64,000 nucleotides of DNA from Candidatus Helarchaeota archaeon (GTDB taxonomy: Archaea > Asgardarchaeota > Lokiarchaeia > Helarchaeales > RDOG01): assembly GCA_029838215.1 (NCBI GenBank), contig JALGVI010000012.1, positions 1 to 64,000 of the forward strand, read 5' to 3'. Positions 1 through 64,000 of this stretch are shown one piece after another; position 1 is the stretch's first letter; every line of letters begins with the position of its first letter. The position numbers were made by a program, and so were the translations under genes. The notes below the pieces were generated by a model. That model had not been told where the DNA came from. It searched no databases and was given only the letters and a program-made list of their open reading frames with translations.

Positions 1-2591
1 TTTACTTCATCTCTTATTTTTTCTGCCAATTCATATCGTTTTTTGTTATTCATCCGCTTGATGGGACCAATCGGCTTCCCGAATACGACCCGAAGTTTAA
101 CAGGTGGAAACGGTGTTTCGGTTCCGCTAATGCCAACCGGCACGATATAAGTTGGTTCGCCTTCTTTCGCTAACTTTACGACACCAGCATATGTTTTCAA
201 CAGGACATCAGGTCGTTTTGTATCGGGAAACATTGCGACATACTTTCCTGCCTTTAAAGTCTCTTTGATCTTGAGCATTGCATCGAAATCTTCACGTGCA
301 GCGGTTTGTCTTAAGAAACCCAACGCGTCAAAAAGCGTTGCCGCCACGGGTGTTTGGTAAGTCTTCGTGTCCACGACGACGTGGACTTGTTTTTCTTGGA
401 AGATTGCATTGATCAAGATGAAGTCCAATTTGGAAGTGCTTTGCGTGGTAAAGATCACGCCACACCCATCATTTGGGATGTTTTCAAGTCCTCGGACTTT
501 GAAATCATATAGGTTATCGAGAATTAATTCGAATGCATCCTTTGCCGTATTGTAGAATAACTTGTCAATTTGTTGTGTTAGTCCAAGTTTTGCCCCTCTT
601 TTTCGAATTCGTGCAATGAAAGAATCCACGGGACTTAATTTGTAATATTTCTTCGGGCCTTTCCGTTCTTTCTTCACGCCCGTTATTCCCATTTGATCCG
701 TTATTTTTGACACGAGCTTTTCAACTCGTGATTTTGTCTCAACTTCCTGAAGGTCCTTTCGTGGAAGTCCTAGGGGTTTACTAATAAGCTGTTTCACGCG
801 ATCAAGGGGCGAAAAGGCCTGATCAATGGTTGTATCTTGGCTTGGATACTTGACTTTTCCGTCGTGAAGATCTTTAATGACTTGCATTAATTTTCGGGTT
901 TCTTCCTTTAATGTTTCATAAGGTAGGGTCTTACCATAATATTGATCATAGTAAATCGGTGGTCCTATGTTAAGTTCAATGGGATATCCCTTGGGCGGGA
1001 ATAGTAACTTCCAAATACCTTTTTTCATGGCGTGGTAGGAGCCTTTTATTGACATCGGAATGATGGGCGTTTCCGTTTCAATCGCCATTCGAATGGCACC
1101 AGTCTTACCCGTGTCGATGTCAATTTCCTTGTATGTGGTTTGTTGGGGATAAACGACAACATAACGCCCCCGTTTTACGAGTTCCTTGCCAATTTCAAAT
1201 GCTTGCTTATCGCTTTCGCCACGACCCACAGGGAATCCCGAAGCAGATAACGTCCAGCTTGACAATAGCGGTATTTCCGCCAGTTCTCTTTTCATCATGA
1301 ACCAGATTTTGTCGTCAAGTGGACGATTCTCAGTCTTATACAAATAACCATAATAATTGAGTCGATCTGGTGGCACGAGCTTCATGCCTTGAACCAAGAT
1401 GTCGATAAATGATTCGTGATTTGAACAGAGGATGGCTGGTCGCGTGTTCAGAATGAATTCCTTTCCGGTAATTTTAATATCGAAAAACGGAGGACCTGTA
1501 ACGAGATCGCATCCAAACCGGATGACAGCATTTGCAAAAGAATCAAAATATTCACCAACCGTTGGAACCTTTGAAATGGACTTGACCAATTTTCGATAAT
1601 TTGAATCGATTGGATTTTTTGGCTTTTTCTTTAGTGCTTCAAACTTGTCAACGACCATTTCATTAATGGTTTGTTCCGATAGCGGTTTTTGCTTTTTCAT
1701 TCGTTCTCTTTCTCGATAATTTCGACCGTATTCTTTTAATTCTTCGATTTTATTCATTAAATTATCCGTTAATTCCCGCAGGATATCATATGTTATTTCC
1801 TTATCATAATATTCATTATAATGAATGGGATCACCGATCTTGCAATACCAAATTCCTTTTTTCTGAGGGATGAATCCTCCCTTTGTAATGTCATGTAATC
1901 CATTATGTCCAACAGGGACTATTGGAATTTTATTTTGGATGGCAAGCCTGATTACACCCGTCTTGGCTTTTTGTTGTTTTTCAAGATTCCTGGTTCCCTC
2001 GGGATAAATGATTATGTTATTACCTCTTTTAATGAACTGGCTGGCAATCTCAAAAGATTTTTTATCTCTCAATTCCCGTTCTATTGGAAAAGCGGTCGAC
2101 ATCAGGATGGAGCCAATGATGGGCACGTTAAATAGTTGATATTTAGCAAGAAATATGGGCACGTCTCTTTTGGCAGCCCATTTAGTGAGCTTAAGGCTCT
2201 TGAGGATTCCAAATGGAGAAGGCACGTCATGAAGCGGTGTCAGTGCTTCAGCCAAATAAAGATGCTCCGTCTCCGTTTCGTGGTTACAGGCAAAGATCAC
2301 GGGCGTATCGTAAGTAGTTATTTTTTCCTTCCCATCAACAATACCCTTAATTTGCGTGTTGAAAAGCTTGATGATGGACTCTAAAATTAATAAACTTCCA
2401 AAATCAGCAACGAGATCTAAGAATGGAAACCGCTGGATTGCCTTGCGCCGGGACCAACGAATGAATTTATCAATGGGATTTAGACTGGTCCCTTCAATCT
2501 CCTCCATTCTATTCAAAATGATTTCTGAATTATGCATTCCACCGTCTTGAAACTCGGGAATTTTACCAAAAAAATCTTGGACTGCAGTCAT
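1..2591 (-). CDS. Three-domain PlsC/LPLAT-like acyltransferase, C-terminus runs off the window start
   Basis: Manual minus-strand translation from ATG at 2591 (MTAVQDFFGKIPEFQDGGMHNSEI...) is open to base 1. Three acyltransferase-like units: CNHETETEHL + IYPEGTRN; SNHESFIDIL + VYPQQTTY; TTQSTSKLDF + MFPDTKRP. Absent from the ORF track because no stop lies in the window. Confidence 0.85.
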   Translation of the reverse strand, partial: MTAVQDFFGKIPEFQDGGMHNSEIILNRMEEIEGTSLNPIDKFIRWSRRKAIQRFPFLDLVADFGSLLILESIIKLFNTQIKGIVDGKEKITTYDTPVIFACNHETETEHLYLAEALTPLHDVPSPFGILKSLKLTKWAAKRDVPIFLAKYQLFNVPIIGSILMSTAFPIERELRDKKSFEIASQFIKRGNNIIIYPEGTRNLEKQQKAKTGVIRLAIQNKIPIVPVGHNGLHDITKGGFIPQKKGIWYCKIGDPIHYNEYYDKEITYDILRELTDNLMNKIEELKEYGRNYRERERMKKQKPLSEQTINEMVVDKFEALKKKPKNPIDSNYRKLVKSISKVPTVGEYFDSFANAVIRFGCDLVTGPPFFDIKITGKEFILNTRPAILCSNHESFIDILVQGMKLVPPDRLNYYGYLYKTENRPLDDKIWFMMKRELAEIPLLSSWTLSASGFPVGRGESDKQAFEIGKELVKRGRYVVVYPQQTTYKEIDIDTGKTGAIRMAIETETPIIPMSIKGSYHAMKKGIWKLLFPPKGYPIELNIGPPIYYDQYYGKTLPYETLKEETRKLMQVIKDLHDGKVKYPSQDTTIDQAFSPLDRVKQLISKPLGLPRKDLQEVETKSRVEKLVSKITDQMGITGVKKERKGPKKYYKLSPVDSFIARIRKRGAKLGLTQQIDKLFYNTAKDAFELILDNLYDFKVRGLENIPNDGCGVIFTTQSTSKLDFILINAIFQEKQVHVVVDTKTYQTPVAATLFDALGFLRQTAAREDFDAMLKIKETLKAGKYVAMFPDTKRPDVLLKTYAGVVKLAKEGEPTYIVPVGISGTETPFPPVKLRVVFGKPIGPIKRMNNKKRYELAEKIRDEV

Positions 2592-2654
2592 CTTGACATC
2601 CTAACCTATCTATTTTCATGAACTTGAAAAAGCTGGCAAATTTGCACGACACAA

Positions 2655-2808
2655 TTGCAAGCTTGCCATAAATTTGAACTAAAACTTCAAAATTTGCATG
2701 ATTTTTTTCTAAACCTTGCAAGCTTGCCTATTTTTTACCATCTTTTCATTAATTTTGATAAGAAAACTGAGTTTCCTATATAAATATTCCCGATTGCAAG
2801 CTTGCAAT
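2655..2808. repeat. Three copies of the palindromic motif TTGCAAGCTTGC in an intergenic region
   Basis: ttgcaagcttgcc at 2655 and 2716; perfect 16-bp palindrome attgcaagcttgcaat at 2793-2808. Confidence 0.7.
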
Positions 2809-2856
2809 TATATGACTAAAAAATAGGTAAAAAAAGAGTTTTTTAAAGGATTTTTT

Positions 2857-3579
2857 TCATTTTAGCTTCCAAATACCAATTGCGATGATCACGAGTCCCA
2901 ATGTAATGAACAAAATGCTTTGGATCTCGACATAGATCACGGTTATCACGTTGTAGAAAAGCCATTCGGCGATTCTCATCATGTTCTGCGGTTGCTCGAT
3001 TCCTCCAAGTAGCATGATGAAATAGCCAATACCCAAAGCAAGAGAAAATGATCTGATGCTACCCGAACTTTTAGCCGCAAGATAGAAGTAAACACACGGT
3101 ATGATAAATACAAGTAAGAGATTGAAGTAACTGAATGGAGGAGTAACGAACGTCAAGGCAAAATGTGTTGTCAATGCCATGATTATCATAATAGCCGTAA
3201 AAGCACAGTAGATGATCGTGAAAGCGTATTTCGTCTTTTGATTCCAGATTTGATTTTCAATTGCAAACATGAGAACGATTAAAGAAATCATCGTGAGTGC
3301 CGACCACGTGAACTCTAAACGCACTTCTATCCACGGATTTAATATGGGAATGAAATATTTGAAGATGTAATTCGTGAATAAACGTCCCAGATAGGCAACG
3401 AAATTAATAAGAAAAAACAACGCCAAACCAAGTTCGTAAATTGCCTTTGTTTCTTTCCGCTTTTCAAGGTATTTCCTGAGAAAGTATGTCGCAAAGGCGA
3501 AGACGAAACATTGATCTATGATCGTTAGGACGATGACGAGAATCGCAATTGGAATGGGAGTTGGAACGATTACTGCCAT
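2857..3579 (-). CDS. Multi-pass (about 7 TM) membrane protein of unknown function
   Basis: Hydrophobic segments throughout; layout resembles 42455..43246. Confidence 0.7.
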   Translation of the reverse strand: MAVIVPTPIPIAILVIVLTIIDQCFVFAFATYFLRKYLEKRKETKAIYELGLALFFLINFVAYLGRLFTNYIFKYFIPILNPWIEVRLEFTWSALTMISLIVLMFAIENQIWNQKTKYAFTIIYCAFTAIMIIMALTTHFALTFVTPPFSYFNLLLVFIIPCVYFYLAAKSSGSIRSFSLALGIGYFIMLLGGIEQPQNMMRIAEWLFYNVITVIYVEIQSILFITLGLVIIAIGIWKLK

Positions 3580-3939
3580 TTAAGTCACACTGCATCAAAA
3601 TCTTGAGGATTTAAAAATTGGTCCGCATTTGTTATTAAGATTTCTGTTTGATTTCAGGAAAAACAATTATTGAAACAACTTGGAATCATGAGGAGTCGTA
3701 TAAAATGGTTTTTGCAATCATTGATGTTAAGTTTGCAGGATTCTCTTTAAAAAAATTAGTTTTCGGCAATGGATTTCAATTATAATTCAAGCAAACACGG
3801 TTTTTGTCTTAAATTTTCTTTCCTAGTCGTTTTTTTAACAAAAGACATGATCATTTTCTTATCCAAGTAAAGACATATATAAGATTAATTTATGAAATTG
3901 AATCTTAGAGAGATGTAAATAGATGTCTTTAGGTGGTTA

Positions 3940-6900
3940 TTGATGAAGAAAAAATCAGTATTCAATTGCCTGATTGTTTGTTCTCTTTTACTCTTACAAA
4001 TCAGCATGTTGATTCATTCACCCCTGTTTACGTTCCTTTCCGTTCTAGGGGCTCCTAGATTCGGTGAAACGAACAGTAGTCAGCCAGTTTTTGCCCCCGA
4101 TGATCCTCAATATGCGATATCTTCTGCTGCGGGCTCACCTCCTATAGTCTCGACAGATCCCGCAATTTATTTTGGGAACGGGCTAACATCCGCTTCATTT
4201 ACCTATAATTTTACTTCGAACACGAAAATGTTTAGTAGTACCTCTTTGGATTATTATCATCCCACAGAAGGATACAACATTAGTTCATTTGGGTTTGATT
4301 TTATCGGTCTCAAAACGGATTATACAATAAATACCGAAACCGATTTCATTGATGATAATTTATTTCAGCTGGATCGAGATAAATTGAGTTATGCAATGTC
4401 ATTTCGAACCGAGAATTTCAGCGGCCTTCTTTCCGGTTTTGAACTTAGGCTAAATCCCACGGTACAAGGTTCAATTTTTGCAGAAGTTTGGACCAGTACA
4501 TGGAATTCGCTTCTGCAAAGACCCGAGCCAAATGCTGTCATTGGTGCATTCATCGGAAATACTCAAGGAGCAGGATGGGATTGGATAGCGTTTGATGGAA
4601 ATTTAGTATTCCTAAACGTGAGCGAGACTTATGATCAAACCTACTTTATTTGTCCATATTCAAAATTATCCATTTTGAAGCCATATTGGGCATATTGTAA
4701 TGATACGGTAGTCTATGACCAAGTTGATGAGGGTTTTGCGCTCGAAACAGGAAATGGTGGCGTGAGTTGGAATAATGCCACGAATGGTGATACAATCGAT
4801 TTTTCAGTACAAAATATTGTATTTTCGGAAGCATATCCAACCCCAAGCCAAGTTGACTTACGCGTGAATGGAACTGCTGTTCAAAACGGCGATGTAGATC
4901 GATTTACCCAGAAATCTAATGGAACATGGCAAGGAACGAACATAGGTGGGAATTCCGAGTATATTTATTTCAATTTCACGACAAATTTCACTCAACCGAT
5001 ATCTTTTGATCTCATGTATAATGGTTCTGCCGTGAATGATTCACGGGTTGAAACGCTTTGTCGAGTTGAAGCGAATGTATATCACGTTGATTGGAATGTG
5101 ACATTTGACATGGAAATGCCTGCTTCAAGTTTTTGGCAGCTAAACCGTGATCAACTGATGAACATCACCATTCCATCGAATTGGACTATTGAAGAGGTAT
5201 ACAATTATTCGAATCCCATCGTTTATTCCACGGATACGCAAGGATCTAGCACGTTCGTTTATATCAATGATAGAACGGGTTCAATTGTAATTGAGTGTAA
5301 TGGAACCAATTTTGTGAGAAACATATTCCATTATAATTGGACGGATAGCACTCAATATGAAAATTACCTGATGAATGATACACTGAAAGTAAATGCTTCA
5401 GTAAACGTGGAATCGGCAATAAAAGCGAATCTGACGGTATTCGATCCGACAAATAATTCTGTCTATACAAATACGACGCAAATTCAAAACGAAGTGGCCA
5501 GCTTCTTCCCTTTTCAATTGATCAACGTTTCGCAAAGAAATGGAACGCATTTGTTACGCGTGGTTTGGTTTAATGGCACGCAAGTTGGGATGAATCTTAC
5601 CAGTTGTTATGTATATAACGATCCAACAATGCTCACGCTCGTGAATCAAAATCCTTCCACGCCCGTTGAACAGGGTCAATTCGTGGATATTCAACTGTAT
5701 TATAATGACACGCATACAGGAGAAGGAATTGGAAGTGCAACGATAAGCAGTAACTGGACTTACTCTTTTTTAAATACTGTCGATCATCATAATGGTACCT
5801 ATGATTTGTCGTTAAATACAGCGTTTGCTCCTGCCGGCAATCACTCGATCAATTTCACGGCTGTTAAACCGGGATATGAACAATCCATCGTCTTTACATG
5901 GATAAATATAACGGAAACATTTGAGAAAACGAATCTTACCATTGAATTTATCTCATCCCCCATCTACGTGAATGATACTTTCATAGACAATAAATATGCG
6001 ATTATCAAGTATGTCAACGCCAGTGATGGCGAGGGAATTCCAGGTGCCCATATTCGAACAACGCCCTCATGGAGTGAATCTTATTTTGATGCGATTGATC
6101 TTTCGATTGAGAACGAAAGCGCCAGAGGCTTGTATAAAGTTCCTCTTCAGACTATTGGAACTCATGCTGAAATTTCATATGGAATCCGTTTTTATGCAAG
6201 TAAAATCGAAGACGGCTTTGGTCCTTCGGATAATTACACGCATATTCTCGTCCATGCTATTCCAACCGAAATAATAACAAGTGGATATGATAACCTTACA
6301 ATATTCGAAGGTGAAAGCACGGGTATTTCTGCATATGTCGTGGATGCTGTTCACACGGGGAATCCTCCTGTTCTTAATGCAGAGGTGAATTGGACGGTAA
6401 ATCATTCTGGACAATCTGGAGAAATGGATCTAAACATTGTCATTTATGAAGGACTGATCGATGCCCCTGCAGAAAATATTCCGCCGGGAACTTACAACGT
6501 GACGATCAGGTCATCTGCTGAAGATTTTGAATCTGGACAAAAAAACATAACTCTAAACGTCTTGCCAAAATGGGAAACCTACCTGAATATCCAAACGATA
6601 AATGACTCGGAAATTCAAGCAGGACGAAGCATGACGATTGCGGTGAATATTACATTCAGTAATGCCTCGCTAGATCGCTCAAATAGGGTTATCCTTTTTA
6701 ACTTGACGGACCCACAGAATAATAGTTATGTTGAAACACGAGTAACAAACCAATCGGGAATTGCTCTCTTCGAAATCAACCCGATTCCAAACATTACGTG
6801 GATTGACGTGAATGTTTCATATGATGGCACCGAACAAATTGCAGCAAACTATTCCGCAGAACGAATAACGATATTATCTCCTTTTAGAACGAAGATTCTT

Positions 6901-9006
6901 ATCAATGATACTATTCTTGACGATGAATTGATCTCGGGTGAAATTGTTGAACTAAATGTCACGATTTATTATAACTCAACAGAAGGTTGGCAACCCCTTT
7001 CCAATGAGAACTTGAAAGTAGAATTAGATTATGGATTTGGGCAAGATGAATCATACATTTTAACCACGGATCAGAATGGACAAATATCGGGTGAGATCGA
7101 CCCACCAGAATTCGCAGGAACCCTTCAAGTCCGTGTAATATTTAGCGGAAACGACACCTTTGAATATTGTCAAAACTTCTCAAAGACTTTCACGATATCA
7201 AAGCGAAACGTTACCGTTCAATTAACCAGTACCCTTCCCGCACAAATATTTGTTGGCATGTCAATAACATTACAGGTTCGGATTCTTTATAATGAAACCG
7301 AAAATCCTGTCGTAAATAAATCCGTAACATTCATCTTTCAATTTGTCGGCGTGCTGGAAATTGAACAAAAAGCCCAGACAGACGTGAATGGTATTGCTAC
7401 CACCACATTCCAAATCCCTGATTCTGCAAGCCTTGCAGATTTCATGGTAATCGTGATACGATTTGAAGGGGATGAAAGCGTTGCCTTTCTTGAAACGGAA
7501 GCCGTGGGGCAAGTTGGTGTCATGACAGTTTCAAAATTGATATTCCAGAATCTTTGGTGGATAATCATACTCGGTGCTGCAATTTCAAGTATAGCCGTGG
7601 GTTATAATTACGGTATTAGGCGTCCTAGAATTCGGCGAAGAATCAAGGCAATGAAGAAAAGAGCACGAAGATTACAAGATGCGTTAAATCTTGCTCATTT
7701 GATGGTGATACATAAAGAATCCAGTGCCGTTGTATATTCTGAAAGTTTTGGAGAAGAAATTCAGGCAGATCTCATTGGAGGCTTCATGACAGCCATTTCG
7801 GCATTCCAACAAGAAATCAAGGTAAAAAAGAAATCCAGTGGCATTCAAGATGAAAGAGGTTTCGAGCTCAGTTATCAGAATTTCAAGATCTTGTTGATGG
7901 ATCGGGAATGGAGTCGCGTGTCCTTTATCCTGTACGAAAGTCCGAGTCCAGAATTCCGGGAAAAAGCACGCGCTTTTCTCGAGGATTTCGATAGAGAATT
8001 CGCTCCCATAATGAAGGAATTTGATGGATCGATGTCGCCATTTAAAACAATTAATCAAAAAACATCAAAATACTTGGATACGGATCTTGCAAAACCCTTT
8101 AATCTTGCCAGTTTATCCATTAGGCAAAGAAGAAAATTAAACGACATGCAACAGGGAATCATTCACATATCATCACGGCAATTGGAGAAAAAAGGTCTGA
8201 TCAGATTAGCAATGGTCATGGAAACATTGAAAACTGCTCGAAACGAACCAGACTACGTGCTATATTGTGCCTTGGACGATTTAATTCAAGAAAAAATTCT
8301 ATTTCCATTAACAGAGGAAGATGCCAGACAAGTGGACATGCAATCTTTGATAGAAACTGCCGAAAAAGGAGATCTCACGCAAGAAACTCCCGGACAACCC
8401 AGTTCGTCCCAAGCTACTACAGTAAAAACACCTGTTGAAGAAATGGAGCTTGGGCTGGAACCCGGTGAAGTCATTGCTTTGGGATTATCCGAAGAAGAAG
8501 AAGAGCGAGTACATGATGAATTTAAATCAATGAGTTCAACCAATAAGAGACTCGTTCTAAACATGTATAATGGCACGCCAAAAGATCAGAAAAAGAAATT
8601 TCTGCGGGAATTCCTTAAAGAACGCAAGAAGTTGCGGAAAAATCTATTGAAACTACAAAAGGAAGCGGAAAAACTCCGAAAAAAGGGCAAAAAACTAGAA
8701 GAGTTCCAGAAATTAGAAATGATCAAGGCAATCAATGAAGAACTCGGCGAAGAAGAAATTGCCACTCAAGTCGCAACAGAAATTCAAGAGTTACTTACCA
8801 CGTTCGATAGCATTAAGGAACACAAACAACTACGATTGAAAACCGCAACGGCAGAAAAACACGCGGAATGGCACGCCTCGAAACGAGACTTTCTACGCGC
8901 TGCACTTTTCTATAGAAAGGCGGCACGATTTTCTCTTGAAGTTGGAAATATTGACGAAGCAACACGACTAGCAGAGCTTGCAAGCGAAGCAGAAGCCCGA
9001 GACTAA
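3940..9006 (+). CDS. Large secreted Ig-like/beta-rich ectodomain protein with one C-terminal TM and a cytoplasmic longin/roadblock-like plus coiled-coil region
   Basis: N-terminal signal/TM segment, very many N-x-S/T sequons, TM helix LWWIIILGAAISSIAVGYNYGI then basic RRPRIRRRIK, then LAHLMVIHKESSAVVYSESFGEEIQADLIGGFMTAISAF. Confidence 0.8.
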   Translation: MMKKKSVFNCLIVCSLLLLQISMLIHSPLFTFLSVLGAPRFGETNSSQPVFAPDDPQYAISSAAGSPPIVSTDPAIYFGNGLTSASFTYNFTSNTKMFSSTSLDYYHPTEGYNISSFGFDFIGLKTDYTINTETDFIDDNLFQLDRDKLSYAMSFRTENFSGLLSGFELRLNPTVQGSIFAEVWTSTWNSLLQRPEPNAVIGAFIGNTQGAGWDWIAFDGNLVFLNVSETYDQTYFICPYSKLSILKPYWAYCNDTVVYDQVDEGFALETGNGGVSWNNATNGDTIDFSVQNIVFSEAYPTPSQVDLRVNGTAVQNGDVDRFTQKSNGTWQGTNIGGNSEYIYFNFTTNFTQPISFDLMYNGSAVNDSRVETLCRVEANVYHVDWNVTFDMEMPASSFWQLNRDQLMNITIPSNWTIEEVYNYSNPIVYSTDTQGSSTFVYINDRTGSIVIECNGTNFVRNIFHYNWTDSTQYENYLMNDTLKVNASVNVESAIKANLTVFDPTNNSVYTNTTQIQNEVASFFPFQLINVSQRNGTHLLRVVWFNGTQVGMNLTSCYVYNDPTMLTLVNQNPSTPVEQGQFVDIQLYYNDTHTGEGIGSATISSNWTYSFLNTVDHHNGTYDLSLNTAFAPAGNHSINFTAVKPGYEQSIVFTWINITETFEKTNLTIEFISSPIYVNDTFIDNKYAIIKYVNASDGEGIPGAHIRTTPSWSESYFDAIDLSIENESARGLYKVPLQTIGTHAEISYGIRFYASKIEDGFGPSDNYTHILVHAIPTEIITSGYDNLTIFEGESTGISAYVVDAVHTGNPPVLNAEVNWTVNHSGQSGEMDLNIVIYEGLIDAPAENIPPGTYNVTIRSSAEDFESGQKNITLNVLPKWETYLNIQTINDSEIQAGRSMTIAVNITFSNASLDRSNRVILFNLTDPQNNSYVETRVTNQSGIALFEINPIPNITWIDVNVSYDGTEQIAANYSAERITILSPFRTKILINDTILDDELISGEIVELNVTIYYNSTEGWQPLSNENLKVELDYGFGQDESYILTTDQNGQISGEIDPPEFAGTLQVRVIFSGNDTFEYCQNFSKTFTISKRNVTVQLTSTLPAQIFVGMSITLQVRILYNETENPVVNKSVTFIFQFVGVLEIEQKAQTDVNGIATTTFQIPDSASLADFMVIVIRFEGDESVAFLETEAVGQVGVMTVSKLIFQNLWWIIILGAAISSIAVGYNYGIRRPRIRRRIKAMKKRARRLQDALNLAHLMVIHKESSAVVYSESFGEEIQADLIGGFMTAISAFQQEIKVKKKSSGIQDERGFELSYQNFKILLMDREWSRVSFILYESPSPEFREKARAFLEDFDREFAPIMKEFDGSMSPFKTINQKTSKYLDTDLAKPFNLASLSIRQRRKLNDMQQGIIHISSRQLEKKGLIRLAMVMETLKTARNEPDYVLYCALDDLIQEKILFPLTEEDARQVDMQSLIETAEKGDLTQETPGQPSSSQATTVKTPVEEMELGLEPGEVIALGLSEEEEERVHDEFKSMSSTNKRLVLNMYNGTPKDQKKKFLREFLKERKKLRKNLLKLQKEAEKLRKKGKKLEEFQKLEMIKAINEELGEEEIATQVATEIQELLTTFDSIKEHKQLRLKTATAEKHAEWHASKRDFLRAALFYRKAARFSLEVGNIDEATRLAELASEAEARD

Positions 9007-9022
9007 CCCATTCTTTCTTTTT

Positions 9023-10108
9023 TTATTTAAGAAGAACATCAAGAAAATCCTGAATTAATTTCACGGTTTGATCTTCTTTACCTGATTTTAATTTTGCTTG
9101 CAAAAAATGCACGTCAATTTCATTGAAATCAAGTCCGATTAACTCAAATTTTTTACTTGCAAGGCATTTATTGATGCTCTTGGCCATTTCAATCAATACG
9201 TGTAGTTTCAAGCCAAAAACATCCAAAAAACGTGTTGCCAAGACTGCTTCAAAGGCACTAACGTCGACATCAAAAGAAATGTAAACATAGGGTGTCTTGA
9301 TTTTTGCCAATAATCCATCGAAATCCGAAATCATGGCTTCTTGATCATCCGATTTGGGAAGAAATGTCACGCCATCACGTTCGTGTTTAAGGTACTCGTT
9401 GACAAAATTCTGAACACGCTCATCGCTTATATTTCTCATTTGCTCTACGGGATAATCCGAGACTCCAACTAAAAATAGATTTGAAGGATGCACGATCCGG
9501 TTTTGAAGAACGTGCAAGAGGAAAGTTCCGCAATTATAAGAAGCAGGGATTTCTGCCTTTGAGACATCTATGAATTCTTTTTGGTCGGGGAGTAAAGTTT
9601 CGACTTGATTTTCCTTTGCATATTGTGCCAATTTAAGACGGATGGTCGAAGGTATGGCATCAAAATGCGCATCAAATACAATGGTGCTGATTTGATCTGA
9701 ACCGTGATGATCCGAAAGAGCCTTTAAAACACCACCCGTTGGTGAATGGTCAGGCGTGATGAGAAGTGGCATGTCGGGCAAGATTTTTTCTCTTACAAAC
9801 AGCTCTGTTTTCTCAAAATACTCAAAAGCACCATTAGAATCCAAAAAAATTCTAAAATCTATGGGCGAAACAAGCAATGCATCTTCTGGTCGTGGTTTCG
9901 GGGTCAACCACGTTTCTACGGGAACCTTGCCCACGAATTCAATCTCATCCAACCGGATCAATGCTTTAAAAGCATCATAAGGATCGAGATAATCGGGCAA
10001 TTTTACTTTATTCTTGGCAAGTTTTTCCATGTAAGCATGCTTGATCATCAGGCTCCGCGGTGAATCCGATGCGTCCAAAGCCACTCCAAAAGCCTTAATC
10101 TTTTTCAA
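9023..10108 (-). CDS. Ureohydrolase (arginase/agmatinase) superfamily protein, divergent
   Basis: Motifs TPDHSPTGG, VFDAHFDAIPS, YISFDVDVSAF correspond to GGDHS, DAHxD and SxDxDxxDP. Confidence 0.7.
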   Translation of the reverse strand: MKKIKAFGVALDASDSPRSLMIKHAYMEKLAKNKVKLPDYLDPYDAFKALIRLDEIEFVGKVPVETWLTPKPRPEDALLVSPIDFRIFLDSNGAFEYFEKTELFVREKILPDMPLLITPDHSPTGGVLKALSDHHGSDQISTIVFDAHFDAIPSTIRLKLAQYAKENQVETLLPDQKEFIDVSKAEIPASYNCGTFLLHVLQNRIVHPSNLFLVGVSDYPVEQMRNISDERVQNFVNEYLKHERDGVTFLPKSDDQEAMISDFDGLLAKIKTPYVYISFDVDVSAFEAVLATRFLDVFGLKLHVLIEMAKSINKCLASKKFELIGLDFNEIDVHFLQAKLKSGKEDQTVKLIQDFLDVLLK

Positions 10109-10168
10109 TTTTATCGCTCGACGATTTTCTTAGACCTGAAGACGTGATTATTTCACATACCATGCTTT

Positions 10169-10981
10169 TTACGGTTTATCCCACTTCGGTCTTACAAATG
10201 GTGGATTCACGCATCTTTTTTCCGTTTGGATTGATTCTATGATCTCCAAATCTTCCGCATCCAGAGTAATGTTTAATGCATCATGACAATCTTTAATATG
10301 TGACTCGCTCGTTGCTTTTGGAATGGGAACCGCTCCGTGTTCCATTATCCATGCAAGCGATACTTGAAACTCACTAACCCTGTGCTTGCTTGCAACTTGA
10401 GATATTTCGGGATAATTCTTGATTTTTCCTCTTGCCAGCGGAGAATAAGCGACCAAATAAATATTTTTTTGGGCTTGATATTCTCGCAGCGTTTTTTGCT
10501 TTAATAGGGGATGATGTTCTACTTGGTTTGCTACAATTGGTTTATCACACGTTGCTATTGCTTCATCTAAACGTTTAATATTAAAATTCGATACTCCCAC
10601 ATGCTTGATCTTGCCTTCATCTACCAATTCACTGAAGGCAGCTAAAGTCTTGTTTGCTTTATAAAAAAATGGCATCGGCCAATGAACATATAATAGGTCA
10701 ACATTATCAAGCCGGAGCTTTTCTAAACTTTGGTACGTACTTTTCTTAACGCTTTTCGGTCTAAGCTTATGAATCCATACTTTTGTCGCAATGATTAGAT
10801 CCTTACGATCAATTGTTGCTTCGGCTAATGCTGCCCCTACTTGTGATTCGTTTCCATAAGCCTGAGCAGTGTCAATGTGCCTAAATCCAATATCAATGGC
10901 TTTTAATACCGATTTCGTGCAGGTTTCGCCCTTTAATTGCCAAGTTCCAAAACCGATTCTTGGAAGTTTTAATTCTGCCAT
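10169..10981 (-). CDS. Aldo/keto reductase
   Basis: GFRHIDTAQAYGNE, VDLLYVHWPMP, IKHVGVSNF, VAYSPLARG, GAVPIPKAT. Confidence 0.95.
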   Translation of the reverse strand: MAELKLPRIGFGTWQLKGETCTKSVLKAIDIGFRHIDTAQAYGNESQVGAALAEATIDRKDLIIATKVWIHKLRPKSVKKSTYQSLEKLRLDNVDLLYVHWPMPFFYKANKTLAAFSELVDEGKIKHVGVSNFNIKRLDEAIATCDKPIVANQVEHHPLLKQKTLREYQAQKNIYLVAYSPLARGKIKNYPEISQVASKHRVSEFQVSLAWIMEHGAVPIPKATSESHIKDCHDALNITLDAEDLEIIESIQTEKRCVNPPFVRPKWDKP

Positions 10982-11091
10982 TCAAGTCACTTTTTGTTAA
11001 ATCTTTTATAATAATCGTATTTTAAAATTGATCATTCAGTTTTAATGCAATTCGCAAGATTTAAAAGTAATTAGAAAAAAAATGAGGTTTT

Positions 11092-11351
11092 TTAATCGCT
11101 TCGGAGCAATTTTATGATGAAAATTGCAAATATAGCGTACACCGGAATCTGGATGAGAACAATCAGAAATAATAGCTCAAAGATATTGAGGGGATATGGT
11201 CCCGCTACTTGTCCATCATACCACGGACCAAAAGGATATGCGAATGGCCAAAAGCAAAAACAATGAGACCGGCAATCACGTTTGCAATCCAGAACCCGAA
11301 GAAACCTAACAGTGGAATTATTATGAATTTTTTATCCTTCACGTCGGCCAT
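11092..11351 (-). pseudogene. Small 2-TM membrane protein gene with an apparent 1-nt frameshift; partner of the upstream CruF-like gene
   Basis: Frame 1: MADVKDKKFIIIPLLGFFGFWIANVIAGLIVF; shifted frame: CFWPFAYPFGPWYDGQVAGPYPLNIFELLFLIVLIQIPVYAIFAIFIIKLLRSD*. One extra T in the T5 run (11256-11260) joins them. Resembles 12310..12552 in length and layout. Confidence 0.65.
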
Positions 11352-11352
11352 G

Positions 11353-12135
11353 TCATATGCCTCCAAAAGTGATATTATATCCCCAGAATGGCGTTAGTGC
11401 TAAGACGATCGTTAATCCTCCTACCAGAAAAATTGTTCCAATTTCTAACATCAGCAATAAAGGATAAAACGCAACTATCGTCCATTTCTTGCCAATCTTC
11501 TCTTCAAGTCCACAAATTTTTGGCCAAAACATAGCAAAACACGAAATCAAGATCCACCAACCGATGAAATTCGAAATCGGTATGCCAAGAATGCATAGCG
11601 CTTCACCCGGCGTGTTCAACCAGTACCAGTTACGAAGTCGTGTTTGAAAAGGATCAATCATCAAGTCCATGACCATGGCAAGTAGCCCGCACAGGACCGA
11701 TTTAATGACCAATCCTTTATTTCCTTCCACGTTGTTAAAGATGTAATCCATAATCTCATAGGAAGAATAGGCAATAACGAACCATGCAACGCAGACAACA
11801 ATAGGAACTGCCATGAACCAAAGCGTATAGGCATGATAGTTGAACTGATATGTATTTTGTGTTGGTATGAAATATCCTGCAACTATCATGAAATTCTCTT
11901 CCAATCCCGTATACACGAAAGACCCCGAAAAGAAAAGTAACATCTTCCAAAGGTCATACTTCTTCGACCCGTGATATATTAGCATTATTGCAATGCCATA
12001 GGTCATCGCATCCATGATCCAGACACCAGGGTTCGTGAGGAGCATCGTCACTATGTAAAATGGCTTGATTGGAAGAAAAAAGAATTCAAAAAAGAATGGT
12101 TGATAACTCGTCATTCTCGAAGCCCTCAGAAACAT
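11353..12135 (-). CDS. CruF-like (DUF422-type) carotenoid biosynthesis membrane protein
   Basis: DLMIDPFQTRLRNWYWLNTPGEALCILGIPISNFIGWWIL: DxxxDP...GIPxSNFxGW pattern; paralogue of 12563..13300. Confidence 0.6.
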   Translation of the reverse strand: MFLRASRMTSYQPFFFEFFFLPIKPFYIVTMLLTNPGVWIMDAMTYGIAIMLIYHGSKKYDLWKMLLFFSGSFVYTGLEENFMIVAGYFIPTQNTYQFNYHAYTLWFMAVPIVVCVAWFVIAYSSYEIMDYIFNNVEGNKGLVIKSVLCGLLAMVMDLMIDPFQTRLRNWYWLNTPGEALCILGIPISNFIGWWILISCFAMFWPKICGLEEKIGKKWTIVAFYPLLLMLEIGTIFLVGGLTIVLALTPFWGYNITFGGI

Positions 12136-12309
12136 GTTTTAGAATTAAAATCAACTTACTTCTCCTTTTTAATCTTTCCTTATTTGTTTAAATTTGCATT
12201 ATTCATGCATAGAGAGAATTTGATATCTGCATGCGAAATTTGAAAAAAAAGACAAGATAAAAGGAATGCAGGACAGATCTTGGAGCTCGGATGGATGACC
12301 GTCTCGTGT

Positions 12310-12552
12310 TCATGGTTCGGCAGGAGCTTCTCCTTTTTTTATTTTGATCACGGCATAAATGGCACAAATCCAGAAAGGAGTCGGAATGAGATATAGAATG
12401 AGAAGTTTCACGATATCAAGCGGAACGGTACTAGAATATGGTGATAAAACCGAGGTTATCTGAAAAATAAAGACGATCAGACCGATGACATAATAAATGA
12501 CTGCAAATCCCATGATGGAAATAATAGGGAAGTATCTCTTTTCGATTTTCAT
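12310..12552 (-). CDS. Small 2-TM membrane protein, partner of the CruF-like gene
   Basis: Adjacent to 12563..13300 in the same orientation; two hydrophobic helices; layout repeated at 11092..11351. Confidence 0.65.
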   Translation of the reverse strand: MKIEKRYFPIISIMGFAVIYYVIGLIVFIFQITSVLSPYSSTVPLDIVKLLILYLIPTPFWICAIYAVIKIKKGEAPAEP

Positions 12553-12562
12553 GATTCACACC

Positions 12563-13300
12563 TCATATTGGACCGCCAAACGTCCAAAACGTGATATCTA
12601 CTCCGTTCAAGATTGATAAAGGAATGGTCACTCCGATAATGATGACGACAGTTGCTACAAGCAGACCGAGCAATCCTGCAAAAAAGATCAGCGTTTTTTT
12701 CACGGGTTTCCAATCTTTTTCCGTTATTTTAGTCCAATAGATCGAAAATAGGAAGATGAGCAAGAACCATCCATAGAAATTACTTATCGGTATGCCCAGA
12801 ACCCACACATTTGCATTTCTTGCGGAAAGCCAATACCAAAACGTGTAACGCACGGCAATGGGATCCACCATTAAATCAATATTCATCGCCAGCAATCCTG
12901 CCAAAACGGATTTTTTATACAACCCCCACTTGGGAGCCATGGTATCAGCGATGTAAAATGCACCGTAGGCGAGAATGAACCACGAACATCCTGCAACGAT
13001 CGGGACGGCTAACCACCAGAAAATATTTGTCTGAAAATTGAAATAATAAGTTGGAATGCTCCCGGGAAGGTTTCCCATGATTATCCAAAAGTTTTCTTCT
13101 CCACACGTAAACACGAAGGACCCGAAAAAGAATAGGCAGGTATTGAGCAAGCCGTGATTTTTAACGGCATGATAAAATGTCAGGGCTGTTAGAACATAGA
13201 TAATGATTTCGATAGTTATTGAAACAGGATTAAATGCACGAACATCTTTAATCACCCAGAATAGTCGGATCCAAAAATCCGGTGGAACAGGACTTGTCAC
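12563..13300 (-). CDS. CruF-like (DUF422-type) carotenoid biosynthesis membrane protein
   Basis: NIDLMVDPIAVRYTFWYWLSARNANVWVLGIPISNFYGWFLLI; paralogue of 11353..12135. Confidence 0.6.
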   Translation of the reverse strand: MTSPVPPDFWIRLFWVIKDVRAFNPVSITIEIIIYVLTALTFYHAVKNHGLLNTCLFFFGSFVFTCGEENFWIIMGNLPGSIPTYYFNFQTNIFWWLAVPIVAGCSWFILAYGAFYIADTMAPKWGLYKKSVLAGLLAMNIDLMVDPIAVRYTFWYWLSARNANVWVLGIPISNFYGWFLLIFLFSIYWTKITEKDWKPVKKTLIFFAGLLGLLVATVVIIIGVTIPLSILNGVDITFWTFGGPI

Positions 13301-13448
13301 GTTATCCTCTCGCCGAACACGTCAAAATTCTATATTATCTTTGAATTAGGTCTGCTTCTATTTAAGATTTCTTCTTAGACCAATTCCAAAGAAGTTAAAA
13401 ATTTGCAGGCATGTTCGTTAAGAAAAAAGAGATTGGTTTTAAAAGATA

Positions 13449-14309
13449 TTAATATTTCACGCCTTTTTCTGCAATGCGCATCATTACTTGGTTCCTTAGA
13501 CTCGGGAAATCCATTTCTCGGTAACCTATCGGGTCGATTTTAGTGCGGATCATGTTGACTTCTTCATCTGTTGGTGCTCTAGTCGTGGGTATTTTTTCGG
13601 GGAGTACCGGTTCGAATCCCGTGTTCTCAAGGACTTCATCCAAGGTGATTCCTGGATGGATGCTCTTGATCATCATTGCACTTGTTTCGGGATCCGGTTC
13701 AAACACGCACAAGTTCGTTACAAATGCGATGCAACCTTCTCCTAAATTCAGGTCTCGTCGCCATTTAGAACGTGGATAACCCTTGACCATGAGGAAATCA
13801 ACTTTTTCAACGAGATTGCGCTTGATGTGGCGGGTTGTATAAAGCACGACACGTCCCATCAGATTAATGGCATCACTGACCGCCATCCCTCCTGGCAGGC
13901 GAAGTTTTGGCTTATGATAATTTTTTTCTTCGCCATAAATTACCGTATTGTTGCAATTAAAATATTTATCGATCTGTGCAGGTCTTAAAAATTCCAAGCT
14001 TAATCGTCCTTTTTGCCATTGATCCCACATCTCTCGAGCGTGCAGGTAATTTGTCAGCTTGATTTGTTCCCCATAATTTTTCAGACCTTCAGTCATTAAT
14101 TTCTCAAAGTTGATCGGTTCTGATGGCGAGACACCAAACGCAGAAAAGTACGTGATGTCAGGGGCGTGTGTTGCACGGGCTAGCTCAATTGCGACCATGG
14201 GTAACGGTGTTGCAGCACCTTGAAACATCACGTCACCATTCTTAATGTAATTTGCCAGCGTTACAGCCATTAATTCTGGAATCGTGAACTTTTGATCTTC
14301 TCCACTCAT
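13449..14309 (-). CDS. CoA-transferase family I, beta-type subunit (glutaconate CoA-transferase/IpdB-like)
   Basis: YIKNGDVMFQGAATPLPMVAIELARATHAPDITY...FEPDPETSAMMIKSIHPGITLDEVLENTGFEP; overlaps the alpha subunit gene. Confidence 0.85.
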   Translation of the reverse strand: MSGEDQKFTIPELMAVTLANYIKNGDVMFQGAATPLPMVAIELARATHAPDITYFSAFGVSPSEPINFEKLMTEGLKNYGEQIKLTNYLHAREMWDQWQKGRLSLEFLRPAQIDKYFNCNNTVIYGEEKNYHKPKLRLPGGMAVSDAINLMGRVVLYTTRHIKRNLVEKVDFLMVKGYPRSKWRRDLNLGEGCIAFVTNLCVFEPDPETSAMMIKSIHPGITLDEVLENTGFEPVLPEKIPTTRAPTDEEVNMIRTKIDPIGYREMDFPSLRNQVMMRIAEKGVKY

Positions 14310-15277
14310 TTATTCTGCCTCCACCACTCCGTCAATTTTAACTTGAATTTATTCAAGTACTGTTCTCTATTGAAAGGAAACACGTTCTTTTCAAGATATC
14401 TTGCAAGCCGCCTTTGTTTTTTCAAGGCATTTCCAAGCGTCATCTGAACTGCCATGTCGTAGAAGTACAACGGTTTTACCATTCCGGGATGAGCACCATA
14501 TGGGACTTCAACCACGTAATCAACTTCAAAATTATTCAAGATCGTGTTAATGGGATTCCGGTAAATGTATTCCGTGTCCACGACCTTTTCAACAGTAACG
14601 ATGACTTTTCCACCTTTTTTAACCGAACGGGAAATGGAATCATCCATGTATGTCTTGATGTCTTCATACTGAATGTTACCCTGGTGGTCTCCGACCATTG
14701 CGTGAATCACCGTGAAGTCCGATTCTACTGCTTTTACTGCTACCAATTTTTGACCTTCAAATTCGATTTCTTTTAGGTAAGGGTTCACGTCTAATAATTC
14801 AGAATCATAACCGGATCGACAGGGCAAGTACGGCAAGCCCATTTCTGCAGCTCTCATCGCCCAGAAGAATTGCATTTCCGTGAATTCATTCACGTGAAGC
14901 GTCCCTTCTTGGACACGAGTCTGAAAATTGGGCGCAAAACCAGCGGTTTCTAAGCCAACATAAATCGTATTTAATTTGGAAATGCAGTCCATGCCAATCA
15001 TGGCATCTATTCCAAAATTTCCAGTGAGAACTGAAACTGTTAGATCTTTCTTTTGTTGTTTGATAATTTCATAGATGAATGCCATGGGTTTCATTTGCAT
15101 GAGCACGCCTCCAATGGCGATGCTGTCTCCATCATTGATCATACCCACGGCATCTTCTAATGAGATGACTTTATCTTTCATGATTTCATCTCCAATGTTG
15201 ATAAATCGTTCTGAAAAAAGAAAGGAATTTGATTTTAAGAAAGTTGTTCTTAGTTTAAAAGAGAAAAAGTCCGCCAA
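14306..15277 (-). CDS. CoA-transferase family I, alpha-type subunit (IpdA-like)
   Basis: KVISLEDAVGMINDGDSIAIGGVLMQMKPMAFIYEI; true start possibly near 15181 (MKDKVISLEDA). Confidence 0.85.
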   Translation of the reverse strand: MADFFSFKLRTTFLKSNSFLFSERFINIGDEIMKDKVISLEDAVGMINDGDSIAIGGVLMQMKPMAFIYEIIKQQKKDLTVSVLTGNFGIDAMIGMDCISKLNTIYVGLETAGFAPNFQTRVQEGTLHVNEFTEMQFFWAMRAAEMGLPYLPCRSGYDSELLDVNPYLKEIEFEGQKLVAVKAVESDFTVIHAMVGDHQGNIQYEDIKTYMDDSISRSVKKGGKVIVTVEKVVDTEYIYRNPINTILNNFEVDYVVEVPYGAHPGMVKPLYFYDMAVQMTLGNALKKQRRLARYLEKNVFPFNREQYLNKFKLKLTEWWRQNK

Positions 15278-15282
15278 AAAAA

Positions 15283-16746
15283 TTAAAGGATTTTTTGCTC
15301 TTGGAAGTATTCAAATAGTTCCAAAGCTGAATTTGCCGCCAGTTCAGTGCCAACACCCCAGCCACCTGCGTCGCCTCCTACCAAATAGAGATTCTTGATG
15401 GGAGTGATACTTGATGGTCGTTTTTTCCCGACCTGTCCGATGACTTGTCCAATACCCGTGCCTGCACCTTCTTTTCCCAACTTTGATTCTAAAAACACGT
15501 CTGAAACAAAATCCGTCCATAATATGTGTCCGTCTATCTCCGGCCATAGATCAAGCAGCGTGTTCAAGCAGGTTTCCTCCCATTTTTTATTCATCTTGCG
15601 CCGTTCTTCCATGGTTCCTCCGATTCCTAACGTTGGCGTCACGCAATGGAGATTCTGGCATCCCTTTGGTGCCAAATTTGGATCTAAGTTTGAGATCGGC
15701 ACGATCATTATGACACTCTTGCTCGGAACATCGTCAATGGTTAGCTGTTTTTTCTCACCTTCGACATTTGAGAAGTCTATGCTCTTAACATCTTTAGCAT
15801 CCATTTTTGGAACGTAATTTAACCATTTATCATCCGTCACGTGGATGTCGATGCCTAACTTTAATGAACAGACTTGCCCTCCCCAACTCAGGTTTTTTAT
15901 GCGCTCCACGTATTCTTTTTCAAAATGTTTTTCGCCGACAAGCTTTAGAATCGTGGTCTTAATATCTGAATTGGCTATGATCACGTCTGCTTCGTGATAT
16001 TCATTATCAGGTCCTACTTCCACTCCTTTGGCGACACCATCTTCAACGATGATCTTATTAACCGTGACGTTTTGCTTGACTTCTCCTCTATTTTCTTCAA
16101 CGGCTTGACAATAGGCATTTGGAATGGACTGGCATCCGCCTTTAACGTACCCCATGCTCATCGTTTCGGCATTTTTCTTGCTACATCTAAGGAATTCTCC
16201 CGTAGAAGTCGTATTCGGACCCGTTCCGAACATCAAGCCTGCTTGGAGGGTATACATGAAGGCATTCAATTTCTTTTCTTTAAGATAATCTATTAATGGC
16301 AAATCGTCAAATTGATACGTTTCTTCGTATGAAATTTCCTGTAACAACTGCTTGAATGATTTTTTACGTGATTTTCGTGGTTTTCGTTCGGTTTTTGGTT
16401 TTTTCGAGACTTTTTTCAATCCAAAGCTCATGACCTGTCCCATTAGATTGATGCGCGGTCCTGGGTTTCGGCAATATGCCCATTCTACGGCATTTTCCTT
16501 TCCAATCTTGCGGAGAATATCTCCCAATGGTCCTTTATCACAATTTCCGAAAATATGCGTGCCAACGTCGCAGACCCACTTATAGCCGTTCTTGTCTTCT
16601 TTAGTATATGAACCACACCTACCACCAAGCCAGGAGTTTTGCTCAAAAATCGTGACTTTATTCCCTGTATTGGTAGCAATCAGTGCTCCAACTCCCGATC
16701 CACCGATTCCACTCCCAATAATAACGATATTTTTCACGTCATCCAC
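15283..16746 (-). CDS. FAD/NAD(P)-dependent oxidoreductase, phytoene desaturase (CrtI)-like
   Basis: IVIIGSGIGGSGVGALIATNTGNKVTIFEQNSWLGGRCGSY; C-terminal NLYLVGGDAGGWGVGTELAANSALELFEYF. Confidence 0.85.
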   Translation of the reverse strand: MDDVKNIVIIGSGIGGSGVGALIATNTGNKVTIFEQNSWLGGRCGSYTKEDKNGYKWVCDVGTHIFGNCDKGPLGDILRKIGKENAVEWAYCRNPGPRINLMGQVMSFGLKKVSKKPKTERKPRKSRKKSFKQLLQEISYEETYQFDDLPLIDYLKEKKLNAFMYTLQAGLMFGTGPNTTSTGEFLRCSKKNAETMSMGYVKGGCQSIPNAYCQAVEENRGEVKQNVTVNKIIVEDGVAKGVEVGPDNEYHEADVIIANSDIKTTILKLVGEKHFEKEYVERIKNLSWGGQVCSLKLGIDIHVTDDKWLNYVPKMDAKDVKSIDFSNVEGEKKQLTIDDVPSKSVIMIVPISNLDPNLAPKGCQNLHCVTPTLGIGGTMEERRKMNKKWEETCLNTLLDLWPEIDGHILWTDFVSDVFLESKLGKEGAGTGIGQVIGQVGKKRPSSITPIKNLYLVGGDAGGWGVGTELAANSALELFEYFQEQKIL

Positions 16747-16788
16747 CTCTTTAAAAAGTAATAAAAGGAAAGAAAAAAGGTTTTAGAA

Positions 16789-17643
16789 TTATTTTCCCTT
16801 GAAAACGGGGTCTCGTTTTTCCTTGCGAGCTTTAAGAGCTTCGTTAAAATCTCCAGAAATCGCCGTCTTGTTAAGACCCTTATTTTCCCAATCTAGTGCA
16901 GTTTCCACTTCTTCAATTAGTGGTCTGTGTAATGCACGTTTTGCCATTCTAATGGCTAGAAATGCCCCTTTTGGAGGAATGATTTTCAATGCGGCTTCTC
17001 GCGCTGTATCCATTAATTTATCAAGAGGAACAACATCATTAACCAATCCTAGCTCAAGTGCCTTTTTAGCATCGATTTTTTCGCCAAAAAAGACAATTTC
17101 CTTGGTTTTATGAAAGCCGATGAGTCGCGGTAGAAGGTAAGTGCAGGCGAATTCCGGAATGATTCCAATTCTTACGAATGGGAGATGAATGTAGGCACTA
17201 TCTGCCATGTACACCAAGTCTGCACAAGCGAATGGCATTGTGAACCCCGCACCGATAGCCAAACCATTAATTGCGGCAATAATTGGTTTATCAAGTTTCC
17301 ACATTTTAACGCATAGTTTTTTTTGGGCGATATCAGTTATGTCTATTTCTTTTTTTAGTTCCGGGTCTAGCGTCTTTAGGAAATCCATGTTAAAGTATCC
17401 ACCAGAAGAAAACGCATCTTTGGCACCCGTGATGATCATGGCTCTTGCCGTTTTATCCTTGCCCATTATTTCCGTGGCGTACCATAACTCCAAGAAAGTG
17501 ATGTGACTCATTGCATTCTTTCTTTCAGGACGATTTAACGTGACGGTAACGATACCCGTTTTCTCGTCTTTTTCATAAACGATATCTTGGAAATCTTCAA
17601 TATTCATGGTCAACTCTTCCTTAAAAGTGAGATTGGTAAACAA
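16789..17643 (-). CDS. Enoyl-CoA hydratase/isomerase
   Basis: VTLNRPERKNAMS, IITGAKDAFSSGGYF, KPIIAAINGLAIGAGFTMPFACADLVYM. Confidence 0.92.
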   Translation of the reverse strand: MFTNLTFKEELTMNIEDFQDIVYEKDEKTGIVTVTLNRPERKNAMSHITFLELWYATEIMGKDKTARAMIITGAKDAFSSGGYFNMDFLKTLDPELKKEIDITDIAQKKLCVKMWKLDKPIIAAINGLAIGAGFTMPFACADLVYMADSAYIHLPFVRIGIIPEFACTYLLPRLIGFHKTKEIVFFGEKIDAKKALELGLVNDVVPLDKLMDTAREAALKIIPPKGAFLAIRMAKRALHRPLIEEVETALDWENKGLNKTAISGDFNEALKARKEKRDPVFKGK

Positions 17644-17717
17644 TTTCCAGATGGAATCAATTTATTATAAGTAGAATTAAAATTTAATCATATCTTGCTT
17701 ATTTCACATCATTTCAA

Positions 17718-18452
17718 GTGGCGTCCGCGTTGGAACGAAAACAAAGCATTAAAAATGCATTTGATCGTATTTCAGAGCATTGGGATCGTGTTCGACGGCA
17801 CGCGTGGCCAAACATGATTCAATTCATGAATGAGTTCGGATTTCAGGAAGGATCAAGCACGTGCTTGGATATTGCCGCAGGAAATGGGCGACACACGCGA
17901 TATATGGCTCAATTTAACGCGTTATCTATTGGAATCGACCTGTCGCTCAATTTATTAAAAATTGCCAAAGAAAAACACACACAAGTAAATTGTGAATATG
18001 TCAATGCTGATGCTGCCAATCTTCCGTTTCGTGACGGTGTTTTTGACAGGGTCATGTTTATTTCAGCACTTCATCACTTGCCAAATACTGGTCGTTCCGC
18101 AGCACTCATCGAACTAAAACGAGTAATGTTTCCGGAAGCACTTGCTCTTATCACGGTTTGGATGCGCTCACTCAAGCGATTTGCCATCTTTTTTTTATTG
18201 GATTTTTTATTTTTAACGTTCCTCAAATCAAGCGATAAAGAATTTGGAGACATTCATGTTCCTTGGAGAGACGAGAAAAAGCAAGTTATTGCAAGTCGTT
18301 TTTACCATTTATTCACCAAAAAAGAATTGGAAAACGATTTACTTGCGGCTGGTTTCGAAATCATGGAATCTCGCAAGTGTGCAGGTAAATCAGGTCAAGA
18401 AAATGTTTTTGCTCTGGTTAAATTGAAGAAAAAACTATTTAAATCAAAATAA
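17718..18452 (+). CDS. Class I SAM methyltransferase, Trm9/ALKBH8-like
   Basis: AFDRISEHWDRVRRHAWP, LDIAAGNGRHTRYM, ALHHLPNTGRSAALIELKRVM, DIHVPWRDE...RFYHLFTKKELENDLLAAGF; GTG start. Confidence 0.75.
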   Translation: MASALERKQSIKNAFDRISEHWDRVRRHAWPNMIQFMNEFGFQEGSSTCLDIAAGNGRHTRYMAQFNALSIGIDLSLNLLKIAKEKHTQVNCEYVNADAANLPFRDGVFDRVMFISALHHLPNTGRSAALIELKRVMFPEALALITVWMRSLKRFAIFFLLDFLFLTFLKSSDKEFGDIHVPWRDEKKQVIASRFYHLFTKKELENDLLAAGFEIMESRKCAGKSGQENVFALVKLKKKLFKSK

Positions 18453-18499
18453 TAAACCAAAATAGAAGTTATTTAAGAAATCATGGCAGGGGAAGTCAT

Positions 18500-18955
18500 T
18501 TGACCATCTCGAACGATCCTCTTGAAGAATTGGTACAACTCATCAAGAACTTAAAAACATTTACAAACGTGGATACGGATCCGATTCAGAATAAACTCAA
18601 CATATTGATGAGGGACATATATGATCTCATCGTGGGGCTAGAGAGCCTTAGCAGGAAAAAACGTCTTGCGATTTTAAAACTTGCTCATTTATTTCCTGAA
18701 ACCCTTACAACAGTTGAACTCCGAAAGATAATGGAATATTCTAATAGGACATCATTATCTTACGTTCGCCAAGAACTGAAAGATCTCGAAGTTGCACAAC
18801 TCATTACGGTAAAAAAGTATAGAGACAAGAAACTACCTTTTCAAATTCAAATCAATCACCAGCACCGTTTGATGAGAATATTGCTCTCTTTGATTCGATC
18901 ATACGGATCTTCATATCGTGAAATGATCAAGGAGATGGTAGATAGAAATGACTGA
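18500..18955 (+). CDS. Winged-helix DNA-binding protein
   Basis: LAILKLAHLFPETLTTVELRKIMEYSNRTSLSYVRQELKDLEVAQLITVKK; start overlaps the stop context of 18948..19730. Confidence 0.6.
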   Translation: MTISNDPLEELVQLIKNLKTFTNVDTDPIQNKLNILMRDIYDLIVGLESLSRKKRLAILKLAHLFPETLTTVELRKIMEYSNRTSLSYVRQELKDLEVAQLITVKKYRDKKLPFQIQINHQHRLMRILLSLIRSYGSSYREMIKEMVDRND

Positions 18956-19730
18956 TAATGACACGCAAGACATTGACTATGATGCGGAAATTGAAGAATT
19001 TCCAAAAAAGGTCAAGACATACTTATGGTTTAGATGCATTGCAATTTACGTTGCAGTCATAGTAGGGACTTATTTATTATCAATTTTGACTCTATCAACC
19101 ATAAATTTGGTCATTAATGGCATAATTACGGTCTTGGTCCCACCACCGTGGGATTTTCCTCCACGAATCGTCCAGCACATTGTCAATTTCTGGGCTCTAA
19201 TCATAGTCATTCCAGTTTCGATTATAGGGATGAATCTATTCTTGCAATGGTGGAGCCGTTTTTATCCCATTCCATACGTGTTGTTGGATCGAGTTCAGAG
19301 GGCAGGATTCATATTAAAACGCCCTCGACTATTGTTCTTCTTTCGGCGAACCAGGGTTTGTCTTCCTAAGAAGGATTCATATTTCAAGGTCGGAGTTCGC
19401 GTGAGATATTTTCCTTTCATGGAGTTGAAATACGGATGCAAGATCACGATCATTTCAAAGGCACTTTGCGACGTGAATGATTCTGTATTGTTTAATTTGG
19501 TTAAAAAAATCGCAGAAAAGAACTTCATTTCATTTGAGCACGAAAAAGAAGTTCGCAAAGAAGATGGAAGAATAAAAATTCGAAAGAAAAAAGGAATGGT
19601 ACGATTTAAAGCCGTATGTAATCCCGAAGAAGCCATTAGCCAGATGATGCAAATGGGTAAGGCAATTCGTGAGTTTGAAGACGCAAAAATTCGTCTCGTT
19701 GAAATGGCATTGGGAAATGGCCAGATTTAG
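18948..19730 (+). CDS. Membrane protein of unknown function
   Basis: Two or more N-terminal hydrophobic helices followed by a soluble region; overlaps the upstream wHTH gene by a few nt. Confidence 0.65.
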   Translation: MTDNDTQDIDYDAEIEEFPKKVKTYLWFRCIAIYVAVIVGTYLLSILTLSTINLVINGIITVLVPPPWDFPPRIVQHIVNFWALIIVIPVSIIGMNLFLQWWSRFYPIPYVLLDRVQRAGFILKRPRLLFFFRRTRVCLPKKDSYFKVGVRVRYFPFMELKYGCKITIISKALCDVNDSVLFNLVKKIAEKNFISFEHEKEVRKEDGRIKIRKKKGMVRFKAVCNPEEAISQMMQMGKAIREFEDAKIRLVEMALGNGQI

Positions 19731-20353
19731 GATAATGCAGTTATAATGTCATTGAAAATCTCATCGAACGAACGGTTGGCATCAATATTCCTCAATAACT
19801 TCTTCTCATTATAATATTCTATTAGCGGTGCAGTCTTTTCTTTATAAGTCTCGATCCGTGCTTTTACCGTTTCAGCAGTATCGTCTTTCCGCAAGATTAA
19901 TTTCGTTCCGCAGTTATCGCAGATGCCTTCCTTTTTCGGAGGGTTGAATTCAACATGAAATACGCTACCACAGTTCGGACAACTTCTGCGACCAACCGAA
20001 CGTCTTACCAATGCTTGAGTATCAACGTCCAAATTGATGACAATGTCGATTGTCGTGAAGTCTTCGAGTTTTTCGGCCTGCGTTGTAGTTCTCGGGAAAC
20101 CATCCAAGATGAACCCATTTTTACAATCCGGTTTGTTCAATCTTTCTCGAACCAGATTAATGACCAAGTCATCCGGTACCAATTTTCCTGCAGTCATGTA
20201 GCTTTCTGCTTCAATTCCAAGTTTTGTCCTGTCTTTAACGGCTTTGCGTAGCAAGTCCCCCGTTGATATTTGAGGAATATTATATTTTTCAACGAGTTTC
20301 TTGGCATTGGTTCCCTTTCCAGCTCCTGGAGCTCCTAACAATATGATTTTCAT
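19727..20353 (-). CDS. adk: Adenylate kinase with zinc-binding lid
   Basis: IILLGAPGAGKGTNAKKL, ISTGDLLRKAV, GFILDGFPRTTTQAEKL, CPNCGSVFHVEFNPPKKEGICDNCG. Confidence 0.95.
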   Translation of the reverse strand: MKIILLGAPGAGKGTNAKKLVEKYNIPQISTGDLLRKAVKDRTKLGIEAESYMTAGKLVPDDLVINLVRERLNKPDCKNGFILDGFPRTTTQAEKLEDFTTIDIVINLDVDTQALVRRSVGRRSCPNCGSVFHVEFNPPKKEGICDNCGTKLILRKDDTAETVKARIETYKEKTAPLIEYYNEKKLLRNIDANRSFDEIFNDIITALS

Positions 20354-20420
20354 GAAATCACGTCTTTTTTAAATTAGATGCTAATGACTAATGAGTAAAA
20401 TCTATTAAAAAAAAATTCTA

Positions 20421-21644
20421 TTGTGGAATTTGATGGTTGAAGATTGGGCTTTTAAAGAAGCCGACACGAAATATCTCACTCACGGTTTGCATTACTATCC
20501 GGCAAGAATGATTCCTCAAATAGCCAAGCGATTATTATTTCGATATTCCAATCCCGGAGACTTAGTTTTAGATCCGTTCGTTGGGAGCGGCACGACATTG
20601 GTTGAAGCTCGACTCTCAGGTCGAAATTCCATTGGTATCGATGTCAACCCATTTTCGGCATTATTAGCAACCGTAAAATCCACCCCAATCTCGGGAGATT
20701 TTAGACTTCAAGAAATGATTGCAGCCTTGCCAGAGATGCTTTCCAAGTATGATGAAGTGGATTACGTGCAGTATTACCCCAATCTAAAAAACGTGAATGA
20801 ATGGATGGAAAAATGGTTTCCCGTTTCGGTGATAAAACATATTTTGATAATAAAAAAAATGCTTTTTGACTTTAATAAACACGAATCAGATGCAATGCAA
20901 GACTTTTATAAAATAATGTTCTCCAAATTGATTCTGGATCTATTTAAAGGCAAGTTTGATGGAAGCTCAACGCACGTTAAAAAGAAACATTCCAATAACA
21001 TCCCTGATCCTTTTTCATTATTCGAAAAGAATGTTCGAAATGGCATTAGAGCAGTTCAAGAGTTTTCAGAACGAGTCCAACCATCTTCCTGTATCGTGCA
21101 TCACGCGGATTTCATGGAAATTGAACCTGAAAAATTACAAGGGATCAACCTGATCATGACTTCTCCTCCTTATGGAGAAGAAAGAAGTACGATAGGTTAC
21201 AGCCGGTGGACTAAATTCTTCCTTTATTGGCTTGATTATACTCAAGAAAATGTACTCTCTTGGAGAAAAAAGACCTTGGGCGGTAAGGGGCGAAATGAAT
21301 CCAGTCTAGAATCAGCCACGCTGAATAAAAATTTGACAATTCTGGAAAGAAAGGATGTAAAACATAGAAAAATCGTCAGATCTTTTTTCCACGATTATTC
21401 AGACTGCTTGAAAAAAATGGCAAGTCTCTTAGAAACAGATAGTTACTGTTGCATTGTCTGTGGCAACCGTCGCGTGGCAGGTGTTTACTTTCCAATGGAT
21501 AAAATCACTGCTGAGTTGGCAAGTCCTGATTTCATCTTGGAGACACTACATCATCGAGACATTCCTACAAAAACAATCCCGTGGGAGGGCATCTCGGGAA
21601 AAACAATGAAAAGAGAAAACATCATCATACTAAAACGAAAATAG
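20421..21644 (+). CDS. DNA methyltransferase-like SAM enzyme (amino-methyltransferase type)
   Basis: LVLDPFVGSGTTLVEARLSGRNSIGIDVNP (motif I) then LIMTSPPYGEERST (motif IV). Confidence 0.8.
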   Translation: MWNLMVEDWAFKEADTKYLTHGLHYYPARMIPQIAKRLLFRYSNPGDLVLDPFVGSGTTLVEARLSGRNSIGIDVNPFSALLATVKSTPISGDFRLQEMIAALPEMLSKYDEVDYVQYYPNLKNVNEWMEKWFPVSVIKHILIIKKMLFDFNKHESDAMQDFYKIMFSKLILDLFKGKFDGSSTHVKKKHSNNIPDPFSLFEKNVRNGIRAVQEFSERVQPSSCIVHHADFMEIEPEKLQGINLIMTSPPYGEERSTIGYSRWTKFFLYWLDYTQENVLSWRKKTLGGKGRNESSLESATLNKNLTILERKDVKHRKIVRSFFHDYSDCLKKMASLLETDSYCCIVCGNRRVAGVYFPMDKITAELASPDFILETLHHRDIPTKTIPWEGISGKTMKRENIIILKRK

Positions 21645-21648
21645 AAAA

Positions 21649-22317
21649 TCAGGAGATTTTACGAACTAATTTTACCCAGCCTTTTTTCTGATACTTTCTT
21701 ATCACCTGATTGACGAATATTCGTGTCTGATTCGTTTCATCGACAATTTCGTCAACAGAATGGTTTCCATCACAAAACTGAAGAATTTGAGATTCCCGGA
21801 TTGGAAACTTTTCTTTCCCTGTAAGTCTTTTTGTCAATGTAGGAACTATTTCAAGTCCTGACTTTCCTGCACTCGGTTTTTTCTGCGTTTCAACCAAGCT
21901 ACTTTGACTTGGCACGGGTACTGGCAAGTCTCCGATAAGTTCATCAATAAGTGCACCATATTTGGGAATGGCACTCTTAAAACTCAATAATTGACCTAAA
22001 GCACCCTTTTTGCAGTAGATTATGACCATGCTTTTTTCTGAAGTCTTAAAAAAAGCCATCGTCTTTCCGCCAATGGGCATCGAGTGGTCTTGAATATTCA
22101 AATGCCCAAAATTGCTTTTAATGAAATTGGTTATAAATTCGGAATATTCGTCCAAATCAGAATCCTGATAAATTTGCTCACCCAAAGCATTATAAATTCC
22201 AATATATGGTCGTGATAACAAAGATGGTCTTAAATCTGCAACGATCTTTTTCGATATTTCGTAAGCATTCTGGTTCATGCTCAGACCGACTCCATTTCTT
22301 GATATTGAAATATCCAA
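21649..22317 (-). CDS. Roadblock/LC7-like domain plus C-terminal winged-helix-like domain
   Basis: N-terminal IGIYNALGEQIYQDSDLDEYSEFITNFIKSNFGHL...MVIIYCKKGALGQLLSFKSAIPKYGALIDELIG; C-terminal ILQFCDGNHSVDEIVDETNQTRIFVNQVIRKYQKKGWVKLV. Confidence 0.55.
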   Translation of the reverse strand: MDISISRNGVGLSMNQNAYEISKKIVADLRPSLLSRPYIGIYNALGEQIYQDSDLDEYSEFITNFIKSNFGHLNIQDHSMPIGGKTMAFFKTSEKSMVIIYCKKGALGQLLSFKSAIPKYGALIDELIGDLPVPVPSQSSLVETQKKPSAGKSGLEIVPTLTKRLTGKEKFPIRESQILQFCDGNHSVDEIVDETNQTRIFVNQVIRKYQKKGWVKLVRKIS

Positions 22318-22512
22318 GATCGATTCTCAATGATTCATGTTTGAGATTTTCTTCGCTCGGATCTTGACAATATCAGATCTTTACATGAAGGAATTATTAA
22401 ATAGCTCCCATACCGAGTCATTAAATCCAAAGAACAAAAATTAAAATACAGGATTGACTTAAGAAATTGAAAATAAAAATAACCTAAATCTCCTAAAAAG
22501 AGGCTCTGAACG

Positions 22513-23256
22513 TTGATTGAAATCGTCATGATCGATGAATTTAAGGATATCGATTTTACCGGGAAGATTTTTATTACTGGCTTCCACGGCGTTGGTGCCA
22601 CGGGCTATATAACGATACGACACATGGTAGATAATCTACCTGTTGAGAAAATTGGATATCTCATTCCGGATTTCTTGCCTGGCTTTGTATCAATTGAAAA
22701 TGAACGCCTCTCCTTGCCATTTGAGTTTTATCTCATGAAGGATTATGTTTTCTTCTTGCCGCGATCACAACCTGGGCAAAGTGAAGTCAATGAATTCATT
22801 CGGGTGATCGCAGAATTCGTGATTGAGAAAGGATTTAAGGAAAGCATGTTAATTGGTGGACTTGATAATAAATTTCAAACCGAAGATGACGTGTTAAAGA
22901 CAGTTCCAACGAGACCCTTCTTGGATCAAGCGAAAAATATGGGGCCCCTTCTTGATAAAGGGCTTTACGTAACGGGTCCTTTGGCTTTACTTCTTGAACT
23001 ATTTGAGTTGAAGAATTTTCCCGCGTGTGCAATTTTACCGTATGCAGAACGTGAACGACCTGATCCGAGGGCTGCTGCAGTAGCCATCAAGGCAATAGAC
23101 GAACATTACAATAATGACCTAAACGTTGAAATCGAAGACCTTTATAAAGATGCCAAGCGAATAGAAGAAGAAATCGAAAACATCCTATCTCAAGAACGCG
23201 AACTCGAAAAGGGCGAGAAACCGTTAGAACCGGGATCTCGTGGAATGTACGTCTAA
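22513..23256 (+). CDS. PAC2 family (proteasome assembly chaperone-like) protein
   Basis: KIFITGFHGVGATGYITIRHMVDNL...IGGLDNKFQTEDDVLKTVPTRPFLD...GPLALLLELFELKNFPACAILPYAE...DPRAAAVAIKAI. Confidence 0.85.
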   Translation: MIEIVMIDEFKDIDFTGKIFITGFHGVGATGYITIRHMVDNLPVEKIGYLIPDFLPGFVSIENERLSLPFEFYLMKDYVFFLPRSQPGQSEVNEFIRVIAEFVIEKGFKESMLIGGLDNKFQTEDDVLKTVPTRPFLDQAKNMGPLLDKGLYVTGPLALLLELFELKNFPACAILPYAERERPDPRAAAVAIKAIDEHYNNDLNVEIEDLYKDAKRIEEEIENILSQERELEKGEKPLEPGSRGMYV

Positions 23257-23360
23257 TAAATCCGATTTTTTTCCATTTTATTTTTTGTAAAAACCGCTTG
23301 ATTCTTTTAAGTGATGCCTTTATATTGTTTTTAATGAGAATTTCTTACCGGTGACGATTC

Positions 23361-24824
23361 ATGCTTGAAGAAGGAGAAAAACACGAAGCTCGAACCAAAA
23401 TAATGGCAACAATTGGTCCTAGCTCTGAGTCCGAAGAGCGCATCAGGCAATTGATTAATGCAGGCACGGATATATTCCGCCTGAACTTTTCACATGGGAC
23501 ACATGAATGGCACGAAACAATTTTCAGGCGTATAAGGAAGGTGGCACCTCAAGTTCCCATTCTTTTTGATATATCGGGACCAAAAATCCGTGTTGGAAGT
23601 ATGAAGAGTAAATATCTCTTGCATAGAGGTCAACAATTCACGTTAACATCTAGAGAAATCATCGGAAACGATCAAATTGTTACCGTAAATTATCCCGCGC
23701 TTCCGAACGAAGTCGATTCGGGAGACATGATTTTCATTAATGATGGTGTCATCGCCTTGAAAGTCCTTGGGACCGATGGTGAAGATATAAAGTGTGAGGT
23801 CATTGCAGGTGGTCCCATATCTTCTCGAAAGGGAATCAACGTGCCTAAAGTGACACTATCCATTCGCGTGCCTACGGAAAAAGATAAAGATGACATTAAA
23901 TTGGCGACCGAGTTAGATGCAGATCTTCTTGCGGTTTCTTTTGTTGAAAATCTCGATGATTTGAATGCAGTCAAGACAGTAATCAAGGAGGCAGGCACTG
24001 AAATTCCTCTCATTGCCAAAATCGAGCGAGCCAATGCAATATTGAATTATTCACAAATTCTCAAGAATAGCTTTGGAATCATGGTAGCTCGGGGAGATCT
24101 TGGCGTGGAATTACCGACCGAGAACATACCAATGATCCAAAAGGATCTCATCCTCTCTTGCAACAAGGCGGGAAAGCCCGTGATCGTGGCAACTCAAATG
24201 TTAGAATCAATGACAATATCTCCAATTCCTACCCGCGCCGAGACAAATGACGTGTTTAATGCAGTTCTTGATGGAAGTGACTGCTTGATGCTGTCGGGTG
24301 AAACTGCAAGTGGAAGATACCCCGTTAAATCGGTTCAGATGATGCATAAAATTTGCGTGGCGGCAGAAAAATTATTGCAGACGGTAAAACGAAACCCGGA
24401 TCATTACGATTCCGTGGAAAAGAGTATTGAAGAAGTCCTTGGACACGCGGTTCATCGAATTATAAAGACTCTCAAGAAACGTGACTCGACGGTTCGCGCT
24501 ATTTTAGTTTCGACGCGATCCGGTAATTCAGCCCAAATGGTCGCGAAATATCGCCCAGAAATACCTATCATTGCGATAACGTTTGATGAGAAGGTTCTTC
24601 GTCGGTTAAGATTGATTTGGGGTGTCAAGCCATTGTTTCTCGATGTTCCTGAAACGATGGATCAGTTCTCTAAAAACTATAAAACCATCAGGCTCGCTTT
24701 AGAACGGAATTTGATTGATAAAGATGATATAATCCTCTTTGTTTCTGCTAGCTTCCTTGCTCCAAGAGCTAAAACCAGTACGATTTCGTTGTACAAAGTT
24801 AGCGATATTCAAGACATCGAATAA
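23361..24824 (+). CDS. pyk: Pyruvate kinase, copy 1
   Basis: RTKIMATIGPSSES, FRLNFSHGTHEWH, LIAKIERANAI, VARGDLGVELP, TQMLESM, PTRAETNDVFNAVLDGSDCLMLSGETASGRYPV. Confidence 0.95.
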   Translation: MLEEGEKHEARTKIMATIGPSSESEERIRQLINAGTDIFRLNFSHGTHEWHETIFRRIRKVAPQVPILFDISGPKIRVGSMKSKYLLHRGQQFTLTSREIIGNDQIVTVNYPALPNEVDSGDMIFINDGVIALKVLGTDGEDIKCEVIAGGPISSRKGINVPKVTLSIRVPTEKDKDDIKLATELDADLLAVSFVENLDDLNAVKTVIKEAGTEIPLIAKIERANAILNYSQILKNSFGIMVARGDLGVELPTENIPMIQKDLILSCNKAGKPVIVATQMLESMTISPIPTRAETNDVFNAVLDGSDCLMLSGETASGRYPVKSVQMMHKICVAAEKLLQTVKRNPDHYDSVEKSIEEVLGHAVHRIIKTLKKRDSTVRAILVSTRSGNSAQMVAKYRPEIPIIAITFDEKVLRRLRLIWGVKPLFLDVPETMDQFSKNYKTIRLALERNLIDKDDIILFVSASFLAPRAKTSTISLYKVSDIQDIE

Positions 24825-24884
24825 GCTTTAAAAAGAGCTAGGCACGATTTTATATCATTTAATTTTTTAACGTGGTGAAGAAAC

Positions 24885-26354
24885 TTGGCGGAAAAAAAGA
24901 CGCGTTTTACAAAGTCAAAAATTGTTTGCACCATTGGACCTGCAACAAATCAATCAGACATGTTAAGAAAGATGATTGAAGCAGGAATGGATGTCGCTAG
25001 ATTAAATTTTTCTCACGGAACTCACGATGATCATCGCAAGGTCTTCGACCTTATCCGAGAGACATCCGATAAAATTGCCATTCTTTGTGACATTCAAGGT
25101 CCTAAAATTCGAGTTGGAATGATGAATGAAAACAAGCGTTTCATGTTAAAGAGAGGCCAAGAATACACCATCACGAACCGTGACATATTGGGTGATGATA
25201 AAATAATTTCAACGTCTTATAAATCCCTTCCAAAGGAAGTGAATTCCGGCGATTTTCTTTATGTAAATGACGGTATAATTGCTTTAAAAGTAAAATCAAT
25301 TGAAAATGAAGAAGATATCGTGTGCGAAGTCGTGGCTGGTGGAGAAATTTCATCGAGAAAAGGAATAAACATTCCCAAGGAAATCTCTGCTAAAGTGCCT
25401 ACTAAAAAAGATGTTGAAGATTTAAAATTTATTGCTTCTCTAGAGGCAGATTACGTGGCAGTCTCATTCGTGTCAAACACAAGTGACATTCACCGTGTTA
25501 AAGAGATTTTGGAAAGAGAAGGTGCAAACATACCGATCATCTCTAAAATTGAGCGACCAAACGCCGTCAAGAATATAGAATCAATAATTAAAGAATCTCA
25601 GGCAATCATGGTGGCCCGGGGAGATCTTGGCGTGGAACTAAATCCGTGGAAGGTTCCTGCCATTCAAAAAGAGATCATAAAAAAATGCAATAGGGCTGGA
25701 AAACCCGTCATTTGTGCCACTCAAGTGTTGGATTCGATGACGCAGAACCCCATCCCCACCAGGGCAGAAGCATCCGATTGCTTCAATGCAATTTATGAGG
25801 GAGCTGATGCCGTGATGCTTTCAGGGGAAACGTCCGTGGGTGATTATCCTTTGGAAACCATTGAAATGATGGAACGGATCATAAAAGAGGCAGAAACTGC
25901 AATGCCACACAGGGATCCTTCATATTATGACTCTCATTCCAGGGAATTAAGAAATCTGGAAATTCTCGGTCATCTCATCGCCACTTCGATTTTCCAGCTT
26001 GAAGAACGTGGTGAAGACCTGAATAAATTGTGTATTTTGGTGATTACTAACGAGTATGCAACCAGTGCTAATGTTTCTAAATATCGTCCACCCGTCCCAA
26101 TCCTTGTCGTGACATCGAATCAAAAACTATACCGGCAGCTATTCCTTCAGTGGGGAGTCGAAGCAATCCATTTACCGTTTTTTGCAGATGCCCTTACGAC
26201 AAATCTCATGGCAGTTGAAGAAGGTTACAAGGCAGGGTACTTAAGTCAAGGAGACAATATAATCATGATATCTGAGTCCGTAATCTCTAAGGAAGTAACG
26301 AATAACCTTGGCTTTTACAGCGTAGATGACATCTTAAGCTTCGGCAAGATTTGA
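24885..26354 (+). CDS. pyk: Pyruvate kinase, copy 2
   Basis: KSKIVCTIGPATNQ, VARLNFSHGTHDDH, IISKIERPNAV, VARGDLGVEL, TQVLDSM, PTRAEASDCFNAIYEGADAVMLSGETSVGDYPL. Confidence 0.95.
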   Translation: MAEKKTRFTKSKIVCTIGPATNQSDMLRKMIEAGMDVARLNFSHGTHDDHRKVFDLIRETSDKIAILCDIQGPKIRVGMMNENKRFMLKRGQEYTITNRDILGDDKIISTSYKSLPKEVNSGDFLYVNDGIIALKVKSIENEEDIVCEVVAGGEISSRKGINIPKEISAKVPTKKDVEDLKFIASLEADYVAVSFVSNTSDIHRVKEILEREGANIPIISKIERPNAVKNIESIIKESQAIMVARGDLGVELNPWKVPAIQKEIIKKCNRAGKPVICATQVLDSMTQNPIPTRAEASDCFNAIYEGADAVMLSGETSVGDYPLETIEMMERIIKEAETAMPHRDPSYYDSHSRELRNLEILGHLIATSIFQLEERGEDLNKLCILVITNEYATSANVSKYRPPVPILVVTSNQKLYRQLFLQWGVEAIHLPFFADALTTNLMAVEEGYKAGYLSQGDNIIMISESVISKEVTNNLGFYSVDDILSFGKI

Positions 26355-26363
26355 AACATTTTC

Positions 26364-26819
26364 TCAAGACCATTTTTTTAGATATTTTTTATAGCTTTCT
26401 ATCAAATTCTCCTCGTTTACTTCATCTCGTAGGGCTTTAATGATGAAAAGCGTTTGCATCAATTGAAACTCTTGACTTTTTAAGTCTGCAACGTTCAATT
26501 TACGGGACTGCATTTCAATCTGCTTCCGATAATCTTCCAAGTTAATATCCTTTCTGTCCAAAAATATGCCGATTCCAAAAGTAGCTGCGATTATCAGTGG
26601 AAATAAGATCATCAATAGCCATAAGTCTAGATTAAATGCCATCGTTACTAATGATATAGCACTCATTGTGGAAACAATTATGGAATAATACGTCTGTCCC
26701 ATCCTTAATCTGGAAAATTGTTGTCCAACAAATCTAGACTTATTTAAATTCGAATATCGTTCCTTTAACCTTAATATTTTCTTCGGTAATTTCATTAATT
26801 TCAGCTTTATTGGTTTCAT
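26364..26819 (-). CDS. Small membrane/coiled-coil protein, unknown
   Basis: Two central hydrophobic helices flanked by basic and coiled segments. Confidence 0.5.
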   Translation of the reverse strand: MKPIKLKLMKLPKKILRLKERYSNLNKSRFVGQQFSRLRMGQTYYSIIVSTMSAISLVTMAFNLDLWLLMILFPLIIAATFGIGIFLDRKDINLEDYRKQIEMQSRKLNVADLKSQEFQLMQTLFIIKALRDEVNEENLIESYKKYLKKWS

Positions 26820-26939
26820 TTTTAGTAGAGAAGGTTGTGCTTATTTTTCAAATATAAGTTATATTCCAAACTTATATATCAACCTTATGTAAAATAACTT
26901 TTATAAATCTTCAGTCCCAAATTTGCATCAGATGAGAGA

Positions 26940-27200
26940 ATGATGAAGTTAACAGAAACGGAAAAAAAGATTTTAAAGACAGTTGCTGAAGAGGCTCGCA
27001 CCACTCCGAAGTTAATTGCTAAAAAATTGAAATTATCCGAACAACATGTTCGAAATCTCGTTTCCAATCTTTATAGATTTGGTTTTTTAAAGCGCGTGAC
27101 GAGAGGATTATATGAACCAGTCATGTCAAAATATGAGGAATTCCGGCTACTCGGCGAAAAGGCAAGGAGCATTCACGCACGTTATGGAAAGAAAAAATGA
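26940..27200 (+). CDS. Small winged-helix DNA-binding protein
   Basis: LTETEKKILKTVAEEARTTPKLIAKKLKLSEQHVRNLVSNLYRFGFLKRVTRGLYEP. Confidence 0.75.
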   Translation: MMKLTETEKKILKTVAEEARTTPKLIAKKLKLSEQHVRNLVSNLYRFGFLKRVTRGLYEPVMSKYEEFRLLGEKARSIHARYGKKK

Positions 27201-27209
27201 TTTGCGAAA

Positions 27210-28286
27210 TCACAACCGGATTTTCTTTAACAAGTTGCCCTTCCAAAGTATCAACAATGGCACGATAATGACACTTATTAAAATGATGAGTGAAAAAAAG
27301 AAAAAGGCAGGATCAATTAGGAAAGGCGCAAATGCGTTCATGCCAAAAAATCCAACGATGAAAGTTGGCAAGATAAAAATGACGTTGAAAATCGTAAAAA
27401 TTCTTAGCACGTGATTCAAGCGATCCTGAAGCATGAGCGAGTAGATATTCAAGATATCCGTGAGAGATCGATTGATCTCATTTATGATCCCTGTTTGAGA
27501 ATCAATTTCATTTATTGTCACGGTTACTATGTTTCTAACGTTTTCCGTGACTTCAACACCGGGAATGCCAGAAGTGTGAAACCTGGTATAGAGCCGTTTT
27601 TCCGCAAGGACATAGCTTGCCAGATACATGGAAATGCTCTTCAACTTGAGAACCTCTTCAATGATTCCAGATCTAAGGCTTTTCCGAATGATATCTTGCT
27701 CTAAAAATTCCACGTTCATCCGAAATCGACGAATCATTTCAACATTATCATCAATGATCTCATCCATGAGCCGGACGATGACTTCATCAAGGATCTGAGG
27801 TGAGAGATCCGCTTGTTGCATCCAATTACTAACAATGGAAACGCATTCCATTGAATACTCCTTCGGATCGGTTCGAATGGATACGATTATATTCGGCTTT
27901 CGAAAGAGAAGGAGAAAATGGCTCGTATCGGTTTCAATCGGAATGAACTTCTCCGCGTGAAGAGGCGTGACATGCTTGATTGCGGAAAAATACGGCAAGG
28001 TAATGATTGTTGTCGAGTTCTTCTGCGCGGAAGTAGGACGATATGGTTGTCTTAGACAATTCAATATGGTCTTTCTTTCAAGATTTAGAAATTTCTCAAC
28101 AACTGCAGTTTCCCTATTGAAGCGTCCCCGTTCTTCATCAATATCTTTTGGAAAAGAAAGATCAAACCATGCAATCGCACCTTTTTTCAAGTCGCTCAGG
28201 TATTTGTCGTTGATTTCTTCAACTTCTAGCGTTTCTACGGTGGCTCCTTTTTTTCGTAAAGTATAGACAACAATCATTTCGATCAT
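27210..28286 (-). CDS. CorA-type divalent cation transporter
   Basis: Two C-terminal TM helices with the signature IVGFFGMN (GMN motif). Confidence 0.9.
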   Translation of the reverse strand: MIEMIVVYTLRKKGATVETLEVEEINDKYLSDLKKGAIAWFDLSFPKDIDEERGRFNRETAVVEKFLNLERKTILNCLRQPYRPTSAQKNSTTIITLPYFSAIKHVTPLHAEKFIPIETDTSHFLLLFRKPNIIVSIRTDPKEYSMECVSIVSNWMQQADLSPQILDEVIVRLMDEIIDDNVEMIRRFRMNVEFLEQDIIRKSLRSGIIEEVLKLKSISMYLASYVLAEKRLYTRFHTSGIPGVEVTENVRNIVTVTINEIDSQTGIINEINRSLTDILNIYSLMLQDRLNHVLRIFTIFNVIFILPTFIVGFFGMNAFAPFLIDPAFFFFSLIILISVIIVPLLILWKGNLLKKIRL

Positions 28287-28471
28287 TACCTCCGAGAGAT
28301 CCTCTTATATCAATTATATAAAATCTCTATATTTACGTTCGCGTCGCGAGATGAAAAACGTCGGATATCTTAGAATTTTTTCCTCTTTTTCACGAGCAAA
28401 TCGTTAAAAAGCATCTTTAAACAAAAATATTATGAATTTCAAGACAAACTGACATTGAAGGTGAAGGAAAC

Positions 28472-28999
28472 ATGAGCATTTTAGATGTTGTGAAAAAAAG
28501 AAAATCCGTCCGAAAATTCACGGATCAGGACGTTTCGGATGAGGATTTGAATGCCGTCTTGGAAGCAGCACGTTTAGCACCGAGCGGCACTAATAAACAA
28601 CCGTGGCATTTCATAATCATCAAAAATAAAGAAACACAGAAAAAAATTGCCTCATTGCTTCCATGGGGGACGTTCATCAAGAAGGCTCCCATCGCAATCG
28701 CAATTCTCGTCCAAAAAAAATCCATGTGGGCAATCTTGGATGGTTGCATCGCGGTTACACACATAATGCTGGAAGCGGCAGCCCGAGGTCTCGGAACCTG
28801 CTGGTGTGCATGCTGGCCGAACTTGGATAAGAATCCCGCACTAGAAAAACAAATTCACGACATTCTGGGCATACCTGAAGATCTCCAACCAAAAATGAAA
28901 CTAATTACCATCACGCCTCTAGGACATCCCGATCCGAAAGGAATCAAGGAAACCACGCGAAAACCAATTGAGAAAATCGTTCACCACGAGCAGTTCTAA
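28472..28999 (+). CDS. Nitroreductase family protein
   Basis: VKKRKSVRKFTDQDVSDEDLNAVLEAARLAPSGTNKQPWHFIIIKN. Confidence 0.93.
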   Translation: MSILDVVKKRKSVRKFTDQDVSDEDLNAVLEAARLAPSGTNKQPWHFIIIKNKETQKKIASLLPWGTFIKKAPIAIAILVQKKSMWAILDGCIAVTHIMLEAAARGLGTCWCACWPNLDKNPALEKQIHDILGIPEDLQPKMKLITITPLGHPDPKGIKETTRKPIEKIVHHEQF

Positions 29000-29102
29000 T
29001 TTTCCCTTCTCATTTTTTCAGGTAATTTCTTGCTTTCCTTCTAATTTCTTCAAAGACTAAAACAAATAAAGTTCTGTTCACGATTTATATGATCAGAAGA
29101 AG

Positions 29103-30890
29103 ATGTCGATATTGCCGTGGGAATTCATGACCGTGAATGTTTTTGATTTTTTTTCAGAAAAATGTGAATTTTTACTAAAAAACAGGAAAGATATAGAAGA
29201 TTTGAATGAATATCTAAAGACAAAAACCGGTCTTAAAAATTTTTTTAGATCATTTGATGATTTAAATAAATTCCAAAAATTTATTAACGCCGAAAAGGAA
29301 CTTGCCGAGAAAAGTCGAGACTTAGGCGATTTTCAAACCCCAATACAGCTTACGGATAGAATCTGCAAGCATCTATCAGATATGAATATTGATCCTTACA
29401 TCTTAATTGAGCCCACGTGCGGTATTGGTAATTTCATCATTTCTGCATTGGATCATTTCCCGTCTTTGAAGCACATCTATTGCATTGAAATCCAAGAAGA
29501 TCACGAGTGGCGTTTTAAATTAAATTTAATGCAGAAATCCCTTGAAAAAAATATCAAGACAGAAATCTCTTTTAGCCGAGATAATATTTTTGCCCATCAA
29601 TATTCAAGACGCCTGATTCAATTACTACGCAAATATCCCGGAAGAGTCCTAATTTTAGGGAATCCACCCTGGGTTACGAACACCGAGCTTTCGCTATTAA
29701 ATTCAAATAATCTTCCATCGAAATCGAACATAAAAAAGCACAGAGGAATAGAAGCAATAACTGGAAAAGGAAATTTCGATATTGCGGAAGGCATCATCAT
29801 CCAAATGATTAAAGCATTCTCGAAATATAAAGGAACGCTTGCAATGCTTTGCAAAACCACAGTAATCAAGAATTTAGTTAAGGACATGAATAAATTAAGC
29901 CTAAATTTATCAAATCTCGAGGCATTTCAAATTGAAACAAAGAAAGAATTTGGCATTAACGCCGATGCGGCTTTATTTTTTGCGAACTTGGGTCATGACA
30001 GAGAAGAGTTTTGTAGTTACTCGTCTCTAGATGAGCCCGAACAGTCATATAATACTTTTGGTTGGGTAGATAATAATTTTGTATCGGACATTGAAGCTTA
30101 TAAGAAATACAAGTTTTTAGATGGAGAATCTAATCTTATTTGGAGACAAGGAGTAAAACACGATGCAACTAAGATAATGGTCCTGAAGGAAAATAAGATG
30201 GGTCTTTTAACAAATGGTTTGGATGAAATTATTGACATTGAAGACACCTTATTATATCCTTTTTTGAAAAGTTCCGATCTAAAAGGGGGAATAATTAAAA
30301 CATCCAACAAGATGATAATCATAACCCAAACATCTCTCAAAGATGATACTACTAAGATCTCAAAGAAGTTTCCAAAACTTTGGAATTACCTGCTCACCCA
30401 TGGGGAACGTCTGGACCGCCGGAAGTCCGTAATTTATGAGAAAAGACCACGTTTTTCAATTTTTGGCATCGGAGACTATGCATTCAGTCCTTACAAAGTG
30501 GCAATTTCTGGCTTTTATAAGAAACCTAGGTTCTCTCTTATATTTCCGATTAATGAGAAACCAGTAATGCTCGATGATACCTGCTATTATTTATCCTTTA
30601 ATTCCTTGAAAGAAGCCTTGATCGCCTGGACCTTGTTTAGTACTCCTGAAATTAAGAATTTCTTGAAATCAATTGTATTTTTAGATTCAAAACGACCATA
30701 CACGAAAGAAAAGCTGATGAGAATAGATCTCTCAAAACTAGTAAACTCTTACTCATTTAAAGAAACCAAAACGTTTTTTGACAATAATCTAAAGCAATTT
30801 TTGGATTATGAAATAACGTCAGAAGATTTCATGGTTTTCAAAAAGAAATTAAATGAAGAAACAGATTCTCTACTCAGATACGTAAAATAA
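29103..30890 (+). CDS. N6-adenine-type DNA methyltransferase (Eco57I/type IIG-like architecture)
   Basis: DFQTPIQLTDRICKHL, LIEPTCGIGNFIISALDHFP (motif I), VLILGNPPWVTNTELS (motif IV NPPW). Confidence 0.8.
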   Translation: MSILPWEFMTVNVFDFFSEKCEFLLKNRKDIEDLNEYLKTKTGLKNFFRSFDDLNKFQKFINAEKELAEKSRDLGDFQTPIQLTDRICKHLSDMNIDPYILIEPTCGIGNFIISALDHFPSLKHIYCIEIQEDHEWRFKLNLMQKSLEKNIKTEISFSRDNIFAHQYSRRLIQLLRKYPGRVLILGNPPWVTNTELSLLNSNNLPSKSNIKKHRGIEAITGKGNFDIAEGIIIQMIKAFSKYKGTLAMLCKTTVIKNLVKDMNKLSLNLSNLEAFQIETKKEFGINADAALFFANLGHDREEFCSYSSLDEPEQSYNTFGWVDNNFVSDIEAYKKYKFLDGESNLIWRQGVKHDATKIMVLKENKMGLLTNGLDEIIDIEDTLLYPFLKSSDLKGGIIKTSNKMIIITQTSLKDDTTKISKKFPKLWNYLLTHGERLDRRKSVIYEKRPRFSIFGIGDYAFSPYKVAISGFYKKPRFSLIFPINEKPVMLDDTCYYLSFNSLKEALIAWTLFSTPEIKNFLKSIVFLDSKRPYTKEKLMRIDLSKLVNSYSFKETKTFFDNNLKQFLDYEITSEDFMVFKKKLNEETDSLLRYVK

Positions 30891-31039
30891 ATAAAAATAA
30901 ACTTAATATTCTGAGCAGAAAAACGGTTTCTTTTCCCAATCTCGGTTAAAAAAGCAAAGAAAGCCCGTTTATCACGAATTTCAACATTTGATTTGTCGTC
31001 AAAGTTTTTAACTAGTTCATCAGATAGAAATCCAACCTA

Positions 31040-32248
31040 TTGATTAGGTTCCAAATTTACGGAGCTAAGAAAATGCCTCTAACTTGGAGAACGAGACTTC
31101 TAATTTTAGTTGTTGTTGCCTCGTCTGCTATTGGAGCGGCACTTTTAAATCAGGCACTCATTTTAATTGAGTTGCCGGGTGATCCTAATGCAAAGGAGGC
31201 ATATTTTTTCCAGACAAATCGATTTGCCACCTATCTTTATGAGGATGGTACCTACGGACATCAAATAACTTTGACCGTGCAAAGCTTATTGGAGAACGCG
31301 ACACATGCTCACGTTAGAATCCTCATCAGTGGTGCCGAACAGGGTGATTTTTACGTTGAACCTATCACGGGAATCGTGTACCAGAATGGCGTTTTAGACA
31401 ATAATTACAGTATCTGGTGGATTTACGCACCAAATCCGATGTTATCCTTAGGTCAGGGATTAGTACTTGGAACGACGTATAACGTGATCGATCCAACGGG
31501 CTTTTTAGGAATCGTAGATCGAACCTACACCATGATCGTTGAGCAAAAACATGTTTATTGGCCACATGATCAAGCATTATGGTTCATTTTAGGTGCACAG
31601 GCAAGCTTTGACGTGGGACTTTATGATAAGACAAATAACAAGAGAATCTCAACCGCAACCTTGGATCTAACCTGTGGCGTCATTGAATTGTGGGAAGGCG
31701 CTCAAAGCAATCAAATCAAAATGACGTTGACAATCACGGACTTTCCCATCTCTCGCAATAGAATTAACATATTACCCTGGGTATTTATTTTTGGAGCAGT
31801 CCTATGTGCCGTGAGTTATCTCCTAATGAGGAAAAAATGGGAAAATAAAACTCTTGCACTAATGAACATTGAACCAGAAAAACGAAATGAAGTAACTATT
31901 CTAATGATAGCAGGAGTTGGAGCAATTGCCATCGAATTCGTAGACATCTGGTTTTATGCACCTTTAGGTTTGGGTGGAAATCTACTCTTGCATTTGGGAT
32001 ATGTGCTGGGTCTGGCCGTAATCATCTATAAATACAAGTATGGTTTTAGATGGTTGACTCCCGCAATCTTGGAAATACTCTTTGTTGGCGCAATTAACCT
32101 CATCACGAACGATCCGTACGTTCCACACTTGACGGCGTTCATGGGTTCAATGATAAGCTGGATCTGCCTCCTATTCGTTAGCGGCTACGAGAGAAACTTT
32201 GATGAAGGCAACAACATCGTCCAAAAAATAATTTCAAAATTCATCTAA
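31040..32248 (+). CDS. Membrane protein with N-terminal signal/TM, extracytoplasmic domain and several C-terminal TMs
   Basis: Hydrophobic N-terminus LLILVVVASSAIGAALLNQALILI; Tyr/Thr-rich ectodomain; about five TM segments at C-terminus. Confidence 0.65.
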   Translation: MIRFQIYGAKKMPLTWRTRLLILVVVASSAIGAALLNQALILIELPGDPNAKEAYFFQTNRFATYLYEDGTYGHQITLTVQSLLENATHAHVRILISGAEQGDFYVEPITGIVYQNGVLDNNYSIWWIYAPNPMLSLGQGLVLGTTYNVIDPTGFLGIVDRTYTMIVEQKHVYWPHDQALWFILGAQASFDVGLYDKTNNKRISTATLDLTCGVIELWEGAQSNQIKMTLTITDFPISRNRINILPWVFIFGAVLCAVSYLLMRKKWENKTLALMNIEPEKRNEVTILMIAGVGAIAIEFVDIWFYAPLGLGGNLLLHLGYVLGLAVIIYKYKYGFRWLTPAILEILFVGAINLITNDPYVPHLTAFMGSMISWICLLFVSGYERNFDEGNNIVQKIISKFI

Positions 32249-33624
32249 TTTTTTTTTTCGTTCTTTTCCAGAATTTTGCCTGCTCGTTCAGTCAAGAGCT
32301 GACTAATTTTTGCACGATCCTTATCGAAAAATAACAGGATAAAAAACCAACTCACGATCCCGGGAATACCAAATAGAAGTCCTAAAGTCATTGAAAGTTG
32401 AAAATTCCCACTCGTGAGAAGGAGAAATATCCCTGCAAGAAATGGACCAAATCCGTGTCCAATGGCTTCCAGAAATCGATTGATGGCATATGTGGTTCCT
32501 CGACTTTCGGGCAAGTTCAGCATTTCCATTATTGGTGCTTGATTGATATCCCACAATGAGCCAACAATCGTGACTGCCGCCACTATGCCACCAATCATGA
32601 GAATTCCAGGATTCAGGAATACAAAAAAGAAATTCCTTCCTTGCGATTCGGTCATTGGGATGATTGGAATGTAAATCAAGATCAACATGAAAATAAAAGT
32701 TGAAATGAGCATGAAAATGATGAGACGAACGCGATTCAATGGTTTATTCTGAGCGACACGATCGGAAACGCGAGAAAGAAAAGTTACTCCAAAGATCGTT
32801 GCTGGAAATGAAAAAAGTATCATTACCAGCGATGCCATCAACGATGATAACCGTCCTGCTCCAGTTTGAAGAAATGGAAACAACATCGTGCTGAAAAGAC
32901 CCCACATGATATAAGAAGAAATTCCCTCGACCAATATAAAGATAATTGAACGTGTTTTGGATAGAACCCGTAGCGATTCCAAGTTAAATTTATGTCCGTA
33001 CTCCATGTCTTTTACCATGACCTGTTCGAGCTCTTTTTCCTTGGAGCCAATTTTAAAATTCACGCCGAAAAACACGTATAGAAATAATATGAAAACCGAG
33101 ATGAATCCAAGAATGAGAAAGGAAAATTGCCAGATATATACCAGTATAGAGCCGTAAAGGAGCCCAACATTGTATCCAAGATAGACGGCTACCGCAATTG
33201 ACCCGAACACCTTTCCTTTTTCTTCTTTCCGTGTTGCATCACCCATGATGGCTTGAGCCACCGGTATGAATCCGCCTTCCGAAAATCCCAACAAAATTTG
33301 ACTTAATAATAATTGAAAATATGAGTATGAAAATCCTGCAATAAAAAGCCCGATTACCGACAAAATTAAAGTGACACACACGATCTTCTTACGTGAATAA
33401 CGATCAGCCAAGATGCCGAAAATTAAACAAGAAACCGCAAAAGCCCAAGAATGAATGGCAAGCATCATGGTAATTTCTAAGGCGTGGAAGGGCTGACCTG
33501 GCCAAAAATAAAGTGAATACTGAATCTGATTCGGAATGATCATGACTTGAGTGATCTGTCCAAAGAAAAAAATAAAAAATATTAAATACAACGTCAGTGA
33601 ATTGAGAGAGGATTTCAGGTTCAT
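32245..33624 (-). CDS. Major facilitator superfamily transporter
   Basis: About 12 hydrophobic helices; loop motif FGILADRYSRKKIV. Confidence 0.9.
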   Translation of the reverse strand: MNLKSSLNSLTLYLIFFIFFFGQITQVMIIPNQIQYSLYFWPGQPFHALEITMMLAIHSWAFAVSCLIFGILADRYSRKKIVCVTLILSVIGLFIAGFSYSYFQLLLSQILLGFSEGGFIPVAQAIMGDATRKEEKGKVFGSIAVAVYLGYNVGLLYGSILVYIWQFSFLILGFISVFILFLYVFFGVNFKIGSKEKELEQVMVKDMEYGHKFNLESLRVLSKTRSIIFILVEGISSYIMWGLFSTMLFPFLQTGAGRLSSLMASLVMILFSFPATIFGVTFLSRVSDRVAQNKPLNRVRLIIFMLISTFIFMLILIYIPIIPMTESQGRNFFFVFLNPGILMIGGIVAAVTIVGSLWDINQAPIMEMLNLPESRGTTYAINRFLEAIGHGFGPFLAGIFLLLTSGNFQLSMTLGLLFGIPGIVSWFFILLFFDKDRAKISQLLTERAGKILEKNEKKN

Positions 33625-33773
33625 TAAAATTCCCTACGATGAGGATTTCAGGAAGACTGCGGTCCGAAAATTCATTTGCCAACTTATTAAAAGTTATAAA
33701 CGACCGTCATCTTTTAAAAATATCCTGATGAAAATTTATCAGATCAATCAATGGATATTAGGAGTTTTTTCCA

Positions 33774-34637
33774 ATGAACGTTCTGACATGTAGTAAGTGT
33801 TCAGCTGATGCGGTGCCGGTCAAGATCGTTAATAAGTTAGATTATTATGCGTTGGTTTTGTTCTGTCCTGAATGTCACAAAAAAACTAATACGGAATTGA
33901 GTTTTAACGTCCAAGATTGGATCAAGGACGTGGCTGCAAGTTATTTTCTTTGTGATTATTGCGGTTACGATAACAGGGATAATTGGCGTTATAAGGATGA
34001 ATTGGCACCATCAGTAGGGATCGCGCCAGTATTCATGCCATATCCTCGACCTTTCAGAGGACCGAGACCACCATTTCGGCGTCCTTTTCATCCGTATTGG
34101 GGACCAAGACCGCATTGGCGAGTTCATCCGATGCCGTTTTTTGATTTTCATCATAACATGGAGCGGGTCAAAATCGTGTTTAAATGCCCAAATTGTGGAA
34201 AGAAACGTGCGAAAGTGGCAGACAGGAAACTCTGGCCCCAGATCTTGCGAATAAATAAATTCAAAGAAATACAAGAAACGGTTGAAACGCGCGAACAACA
34301 AGAAAAACTCCAATTCGAGTGCGAACAGTGTGGCACCATTCTGAATGAAGACGACACGTCATGTCCTAATTGTGGTGCATTCCTAAGGTGCACGTGCGGT
34401 GCTCCTATCGTGCCAAATGCAATTTTCTGCCTGAAATGCGGACAGAGATTTGAAGATATCAAACCGCCAATAAAGGAACTAGAATGTCCGTGCTGTGGAG
34501 AACCCGTTAATGAAGACTTGAGTTTTTGCCGACGGTGCGGGCAGGAAATCAAGTGCGATAAATGCGGAAATCCAATAGTCGAAGGATCGAATTATTGCAT
34601 CGTCTGCGGGGACCCCGTACAAAAAGGAAATAAGTAA
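33774..34637 (+). CDS. Multi zinc-ribbon protein with a Pro/Arg/His/Phe-rich insert
   Basis: About a dozen CxxC-type knuckles (CSKC, CPEC, CDYC, CPNC, CEQC, CPNC, CLKC, CPCC, CRRC, CDKC, CIVC) plus PYPRPFRGPRPPFRRPFHPYWGPRPHWRVHPMPFFDFHH. Confidence 0.8.
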   Translation: MNVLTCSKCSADAVPVKIVNKLDYYALVLFCPECHKKTNTELSFNVQDWIKDVAASYFLCDYCGYDNRDNWRYKDELAPSVGIAPVFMPYPRPFRGPRPPFRRPFHPYWGPRPHWRVHPMPFFDFHHNMERVKIVFKCPNCGKKRAKVADRKLWPQILRINKFKEIQETVETREQQEKLQFECEQCGTILNEDDTSCPNCGAFLRCTCGAPIVPNAIFCLKCGQRFEDIKPPIKELECPCCGEPVNEDLSFCRRCGQEIKCDKCGNPIVEGSNYCIVCGDPVQKGNK

Positions 34638-34779
34638 AGCAAGACAAATTTACTTACAAGACGTAAAAAATGAATTTCTTTGATTGACGAAATCATATAA
34701 TAACATTATTATAATTAACATCTAGTTAGAAATGATAGAAGATTTTTAGAATTCAAAGTTGATATAGGAGACTGATCGA

Positions 34780-35007
34780 ATGGCAATTGCTCAAGAAAAA
34801 GTTAAAGAAGCGATCGATAAGATTCGACCCTCCCTTCAAGCCGATGGTGGCAATATCGAGTTACTCGGTATTGAGGGCAACAAGGTAAAAGTTAGACTTT
34901 TAGGTGCGTGTTCGGGATGCGCCATGTCGCAATATACCTTAAAAATGGGAGTGGAACGATTTCTTAGAGAACAAGTTTCTAAAGATATTGAAGTAATTAC
35001 GGGTTAA
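34780..35007 (+). CDS. NifU C-terminal domain-like Fe-S scaffold protein
   Basis: VKEAIDKIRPSLQADGGNIELLGIEGNKVKVRLLGACSGCAMSQYTLKMGVERFL. Confidence 0.93.
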   Translation: MAIAQEKVKEAIDKIRPSLQADGGNIELLGIEGNKVKVRLLGACSGCAMSQYTLKMGVERFLREQVSKDIEVITG

Positions 35008-35098
35008 TTTGAAAGAAATCGTTAGATTAGATCAAACTTCTTTTTATTCCATTTTTTTCCTTTTAATTTCCAAGATTAGTTGGAAATTTCTCAAAAAA

Positions 35099-35443
35099 TC
35101 ATTCGTTTATCGGGACTTGATATTCTTCTTCACGTGTTTCACGGGTTTTTTCTTTGATCAGGTCGCAGCCTGCCACGTGCAATACGACGCGATTTTCTTC
35201 TTTGATAATAACGGGATTATTTTTTGCGATAAAAGCAGAAATAAATCGCCCGGATCGCTCTTTTAAAATTTTATTGATATTTGTATTCGTCAGGTACTGA
35301 TCTTGAAGTCCCAAGAAGTTTAAACCGAGGACTTTTTTCACTTCAGTTTCGAGTTCGGCAGTAAGACTTGCCATTTTTGTATCTAGAAACCGAGAAAGTG
35401 CCTCTCGATAGCATTTACATTCCTTAATTCTCATTTTTCTCAA
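35099..35443 (-). CDS. Hypothetical protein
   Basis: 114-aa ORF, archaeal-like composition, no recognised motif. Confidence 0.45.
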   Translation of the reverse strand: MRKMRIKECKCYREALSRFLDTKMASLTAELETEVKKVLGLNFLGLQDQYLTNTNINKILKERSGRFISAFIAKNNPVIIKEENRVVLHVAGCDLIKEKTRETREEEYQVPINE

Positions 35444-35490
35444 GTTATCATTGGATCACGGCAATAAAAATCTACGGATCGAAAAATTGC

Positions 35491-36594
35491 TCAACGATAG
35501 ACGAAATCCTGACGTGTTTCAAGTATGATTCTATAGATTGCGTTTGGATTTTTATCTTCGCGGGTTTTCTGAAGGATTCGAGTCGTGATAGGCGTGGCAA
35601 TGCCATGAGCAGCCATTGCGATCACTGCAATCTTGCCATAATCGAGAAGTTGCGTGGCAGATTTTTGCGCTTTTTTAAAATAGGCGGATTCTTTCTTTGA
35701 TAATCTCTTGCCTTGGTTTTTCTTGTGAAGTATCTTTCGAATCTCGTGATCATCCAAAGTAAATACGGCAAGAAAGCGTGAACCGCAATTGACACATGTT
35801 GGATGTTCGGGCATGGTCTTCACCATGTAGGTTGCTTCCCATTTTTGGCAGTAAAGACAAAAAAGACGGAATACTTTATCCTTTAGCATCTCTTTAACTT
35901 CTTCCATGTCTTTTTCAGAAATCTTAGGTTTCTTTGGACGAATCCACTGTATGGTTGGAACTATCACGTCTTTCATCTGAGAACGTGTCGTTCTTATGAG
36001 TTTCATGTCGCCCTTATTAATCCGCCTTCGTATTTTTTCGCTCTTCAAGGCTTGAAAATCGTCCAAGTCAGGAATGTTTGATTTCAATTTTTTTAGCCTG
36101 CGTTCCACAAAAGAAACGTTTTTGAGCATTTCGACCTTCTGGTCCACGTTTGAGACGTGTTCTTGTAGATAGTTTTCAAGTTCTTTTACCAATCCCTTTT
36201 GATTAATGAGAAGATAGACTTGGTCTTCCAGATCGTTTAATTTTTCCTGTTTCGAAAGTTTGCGTGGTCGAATCGGCTTATTTTTCATTTCTTTTAAGAG
36301 GATCTTGTCATCCTTCAGAAACTCTTGGTCCAATTCCTCGAGGAGTTTTTCTTCTTCGATGTCTCGTTTAGACTTTATTGGAGGCAGAACATAAACGACA
36401 TCATCAAGATCCGAATCCCTTGCCACTGCGGCTTTCTCAAAATCATCTATCCTTACATTGTCATCAAGAAAAACAAACTCAGGTTTACGCTCAAATAAGG
36501 AGCTCGAAATAGACGTGGAAACATCTTGAAGAAGTCTTTTGTATTCGTCAAAAGAAATTATTCTTTCTTTCATTTTGTATTCGTTTAATTCCAT
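35491..36594 (-). CDS. Free-standing Lhr-like helicase C-terminal region with zinc ribbon, no helicase core
   Basis: FCLYCQKWEATYMVKTMPEHPTCVNCGSRFLAVF and LLDYGKIAVIAMAAHGIATPITTRILQKTREDKNPNAIYRIILETRQDF resemble the end of Lhr-family helicases; no DEAD/Walker motif. Confidence 0.6.
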   Translation of the reverse strand: MELNEYKMKERIISFDEYKRLLQDVSTSISSSLFERKPEFVFLDDNVRIDDFEKAAVARDSDLDDVVYVLPPIKSKRDIEEEKLLEELDQEFLKDDKILLKEMKNKPIRPRKLSKQEKLNDLEDQVYLLINQKGLVKELENYLQEHVSNVDQKVEMLKNVSFVERRLKKLKSNIPDLDDFQALKSEKIRRRINKGDMKLIRTTRSQMKDVIVPTIQWIRPKKPKISEKDMEEVKEMLKDKVFRLFCLYCQKWEATYMVKTMPEHPTCVNCGSRFLAVFTLDDHEIRKILHKKNQGKRLSKKESAYFKKAQKSATQLLDYGKIAVIAMAAHGIATPITTRILQKTREDKNPNAIYRIILETRQDFVYR

Positions 36595-36618
36595 TTTTTA
36601 AATATGGGAGAAAAACGC

Positions 36619-36768
36619 TCATTCTTCGTCTTCTTTTTCCTTGCCTATCAAAATATAAGCCATGATTAGAATGATCCCTAAAAACACCAACGATAGAACG
36701 CCATAATAGATAGTCTGGTACTGATCCGATGTCACGGACAGCAGATAAATTGCATCTGTAAGGATCAT
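36619..36768 (-). CDS. 49-aa single-TM microprotein
   Basis: Manual translation MILTDAIYLLSVTSDQYQTIYYGVLSLVFLGIILIMAYILIGKEKEDEE*; below the ORF track size cutoff. Confidence 0.5.
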   Translation of the reverse strand: MILTDAIYLLSVTSDQYQTIYYGVLSLVFLGIILIMAYILIGKEKEDEE

Positions 36769-36809
36769 CGCAACACCACTTAACAACTTTTATGATTTCG
36801 ATTTTTATA

Positions 36810-37190
36810 TTAAATATTTCGCCATTCTTTCATTAAATTTTTATAATTTTCATCAGAAACTTCATAGACTTTAAAGAGATTCAACGGCTCTGCTAGAAGG
36901 CGGGCAAGCAGGTGATAACAAATTTCGCTCTTTTTATTCATGACATTCATGTAAAAATCATCACAATTACAATATTTGTTTTTAATCGTGAGATAGTCAC
37001 GCTTTTTTCCAAGGACAATCCATACCACGCGATTACTCGGATGAAACATGTATTTTAACACACGCTTCTCCAAGATCACCCGAAATGCCTTGAAAAATCT
37101 TTCACCGTAATGTTCTGTTAATTCGTTCAATAACTTGCCCGATATTGTTTCATCTTTAATTTGAGGGAGAACTTCATCAATGAATCTCAT
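36810..37190 (-). CDS. Small SWIM zinc-finger protein
   Basis: KYCNCDDFYMNVMNKKSEICYHLLARLL fits CxCx(n)CxH. Confidence 0.8.
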   Translation of the reverse strand: MRFIDEVLPQIKDETISGKLLNELTEHYGERFFKAFRVILEKRVLKYMFHPSNRVVWIVLGKKRDYLTIKNKYCNCDDFYMNVMNKKSEICYHLLARLLAEPLNLFKVYEVSDENYKNLMKEWRNI

Positions 37191-37302
37191 GAAACTCGTT
37201 CCTAAATAGAATTTAATTTTAACGATATTATTAAAAGAATTTGAGTTGATTGCTTTCTAAATTCCACTTCCTCATTACATTAAAAATTTAACTTTAATAT
37301 GG

Positions 37303-37467
37303 TGGGAGATGCGTGATTTTCGCACGCCCACGCAAGTAAATAAAACGTGAACGTGATTCGAACACGCGATCCCTGGTTGTTTCGCGCAGAATGCGACCCG
37401 AAACCAGAATCCTAGCCAAGACAAGAAACATCTCTTGTCATTCATAGCCAAGCTAGACCAATCTCCC
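37303..37467 (-). tRNA. tRNA-Pro(CGG) with three introns; CCA encoded at 37302-37300
   Basis: Removing 37418..37449 (32 nt), 37379..37396 (18 nt) and about 37312..37351 (40 nt) gives GGGAGAT TG GTCT AGCTTGGCTA GGAT T CTGGT TTCGGGA ACCAG GGATC GCGTG TTCGAAT CACGC ATCTCCC A, a complete 75-nt cloverleaf. Confidence 0.88.
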
Positions 37468-37578
37468 ATCAGGAAACAAATTTTTTCTTATGAGAAGATT
37501 CGGTATCTCGAATCATAATTATGTATTAAAAAAATTTATTAAAATTTAATGCAAGTAGTATAACGTAAGAATTTTCGG

Positions 37579-37983
37579 ATGGATGAGGAATTGACGAAAA
37601 AGCTCTCAGGAATTACCGCAAAAGAGTGCATGATTAAAGATCCGATGACGATCCCATCAACTGAGCAAATTGCCGCAGCAGATCTTTTAATGCTCCGCAA
37701 TAATATAGGTGGATTACCTGTAGTTGATGACGGCATTCTCGTAGGGATCTTGACCTTACGGGATATTCTCATTTCACGGTTCTCGCATTCTATTGGTGGA
37801 ATCAAAGTTAGAGATCTCATGACGAAAAATCCAATTACAGTCACGCCTGACACGCCTCTCAAAGAGATTCTAAAGATTTACACGGAAAAAGGGATCGAAC
37901 GACTTCCAGTAGTCAAGGACGGGGATGTCATTGGAATCGTGGTTCATCGAAAAATACTTGAAAAAATACATGATAACATATAA
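37579..37983 (+). CDS. CBS-domain pair protein
   Basis: Two CBS repeats: AKECMIKDPMTIPSTEQIAAADLLMLRNNIGGLPVVDDGILVGILTLRDIL and VRDLMTKNPITVTPDTPLKEILKIYTEKGIERLPVVKDGDVIGIVVHRKIL. Confidence 0.95.
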   Translation: MDEELTKKLSGITAKECMIKDPMTIPSTEQIAAADLLMLRNNIGGLPVVDDGILVGILTLRDILISRFSHSIGGIKVRDLMTKNPITVTPDTPLKEILKIYTEKGIERLPVVKDGDVIGIVVHRKILEKIHDNI

Positions 37984-38280
37984 CAAAGATTCTTTTCTTT
38001 TTATCATTTCGGACTAATTGATCATCCCTCCATTTTAAATTTCATCAACAAATTTGACTGGCAGCATTCAAAATCTAAACATTTTAAAGAAGGAAAATTA
38101 ATCTATCAAAGGAATTTATGAATTATGCCTATAAATTCTTCCTGAATAATGAAATTAAGGAGATCTAAATAAGGAAATCGAGCTTGCGGGGAAGTATTTC
38201 TCAAGTTCGAGCAGGATTTCTAATAATTACAAAAAAATTCAGGGCGAAGGAAGAAAGTAAGATCATTTAGGTGATATGTC

Positions 38281-39495
38281 ATGAGCGTTATTCCGATGCA
38301 TGACTTTTTTGAAGAAATTAAAGAAGAAAAAACATTGACGATGACGGGAAATTATGCGGTGGCAGGCGCAGTTACGCAGACAGAGCCAGATGTTATTTGT
38401 GCTTTTCCCATTACGCCTCAGACACAATCAGTAGAAGGACTAAGCGACGTGGTTAATCATGGACGTTTAAAAGCGGCATTTGTGAATGTCGAAAGTGAAC
38501 TGGCAGCCATTTCATACATTACTGCCGCCGTTATTGCAGGAGCTCGCGGCTTTACGGCGACGGCTTCTCAAGGATATCTATTAATGCACGAAGGACTCCC
38601 CATGGCAGTTGGATGGCGAGCACCGATATACATGCTCATCTCAAACCGCGCGTGGAATGCCCCTAACCTGAGTATTTGGAACAGTTGGGAAGTCACGCTG
38701 GCAGATCACGGCTGGAACAAGATTTTTTCAGAAAACGTCCAAGAAACTTATGATGCAGCAATTCTTAGTTGCATGATATCAGAAAAAACACTTTTTCCGA
38801 CCTGTTTCTGTCATGATGGGTTTATCATTTCCCATTCGGCACAAAAATTCAAGGCAATCCCTGACGAGACCGTGAAGAAACTCACACCTCGCCGACCCAG
38901 GCATACCGTGCGAACGGATAATCCCGGCTGTTGGGGAGGTATAGTCACACCGGATTACTTCATGGAACAACGTCGCGCCTTGGATTTGGCAAAGAAAGAT
39001 GTCCCTAAAGAAATCGATGCAATGTTTGACCTGTTTGCGAAGGAAACGGGAAGAAAATATTCGTCAATTGAAACCTTTAACATTGAAAAGGCGAAAACCG
39101 CAATAGTCACGATGGGTTCCATGTGCGGAACGATAAAACAATGGATGCGAAATGTTCCCGATATCGGACTCATCAAGATACGAACTTATCGTCCATTTCC
39201 TAGCGAAAGACTACGAAAAATTATTGAAGATAATAAAATTGAAAAATTGATAGTGCTTGAGAAAAATGATGCACCGGGCGCGCCCGTACCTCAAGTCACG
39301 CAAACGATCCTCCCCGTAACTTATCCGCTCGGCACGATCGTTCATTCTTTTATACCCGGGCTCGGTGGAAGAGACGTGACTGTTGATGAGCTTAATGCTG
39401 CAAAGAAACGAATGGAAAAGATTAACGACATGAAAGGAGACCTGTACGAATACTTGGGTGTCCGAATAAAACAAGGAGTGATTGAAGGAGAGTAG
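38281..39495 (+). CDS. porA: Pyruvate:ferredoxin oxidoreductase alpha-type subunit
   Basis: TMTGNYAVAGAVTQTEPDVICAFPITPQTQSVEGL, VNVESELAAISYITAAVIAGARGFTATASQGYLLMHEGLPMAVG. Confidence 0.93.
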   Translation: MSVIPMHDFFEEIKEEKTLTMTGNYAVAGAVTQTEPDVICAFPITPQTQSVEGLSDVVNHGRLKAAFVNVESELAAISYITAAVIAGARGFTATASQGYLLMHEGLPMAVGWRAPIYMLISNRAWNAPNLSIWNSWEVTLADHGWNKIFSENVQETYDAAILSCMISEKTLFPTCFCHDGFIISHSAQKFKAIPDETVKKLTPRRPRHTVRTDNPGCWGGIVTPDYFMEQRRALDLAKKDVPKEIDAMFDLFAKETGRKYSSIETFNIEKAKTAIVTMGSMCGTIKQWMRNVPDIGLIKIRTYRPFPSERLRKIIEDNKIEKLIVLEKNDAPGAPVPQVTQTILPVTYPLGTIVHSFIPGLGGRDVTVDELNAAKKRMEKINDMKGDLYEYLGVRIKQGVIEGE

Positions 39496-39499
39496 AACA

Positions 39500-40606
39500 A
39501 TGTCTTTAGAACAAAAATTTAAAGCTCGAGTCATTAAAGTCAAGGACATCCTTTCTTGGAAAACCAATAACTACCTGCTTTATTTCAACTATGATAATGA
39601 AGCATTCATGAACACGGGGATTCAAGAATCCGGTTCGACACCCTTTGGAGCTTCCACGACAACAGGACCTGCAGGAAAAGCCATTCCGGGAAAGATTGGC
39701 ATGAAACAAGACATCATAGAAGGATTTGCTTTTCTCGGCATGCAATCTGCATTCCTTGCTACGGCCTCAACCGCTTATCCTGCAGATTTTATCGGAAAAG
39801 TCGTCGAAGCATTAAAAACACCAGGAGCCGCTTTCATTCAGGTCTTGGCATCATGCGACCGCGGATGGCGCCATCCGATTAACATCTCCAATAAGGTGAA
39901 CAAGCTTGCAGTAGATTCTGGTTTCTGGCCTTTATACACGATTCGCGTTAAAAATGGGCGTCCCACGTATGCACTGAATAAAAAGATAAATTATGATACG
40001 ATGGAAGAAAAACTCATTGAATACTTGAACCTCATGGGACGTTTCCGTCACTTGGTTAAACCTGAATTCAAGGAACAAACAATACCTTTAGTTATTGATG
40101 CAGTCAAGGCGCGTGCTGATAATGTCATTAAACTAGTTAATACATTCGGTAATCCAGAACATCAACTAGAAACATACACCGTGAACTTCAAGGAGATTCC
40201 GCCACAAGAGATCTTGAATCCAGGACATGGACTATGTCAGGGCTGTGGGTGCGGCATGGCTTTAAATCAATTATCTCTTGCAGCTCATTGGGTCGCAGGA
40301 AAAAATATCATCGTGACCAATAACACGTCATGTTCTGAAGTCTCATTCTCGAAAGATGATGTTCCTAATTATAAAGTGCCTTGGGTTCACCACTTGTTTG
40401 AAACATGTGCCACGACCGGCGATGCCATTGCAACAACATACAGGATCTTAAAAGCAAAAGGTCTCTACAAAGGAGAAATCCCAAGAGTGATCGCCATTGG
40501 TGGAGATGGCTCCACTTATGATATAGGATTTCAATTTCTAAAAGCAGCACTTCATCGAGCCGGAACATTTGGCATCATGAACCCACTCATCAAGGACATT
40601 AGCTGA
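39500..40606 (+). CDS. porB: Pyruvate:ferredoxin oxidoreductase beta-type subunit, circularly permuted
   Basis: N-terminal part YLLYFNYDNEAFMNTGIQESGSTPFGASTTTGPAGK...QVLASCDRGW...MGRFRHL is the usual C-terminal half; C-terminal part NPGHGLCQGCGCGMAL...TNNTSCSEVS...IAIGGDGSTYDIGFQFLKAALHRAG is the usual N-terminal half. ATG at 39500 follows gaaggagag. Confidence 0.85.
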   Translation: MSLEQKFKARVIKVKDILSWKTNNYLLYFNYDNEAFMNTGIQESGSTPFGASTTTGPAGKAIPGKIGMKQDIIEGFAFLGMQSAFLATASTAYPADFIGKVVEALKTPGAAFIQVLASCDRGWRHPINISNKVNKLAVDSGFWPLYTIRVKNGRPTYALNKKINYDTMEEKLIEYLNLMGRFRHLVKPEFKEQTIPLVIDAVKARADNVIKLVNTFGNPEHQLETYTVNFKEIPPQEILNPGHGLCQGCGCGMALNQLSLAAHWVAGKNIIVTNNTSCSEVSFSKDDVPNYKVPWVHHLFETCATTGDAIATTYRILKAKGLYKGEIPRVIAIGGDGSTYDIGFQFLKAALHRAGTFGIMNPLIKDIS

Positions 40607-40643
40607 AAATCTGTCCATATTTTCATTTTTTTTCCTTTTTCTC

Positions 40644-41027
40644 TTGGTTTTATCATTCAATAAACTTAAAATCCTAGATAGTGGCATATTTCTTACTAGT
40701 TCAAATCAGATGTTCCGGTTAGGAGGATTGAGACTTTTGCCGTTCGTGAGAAGAGGTCGAAAAATTAGCGTTGGATCGCATCACCAACATTTACTGTTAG
40801 ACATGAGCGATAAAAGAAATTGGAAATTTCTACTGAAATTACATGAGCTTGGACACATCATAGTGACTTACTTTGACTACGATGCAAAAAAAGAAATCTT
40901 AAAGGATCTTTATCTTTCGGTGACGATTCATGGCGAAACTTATTGGACATCTCAATTTAAGAAAAAAGAATTGAAGGAGTTCATTGATTTCCTAAAAGCG
41001 AACGAAATAGATCTCATATACATCTAA
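40644..41027 (+). CDS. Hypothetical protein
   Basis: 127-aa ORF, no recognised motif. Confidence 0.45.
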   Translation: MVLSFNKLKILDSGIFLTSSNQMFRLGGLRLLPFVRRGRKISVGSHHQHLLLDMSDKRNWKFLLKLHELGHIIVTYFDYDAKKEILKDLYLSVTIHGETYWTSQFKKKELKEFIDFLKANEIDLIYI

Positions 41028-41042
41028 CAAGGAAGATTTTCA

Positions 41043-42320
41043 ATGAATTTCGGTCAAGACGAACAAATAAATAAAAAACAAATACTTGATTTTGCCACGA
41101 ACCTGAGCTTTCCAAGAAGGAATGGCTCCGAAGGGAATCTCAAAGCACGAGAATTGTTGAAGTCTTGGTTTTCGGATCTCGGTTTCAAGAACATCAATAC
41201 AGAATCATTCAAATGGAATCCTCGAATTCGGCCATTATATTTTCGTTTTTTTACGGTCCCTTTAACCATTCTAATGTTCGTGGAAGTCATTACCATTATC
41301 GAGTTGATTTTTCTCCTTGTTTTCTCGGGGATTTTTACCATTCAATTAATTTGTGAGTTCACAACGGGTTGTACCATCATGATCTTGATGATAATCCTGT
41401 TTTCATTCGGACATGTTCTCACGAAATTGGCTTTTCTACACCGCGAAAGATATTTTTCATCGAAATTACGGGATGCCCAGAACATCTCAGTTGAGATTGC
41501 GGCAGAGGAAAAGCCGAAATCTAGATTGGTCATCATCGGCGCGCATTATGATAGCATAAACACGCGTTTCGGAGATATGACGAACATAATTTTATATTTG
41601 GGTAGGTTTGCGGGTGTTTTTTTTGTTTCAATTCTCACGTTAATCTTGCCATTCGTAACGATGATCCTGCAATTCTTCCAGTTGATGTCCGTTTCCATCA
41701 TTCTCAACACGATTCTTCTCATTATCGTCTTATATGCCGGATTCTCATTAATGGTGAGTTTTTTCAACACTCTTCATAATAAAAGTGAAGGGGCCATTGA
41801 TAATGCATCTGGAGTTGCAGTCGTCCTAGGCTGTGCAGCATGGTTAAAGAAAAACCCACCAGCAACCGTAGACGTGATTTGTGTCCTATTTGATGTTGAA
41901 GAAGAAGGGTTGATCGGTTCGATGCATTTTGCAAGCAATAATTTGAATAAATTCGAGAAATATGGCATTGAAAAGGTTCACATGATTTGCTTGGATGGTC
42001 CTGGCTCGAAAGGAAAGCTTGGATTTTCCGGCTCCTTTGGTTTCCCGATCAAAACTACGACAGACCGCGGAATTATCAATGAATTACAGCAAGAGGCCAA
42101 CAAACTTCGGTACCAAACGAGAAAAATATGGTTTCCTTATGGTGGCTCCGATCACGTTCCATTTGGCATGTTGAAAATAGACTCCTGCCATTTCTTCTCC
42201 ACGTCCATCGTCTCGAACACCATATCTGATAAAAAAGAGCTTCTTAATGAGGAAAACCTGTTTCGTGCAACTAACATCGTGATCAATTACATTAGAGAAC
42301 TGGATTCAGGCGAAATTTAG
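41043..42320 (+). CDS. M28-family peptidase with membrane segments inserted in the catalytic domain
   Basis: VIIGAHYDSI, GAIDNASGVAVVLG, FDVEEEGLIGS, GGSDHVPF; hydrophobic helices between HYD and DNASG. Confidence 0.85.
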   Translation: MNFGQDEQINKKQILDFATNLSFPRRNGSEGNLKARELLKSWFSDLGFKNINTESFKWNPRIRPLYFRFFTVPLTILMFVEVITIIELIFLLVFSGIFTIQLICEFTTGCTIMILMIILFSFGHVLTKLAFLHRERYFSSKLRDAQNISVEIAAEEKPKSRLVIIGAHYDSINTRFGDMTNIILYLGRFAGVFFVSILTLILPFVTMILQFFQLMSVSIILNTILLIIVLYAGFSLMVSFFNTLHNKSEGAIDNASGVAVVLGCAAWLKKNPPATVDVICVLFDVEEEGLIGSMHFASNNLNKFEKYGIEKVHMICLDGPGSKGKLGFSGSFGFPIKTTTDRGIINELQQEANKLRYQTRKIWFPYGGSDHVPFGMLKIDSCHFFSTSIVSNTISDKKELLNEENLFRATNIVINYIRELDSGEI

Positions 42321-42454
42321 CCAATAAACGCGCATTTTAATCAACAAATAAAAAATTCGAGAAAAAAAATATATATCATGCAAGGCAAAAGATTTTCTGA
42401 AAGATTTTCTGATAATTAAAAAGAAATAGAGTCTAAAAAGTCGGTGAGTTTTTC

Positions 42455-43246
42455 ATGCCCGTACAAAGTAATGGTTTCATATTTCTGGTTCATTTTCCCA
42501 TCATGATAGTCGAATTAATAATATCCATAATGTTTTTCGCCCTTTCTTTCATAATCCTTAATAAATGGAGAGAAAGGAGAACGGTAGCGACGCTTTATTT
42601 GTCTCTCGCACTATTCGCGTTGTCGGCTGCAATTTTTATTGCTTTTACAGGATTAGCAAGTTGGTATTTTACGTGGGTATTGGCTCTTTATTCATACGTG
42701 CCGAGCACGATTTATTATCGGATGAGCCTTCCTCTCGGTTACACGTTAGTCATCGTCTATGATGCATTTCTATTCCTATTTACCATCCAAATTTTCCTTG
42801 GTGGGAGGCAAAAGCTTGCCATTCCTGTCTTGATTATTGGGGTTCTTTTAATCATGCTACTTTTCCTGCCAAATAACTATTACGGTGTTGAACGGCTCCC
42901 TACAGATCCGCCATCGATCCGCACCATCGTTCAAGGTTTATACTTGCTCTACAACGTTGCGATTTTCGGTATCTTGGGTTTAAAATCATATAAAGCATCC
43001 AGAGATGCTGGAGAGAAAGTAAGTCGCGTGGGTTTCCAAACCATTGCAATGAGCCAGGTGATAAACATATCGATTTTTGTATTTTTCCTGATGGATGCCA
43101 TCGTGATCCTCTTGATTCCCTTTAGTCCGGGATATTCCTTTTTCATTTATCTCGCTTGGATTTTCGCCTTTATTGCAGGATTTTTCGTATATTTAGGCTA
43201 TATCCTTCCTCCGTGGTTTAGAAAATTGATCTCGAAAGAATCTTGA
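42455..43246 (+). CDS. Multi-pass (about 7 TM) membrane protein of unknown function
   Basis: Seven hydrophobic segments; layout resembles 2857..3579. Confidence 0.7.
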   Translation: MPVQSNGFIFLVHFPIMIVELIISIMFFALSFIILNKWRERRTVATLYLSLALFALSAAIFIAFTGLASWYFTWVLALYSYVPSTIYYRMSLPLGYTLVIVYDAFLFLFTIQIFLGGRQKLAIPVLIIGVLLIMLLFLPNNYYGVERLPTDPPSIRTIVQGLYLLYNVAIFGILGLKSYKASRDAGEKVSRVGFQTIAMSQVINISIFVFFLMDAIVILLIPFSPGYSFFIYLAWIFAFIAGFFVYLGYILPPWFRKLISKES

Positions 43247-43311
43247 AGAATGAACTGAAAAGAATGATTTCTTAGTCAGTATATTTTTATACTATAGAAT
43301 ACTAGTAAATC

Positions 43312-43602
43312 ATGATGTCCGTTGTCAAGATAACAAAAAAGAAAAATTTAGAGAAATTGCTTGCAAGGATAACTCTGCGTCTTGGACGAAAGCCAACGCA
43401 ACAAGAAGTGTTAGATTATTGCGTGGAATTGGGCGAGGAACATATTGAGGAGCTCATTCAAAAAATTAGTCCGGGTCCAATCCTTGACGATGAAAAGATT
43501 GACAGGATTGTAAATTTAAGAAAAGAATTGGCGAAACTGGAGTGGCAAAAGCCAAACAGTGAAGAATTTCTGAGTGAAGATGATGCTGATTTATACTATT
43601 AA
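43312..43602 (+). CDS. VapB-like antitoxin candidate
   Basis: Small charged protein (ITLRLGRKPTQQEVLDYCVELGEEHIEELI) directly upstream of a PIN-domain gene. Confidence 0.65.
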   Translation: MMSVVKITKKKNLEKLLARITLRLGRKPTQQEVLDYCVELGEEHIEELIQKISPGPILDDEKIDRIVNLRKELAKLEWQKPNSEEFLSEDDADLYY

Positions 43603-43607
43603 AGTGA

Positions 43608-44039
43608 ATGACCATGGGAATCTTTTTGGACACAGGATTTTATATTGGGTTGGTCGATCCCAAGGACAAGCATTATCATCGGAGCTTGGAGCTGTTACAT
43701 GAGTTAAAATCAGGAGAATACGGACAAATTTATACATCAACCCTTGTCATGGGAGAAACAGCGACTTTAGTTGGAATTCGAACAAATCGACACCCTAAGG
43801 CAATGAACTCAATTCGAAATCTCTTTTCAGGATCCGAGAAGCTTGCTATTATCTTAAGGTTTGGAGATGACCTTGAAGAAGACACGTGGAAATTATTTCA
43901 CAGGATAAATACAACCAAAAAATCAAAATTCGTGAGCTTTGTAGATTGTGCAAACATAGTAACTTGCAAACGATATTCAATTGAAAATATAATAGCTTTT
44001 GACGAGCATTTTGATGGTTGGTTGACAAGAATTCATTAA
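43608..44039 (+). CDS. PIN-domain ribonuclease (VapC-like toxin)
   Basis: MGIFLDTGFYIGLVDPKDKHY, YTSTLVMGETATLV, FVDCANIVTCKRYSIENIIAFDEHFDGW. Confidence 0.88.
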   Translation: MTMGIFLDTGFYIGLVDPKDKHYHRSLELLHELKSGEYGQIYTSTLVMGETATLVGIRTNRHPKAMNSIRNLFSGSEKLAIILRFGDDLEEDTWKLFHRINTTKKSKFVSFVDCANIVTCKRYSIENIIAFDEHFDGWLTRIH

Positions 44040-44159
44040 ACGTGGTTAATTTTACGAAGATTGTGTGCGATTTCATCGATTACTTCTTTTTTTTTGATGC
44101 AAGTATTTGTAGAAAACTATTTGAAGAACGTATCATATTTAAACTAAAATGAAAATTAA

Positions 44160-44759
44160 ATGAATTTTACAAGGAAATCTTTGAAAATGAGTTCAATCAA
44201 GGACCGCATTGGAAAAATCGTATTGCCCGGTGAAAAAATCGGGGTGATCGAGCAATTTCTTCCGGGTGAAGGCACGTATGAAGAAGATGGAATAATATAC
44301 GCTAGTTTAATCGGATCTCTCAAATTAAATAAACGAGAGCGTGTTGTAAGCGTTGAGCCCGAAAAGGATACACCACTTCCAAGGGATGGGGATGTCGTTA
44401 TTGGTCGCGTGGATACGCTGAAAAAACAATCCGTGGTGGTGTATGTAAACGATGCTCGGAGCTTGCAACCGCGAGCTAATTATGAAGCATCCATACACGT
44501 GTCAAATGTTTCCAGGGATTACATTGAGAATATATCTGATGCTTTTAAACCGTACGATCTAGTGCGTTGTCGGCTAATACGAACGGATAGCTTTCCATTT
44601 CAGGCCGTCACCGATGAAAAAAATCTAGGCGTCATCCTCGCATTTTGTAGCATTTGTGGTGAAAAACTGGCATGGAAAGGCAATCGTCTCGTCTGTTCAA
44701 ATTGTAGAAATATTGAACAAAGAAAAGTCGCAAGCGATTACGGAAGGATGCAATTATAA
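44160..44759 (+). CDS. Exosome subunit Csl4
   Basis: KIVLPGEKIGVIEQFLPGEGTYEEDGIIYASLIG, S1-like GDVVIGRVDTLKKQSVVVYV, zinc ribbon CSICGEKLAWKGNRLVCSNC. Confidence 0.93.
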   Translation: MNFTRKSLKMSSIKDRIGKIVLPGEKIGVIEQFLPGEGTYEEDGIIYASLIGSLKLNKRERVVSVEPEKDTPLPRDGDVVIGRVDTLKKQSVVVYVNDARSLQPRANYEASIHVSNVSRDYIENISDAFKPYDLVRCRLIRTDSFPFQAVTDEKNLGVILAFCSICGEKLAWKGNRLVCSNCRNIEQRKVASDYGRMQL

Positions 44760-44795
44760 GGAAAAATACGGCTTACGGGATTTTGCAATTTGGAT

Positions 44796-46154
44796 TCACC
44801 CAATAAGGCGTCCTGTAAAAATGTTATTTTTGGTTCGCTCGATTTTAATGCGCACCGTGGAACCGACCTTCTTTTTTCCGTCAATGATCTGAATTATTCG
44901 ATTTCGGGCAACTGCAAGTATTTCTCCTTTGATTCGACCGAGAGCTTTTATTTCTGCCATGACGACTTCACCTTTTCGAAAAGGTTTGGGCAATTCCTTG
45001 CGTTTTACCATGTTAAAATCTCTTTTCTTATCAAGGATTAGGCTTGAAATTGCGTGTTTTTGTTCCAATTCGTGCAAGAAATCGTGAAATTCTTCCCACG
45101 ACCATGGCTTGATTCCTTTAACTTTACGTGAAAGAGGATAGATGAGATAATTTTGGATACCAAGAGGTGCTTTATAGAAACGTCCTAGCCCCATTTTTTT
45201 TAAATATTGGATGATTTCATTCATATCATCCACGTTCACCCTCGGAACCACGATAGGAGAAACATGAAGCTTAATCTTCGTTCTTAAGATGATATCAATT
45301 AATTTTTTCACGTGTTCGATGTCGTAGTTGGAAGTTCCAGCTAATGCTCGTGCCTTTCTGGGATTTAAACAATTCAAACTCAAATTTATTCGTGTCAAAC
45401 CTGCTTTTTCGAGAGCCAGCACGCCATCTTCATCAAGAAGGATGCCATTTGTCTGCAATGAAATTTCTTCAATACCTTCAATCGAGTTTAATCGCGTGAT
45501 TAATTCCGCCAAATAAGGATATGTTGTTGGTTCTCCTTGTCCTGAAAGGTGAATTTCTAAACCACGTGGTCCAAGAAACTCAACGATTTTTTGAACCTCT
45601 TGGAATAAATAATCCGGATCAACCAAATAGTCCATCTGTCTTGATTTAGAATTCTTTCCCTCATCAACTGAACAAAAAATGCATTGTAGTGGACAACCCG
45701 AAATGGGACGGACTTCAATCACGTTTGTACCTCTGACAATAATACCAAAAGCCGTGTGACCAATGAGCGGGATGCCCGACTTCTCATGAATGTACATCAT
45801 TGGACGACCCGTATGCGCATTCCACATTCTAGCATTCATTAGCTCTGAAAGAAACCTCTTAAAAACGGAAATTATCTCTTCTTCACGGAACACCGAGCCT
45901 GCAAGGTCAAATTTTAGAAAAAAATCATCGTTTCGCATCTCAACATCAAAGTTAATTTTTCCGTGACCGAGTTCCTTCTTTAACCTTCGTAGAAAATATC
46001 TTTTATCGACCTCAGTCTCCATTACGTCTTTATATGTAAATCTTATCGTTTCGTCTAACGAAGCCGTGATTGGCATTGCTTTGGACAGGTTAATCTCGGT
46101 CTCATCATTTTGATCTTGAGTTGATTTTTCAGGTTCTGGCATTTTTCTTTCCAA
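44796..46154 (-). CDS. Radical SAM protein with a C-terminal TRAM-like domain
   Basis: RPISGCPLQCIFCSVDEG (CxxxCxxC), SGQGEPTTYPYL, TNGILLDEDG; C-terminal RKGEVVMAEIKALGRIKGEILAVARNRIIQIIDGKKKVGSTVRIKIERTKNNIFTGRLIG. Confidence 0.85.
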   Translation of the reverse strand: MERKMPEPEKSTQDQNDETEINLSKAMPITASLDETIRFTYKDVMETEVDKRYFLRRLKKELGHGKINFDVEMRNDDFFLKFDLAGSVFREEEIISVFKRFLSELMNARMWNAHTGRPMMYIHEKSGIPLIGHTAFGIIVRGTNVIEVRPISGCPLQCIFCSVDEGKNSKSRQMDYLVDPDYLFQEVQKIVEFLGPRGLEIHLSGQGEPTTYPYLAELITRLNSIEGIEEISLQTNGILLDEDGVLALEKAGLTRINLSLNCLNPRKARALAGTSNYDIEHVKKLIDIILRTKIKLHVSPIVVPRVNVDDMNEIIQYLKKMGLGRFYKAPLGIQNYLIYPLSRKVKGIKPWSWEEFHDFLHELEQKHAISSLILDKKRDFNMVKRKELPKPFRKGEVVMAEIKALGRIKGEILAVARNRIIQIIDGKKKVGSTVRIKIERTKNNIFTGRLIG

Positions 46155-46263
46155 AAAATGAATCTTGTTTAATCATTCATCGCGAATTCTGCGACTTACA
46201 AGTAAATCTCGAATTTCATGTAGAAAAAACTACTCATCGGTTTTGAAAACACGACAATTGACA

Positions 46264-46683
46264 TCAGGAATGCAATTCTAATAAATTGGAATTCGTCAAG
46301 ATCCAAATTACTTGCGAAAATAATAATGTCTTTAGCCAGTTCACGCGGATGTTGTGGACTTCTAGGTTCTTTTTGATGATTTCACCAAATAAAGATCTTT
46401 TTCCGTCCAAGATATCAATCCAGATGTCCTTTGGACCGATTATGGTGAAATCGGACGCTGCCGAATAGCCTCTAAAAAATTTTTGGACATCCTTTGTAAT
46501 GAATAATGAGAATTCTTCATTTTTAGTCCCGTTTATGACCTTGATATTAAGCAGGAATAAGAAGCTTGTAAGGGCTTTAGGGAGAGTTTCGAGCAATCGC
46601 AAGTTCTGTGTTTTCTTGATGATGTTATAGAAACGTTTTAATTTTTTATTCAGGAGCATGAGACGCTCTTCGATCTCACTCAA
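46264..46683 (-). CDS. SCP2 sterol-carrier-like domain protein
   Basis: FRGYSAASDFTIIGPKDIWIDILDGKRSLFGEIIKKNLEVHNIRVNW pattern. Confidence 0.45.
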   Translation of the reverse strand: MSEIEERLMLLNKKLKRFYNIIKKTQNLRLLETLPKALTSFLFLLNIKVINGTKNEEFSLFITKDVQKFFRGYSAASDFTIIGPKDIWIDILDGKRSLFGEIIKKNLEVHNIRVNWLKTLLFSQVIWILTNSNLLELHS

Positions 46684-46781
46684 TTCATTTCCCTACAAGT
46701 TTTTTTATAGTCCTTTATGGAACAAGATGAAATTCAATCGCCTAGACTTTATTATCTGAAACATAAATTTAAAATATCTGA

Positions 46782-47864
46782 TCAAATTGAGAATCGTAAT
46801 AATGCTGCAATGCCACCCAATTTTTCGAGTTGTTCTCCTGCAGGATGGTGAACGCTGATGAATACAGGTTGTCCTCCACTTTTTTCTACGTTTATTATTA
46901 AACTTTCAATTCTTCTTCGATCTTCATCAGTACCTTTTCGAAATCGAGTATCGGTCAACAATATTTTATCCACAGCACCATAGTTAATGGCTCGCTCGAC
47001 ATCAGCAAGTCCATAAGTCACGTCATTTTTTTCCTTGCTAATTCGTTTTATTACTTCTTCCATTAGAGCATTTTCTTGCCCTATCCTGAAATTGTCCACG
47101 AGTTTTGATACCTTTCCTTTTTTAATGATTTCATATATTGCAGACTTCGTGCCACTTGAGGCATCTTCCAATTTCACGATTCCAGCAATTTTGGGCGAAT
47201 TCTTTTTGAGAAACGTTAAGAAATGTTCTTTCACGCTTCCAGGTCCACCGAGAATTATTATCTTGATATCTTCTCGAGAAACGTGTTCATCCATAACTTG
47301 AAGCACGTTCTTGAAAAAGTCTTGAAGGGCCTTGTCGTGATATGATACATTATACCGTTTTCCCGGAATATTTTCCGTGATTTTTGCAACTACATTTATT
47401 CCCGTGTCGCTAACCGTTGCAATGCAAGATTCTCCTTTATCCATCGTAATAATTAGGAATTCAGGTGTCTCAGATGATTTTAATGCACGATCAAGTCTTC
47501 GTAAAAAATAAGGCGTCCATTCTTTTTTTACGATGGTTATTTCTGAAAGAGGTTGGAGGTTAAACGTGTGATGATCATGGAGAGAAACTAAATCTTCAGG
47601 TCCGAAAATGATTTTTCCCGTCACGCGAAGCCTTGTTGTAAAAGGATGGAACTCAAATTTCTCAACTTCTATTCCTAAAAAGACTTTTACACGTTCACCA
47701 CTATCGGCACGTTCTCTTTCATTTTCTTTTCGAATCCTGCGAACTGTTTTACCATAGATGCGGTCAGAAGGCATTAAGATATTGTACACGTGCCATAAGT
47801 CATCAATGTTTTCAAGCTGTACCTTGATCTCTTTCTTTTTCAGGTCTTGTTCAAGAATTTTCAT
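46782..47864 (-). CDS. pelA: Pelota (Dom34) mRNA surveillance protein
   Basis: DDLWHVYNILMPSDRIYGKTVRRI, IFGPEDLVSLHDHHTFNL, YGLADVERAINYGAVDKILLTDT. Confidence 0.95.
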   Translation of the reverse strand: MKILEQDLKKKEIKVQLENIDDLWHVYNILMPSDRIYGKTVRRIRKENERERADSGERVKVFLGIEVEKFEFHPFTTRLRVTGKIIFGPEDLVSLHDHHTFNLQPLSEITIVKKEWTPYFLRRLDRALKSSETPEFLIITMDKGESCIATVSDTGINVVAKITENIPGKRYNVSYHDKALQDFFKNVLQVMDEHVSREDIKIIILGGPGSVKEHFLTFLKKNSPKIAGIVKLEDASSGTKSAIYEIIKKGKVSKLVDNFRIGQENALMEEVIKRISKEKNDVTYGLADVERAINYGAVDKILLTDTRFRKGTDEDRRRIESLIINVEKSGGQPVFISVHHPAGEQLEKLGGIAALLRFSI

Positions 47865-47954
47865 GTTATTGCCTTCATTCCAAAAAAAATGATGTTTTCT
47901 GAAGATATTTTTCCGTGATTTTATTTCAGCTATTGAATTTCAAATTTTTAAATC

Positions 47955-48446
47955 ATGATACAAGATCGATCCTTGATAAAAGATTTCGTGATCATCGTGA
48001 AAATAGATAAACAAGTTCAAATCAGGCGAGCAGTTGAAGCCGATTTATCCAAAATGCATGACATAGAAGTTAAGTCTTTCTCACATCCTTATGGCAAGGA
48101 CTTTTTTCGTTATCTTTGGAAGCAAAAGACGACCCGATTTTTCGTGGCAGTATCAGATGGGGAAGTCATTGGATATATTATTGGGTTAAGGCGTGATGAA
48201 AGAGTGGGACACGTGGTTTCTATCGCAGTTACTCCCGGTCAACAGGGCAAGGGTATTGGAAAAAGCTTGCTGAATCGAGTGGTAGAAGACCTCGGTTCCG
48301 AAGAGATTTGGCTTGAAGTTAGCACTGAGAATGAAAAAGCACGTAATTTTTATGAAACGATGGGGTTCAGATTTAAGGAACATCTTCCACGTTACTATCA
48401 AAGTGGCGAAGATGCCATTCGAATGGTCCTATTTATTGCCAAATAA
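47955..48446 (+). CDS. GNAT N-acetyltransferase, RimI-like
   Basis: VSIAVTPGQQGKGIGKSLLNRVVEDL, LEVSTENEKARNFYETMGFRF. Confidence 0.92.
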   Translation: MIQDRSLIKDFVIIVKIDKQVQIRRAVEADLSKMHDIEVKSFSHPYGKDFFRYLWKQKTTRFFVAVSDGEVIGYIIGLRRDERVGHVVSIAVTPGQQGKGIGKSLLNRVVEDLGSEEIWLEVSTENEKARNFYETMGFRFKEHLPRYYQSGEDAIRMVLFIAK

Positions 48447-48469
48447 AAAAGGAGTTCATTTTCAAAAAT

Positions 48470-49249
48470 TTAGTTGATCAAGTCAAATAATTGATTTATT
48501 ATAGTAGTATCAACTTTTGGGTATTTCTTTTGAAATTCTTCAAAAAGCATCTCTGCTTCTTCTTTGAACTCCACGTATTTCGATCGGTGAGTCTCAGCAA
48601 AACGACCCCTTGAAGTCTCGTAATAGAATTGAGCTTGAAAAATCTTGTTTCTAATCTTTAAAAGTTCCATTTCGATTTGTGACCGAACTTCAAATAGACC
48701 AATTGCATACGTGATGTATTCACCAACCCGATTTGAAACTTGGATCAAGCGGGTGAATGCCTTATTGAGATATGGGGCAAATTTCTTTTTTACATCTTCA
48801 ATGGGCATTGTTTCATAATACAAGCTCAGCTCATAATTCGTAAAATCTTCACCAATGGTCTCCACGTCAAACTCATCATCAGGACCTTGCTTGCGTAAAA
48901 CATCTGGCAATACTAAATGCTTTATTTGCAGGTAGACGTCTTCTAAGATACGAGCATAATCTTCATTTGAAAACCGGTTTTCAATATTTTTCGCCATGTA
49001 TTGAATTGACCGCTCGATTATGGTTGGAGTATGTTGAAAAGTTACCGAGAATTTAATTCTCTTTCTTTTCACGTCTAAATGAACAATGGCAGAGATTCGT
49101 TCACCTTTTTTATATAGAACTCTGACCGTGAATGGGTCTATTTCCTCAACCAGTCCTTGAGCTTCTTTTTCCGTTAATTCCTCCTGAATTACGGATTCAA
49201 TGGTCGGTTCTTCTTCTTCCCAGATATCATCTAAATCCATGGAGGTCAC
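48470..49249 (-). CDS. Hypothetical protein, largely helical
   Basis: 259-aa ORF; coiled/helical composition, no recognised motif. Confidence 0.55.
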   Translation of the reverse strand: MTSMDLDDIWEEEEPTIESVIQEELTEKEAQGLVEEIDPFTVRVLYKKGERISAIVHLDVKRKRIKFSVTFQHTPTIIERSIQYMAKNIENRFSNEDYARILEDVYLQIKHLVLPDVLRKQGPDDEFDVETIGEDFTNYELSLYYETMPIEDVKKKFAPYLNKAFTRLIQVSNRVGEYITYAIGLFEVRSQIEMELLKIRNKIFQAQFYYETSRGRFAETHRSKYVEFKEEAEMLFEEFQKKYPKVDTTIINQLFDLIN

Positions 49250-49549
49250 GATAAAAATTCAATTAATTTTAATGCTTTGTTTATTCTCCGCAAGTCATAA
49301 TTTAAACTTAATTGAAAGCATGAGTCAAGTTCATTCCTATAATGAGCATGGCTTTCTGGATGCGATTTTTTCCATTATAAGTCAATTCTAGCGGCAAGAT
49401 GCTGTCTAGTATTAACGATTTTCAATAAAAGACTTTAAATACCTGTTATTCATTGAAACAATCGAATGAGAGTTGATGCAGGTCAAAACTCGAGTTTACA
49501 AGCTCATTTCTCGCTGAATTCGACTTGAGCTATTATTACACGATTTAAA

Positions 49550-50980
49550 ATGAACGATTTAAAGGATAGGTCTTTCATGGACAAGCAAAAACTTCTTGAC
49601 GATTTAACAGGGATAGTTGGAAAAAGTAATGTATCGATTGATGAAGCCGTTCTCTTTCTTTACTCATCAGATGTAGCATTTGAATCGGATATTTTCCCCG
49701 ACATTGTTGTTCGTCCGTCGACTACGGAGGAAGTCTCCCAGATCGTGCGTTACGCAAATGATAACAAGATTCCCATCACGCCAAGAGGTGCGGGAAGCGG
49801 TGCGTCAGGTAGTGCCGTTGCAGTAAAGGGCGGCATCCTTCTCGATCTCACGCGCATGAATAAAATTCTTGAATTGGACACGGATAATTTCATGGTCGCG
49901 GTTCAGCCAGGCGTTGTATTAGTAAACTTGAATGAATATCTCAAGCCACATGGATTGTTTCTACCCGTTGATTTGGGTAGCGCCTCAATGGCAAATATAG
50001 GTGGAACCATTGCTAATAATGGTGGAGGGTTGCGAGCCGTAAAATATGGCGTGATGAGAAATTACGTCATGGGATTGGAAGTCGTCTTACCATCAGGGGA
50101 AATCTTGGAAACAGGCGGAAAAACGCGTAAAAATGTCGTGGGTTATGATATAGTGAGCTTATTTACAGGCTCTGAAGGCACGCTCGGTATCATTACAAAA
50201 GCAATCTTGAAGATTATTGCAATTCCAAAACACGTTGGAGTCGTTTTTGCAGTTTATGATGACTTGTATAAAGCAGGAAAAACCGTTCCGGCAATATTTA
50301 AATCTGGAATCTTGCCCAGTGCAATAGAAATCTTGGATCAAACCGCAATTTTAGCAATAAATAAATATAGACCCGATGTTAACTTGCCACAATCTGCAGA
50401 AGCAATCCTATTGTTTGAAATCGATGGACCGATTCCCATTGAACGTGAAATCACCATTATTGAAGAGACGTGCAGAGAACAAGGTGCAATAGAAGTGAAA
50501 AAAACTACTGATGAAGCAGAGCGAACACGCTTGTGGGAAGCACGAAAATTGGTCGGTGCCGCATCTACTCGAGTGCGGGAGGGATATTCACGCGTGTATG
50601 AAGGAGAAGATATCACGGTAACACCAATGGACATTCCCGATGTTCTCCTAGAATTAAGAGCACTCTCAAAGAGGTACGACTTGCCAATTGTCGTATTCGG
50701 TCATATTGGAGATGGTAATTTACATCCTGCTATAACGGTCCGAAAAAAAAATCCGCAGGACCTCCTAAAGCTTAAACAGTTAGTTGATGAAATTCATGAA
50801 TTGGCACTCAGCAAAGGCGGAGTAGTTACAGGCGAGCACGGTATCGGCGTGCAGCGTGCCAAGTATTTAAAGAATAATCCGCTCAATTTACATGTCATGC
50901 GATTAATCAAAAAAGTATTAGATCCAAATAACATCATGAACCCGGGAAAAATGGATTTAGACCCAATTTACGAAGCGTAG
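49550..50980 (+). CDS. FAD-linked oxidase, glycolate oxidase/D-lactate dehydrogenase (GlcD-like)
   Basis: ITPRGAGSGASGSAVAVKGGILLDLTRMN, ANNGGGLRAVKYGVMRNYV, GHIGDGNLHPAI, GVVTGEHGIGVQRAKYL, NPGKM. Confidence 0.94.
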   Translation: MNDLKDRSFMDKQKLLDDLTGIVGKSNVSIDEAVLFLYSSDVAFESDIFPDIVVRPSTTEEVSQIVRYANDNKIPITPRGAGSGASGSAVAVKGGILLDLTRMNKILELDTDNFMVAVQPGVVLVNLNEYLKPHGLFLPVDLGSASMANIGGTIANNGGGLRAVKYGVMRNYVMGLEVVLPSGEILETGGKTRKNVVGYDIVSLFTGSEGTLGIITKAILKIIAIPKHVGVVFAVYDDLYKAGKTVPAIFKSGILPSAIEILDQTAILAINKYRPDVNLPQSAEAILLFEIDGPIPIEREITIIEETCREQGAIEVKKTTDEAERTRLWEARKLVGAASTRVREGYSRVYEGEDITVTPMDIPDVLLELRALSKRYDLPIVVFGHIGDGNLHPAITVRKKNPQDLLKLKQLVDEIHELALSKGGVVTGEHGIGVQRAKYLKNNPLNLHVMRLIKKVLDPNNIMNPGKMDLDPIYEA

Positions 50981-52177
50981 ATGAGGACAATGGAAAAATT
51001 AAAAGATTTAGAACAAGAAATGCTGAAATGCGTGCGTTGTGGTAAGTGCCGCGACACTTGTAGAACATTACTTGAAACAGATGAAGAAGGAGATTTAGTT
51101 CCAACGTGGGAGTCAAGAAGCTCTCGAGGACGAGTCCGCATGGCTTTGGGCTTGGTTCAAGAAAAAATACCATCAACGCCTCGATTGATTCAAGATTTTT
51201 ATAATTGTCTATTATGCAATCGATGCGTGTCTACTTGTCCAAGTGGTGTTGACGTTCCGAAAATCATTGAAGGCGTCCGTGGATTCATCGTAGGTGAAGA
51301 TCTTGCGCCTCCCAATGTAAAAGCACTCCTTCAAGCACTTGATGAGACACGTAACATATTCGAAATGGATCAAGATGAGCGGCTCATCTGGACGGAAATG
51401 GAAGCAGAAGAAATAATGGAAGACAAGGTTTTGAAGGAGGCAGACCTATGCTTTTTTGTGGGTTGTCAGGCATCTTTCAAAGGATCTCTTGCAGGCATCC
51501 CTGAAGCGATTGCCTTGATCTTGGATTCCCTTAACATCAATTTTACCGTTCTTGGCGAAGAAGAATGGTGTTGCGGTAATCCATATTTCCTTCTCGGACT
51601 TGAGAATGAAAAGGCCAAGGAACTGGTATCACACAACATAGAAAAAATGCAGGAACTCAAGGTAAAGCAAATCTTAACCACCTGTCCGGGATGCTTTCGC
51701 GTGTGGACAAAAATCTATCCAAAAATTTGGGGCCAACCATTACCCTTCGAGATCATCCACTCCACCCAATTCTTCTCGGAATTGATTGACAAAAATCACA
51801 TCAACATTCCTAAAAAACTCCAGCAAATCGTTGGATATCAAGATCCTTGCGAGTTAGGACGTCATTGTGGGATATATGAAGAACCCAGAAAGATATTGAA
51901 CCATCTTGCAGGCTCAAATTTTAAGGAACTCCCATTAAATAGAGACGACTCCAACTGTTGTGGTGGTGGCGGATTAGCCAAAGCCGTAGCTGAGAAGATG
52001 ACATTAGAGATTGCTAGATTCAAATTACATGAGTTCCTCGATATTGGAAGCAATTTGTTAGTTACTGCTTGTCCTGCTTGCTATGAAAATTTGATGAGAG
52101 GATTGGACCAGAGCGAAGAAAAAATTGAAATTAAAGACGTGAATCAACTGCTGGCAGAATTACTCGATCTCTCATGA
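50981..52177 (+). CDS. Fe-S subunit with two 4Fe-4S motifs and CCG domains (GlcF/HdrD-like)
   Basis: CVRCGKCRDTC, CLLCNRCVSTCPSG, EEWCCGNPYF, DDSNCCGGGGLAKAV. Confidence 0.93.
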   Translation: MRTMEKLKDLEQEMLKCVRCGKCRDTCRTLLETDEEGDLVPTWESRSSRGRVRMALGLVQEKIPSTPRLIQDFYNCLLCNRCVSTCPSGVDVPKIIEGVRGFIVGEDLAPPNVKALLQALDETRNIFEMDQDERLIWTEMEAEEIMEDKVLKEADLCFFVGCQASFKGSLAGIPEAIALILDSLNINFTVLGEEEWCCGNPYFLLGLENEKAKELVSHNIEKMQELKVKQILTTCPGCFRVWTKIYPKIWGQPLPFEIIHSTQFFSELIDKNHINIPKKLQQIVGYQDPCELGRHCGIYEEPRKILNHLAGSNFKELPLNRDDSNCCGGGGLAKAVAEKMTLEIARFKLHEFLDIGSNLLVTACPACYENLMRGLDQSEEKIEIKDVNQLLAELLDLS

Positions 52178-52833
52178 AAACGTTTTGCTCCTCTCAGGAC
52201 TTCTTTTATTGCACCGCTCTCGCCTTTTTCTAATAATTTTTTCTTTCTTTTTATGTCACCGACGGCGTTAAAATATAAGGCAAAGAAAACACCAACCAAA
52301 AATAGTGATATATCAACGATCCAATAAATCAAGTCTATCGGAATTGCCGGCTGTAGCAAATACCGAAGAAATAACTGTTCCAGATAAAAATTGATGAAGG
52401 CGATATTACTAAGCTCACCACTGAATTGAGGAAATATCGGATAACACAAATATACCGTGTGAAAGATGGAGAACAATGTCCCAGCCAAATGAATAAGTGG
52501 TAAGGTAGCTAAAATATATTGTTGCCGATCTTCTTTAAGTGCAATTATGATAATGAAAATGACAATGCAAATCACGCCAATGATTAACAGGTTATGGCTG
52601 TATTTCATTGCATCCGAAATGATGAGATTCCCCTCAACGAAGATCATCGTTGAATCAAAATCAACGAGAAAGTATGGAATGAAACGAAGATAGTTTAAAA
52701 TGTCCAAGGAGAACAGAAGCAAAGATAATAGTATGAAATCCGGAAGAAATATGAGAATAAAAATCAAAATAAGGCTCAATTTTTGAAATTTTGCTTTCAG
52801 GACAACTGCAAGACCTATCAAGGCGAAAAACAT
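52144..52833 (-). CDS. Membrane protein, unknown
   Basis: Multiple hydrophobic segments; overlaps the 3' end of 50981..52177. Confidence 0.55.
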   Translation of the reverse strand: MFFALIGLAVVLKAKFQKLSLILIFILIFLPDFILLSLLLFSLDILNYLRFIPYFLVDFDSTMIFVEGNLIISDAMKYSHNLLIIGVICIVIFIIIIALKEDRQQYILATLPLIHLAGTLFSIFHTVYLCYPIFPQFSGELSNIAFINFYLEQLFLRYLLQPAIPIDLIYWIVDISLFLVGVFFALYFNAVGDIKRKKKLLEKGESGAIKEVLRGAKRFHERSSNSASS

Positions 52834-52844
52834 GTCAAATCACT

Positions 52845-53288
52845 TCATTGTTGCATGTGTAGATTCATCAAATAATGACCAAAATAAGCAAGAACAACGA
52901 CGAATGCAGAAAGAAATATTATCAGACCCACTACTTGTGAAACCATGATGACAATCACATCCGTTAGCATGGTTGGAGGAATTTCATAATTTAATAAAGT
53001 ACTCAGCAACATCGTCAGGATGTTCCAAATAAGGAAGCATAGATTAATGACAGTAAACGTTAGAAGAGCATGAAAGAATCGGGTTCGATGTGGACTTTCC
53101 ATCCCGGTACAAACAGTTCGAAACATTAGTGGAATGGCAATGAAGAGAGATAAATAATATGGCACGGAAATAATGATCAAAAACGTGAGTAGTTCTATTA
53201 ACATGAGTTGATCCCAGCTCAGCAGTTTATAAAGTGCGTCGCAAAGCACAAAGACAAATCGTCTTACAGAATTCAATGATTTTTTCAC
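52845..53288 (-). CDS. Membrane protein, unknown
   Basis: About four hydrophobic segments; overlaps the 3' end of 53227..54222. Confidence 0.5.
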   Translation of the reverse strand: MKKSLNSVRRFVFVLCDALYKLLSWDQLMLIELLTFLIIISVPYYLSLFIAIPLMFRTVCTGMESPHRTRFFHALLTFTVINLCFLIWNILTMLLSTLLNYEIPPTMLTDVIVIMVSQVVGLIIFLSAFVVVLAYFGHYLMNLHMQQ

Positions 53289-54222
53289 AATTATCTAATA
53301 TAATTTGAGATGTTGTTTCTGGAGTCTCTTCCTTATCAATCGCCATCTCTACTTTTCGTTTTTCCTCTTTCGATGGCTCGATCTTGTTCAACACGTCAAT
53401 TGCTTCTTTTGTCTTATTGAATAAGAAAGATGAAATGGAATCAGAGAGCAACTCGGACGTCAATCGAAGAATGGGCAAGGTATCACTGAGTGTTTTAGTA
53501 GGTTGGGACTTGATAAAGCTATTTGACATTCGTCCGAGAGTTTCGGCAGCTTCGTTTATCGTCACGATGAAAAATGCAAAGTCCATGGCATCTTGCGTGT
53601 TAATTTTCATCTTCATTAGGATGGAAGGCTGGATCAGACCTTTCCTAAGCTGTCGATGAACTCTCAAGTAATAACGATTTATATTATCTCTTGAGGAAAG
53701 CACGGCTTGTGCAACGGATTTATCATTATTTTCAACGGCATAAATGAAATTATTCATGAGTTCCAAGACATTCCTACTAACCATTTTAATCAATTCGTTC
53801 AGTGATGTTTCCTTCAAAGCCATGATGTCTTTGATGATAACCACGTTAGGAGTCTTGGAAAGAATCTCAAACCCGAGAAGATTAGAAACGAGATTTGATA
53901 TCTTTATGTACTTGTCTTGCGTGAATGGGGTCTTAGTTTCAATTTTTATCACGTCATTACCATCAAGAAACTTCGTTTGAATGACGTATGACAACGTTTT
54001 CATGTCTTGATATTTGTCAACATCAACCGTTGCCAGCATCTTCGATTCTGTTTCCTCCATGATGAAAGGCATGATTAGTAGAGAACCATCAGGATTTTCA
54101 AATACCTGAACTTCATTTTCTTCATTTAAACCGTGTTTTTTAGTCCAAGCCCGCGGAAGGCTCATTATTAATGTCTTTGACGATCCCCATTTGACAAGTT
54201 TTCGGGTTTCTCCGATTTTCAC
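53227..54222 (-). CDS. AbrB/SpoVT DNA-binding domain plus PhoU domain protein
   Basis: N-terminal TRKLVKWGSSKTLIMSLPRAWTKKHGLNEENEVQVFENPDGSLLI; helical PhoU-like remainder. Confidence 0.85.
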   Translation of the reverse strand: MKIGETRKLVKWGSSKTLIMSLPRAWTKKHGLNEENEVQVFENPDGSLLIMPFIMEETESKMLATVDVDKYQDMKTLSYVIQTKFLDGNDVIKIETKTPFTQDKYIKISNLVSNLLGFEILSKTPNVVIIKDIMALKETSLNELIKMVSRNVLELMNNFIYAVENNDKSVAQAVLSSRDNINRYYLRVHRQLRKGLIQPSILMKMKINTQDAMDFAFFIVTINEAAETLGRMSNSFIKSQPTKTLSDTLPILRLTSELLSDSISSFLFNKTKEAIDVLNKIEPSKEEKRKVEMAIDKEETPETTSQIILDNCEKIIEFCKTICLCALRRTL

Positions 54223-54462
54223 GTCTCCAACCTCTCGGAACTTCGCAACATATTCGTTTATTCTTGAATTTTATTTAGTTAGTTCGTTTATAAATTATAA
54301 TAATTTTGTGACTAGTTTATAAATATACATAAAAATTATCCAAAAAAACAAGCGGAAAAAAAAACAAGCATTTTTCTTTTTCAAGTTACCGATTGTATCC
54401 GTAAAAAAAAGAGGATCCGTGTTGGATTTGGATCCGGAAAGAATAAAAGAGGGATGAATTTA

Positions 54463-54630
54463 TTAAGAGTAACCGAAAATCTCGGTAAGCAAGCTTGATA
54501 ATTTCTGATTTAATCCATATACGGAATTTGAATCAATGATGATTTCATCATGATTAGTCTCGTTTGATAGCTCGAGCCGAGCAAAATATCCTGCTCCATC
54601 GCTCCACTTTTTAATCCGCACGTTAAACAT
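54463..54630 (-). CDS. 55-aa hypothetical small protein
   Basis: Manual translation MFNVRIKKWSDGAGYFARLELSNETNHDEIIIDSNSVYGLNQKLSSLLTEIFGYS*; not in ORF track. Confidence 0.45.
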   Translation of the reverse strand: MFNVRIKKWSDGAGYFARLELSNETNHDEIIIDSNSVYGLNQKLSSLLTEIFGYS

Positions 54631-54981
54631 TTAGCTCAATTCTCCAATTTTTATGATCGACATCTTGCGATAATTTATCTCTCTTTAATTTTTAAGAGAG
54701 TTGAGGAGATCAAGAAATTCATGAAAAATTTCGTAATCCAATTTTCCAGTTTCCGACTTATTTTTATTAGAATTCAATAAAATTTGAAGTAATATCGGAG
54801 CACTATTGAATGAATTTGTAGGAACGATTAGAAAGAGTTCCGAGCTTTAAAAAAATGGCGACGACACGATTCTATTGGTCTTGAGTTTGATTAGAATTAT
54901 CGGTTCATTACGTGAGAAAAATTTTTTAACCCTTTTCATTTTTTATAGATAAAGTGAATTTTTGTCAAAACACGGAAATGA

Positions 54982-55449
54982 TTGTTGATATTCATGACGA
55001 CTGTCTACGATATTCCTGCTGATGCTTTTATTGAAGCCATGGCTAAAGAATTAAAAGAGAAACATGAGGCAGTTAAGCCTCCAGAATGGTCTGAGTATGT
55101 TAAAACGGGAGTTTCAAAAGAAAACATACCTGAGAATCCTGATTGGTGGTATGTTAGAGGAGCTTCCATCCTGCGTAAGATTTACATTAGACCAAATGTT
55201 GGCGTGCAGCATTTGCGGAATGCTTACGGAAGCCGGTATCGCCGCAATAAGATGCCCGCCCATTTTAGAAAGGGAGCCGGAAAGATCATTCGGAAGCTCC
55301 TGATTCAAATGGAAGAAGCTGGTCTTGTAGAAAAGTCAGAAGGTAAGGGTCGCAGAATTTCCCGCAATGGGAGATCTGTAATGGACAGGGTGGCACATTC
55401 CGTGAAAAAATCTCTCGAAAAAGAAATTCCCGCTCTTCAAAAATATTAA
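54982..55449 (+). CDS. rps19e: Ribosomal protein S19e
   Basis: VYDIPADAFIEAMAKELKE, PDWWYVRGASILRKIYIRPNVGVQHLRNAYG; likely start MTTVYD near 54994. Confidence 0.96.
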   Translation: MLIFMTTVYDIPADAFIEAMAKELKEKHEAVKPPEWSEYVKTGVSKENIPENPDWWYVRGASILRKIYIRPNVGVQHLRNAYGSRYRRNKMPAHFRKGAGKIIRKLLIQMEEAGLVEKSEGKGRRISRNGRSVMDRVAHSVKKSLEKEIPALQKY

Positions 55450-55464
55450 TGGAGTGTAATTTCA

Positions 55465-55809
55465 ATGTCAGATGAAGAATTGGAAGAGATTCGACGAAGA
55501 AAAATGGCACAGCTCCAAGCTGAGGCTCAACAGCGAGCCGCGGTACAAGAGCAACATGAAAAAATAGAAGCCCAGAAGACGGCTCTTCTTCGAACGATCT
55601 TGACACCTGAAGCTCGCACCAGATTGAATAGCATTAAAATGGTCAAGCCCCAATTCGCAGAAGGCATTGAATTGCAGTTGATCCAACTTGCACAATCTGG
55701 TCAATTATCTCGAATGGGCATTTCAATTCCCATAACGGACGAGCACCTGAAAATGATATTATCAAGAGCTCAGGGGAAAAAACGGGACATGAAGATTCAG
55801 CGAATATAG
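55465..55809 (+). CDS. PDCD5-family DNA-binding protein
   Basis: DEELEEIRRRKMAQLQAEAQQ, TPEARTRLNSIKMVKPQFAEGIELQLIQLAQSG. Confidence 0.94.
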   Translation: MSDEELEEIRRRKMAQLQAEAQQRAAVQEQHEKIEAQKTALLRTILTPEARTRLNSIKMVKPQFAEGIELQLIQLAQSGQLSRMGISIPITDEHLKMILSRAQGKKRDMKIQRI

Positions 55810-55818
55810 GTGAAAGAT

Positions 55819-55968
55819 ATGGTAAAAAGCTTGCCAAAAAAGATACGACTTGGAAAACGTAACAAGGAAAATAATAGCGTGCCTGCGTGGATCATCGTGC
55901 GCACGAAAGGAAAAGTCCGAACGCATCCGAAGAAGCGACGTTGGCGGGCAAGTAGGTTAAAAGTATAA
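55819..55968 (+). CDS. rpl39e: Ribosomal protein L39e
   Basis: Manual translation MVKSLPKKIRLGKRNKENNSVPAWIIVRTKGKVRTHPKKRRWRASRLKV*; below ORF track cutoff. Confidence 0.93.
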   Translation: MVKSLPKKIRLGKRNKENNSVPAWIIVRTKGKVRTHPKKRRWRASRLKV

Positions 55969-55973
55969 AAACA

Positions 55974-57443
55974 TCATGTTTTTTTAGGTTTTTTATGTTT
56001 TATAGGTTGGACGTGGTCGTGCTTCATCAATTTTGTTAAATTTTTTCCTAAATCCATGAGTGCACTGCTCAATCCTTCCTCGTAATCCTTGATATCATCG
56101 AGCTTTGAACCGAAATCAGTCAATTCTCGCGTTATACTGGAGTTATAGCCCTTCAAATCGGCGATCTCGCTCTTTATTTCCAATTTAAGATTTTCAAAAT
56201 CGTCTTGTAAAGTCTTCACGGCAACCAGAACATCATTAAAACCATCAATGATCAATTGCAAGTCATCCGTGGTGAGGGATCCTTTACTCACGGCAGGCAA
56301 AACGGGAAGTTGAAATTTCGAGCCTTTTGCTTTGGGATCACCAGACTTGGCACCGACTTTTGCCATACTGGTTCTTCCCATAACAGCATTGATAAAATCA
56401 ATGGTTTGAATCCACCGATGATCCTTGTGCTTTTCAATTGCCCATTCGATCATGCTCATGAATAGCTTCTCGTGATAGAACCATTTCAGGACTTTGTTCC
56501 TGAACATTTCCCACGACCCAATGCAGATCACTTTTCCCAATCCGACTTCTGCAACAGCCATCACGCAGGCATTGGTTGGATCAGCGATGGCATCAGCCCA
56601 AGCAACAGGCCTTGCATTTCCAGCAATTTCCAAACTGCAAGCAGAACGCAAGCAGACTTCTTTCACGCCTTTCACGGCAGGATGATCAGCAAACTTGGAT
56701 ATCATTGGCAGGGTAGGAATTCCATTATTATTTACTTCATCAGTCACCTGATTGTTTTGGAACGTTATGCCAAATTCACGTGAAAGCGCATTTAGATTGG
56801 TACCCCTACCATGATCCCCGCCAGCGTTACTTAATAAAATAAGACTTCCACCATTCTTCACGTAACGAACGAGATTCTTGATTTCTACGGGATTAAATTT
56901 TGAATGATCAGGACAGGCAAATATCACGACATCATAGCGAACCAATCGTGGTTGAACCATTACATCATTAAACTCGAAGCATTTGAATGCGTAGTCTTGA
57001 AGAAGCCTTGTCAAATCTTGGAATGAGTCTTGGAGTTTTCCCCGTTCATTCAAATTTCTATCAAATGCGATATAGGCTCTCCAAAGATGTTTTTTCCGGG
57101 GACGACTTTCTGACCTGTCTTTCGGGCTAGTAGTACTGCTGGACTCGAGTAACTCGCCTTTTTCCGTTGAATCTTCCTTCGGCGAAACGATTTCTTCAGA
57201 TTCATTTGATTCATTTGATTTAATCTCTTTTTCAGGTTCAGGTGTTGCATCTTGAATAGCAAGCTGGTCAAAACTGAAACCATCATGTGATGTCTCTGTC
57301 GAAACCGTGTTACCAACGGACTCTTTTGCGGCTTCCAATTCTTTTTCAAGTTCTAACTTAAGATCTGTGGGTTCTTCAACAGGAAGTAAAAGATTTTCAT
57401 CCGTGCTTTCTTCTTTTTTTGCTTTCTTTTTCGGTGGTGTCAA
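55974..57443 (-). CDS. Disordered N-terminus plus class I glutamine-amidotransferase-like (GldG/IFT52 GIFT-like) domain and C-terminal coiled coil
   Basis: YDVVIFACPDHSKFNPVEIKNLVRYVKNGGSLILLSNAGGDHGRGTNLNALSREFGITFQNNQVTDE. Confidence 0.6.
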   Translation of the reverse strand: MTPPKKKAKKEESTDENLLLPVEEPTDLKLELEKELEAAKESVGNTVSTETSHDGFSFDQLAIQDATPEPEKEIKSNESNESEEIVSPKEDSTEKGELLESSSTTSPKDRSESRPRKKHLWRAYIAFDRNLNERGKLQDSFQDLTRLLQDYAFKCFEFNDVMVQPRLVRYDVVIFACPDHSKFNPVEIKNLVRYVKNGGSLILLSNAGGDHGRGTNLNALSREFGITFQNNQVTDEVNNNGIPTLPMISKFADHPAVKGVKEVCLRSACSLEIAGNARPVAWADAIADPTNACVMAVAEVGLGKVICIGSWEMFRNKVLKWFYHEKLFMSMIEWAIEKHKDHRWIQTIDFINAVMGRTSMAKVGAKSGDPKAKGSKFQLPVLPAVSKGSLTTDDLQLIIDGFNDVLVAVKTLQDDFENLKLEIKSEIADLKGYNSSITRELTDFGSKLDDIKDYEEGLSSALMDLGKNLTKLMKHDHVQPIKHKKPKKT

Positions 57444-57701
57444 GGATATTTTCTCCTTCCAGTTTGCAAGTTTTGAGATCTTCTTGCCTTATTTTCCATT
57501 TATTATTAAAATACACTGCGGCGTGAAAGTCTTTAAAAAATTCTAAATTGCTGGTTTTTATATGAAATGAATTTATTTTAATTTCCTACTAAAGTTTTGC
57601 CGTTCAAATGAACAATTTTAATAAGCTTAATTGAATTTTATAAATACAATTTCATTAATGATTTGGGAATTGACGGAAGTCAATTTTTTGAGGTTTCCAC
57701 G

Positions 57702-58202
57702 GTGAGTACAAAAAAACCGAAAAAGGCAAAAAAAGCAAAAAAAGCGGAGGAAAAGCCAAAAGTCAAGGAAGAAACACCCGAAGCCATCGAGGATGATGAG
57801 GATGAACTCATTACTGATGAGTCTCTTGAAGAATTGCCTGAAGATGAATCTCTCGAAGATTTAATTCAGCTCGAAGAGAAAAAGGGTGAAGAGCCTGAGC
57901 TTGAAGAATTATTAAAAAAGAAGGCTGAAAGGCGGGAAGCGGAACCAATCATTGAAGAACGGCTTTATACGGTTCCACTGGGTCGAACACGGAATGTGCC
58001 TCATTATAAACGGTCAAAAAAAGCCGTGACCATATTACGAGAATTCCTAATGCGCCATTTAAAACCCGAAGAACTCGTCATCGCACCAGAACTTAACGAA
58101 TACATCTGGTCCAGAGGCGTGAAAAATCCACCACGTAAAGTAAAAATTCGGACCACGAAAACGGCAGAAGGTCTCGTTACGGCATATCTCATTAAAAGTT
58201 GA
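57702..58202 (+). CDS. rpl31e: Ribosomal protein L31e with long charged N-terminal extension
   Basis: C-terminal RLYTVPLGRTRNVPHYKRSKKAVTILREFLMRHLKPEELVIAPELNEYIWSRGVKNPPRKVKIRTTK; Lys-rich then acidic extension; GTG start 57702 proposed, ORF opens at 57663. Confidence 0.9.
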   Translation: MSTKKPKKAKKAKKAEEKPKVKEETPEAIEDDEDELITDESLEELPEDESLEDLIQLEEKKGEEPELEELLKKKAERREAEPIIEERLYTVPLGRTRNVPHYKRSKKAVTILREFLMRHLKPEELVIAPELNEYIWSRGVKNPPRKVKIRTTKTAEGLVTAYLIKS

Positions 58203-58257
58203 TTTCATTCTATATTCTAATTTCTATTCTTTCATTCATGTCAAAACGTGAAAAATC

Positions 58258-59010
58258 ATGTTTAGTGCACGTCCTAAAAAAGTTATCACGCTTTTAAAAG
58301 ATCCACTCATTTTATACATTCCGGAAAATACCATGCTTGATAGTAACGTGTACCTAATCGGTCAACAGGGAAATCTCTTGATGATCGATTCTGGTAACGG
58401 ATTGAGTTACAAAAATATTGTCAAGGCCTTGGATAATGCAGGATATCCTGTAAAAGACAATTTAAAAGCAATCTGTCAAACACACCAACACGTAGATCAC
58501 ATATTAGGGCTATATAAGTTTAAGAAAGATTTTCCAGAAATTCAAGTATTTGCATCTGAAACGGAAGCCATGGTGATTGAGAGCGGGAAACGAGATCTCA
58601 TCGTTCCTGATATGGGATTCGGAATGTCAAGCATGATTTTTAACATGATGAAATCCATCGGACTTGAAATTTTTCCCATCAAGGTGGACCAAAAATTCAA
58701 GGATGGAGATATTTTTACGTGGGAACCATTCAAATTTGAAGTTTTAATCACTCCCGGACACACACCCGGTGGTTTATGTCTTTATGATAAGGAACACAAG
58801 GTCTTATTCTCAGGAGATACCGTATTTCCGGGAGGATCAATGGGACGAGTCGATTTCCCTGGTGGAAGTTCAAGACTAATGCGGGATTCATTAAATAGAT
58901 TGGCAAATCTTGACGTGGAGATTCTATGCGCTGGACACATGCCTCCCGTTGAAAAGAACGCACGAGACCAAATTAAAATGTCTGCAGGCATGTCGCAATA
59001 CATGTTATAG
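58258..59010 (+). CDS. Metallo-beta-lactamase-fold hydrolase
   Basis: ICQTHQHVDHILGLYKFK, ITPGHTPGGLCLYDKEHKVLFSGDTVFPGG, CAGHMPP. Confidence 0.93.
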   Translation: MFSARPKKVITLLKDPLILYIPENTMLDSNVYLIGQQGNLLMIDSGNGLSYKNIVKALDNAGYPVKDNLKAICQTHQHVDHILGLYKFKKDFPEIQVFASETEAMVIESGKRDLIVPDMGFGMSSMIFNMMKSIGLEIFPIKVDQKFKDGDIFTWEPFKFEVLITPGHTPGGLCLYDKEHKVLFSGDTVFPGGSMGRVDFPGGSSRLMRDSLNRLANLDVEILCAGHMPPVEKNARDQIKMSAGMSQYML

Positions 59011-59090
59011 AAATGAAAGAAAAAATCGAAGTTATTTTCAAATAAAAAATAGAATTCTTTGACACCATCAAATGGTGTCATGTGGAACGT

Positions 59091-59351
59091 TTATCCGCCT
59101 GCCTGTGTTGCCATTACTGTTATGACATCTTTTTTTGGAAACACGCCAAGACTTGCAAAACGAACGTTATCTGGAAGAACTTTTCCTTTATGAATGAATT
59201 GAATTGTCAAGATCGGATTTAATTTATATGCTTTCCGCACGAGCTTCTTGGCTTCAGCTACATTTTGATTTACGTCAATGTCTACAGTTTTGACGGCTTG
59301 ATCAGGAGGCACTCCTGTGAGCCTAAATCGGTACTCAACCATGATAATCAC
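59091..59351 (-). CDS. Ubiquitin-like protein ending in Gly-Gly
   Basis: VEYRFRLTGVPPDQAVKTVDIDVNQNVAEAKKLVRKAYKLNPILTIQFIHKGKVLPDNVRFASLGVFPKKDVITVMATQAGG*. Confidence 0.8.
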   Translation of the reverse strand: MIIMVEYRFRLTGVPPDQAVKTVDIDVNQNVAEAKKLVRKAYKLNPILTIQFIHKGKVLPDNVRFASLGVFPKKDVITVMATQAGG

Positions 59352-59714
59352 TTCAGAACATGTTTTTTCTTAAGAAGTCCTATATTATTCTATTCGAAAA
59401 TCCAATTTAAACAATTTGTCAAAAAGTTGTTTATATTCTTTTTTGCGTGTCGAAGTTGTTTTTTAAGGATTGGCAAGCAAGGACAAATTACCATGAATAT
59501 TTTTCATTTAAGACCGAATATCAAGCTTTAACTTGATGATATTTTCATGTATTCTTCAAATGAGCCGACATGTATTTAAAAAAATTCTTAGGATGGTGAA
59601 TTTTAACATGAAATCCCGTGGTTGAAAAAGATCTCACGTTTCTTTGAAGTTTAATTTATATTTGATGATGTCCAATATATTAGTGAATTAACGGCTTTTC
59701 GGAGTCCACCGATC

Positions 59715-60596
59715 ATGTCAGTAACAGTGTTAAATTTTAACCAGATATTGGATGACTGGGACGTGTTTGAGTCCATATTGCTCGAATTAAATGACTTTGA
59801 TTCGGTAATTGAAGTAAAGCAAATCTCTCATCCAGAGGATTTTCTAAGCATCGAGCGAATAAATGATAATGGATACAAGTTGACAACGAGTTTCACGATT
59901 CTGATTCTTAGTGAATACCAGTCTTTGATTCAAAATGCACGGCTGGCACTTTTACATGAATTGGGATTTGTTTTGGATGATGATGTTAAATTTTCTCAGG
60001 AAAGCAAGGCAATTTGGTTGAAATGTCAAAAAATCGTAAAAACACCTGAAGAAGCAATTTCGACCTTGCAGGATTTGGGAAAAAGACTCAGGTCCTTTCG
60101 CGTGATGGTTGAATTCAAGGAAGGTGCCACGTACTTTTACTCTGATGGCATGCTTCGTGAAATGTTTCCGGGTCTGGAGATGGGTAAACATCCACAGAAT
60201 CACTTGGTGAAATCCATCGTGGATACTCTTATCGAATCATATATCAAAGATTTTCGTCAAGGCGTTCCGGAGTTCGATTGTGGAAAGAGAGTAGCAGCAC
60301 GACTTGTTGAGGACTTGGAAAAACACGAAAAGATGAAATCAGCCAAGGAGCGCATCTCTTGGTATCCAGAAAAACTCTACCGCATGTTGCGAGAGGACAA
60401 GAAACTAAAGAAATATGAACGGATCTCAAACGAATTATATGAATTCATTTCCATTGTGCCTTACACGGGTCCTGGAAAGAGAAAAGAGGGTGCAACGTGT
60501 GGCATGGCATATCAAATCAAGAAAGAAAATAAGTACATAATGACAAAATTAAAAGAAAGTGGAATAAACCTCCGGATTATTTTTCCAGGAGGATGA
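59715..60596 (+). CDS. Hypothetical protein
   Basis: 293-aa ORF, no motif recognised. Confidence 0.6.
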   Translation: MSVTVLNFNQILDDWDVFESILLELNDFDSVIEVKQISHPEDFLSIERINDNGYKLTTSFTILILSEYQSLIQNARLALLHELGFVLDDDVKFSQESKAIWLKCQKIVKTPEEAISTLQDLGKRLRSFRVMVEFKEGATYFYSDGMLREMFPGLEMGKHPQNHLVKSIVDTLIESYIKDFRQGVPEFDCGKRVAARLVEDLEKHEKMKSAKERISWYPEKLYRMLREDKKLKKYERISNELYEFISIVPYTGPGKRKEGATCGMAYQIKKENKYIMTKLKESGINLRIIFPGG

Positions 60597-60604
60597 AACA
60601 GCTG

Positions 60605-63499
60605 TTACTGAGCTGCTTTCTTTAGACGATCAGTCCAATCTTTTATTTTTTGATGTAATCGGTCGTGATATTGGTCTTCAAGCTGAGAGTCTAAACCCAT
60701 TTTTTTCAAATTTCGAACCCAACTATTCATTTCATAAATGCTAACGTGCCAGCGGAGTCGTGCGCTTATCTCTCGTTTACACTCTTCCAGAGCGTCAATT
60801 ATGTCAATGACATTTCTAGATTCAACAGCTTTCAGTAGAAGATTCATTATATCATCGATGCTGATGGTTTCGCTTTCAGCCTTTTCGGGCTCTACAGTCA
60901 TAGGTTTTTTTACGGCAGGAGTTGGTCGGGGTTCTGGTGGTGGCTCCGTGCTGATGATCACCTTACTACCCTTAAGCCAACAATCTTCAAGAATTGGCAC
61001 GAACATTTTTTGGTGCTCTCCCACCACGCTTGCAATCCCTGCCACGTCTCCTGCTTCAGATACGGCTCCGATTAGGACTTCTTCATTTTCTCTTGCAATT
61101 CCCCAAATGTTTTCATCCCGATAATCTCTTAGTTCTAATCGATCAAGACCCGCAAGTCGTTTTAACAACTCTTTACATTCAGAAGTATTCTCGATGTGCG
61201 TTGCAATGCGAACGGCAATATGCTTTTTAATCTTGAGTAAATTAATGATTGGGAAAAGATCGATATCTCTGAGCTTTGGGGCAATAATTAAAAAGCGTGC
61301 CTTGACTCTGCTTGCCGTTTCATTTATTTGTGCAATGGTTGCCTCGCGTCCCATTACAAACCACACGTCTTGGAACCGGTAAGTCATTAAACTTTTAGCC
61401 TGCTCCCACAATGCCATCATGGTTTCTTGGGAATTGGTAACGCGCTCTTCGACATTATCCAAGAGACTTCGCAGGCTTTCCACCACGCGTTCACCATACA
61501 TCTTTCGCATGTTTTCAATACTTTGTGTCATGGTCTGGCTGGCACTACCCACTTTCGCTTCTACTTTCTCTAGGGTTTCTCGTGCCGTTTCCACGACATC
61601 ACGTTCGAGTTTTTCTCTTAACTGCGTGAAGCTGGTTGTCATGACTTGAGACGCTTCATCAACTTTTGATTCAACGTCAGATAAAATCTTGACCACTGCC
61701 GTCACAATGTCCTTGTTTAGCCAAGCTCCCAGTTCTTTGAATTCATCTTCAATTATTTTAGTTCCTTTTCCTGCACTCTTTTCGACTTCATCAAGAATCT
61801 TTTTCATTTCTTCGATAATCGAGCTTGAGAACCAAACTTTCAGATTATCCAAACCTTTTTCAAAGGATTCTGCAGATTTTCGTGCACCACCTTCGACTTG
61901 TTCGAGTGCTTGCGTGAATTGGTTGATCACTTCAGCTTGGAACCATTCATGGAGTTTCTTGATTCCTGTTTCAATGTTCTCATTAGCCTTTTTTGCACCC
62001 TGGTCAATGACATCTAGAGCCTTCGTGAGGTTTTGCACGACTTCTTCTTGAACCCAAGTGCCCATTTGTTTGACACCTTTTTGTACGGCTTTTGATGCAT
62101 GTTCGGCACTAACTTCGACTTCAATTAGCGTGTTCTTGAACCCTTGCAAGACTTCTTCTTCTAACCATTGTTTCACGCGTTGAAATTCTTGTGTCACGCT
62201 CGTGCTTGCATTTGTAACCTGATTCAATACAGTATCAAGAAGACTTTCTGCAGCAGATAATACGATTCCTTCAAATGAAACGCGAAGTTTTTCCAGCTCT
62301 TCCATGACGGCTTCATTTATGAATGAATTAATAAATTCACCAAAAATATCACCCATTATTGCCATCCATTCGCCAGATTGAGCATTTGCCGTGGAATATA
62401 TTTTTTCCTTTAATCCCTGGATTTCATCTTTAAACTTATCAAATTGCGTTCCTAAACGTTCGGGTAATTCCTTTTTCATCTTCACGAGAAAATTTCGAAA
62501 TGTTGAGAGTTCACTTACTTTATTAATTTGGTCCTTAAACCCTTCAAATTCCTTCATTAGCCGGTTTGGGACATCGAATTGCAAGCCCGAACAGAATTTT
62601 AATAAGTCATCGACACCGCTCACTTTCATGATGGAATCTTCTATGTTCTTGAATTGAGCTTCAATCTGAGAAGGGATTTGTTCTTTAATTGATCCCGTGA
62701 ATTTACTCAATTCATCGATTCCTGAAATGCCGCGAAACTCATTTTCTATTCCCTTTAATCGATCCATTAAAGCCCTCGGTATCTCTTCCTTCGCCTTCTG
62801 GGTGAAAGATAACAAGTCTTCAATTCCGCTTACTTGTTTTGTTTGCGTTTCTATCCCTTGAAACTCGTTTGCAAGACGCACCGGGACTTCTTCTTTTAAT
62901 GATCGTGCGTATTGCTTGAATTCATTCAAGCCAGATATTGAAAGGATCTCATCTTCAATGATTTTAAAACGTTCATTCAGGCGTTGTGGGATTGTTTCTT
63001 TTTGTTGAGAAATAAATGCTCCAAAATCTGTTAAAGCAGAAAACTTCTCGAATTCTTCTTCAAATGCCTTGAACTGATTTATGAGAGCATTCGGAACTTC
63101 ATCTCGAATCAACTTAACATATTTGAGAAAATCGTCCAATCCCGTGAGTTCCCCAACTTGATCCACGAAATCGTTGAATTGAGAATTCAACTGGGGAGGA
63201 ACCTCTGCCTTCAGGTCTTGAATCATGGTATTGAATTCATCTAACTGTTTCAACAATGCTGAATAAGGAGGAATTGCTTGATATCGCGCTTGAAGGCCAG
63301 GAATGGTTTTAATTAATCCCAACGTTACTAGCTTTTTGACAATAACCTCTGCGTCATCTTCAGGAACCTGCGCGTGTATGGCCACTTCTCCAACAGAAAA
63401 AGGTCCGCGTCCCGTCACGCTCATGTATGCTTTTGCTTCTATGTCAGATAAACCCAATTCTAAAAGAGCTTTTGAACTGACATCTTTTTTTTCAGTCAT
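60605..63499 (-). CDS. TrmB-like winged-helix protein with two tandem-repeat arrays and a TrmB-type C-terminal domain
   Basis: N-terminal LLELGLSDIEAKAYMSVTGRGPFSVGEVAIHAQVPEDDAEVIVKKLVTLGLIKTIPGLQARYQAIPP; repeats of 35 and 37 aa; C-terminal ATIAQINETASRVKARFLIIAPKLRDIDLFPIINLLK. Confidence 0.85.
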   Translation of the reverse strand: MTEKKDVSSKALLELGLSDIEAKAYMSVTGRGPFSVGEVAIHAQVPEDDAEVIVKKLVTLGLIKTIPGLQARYQAIPPYSALLKQLDEFNTMIQDLKAEVPPQLNSQFNDFVDQVGELTGLDDFLKYVKLIRDEVPNALINQFKAFEEEFEKFSALTDFGAFISQQKETIPQRLNERFKIIEDEILSISGLNEFKQYARSLKEEVPVRLANEFQGIETQTKQVSGIEDLLSFTQKAKEEIPRALMDRLKGIENEFRGISGIDELSKFTGSIKEQIPSQIEAQFKNIEDSIMKVSGVDDLLKFCSGLQFDVPNRLMKEFEGFKDQINKVSELSTFRNFLVKMKKELPERLGTQFDKFKDEIQGLKEKIYSTANAQSGEWMAIMGDIFGEFINSFINEAVMEELEKLRVSFEGIVLSAAESLLDTVLNQVTNASTSVTQEFQRVKQWLEEEVLQGFKNTLIEVEVSAEHASKAVQKGVKQMGTWVQEEVVQNLTKALDVIDQGAKKANENIETGIKKLHEWFQAEVINQFTQALEQVEGGARKSAESFEKGLDNLKVWFSSSIIEEMKKILDEVEKSAGKGTKIIEDEFKELGAWLNKDIVTAVVKILSDVESKVDEASQVMTTSFTQLREKLERDVVETARETLEKVEAKVGSASQTMTQSIENMRKMYGERVVESLRSLLDNVEERVTNSQETMMALWEQAKSLMTYRFQDVWFVMGREATIAQINETASRVKARFLIIAPKLRDIDLFPIINLLKIKKHIAVRIATHIENTSECKELLKRLAGLDRLELRDYRDENIWGIARENEEVLIGAVSEAGDVAGIASVVGEHQKMFVPILEDCWLKGSKVIISTEPPPEPRPTPAVKKPMTVEPEKAESETISIDDIMNLLLKAVESRNVIDIIDALEECKREISARLRWHVSIYEMNSWVRNLKKMGLDSQLEDQYHDRLHQKIKDWTDRLKKAAQ
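61391..62278 (-). repeat. Protein-level tandem array B: seven clear 37-aa units plus one degenerate leading unit
   Basis: Units start WLEEEVLQGF, WVQEEVVQNL, WFQAEVINQF, WFSSSIIEEM, WLNKDIVTAV, KLERDVVETA, MYGERVVESL; each 37 aa by hand count; SFEGIVLSAA unit precedes. Confidence 0.88.
62399..63205 (-). repeat. Protein-level tandem array A: seven full 35-aa units plus one partial
   Basis: Units start EVPPQLNSQF, EVPNALINQF, TIPQRLNERF, EVPVRLANEF, EIPRALMDRL, QIPSQIEAQF, DVPNRLMKEF, ELPERLGTQF; each full unit 35 aa by hand count. Confidence 0.88.
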
Positions 63500-63703
63500 A
63501 TTCTTTCACATCCGCCTTCTTTTCCATTTCCTTTCTAACATGGGTGAAAAATTCCATTCTCAAGTCTAAATAAAAGATCATTCAGTAATTCAATTCGAAA
63601 TTCTACTTTGATTCAAGAAGTTTTTATTTTTTTCCCTCAGAATTTTTTAATTTTTAATCAAACTTGACCTAAAATGAAAAATTCACCAACTCTCGTGAAA
63701 TAA

Positions 63704-63889
63704 TCATTGATTATTATCCTTAAGTCCCATCATTCGTCGTTTTATCCTTCTCCGGTAAATTCCATATTTATCTTCCAAGGAAAATTTAATAGGTCGAGGA
63801 TTGGCGGTCGGTGCACCACAGAATGGACAGATTTTCTTTCTCATCGTATATTGATTGCATTTCGTGCATTTCTGAAGGATCTTTCCCAC
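63704..63889 (-). CDS. nop10: H/ACA snoRNP protein Nop10
   Basis: MGKILQKCTKCNQYTMRKKICPFCGAPTANPRPIKFSLEDKYGIYRRRIKRRMMG. Confidence 0.95.
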   Translation of the reverse strand: MGKILQKCTKCNQYTMRKKICPFCGAPTANPRPIKFSLEDKYGIYRRRIKRRMMGLKDNNQ

Positions 63890-64000
63890 TTGAAATTCAC
63901 CAGACCGGAATAATGAATATTTTTAGATATTCCTAAAACTAAATAAATAATATTATCACCGAAATTAAAATTTTAAATAGGATCATTTGGTAAATCGTTA

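Follow-up and report, generated by a model that had tools for sequence, protein, structure and literature searches.

A circularly permuted PorB-type beta subunit of a predicted 2-oxoacid:ferredoxin oxidoreductase is conserved across the archaeal class Lokiarchaeia

The 2-oxoacid:ferredoxin oxidoreductases (OFORs) are ancient enzymes, central to anaerobic energy metabolism, in which Mg-ThDP is held by a GDG motif and a downstream asparagine, and a proximal [4Fe-4S] cluster is bound by four cysteines. The Lokiarchaeia, in which the gene described here was found, are Asgard archaea and are related to the ancestors of eukaryotes. Published work gives 2-oxoacid oxidation a central place in the metabolism of Asgard archaea (PMC7015854). 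The closest described counterparts of this gene product are PorB of the four-subunit pyruvate:ferredoxin oxidoreductase (PFOR), represented by the NCBIfam model NF008819 and by chain 9bt4_C of Methanosarcina acetivorans, and the beta subunit of the oxalate oxidoreductase (OOR) of Moorella thermoacetica (5c4i). Saposin/swaposin and the transhydrogenases display the same topological change as the one reported below and share the same two models for its origin; such models have been reviewed (PMC3320104), ferredoxin or thiamine enzymes are absent from that review, and no description of a permuted PFOR or ThDP enzyme was found in the open-access literature searched.

The gene, here named cp-porB, lies in a stretch of 64,000 nucleotides from a Candidatus Helarchaeota archaeon (GCA_029838215.1, contig JALGVI010000012.1; hereafter the window), and its features are collected in Table 1. 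Its product shares with the PorB of M. acetivorans all of the segments, the catalytic motif, the four cysteines and the partners alpha, gamma and delta, but its halves are reversed, its old termini are joined and it has acquired new extensions at both ends, of about 22 residues at the N-terminus and 15 at the C-terminus. Judged from sequence, cp-PorB is very probably the beta subunit of a PorA/PorB-type OFOR, binding ThDP and the proximal [4Fe-4S] cluster, which was permuted once in or before the ancestor of the Lokiarchaeia.

Table 1. Features of cp-porB and of its partner gene; positions are those of the window and residues those of cp-PorB.
Feature	Positions	Strand	Remarks
Partner OFOR/PorA alpha subunit	38281..39495	+	404 aa; Pfam POR_N + PFOR_II
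cp-PorB (circularly permuted OFOR/PorB beta subunit)	39500..40606	+	368 aa; ATG start, intact, no frameshift
New N-terminal extension, residues 1-22	39500..39565	+	
ThDP/Mg motif, part with YDNEAFMNTG, residues 31-40	39590..39619	+	invariant in 52 relatives
C119, cluster cysteine (ASCDRGW)	39854..39856	+	fourth cysteine in canonical order
Junction of old ends, H184 up to C246	40049..40234	+	62 aa; old C-terminal helix joined to old N-terminal head
C246-x-x-C249, cluster cysteines	40235..40246	+	old N-terminal half
C278, cluster cysteine (TSC)	40331..40333	+	
ThDP/Mg motif, part with GDG, residues 335-337	40502..40510	+	now near the C-terminus
New C-terminal tail, residues 354-368	40559..40603	+	

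When the unrotated protein was compared with PDB chains by phmmer, PFOR beta (9bt4_C) was matched in two stretches of swapped order, query residues 234-354 corresponding to chain residues 5-116 and residues 26-198 to 119-282; two swapped stretches were likewise found with OOR beta (5c4i_C), and the NCBIfam PorB model (NF008819) also matched in two separate stretches. Following rotation in silico at residue 213, with most of both new end extensions left out, the match to PFOR beta became single and unbroken (query 22-317 to chain 5-281) and scored 165.5 bits as opposed to 149.3 unrotated, whilst the NCBIfam PorB match became one stretch and rose from 220 to 235 bits; the rotated score against OOR beta was equal, at 165.6 bits. 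In alignment with canonical betas the rotated protein runs colinear with them over its length, starting at the old N-terminal head and ending at the old C-terminal helix. The homology therefore spans the whole PorB domain, as two swapped stretches or, once rotated, as one, and since the segments do not follow the canonical N-to-C order cp-PorB is a permuted variant rather than an ordinary member of the PorB type.

The break falls between ALHRAG and NYLLYFNYDNEA. GDG and DNE, separated by 28 residues in almost all canonical proteins, stand at opposite ends of the chain in cp-PorB, and by this alignment the opening of the chain lies at the turn that links the helix following GDG to the strand preceding DNEAFMNTG; the new termini are expected at a turn leading into a strand, remote from the catalytic end of the sheet. 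A sequence-only reading of the gene had anticipated much of this, proposing a PorB with exchanged halves, cut between ALxRG and LYxxYDNE and carrying GDG and YDNEA at opposite ends; the swapped matches, their union upon rotation, the position of the break and the location of the two motifs (residues 335-337 and 32-40) all agree with it, as does the alignment to PorB structures that it had suggested, in which each half finds its counterpart in 9bt4_C and 5c4i_C with the order swapped.

Across 52 distinct cp-PorB sequences GDG (335-337), D341, DNEAFMNTGIQES (32-44), C119, C246, C249 and C278 are invariant. The GDG...N motif for ThDP/Mg binding is hence present in cp-PorB, DNEAFMNTG occupying residues 32-40, and so are the four cysteines of the proximal [4Fe-4S] cluster, whose retention had been noted from the window alone. 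Omega (dN/dS) has a median of 0.06 in close pairs, which points to strong purifying selection on cp-porB and, together with the invariant catalytic residues, supports the earlier view of a functional gene rather than one in decay. Two changes near the active site are specific to the permuted group: NTGIQES, invariant, where canonical proteins have NTGIQRS, and TSC-(S/L)EV-STSKDN where they have TGC-LEV-ATTIYPY. These changes may denote a different pocket.

An AlphaFold2 model of cp-PorB built with the 52 relatives reached a pTM of 0.86 and a pLDDT of 78, low confidence in the monomer being confined to the cofactor-facing (ThDP) loops and the extreme N-terminus; within the N-terminal extension a short strand and helix at residues ~10-18 were modelled confidently. 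Foldseek, by sequential alignment, ranked PFOR beta and OOR beta first, as partial matches with a TM of 0.46 normalised by target, and gave 0.81 for an Asgard control without the permutation, whose model drew on only 14 sequences; such a difference is as a permutation would produce with a sequential aligner.

A profile search of 392 relatives (E<=1e-60) found cp-PorB matches confined to the Lokiarchaeia. In the phylum set the gene is present in 66 of the 83 Lokiarchaeia genomes and in none of 144 genomes from other classes, in which the best matches are half-matches to canonical beta; most genomes of the class yield full-length colinear matches at 52-67% identity. The carriers comprise Lokiarchaeota, Helarchaeota and Sigynarchaeota and include every sampled family save one (f2, a single genome), which makes an origin in the ancestor of the class probable. 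On this distribution cp-PorB is an ancient trait conserved across the Lokiarchaeia, and cp-porB serves as a clean marker of the class. It is not essential, as 17 of the 83 genomes, some rated about 98-99% complete, are without it. One apparent occurrence outside the class, in a genome titled Bathyarchaeota (L042), was rejected: its sequence groups in the Sigynarchaeota rows of the tree and the genome collection places it in the Lokiarchaeia, and it is probably a mislabelled bin.

The alpha gene directly precedes cp-porB in the window, and in relatives cp-porB is always immediately 3' of alpha wherever the contig includes the latter, the conserved operon order being gammadelta-alpha-cpbeta with gamma and delta fused. 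In the genome of the window gammadelta is found on contig C103, 61% identical to a relative's copy, which makes the subunit set complete. Positions 37984-38280 of the window are devoid of gammadelta; in the closest relative (L041, 2812-3786) it lies between a CBS-domain gene and alpha. The canonical VOR/POR-like operons of the Lokiarchaeia belong to the same enzyme superfamily and occur in the same genomes (in that of the window, G000, on contigs C86 and C29), but they are unpermuted, keep gamma and delta separate and form a distinct clade with 100% support.

cp-PorB is most likely the working ThDP/[4Fe-4S] subunit of an extra 2-oxoacid:ferredoxin oxidoreductase, probably of the pyruvate type. 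In the mechanism we propose, cp-PorB would refold into an ordinary PorB domain and pair with the adjacent alpha, which would supply the PYR domain, and with the fused gamma-delta; ThDP-Mg would be bound between GDG and DNEAFMNTG, a 2-oxoacid, with pyruvate or a closely related compound the likeliest, would be decarboxylated and released as acyl-CoA, and the electrons would pass from the protein's own four-cysteine cluster to the clusters of delta and on to ferredoxin.

As to the origin of the permutation, the junction between H184 and C246 measures 61-62 aa in cp-PorB, and canonical betas have 32-39 residues C-terminal of that histidine and, ahead of the CxxC, typically 18-29 (40 in one outlier); the junction is thus about as long as a canonical tail plus head, as expected of an end-to-end fusion. 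At the sequence level, then, cp-PorB shows the old C-terminus joined to the old N-terminus. The permuted group forms one clade with 100% support in the tree of joined sequences, in the tree of each half and in that of alpha, whose trees run parallel to those of cp-PorB; this is most simply read as a single event, no later than the common ancestor of the Lokiarchaeia. Outside the class, the unpermuted relatives that come closest sit in gamma-delta-alpha-beta operons of other Asgard lineages. The course we favour as probable is that the gene was duplicated in tandem, the copies fused in frame and the product trimmed at both ends. Fission of the gene, with the half-genes re-fused in the other order to the same product and function, would yield an identical junction, and the new ends bear unrelated extensions rather than duplicate remnants (none was detected in the N-extension or the C-tail, p = 0.69 and 0.75, and residues 1-22 have no detectable similarity to canonical PorB), hence the ends do not distinguish the two courses. 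However, separate functional genes for the two halves were not encountered in any genome, and the partial downstream copies at some loci (L077, L101 etc.), considered as ancestral halves, proved to be secondary copies of the 3' end of the permuted gene; fission and re-fusion is accordingly rated as unlikely. A chimera of halves from two different beta genes, fused in unusual order, is far less probable still: the several PorB/KorB paralogues of these genomes would supply the material, but the separate half-trees, which agree in their broad grouping and each recover a single clade at 100/100, reject it, and the rotated alignment is uniform with both old tails complete in the junction. An assembly artefact or pseudogene might be suspected in a window taken from a 170-contig MAG; the probability of this is negligible, as the order recurs in tens of independent assemblies and in two single-contig chromosomes (G023 and G044), with the low omega and invariant catalytic residues given above. 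Neither of the two things which the sequence-only reading had named as speaking against it was found, whether a join in the assembly or an unbroken porB of canonical order at the locus, the canonical paralogues lying elsewhere in the genome.

The identity of the substrate is a more even matter. Alpha retains the threonine of PITPQT, the glutamate of VESE and the arginine of NRA as in PFOR, and has a PFOR-like PITP where OOR has PIRP, OOR also differing in that its beta is not permuted. The best family models are PorA for alpha and PorB for the permuted beta, although the curated cut-offs (NF008819 / NF040682) are missed, with 235 bits of 405 for rotated beta, about half of the curated score, and 307 of 550 for alpha, which accounts for the poor annotation of cp-porB. 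From these features we consider a pyruvate-type substrate slightly the better supported prospect. It could well be, with a probability that falls somewhat short of even, that the permuted complex is real and acts upon another 2-oxoacid (2-oxobutyrate, branched or aromatic) by way of altered pocket residues; the class-specific active-site changes and the unmet PorA/PorB cut-offs favour this, whereas the PFOR-like residues of alpha and the best models speak for pyruvate, as do the canonical paralogues on C86 and C29, which score best as the 3-methyl-2-oxobutanoate (VOR) type and so leave the pyruvate role over. The neighbourhood beyond the operon (enoyl-CoA hydratase, YjbQ-like and transporter genes) does not settle the substrate.

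In four species lineages, G157 (L083/L175), G005 (L092/L173), G156 (L093/L140/L176) and G055 (L099/L174), an insert of 30-31 nt, absent from the cp-porB of the window, breaks the frame within NTG|IQES, bringing a stop or frameshift just after the YDNEAFMNTG codons, among the most conserved active-site codons of the gene. Its removal restores the invariant NTGIQES, in three of the four lineages by only a single choice of the two cut sites, and every insert contains a hairpin of 7-9 bp. That of G055, situated 6 nt downstream of the other three, folds as a bulge-helix-bulge (BHB) with a z of -3.9, in which the exon-exon helix has 7 bp, the second helix (UCCA/UGGA) 4 bp, and the two bulges 3 nt, with AG^G, and 4 nt, with AA^AA; the other three folds are less regular than this, and that of G156 is no better than shuffles (z -0.5). 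The inserts look like pre-mRNA introns cut out by the tRNA-splicing endonuclease (EndA). Archaeal pre-mRNA introns of this kind are known mainly from cbf5 (PMC2738675), and the putative cp-porB introns would join, as candidates, the very few BHB introns on record in protein-coding genes of archaea.

A broader proposal is that the permuted beta and the fused gamma-delta constitute a distinct, Lokiarchaeia-specific OFOR, in which the relocated termini have taken on a new role (in assembly, in contact with gammadelta or in the use of a different substrate), which is the main pyruvate-type enzyme of the class and whose mRNA in some species needs tRNA-type (BHB) splicing in active-site codons; this is speculative and, taken as a whole, doubtful. 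What is new here, as far as the open-access literature searched allows, is that the permutation is ancient and conserved across an entire class of archaea. A permutation that splits the ThDP motif, and that is class-wide and strongly selected, suggests that the core of such an enzyme can be rewired, and cp-PorB offers a natural test of the links among fold topology, assembly and electron transfer.

Several further observations were made at related loci. Incomplete copies of the gene, covering its 3' end, were found at L019/L051 (2079-2231), L067 (6123-6269), L095 (2936-3085), L077 (3596-3946) and L101/L139 (1294-1638), lying 0.7-2.5 kb downstream of cp-porB, several of them set apart by VapC/PIN-like toxin genes, and the 3' end of the gene looks like a recurrent insertion hotspot. 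At L169 (G143; 2795-3612) a HEPN/MNT-like pair, of the toxin-antitoxin type as judged by sequence, follows directly after alpha in the place expected of the permuted beta. At L137 (G033; 10671-12161) an ORF of 496 aa encodes a PorB of canonical order 5 kb from cp-porB, and bears an N-terminal extension with a ferredoxin-like Cys motif just ahead of the PorB part, a possible fusion.
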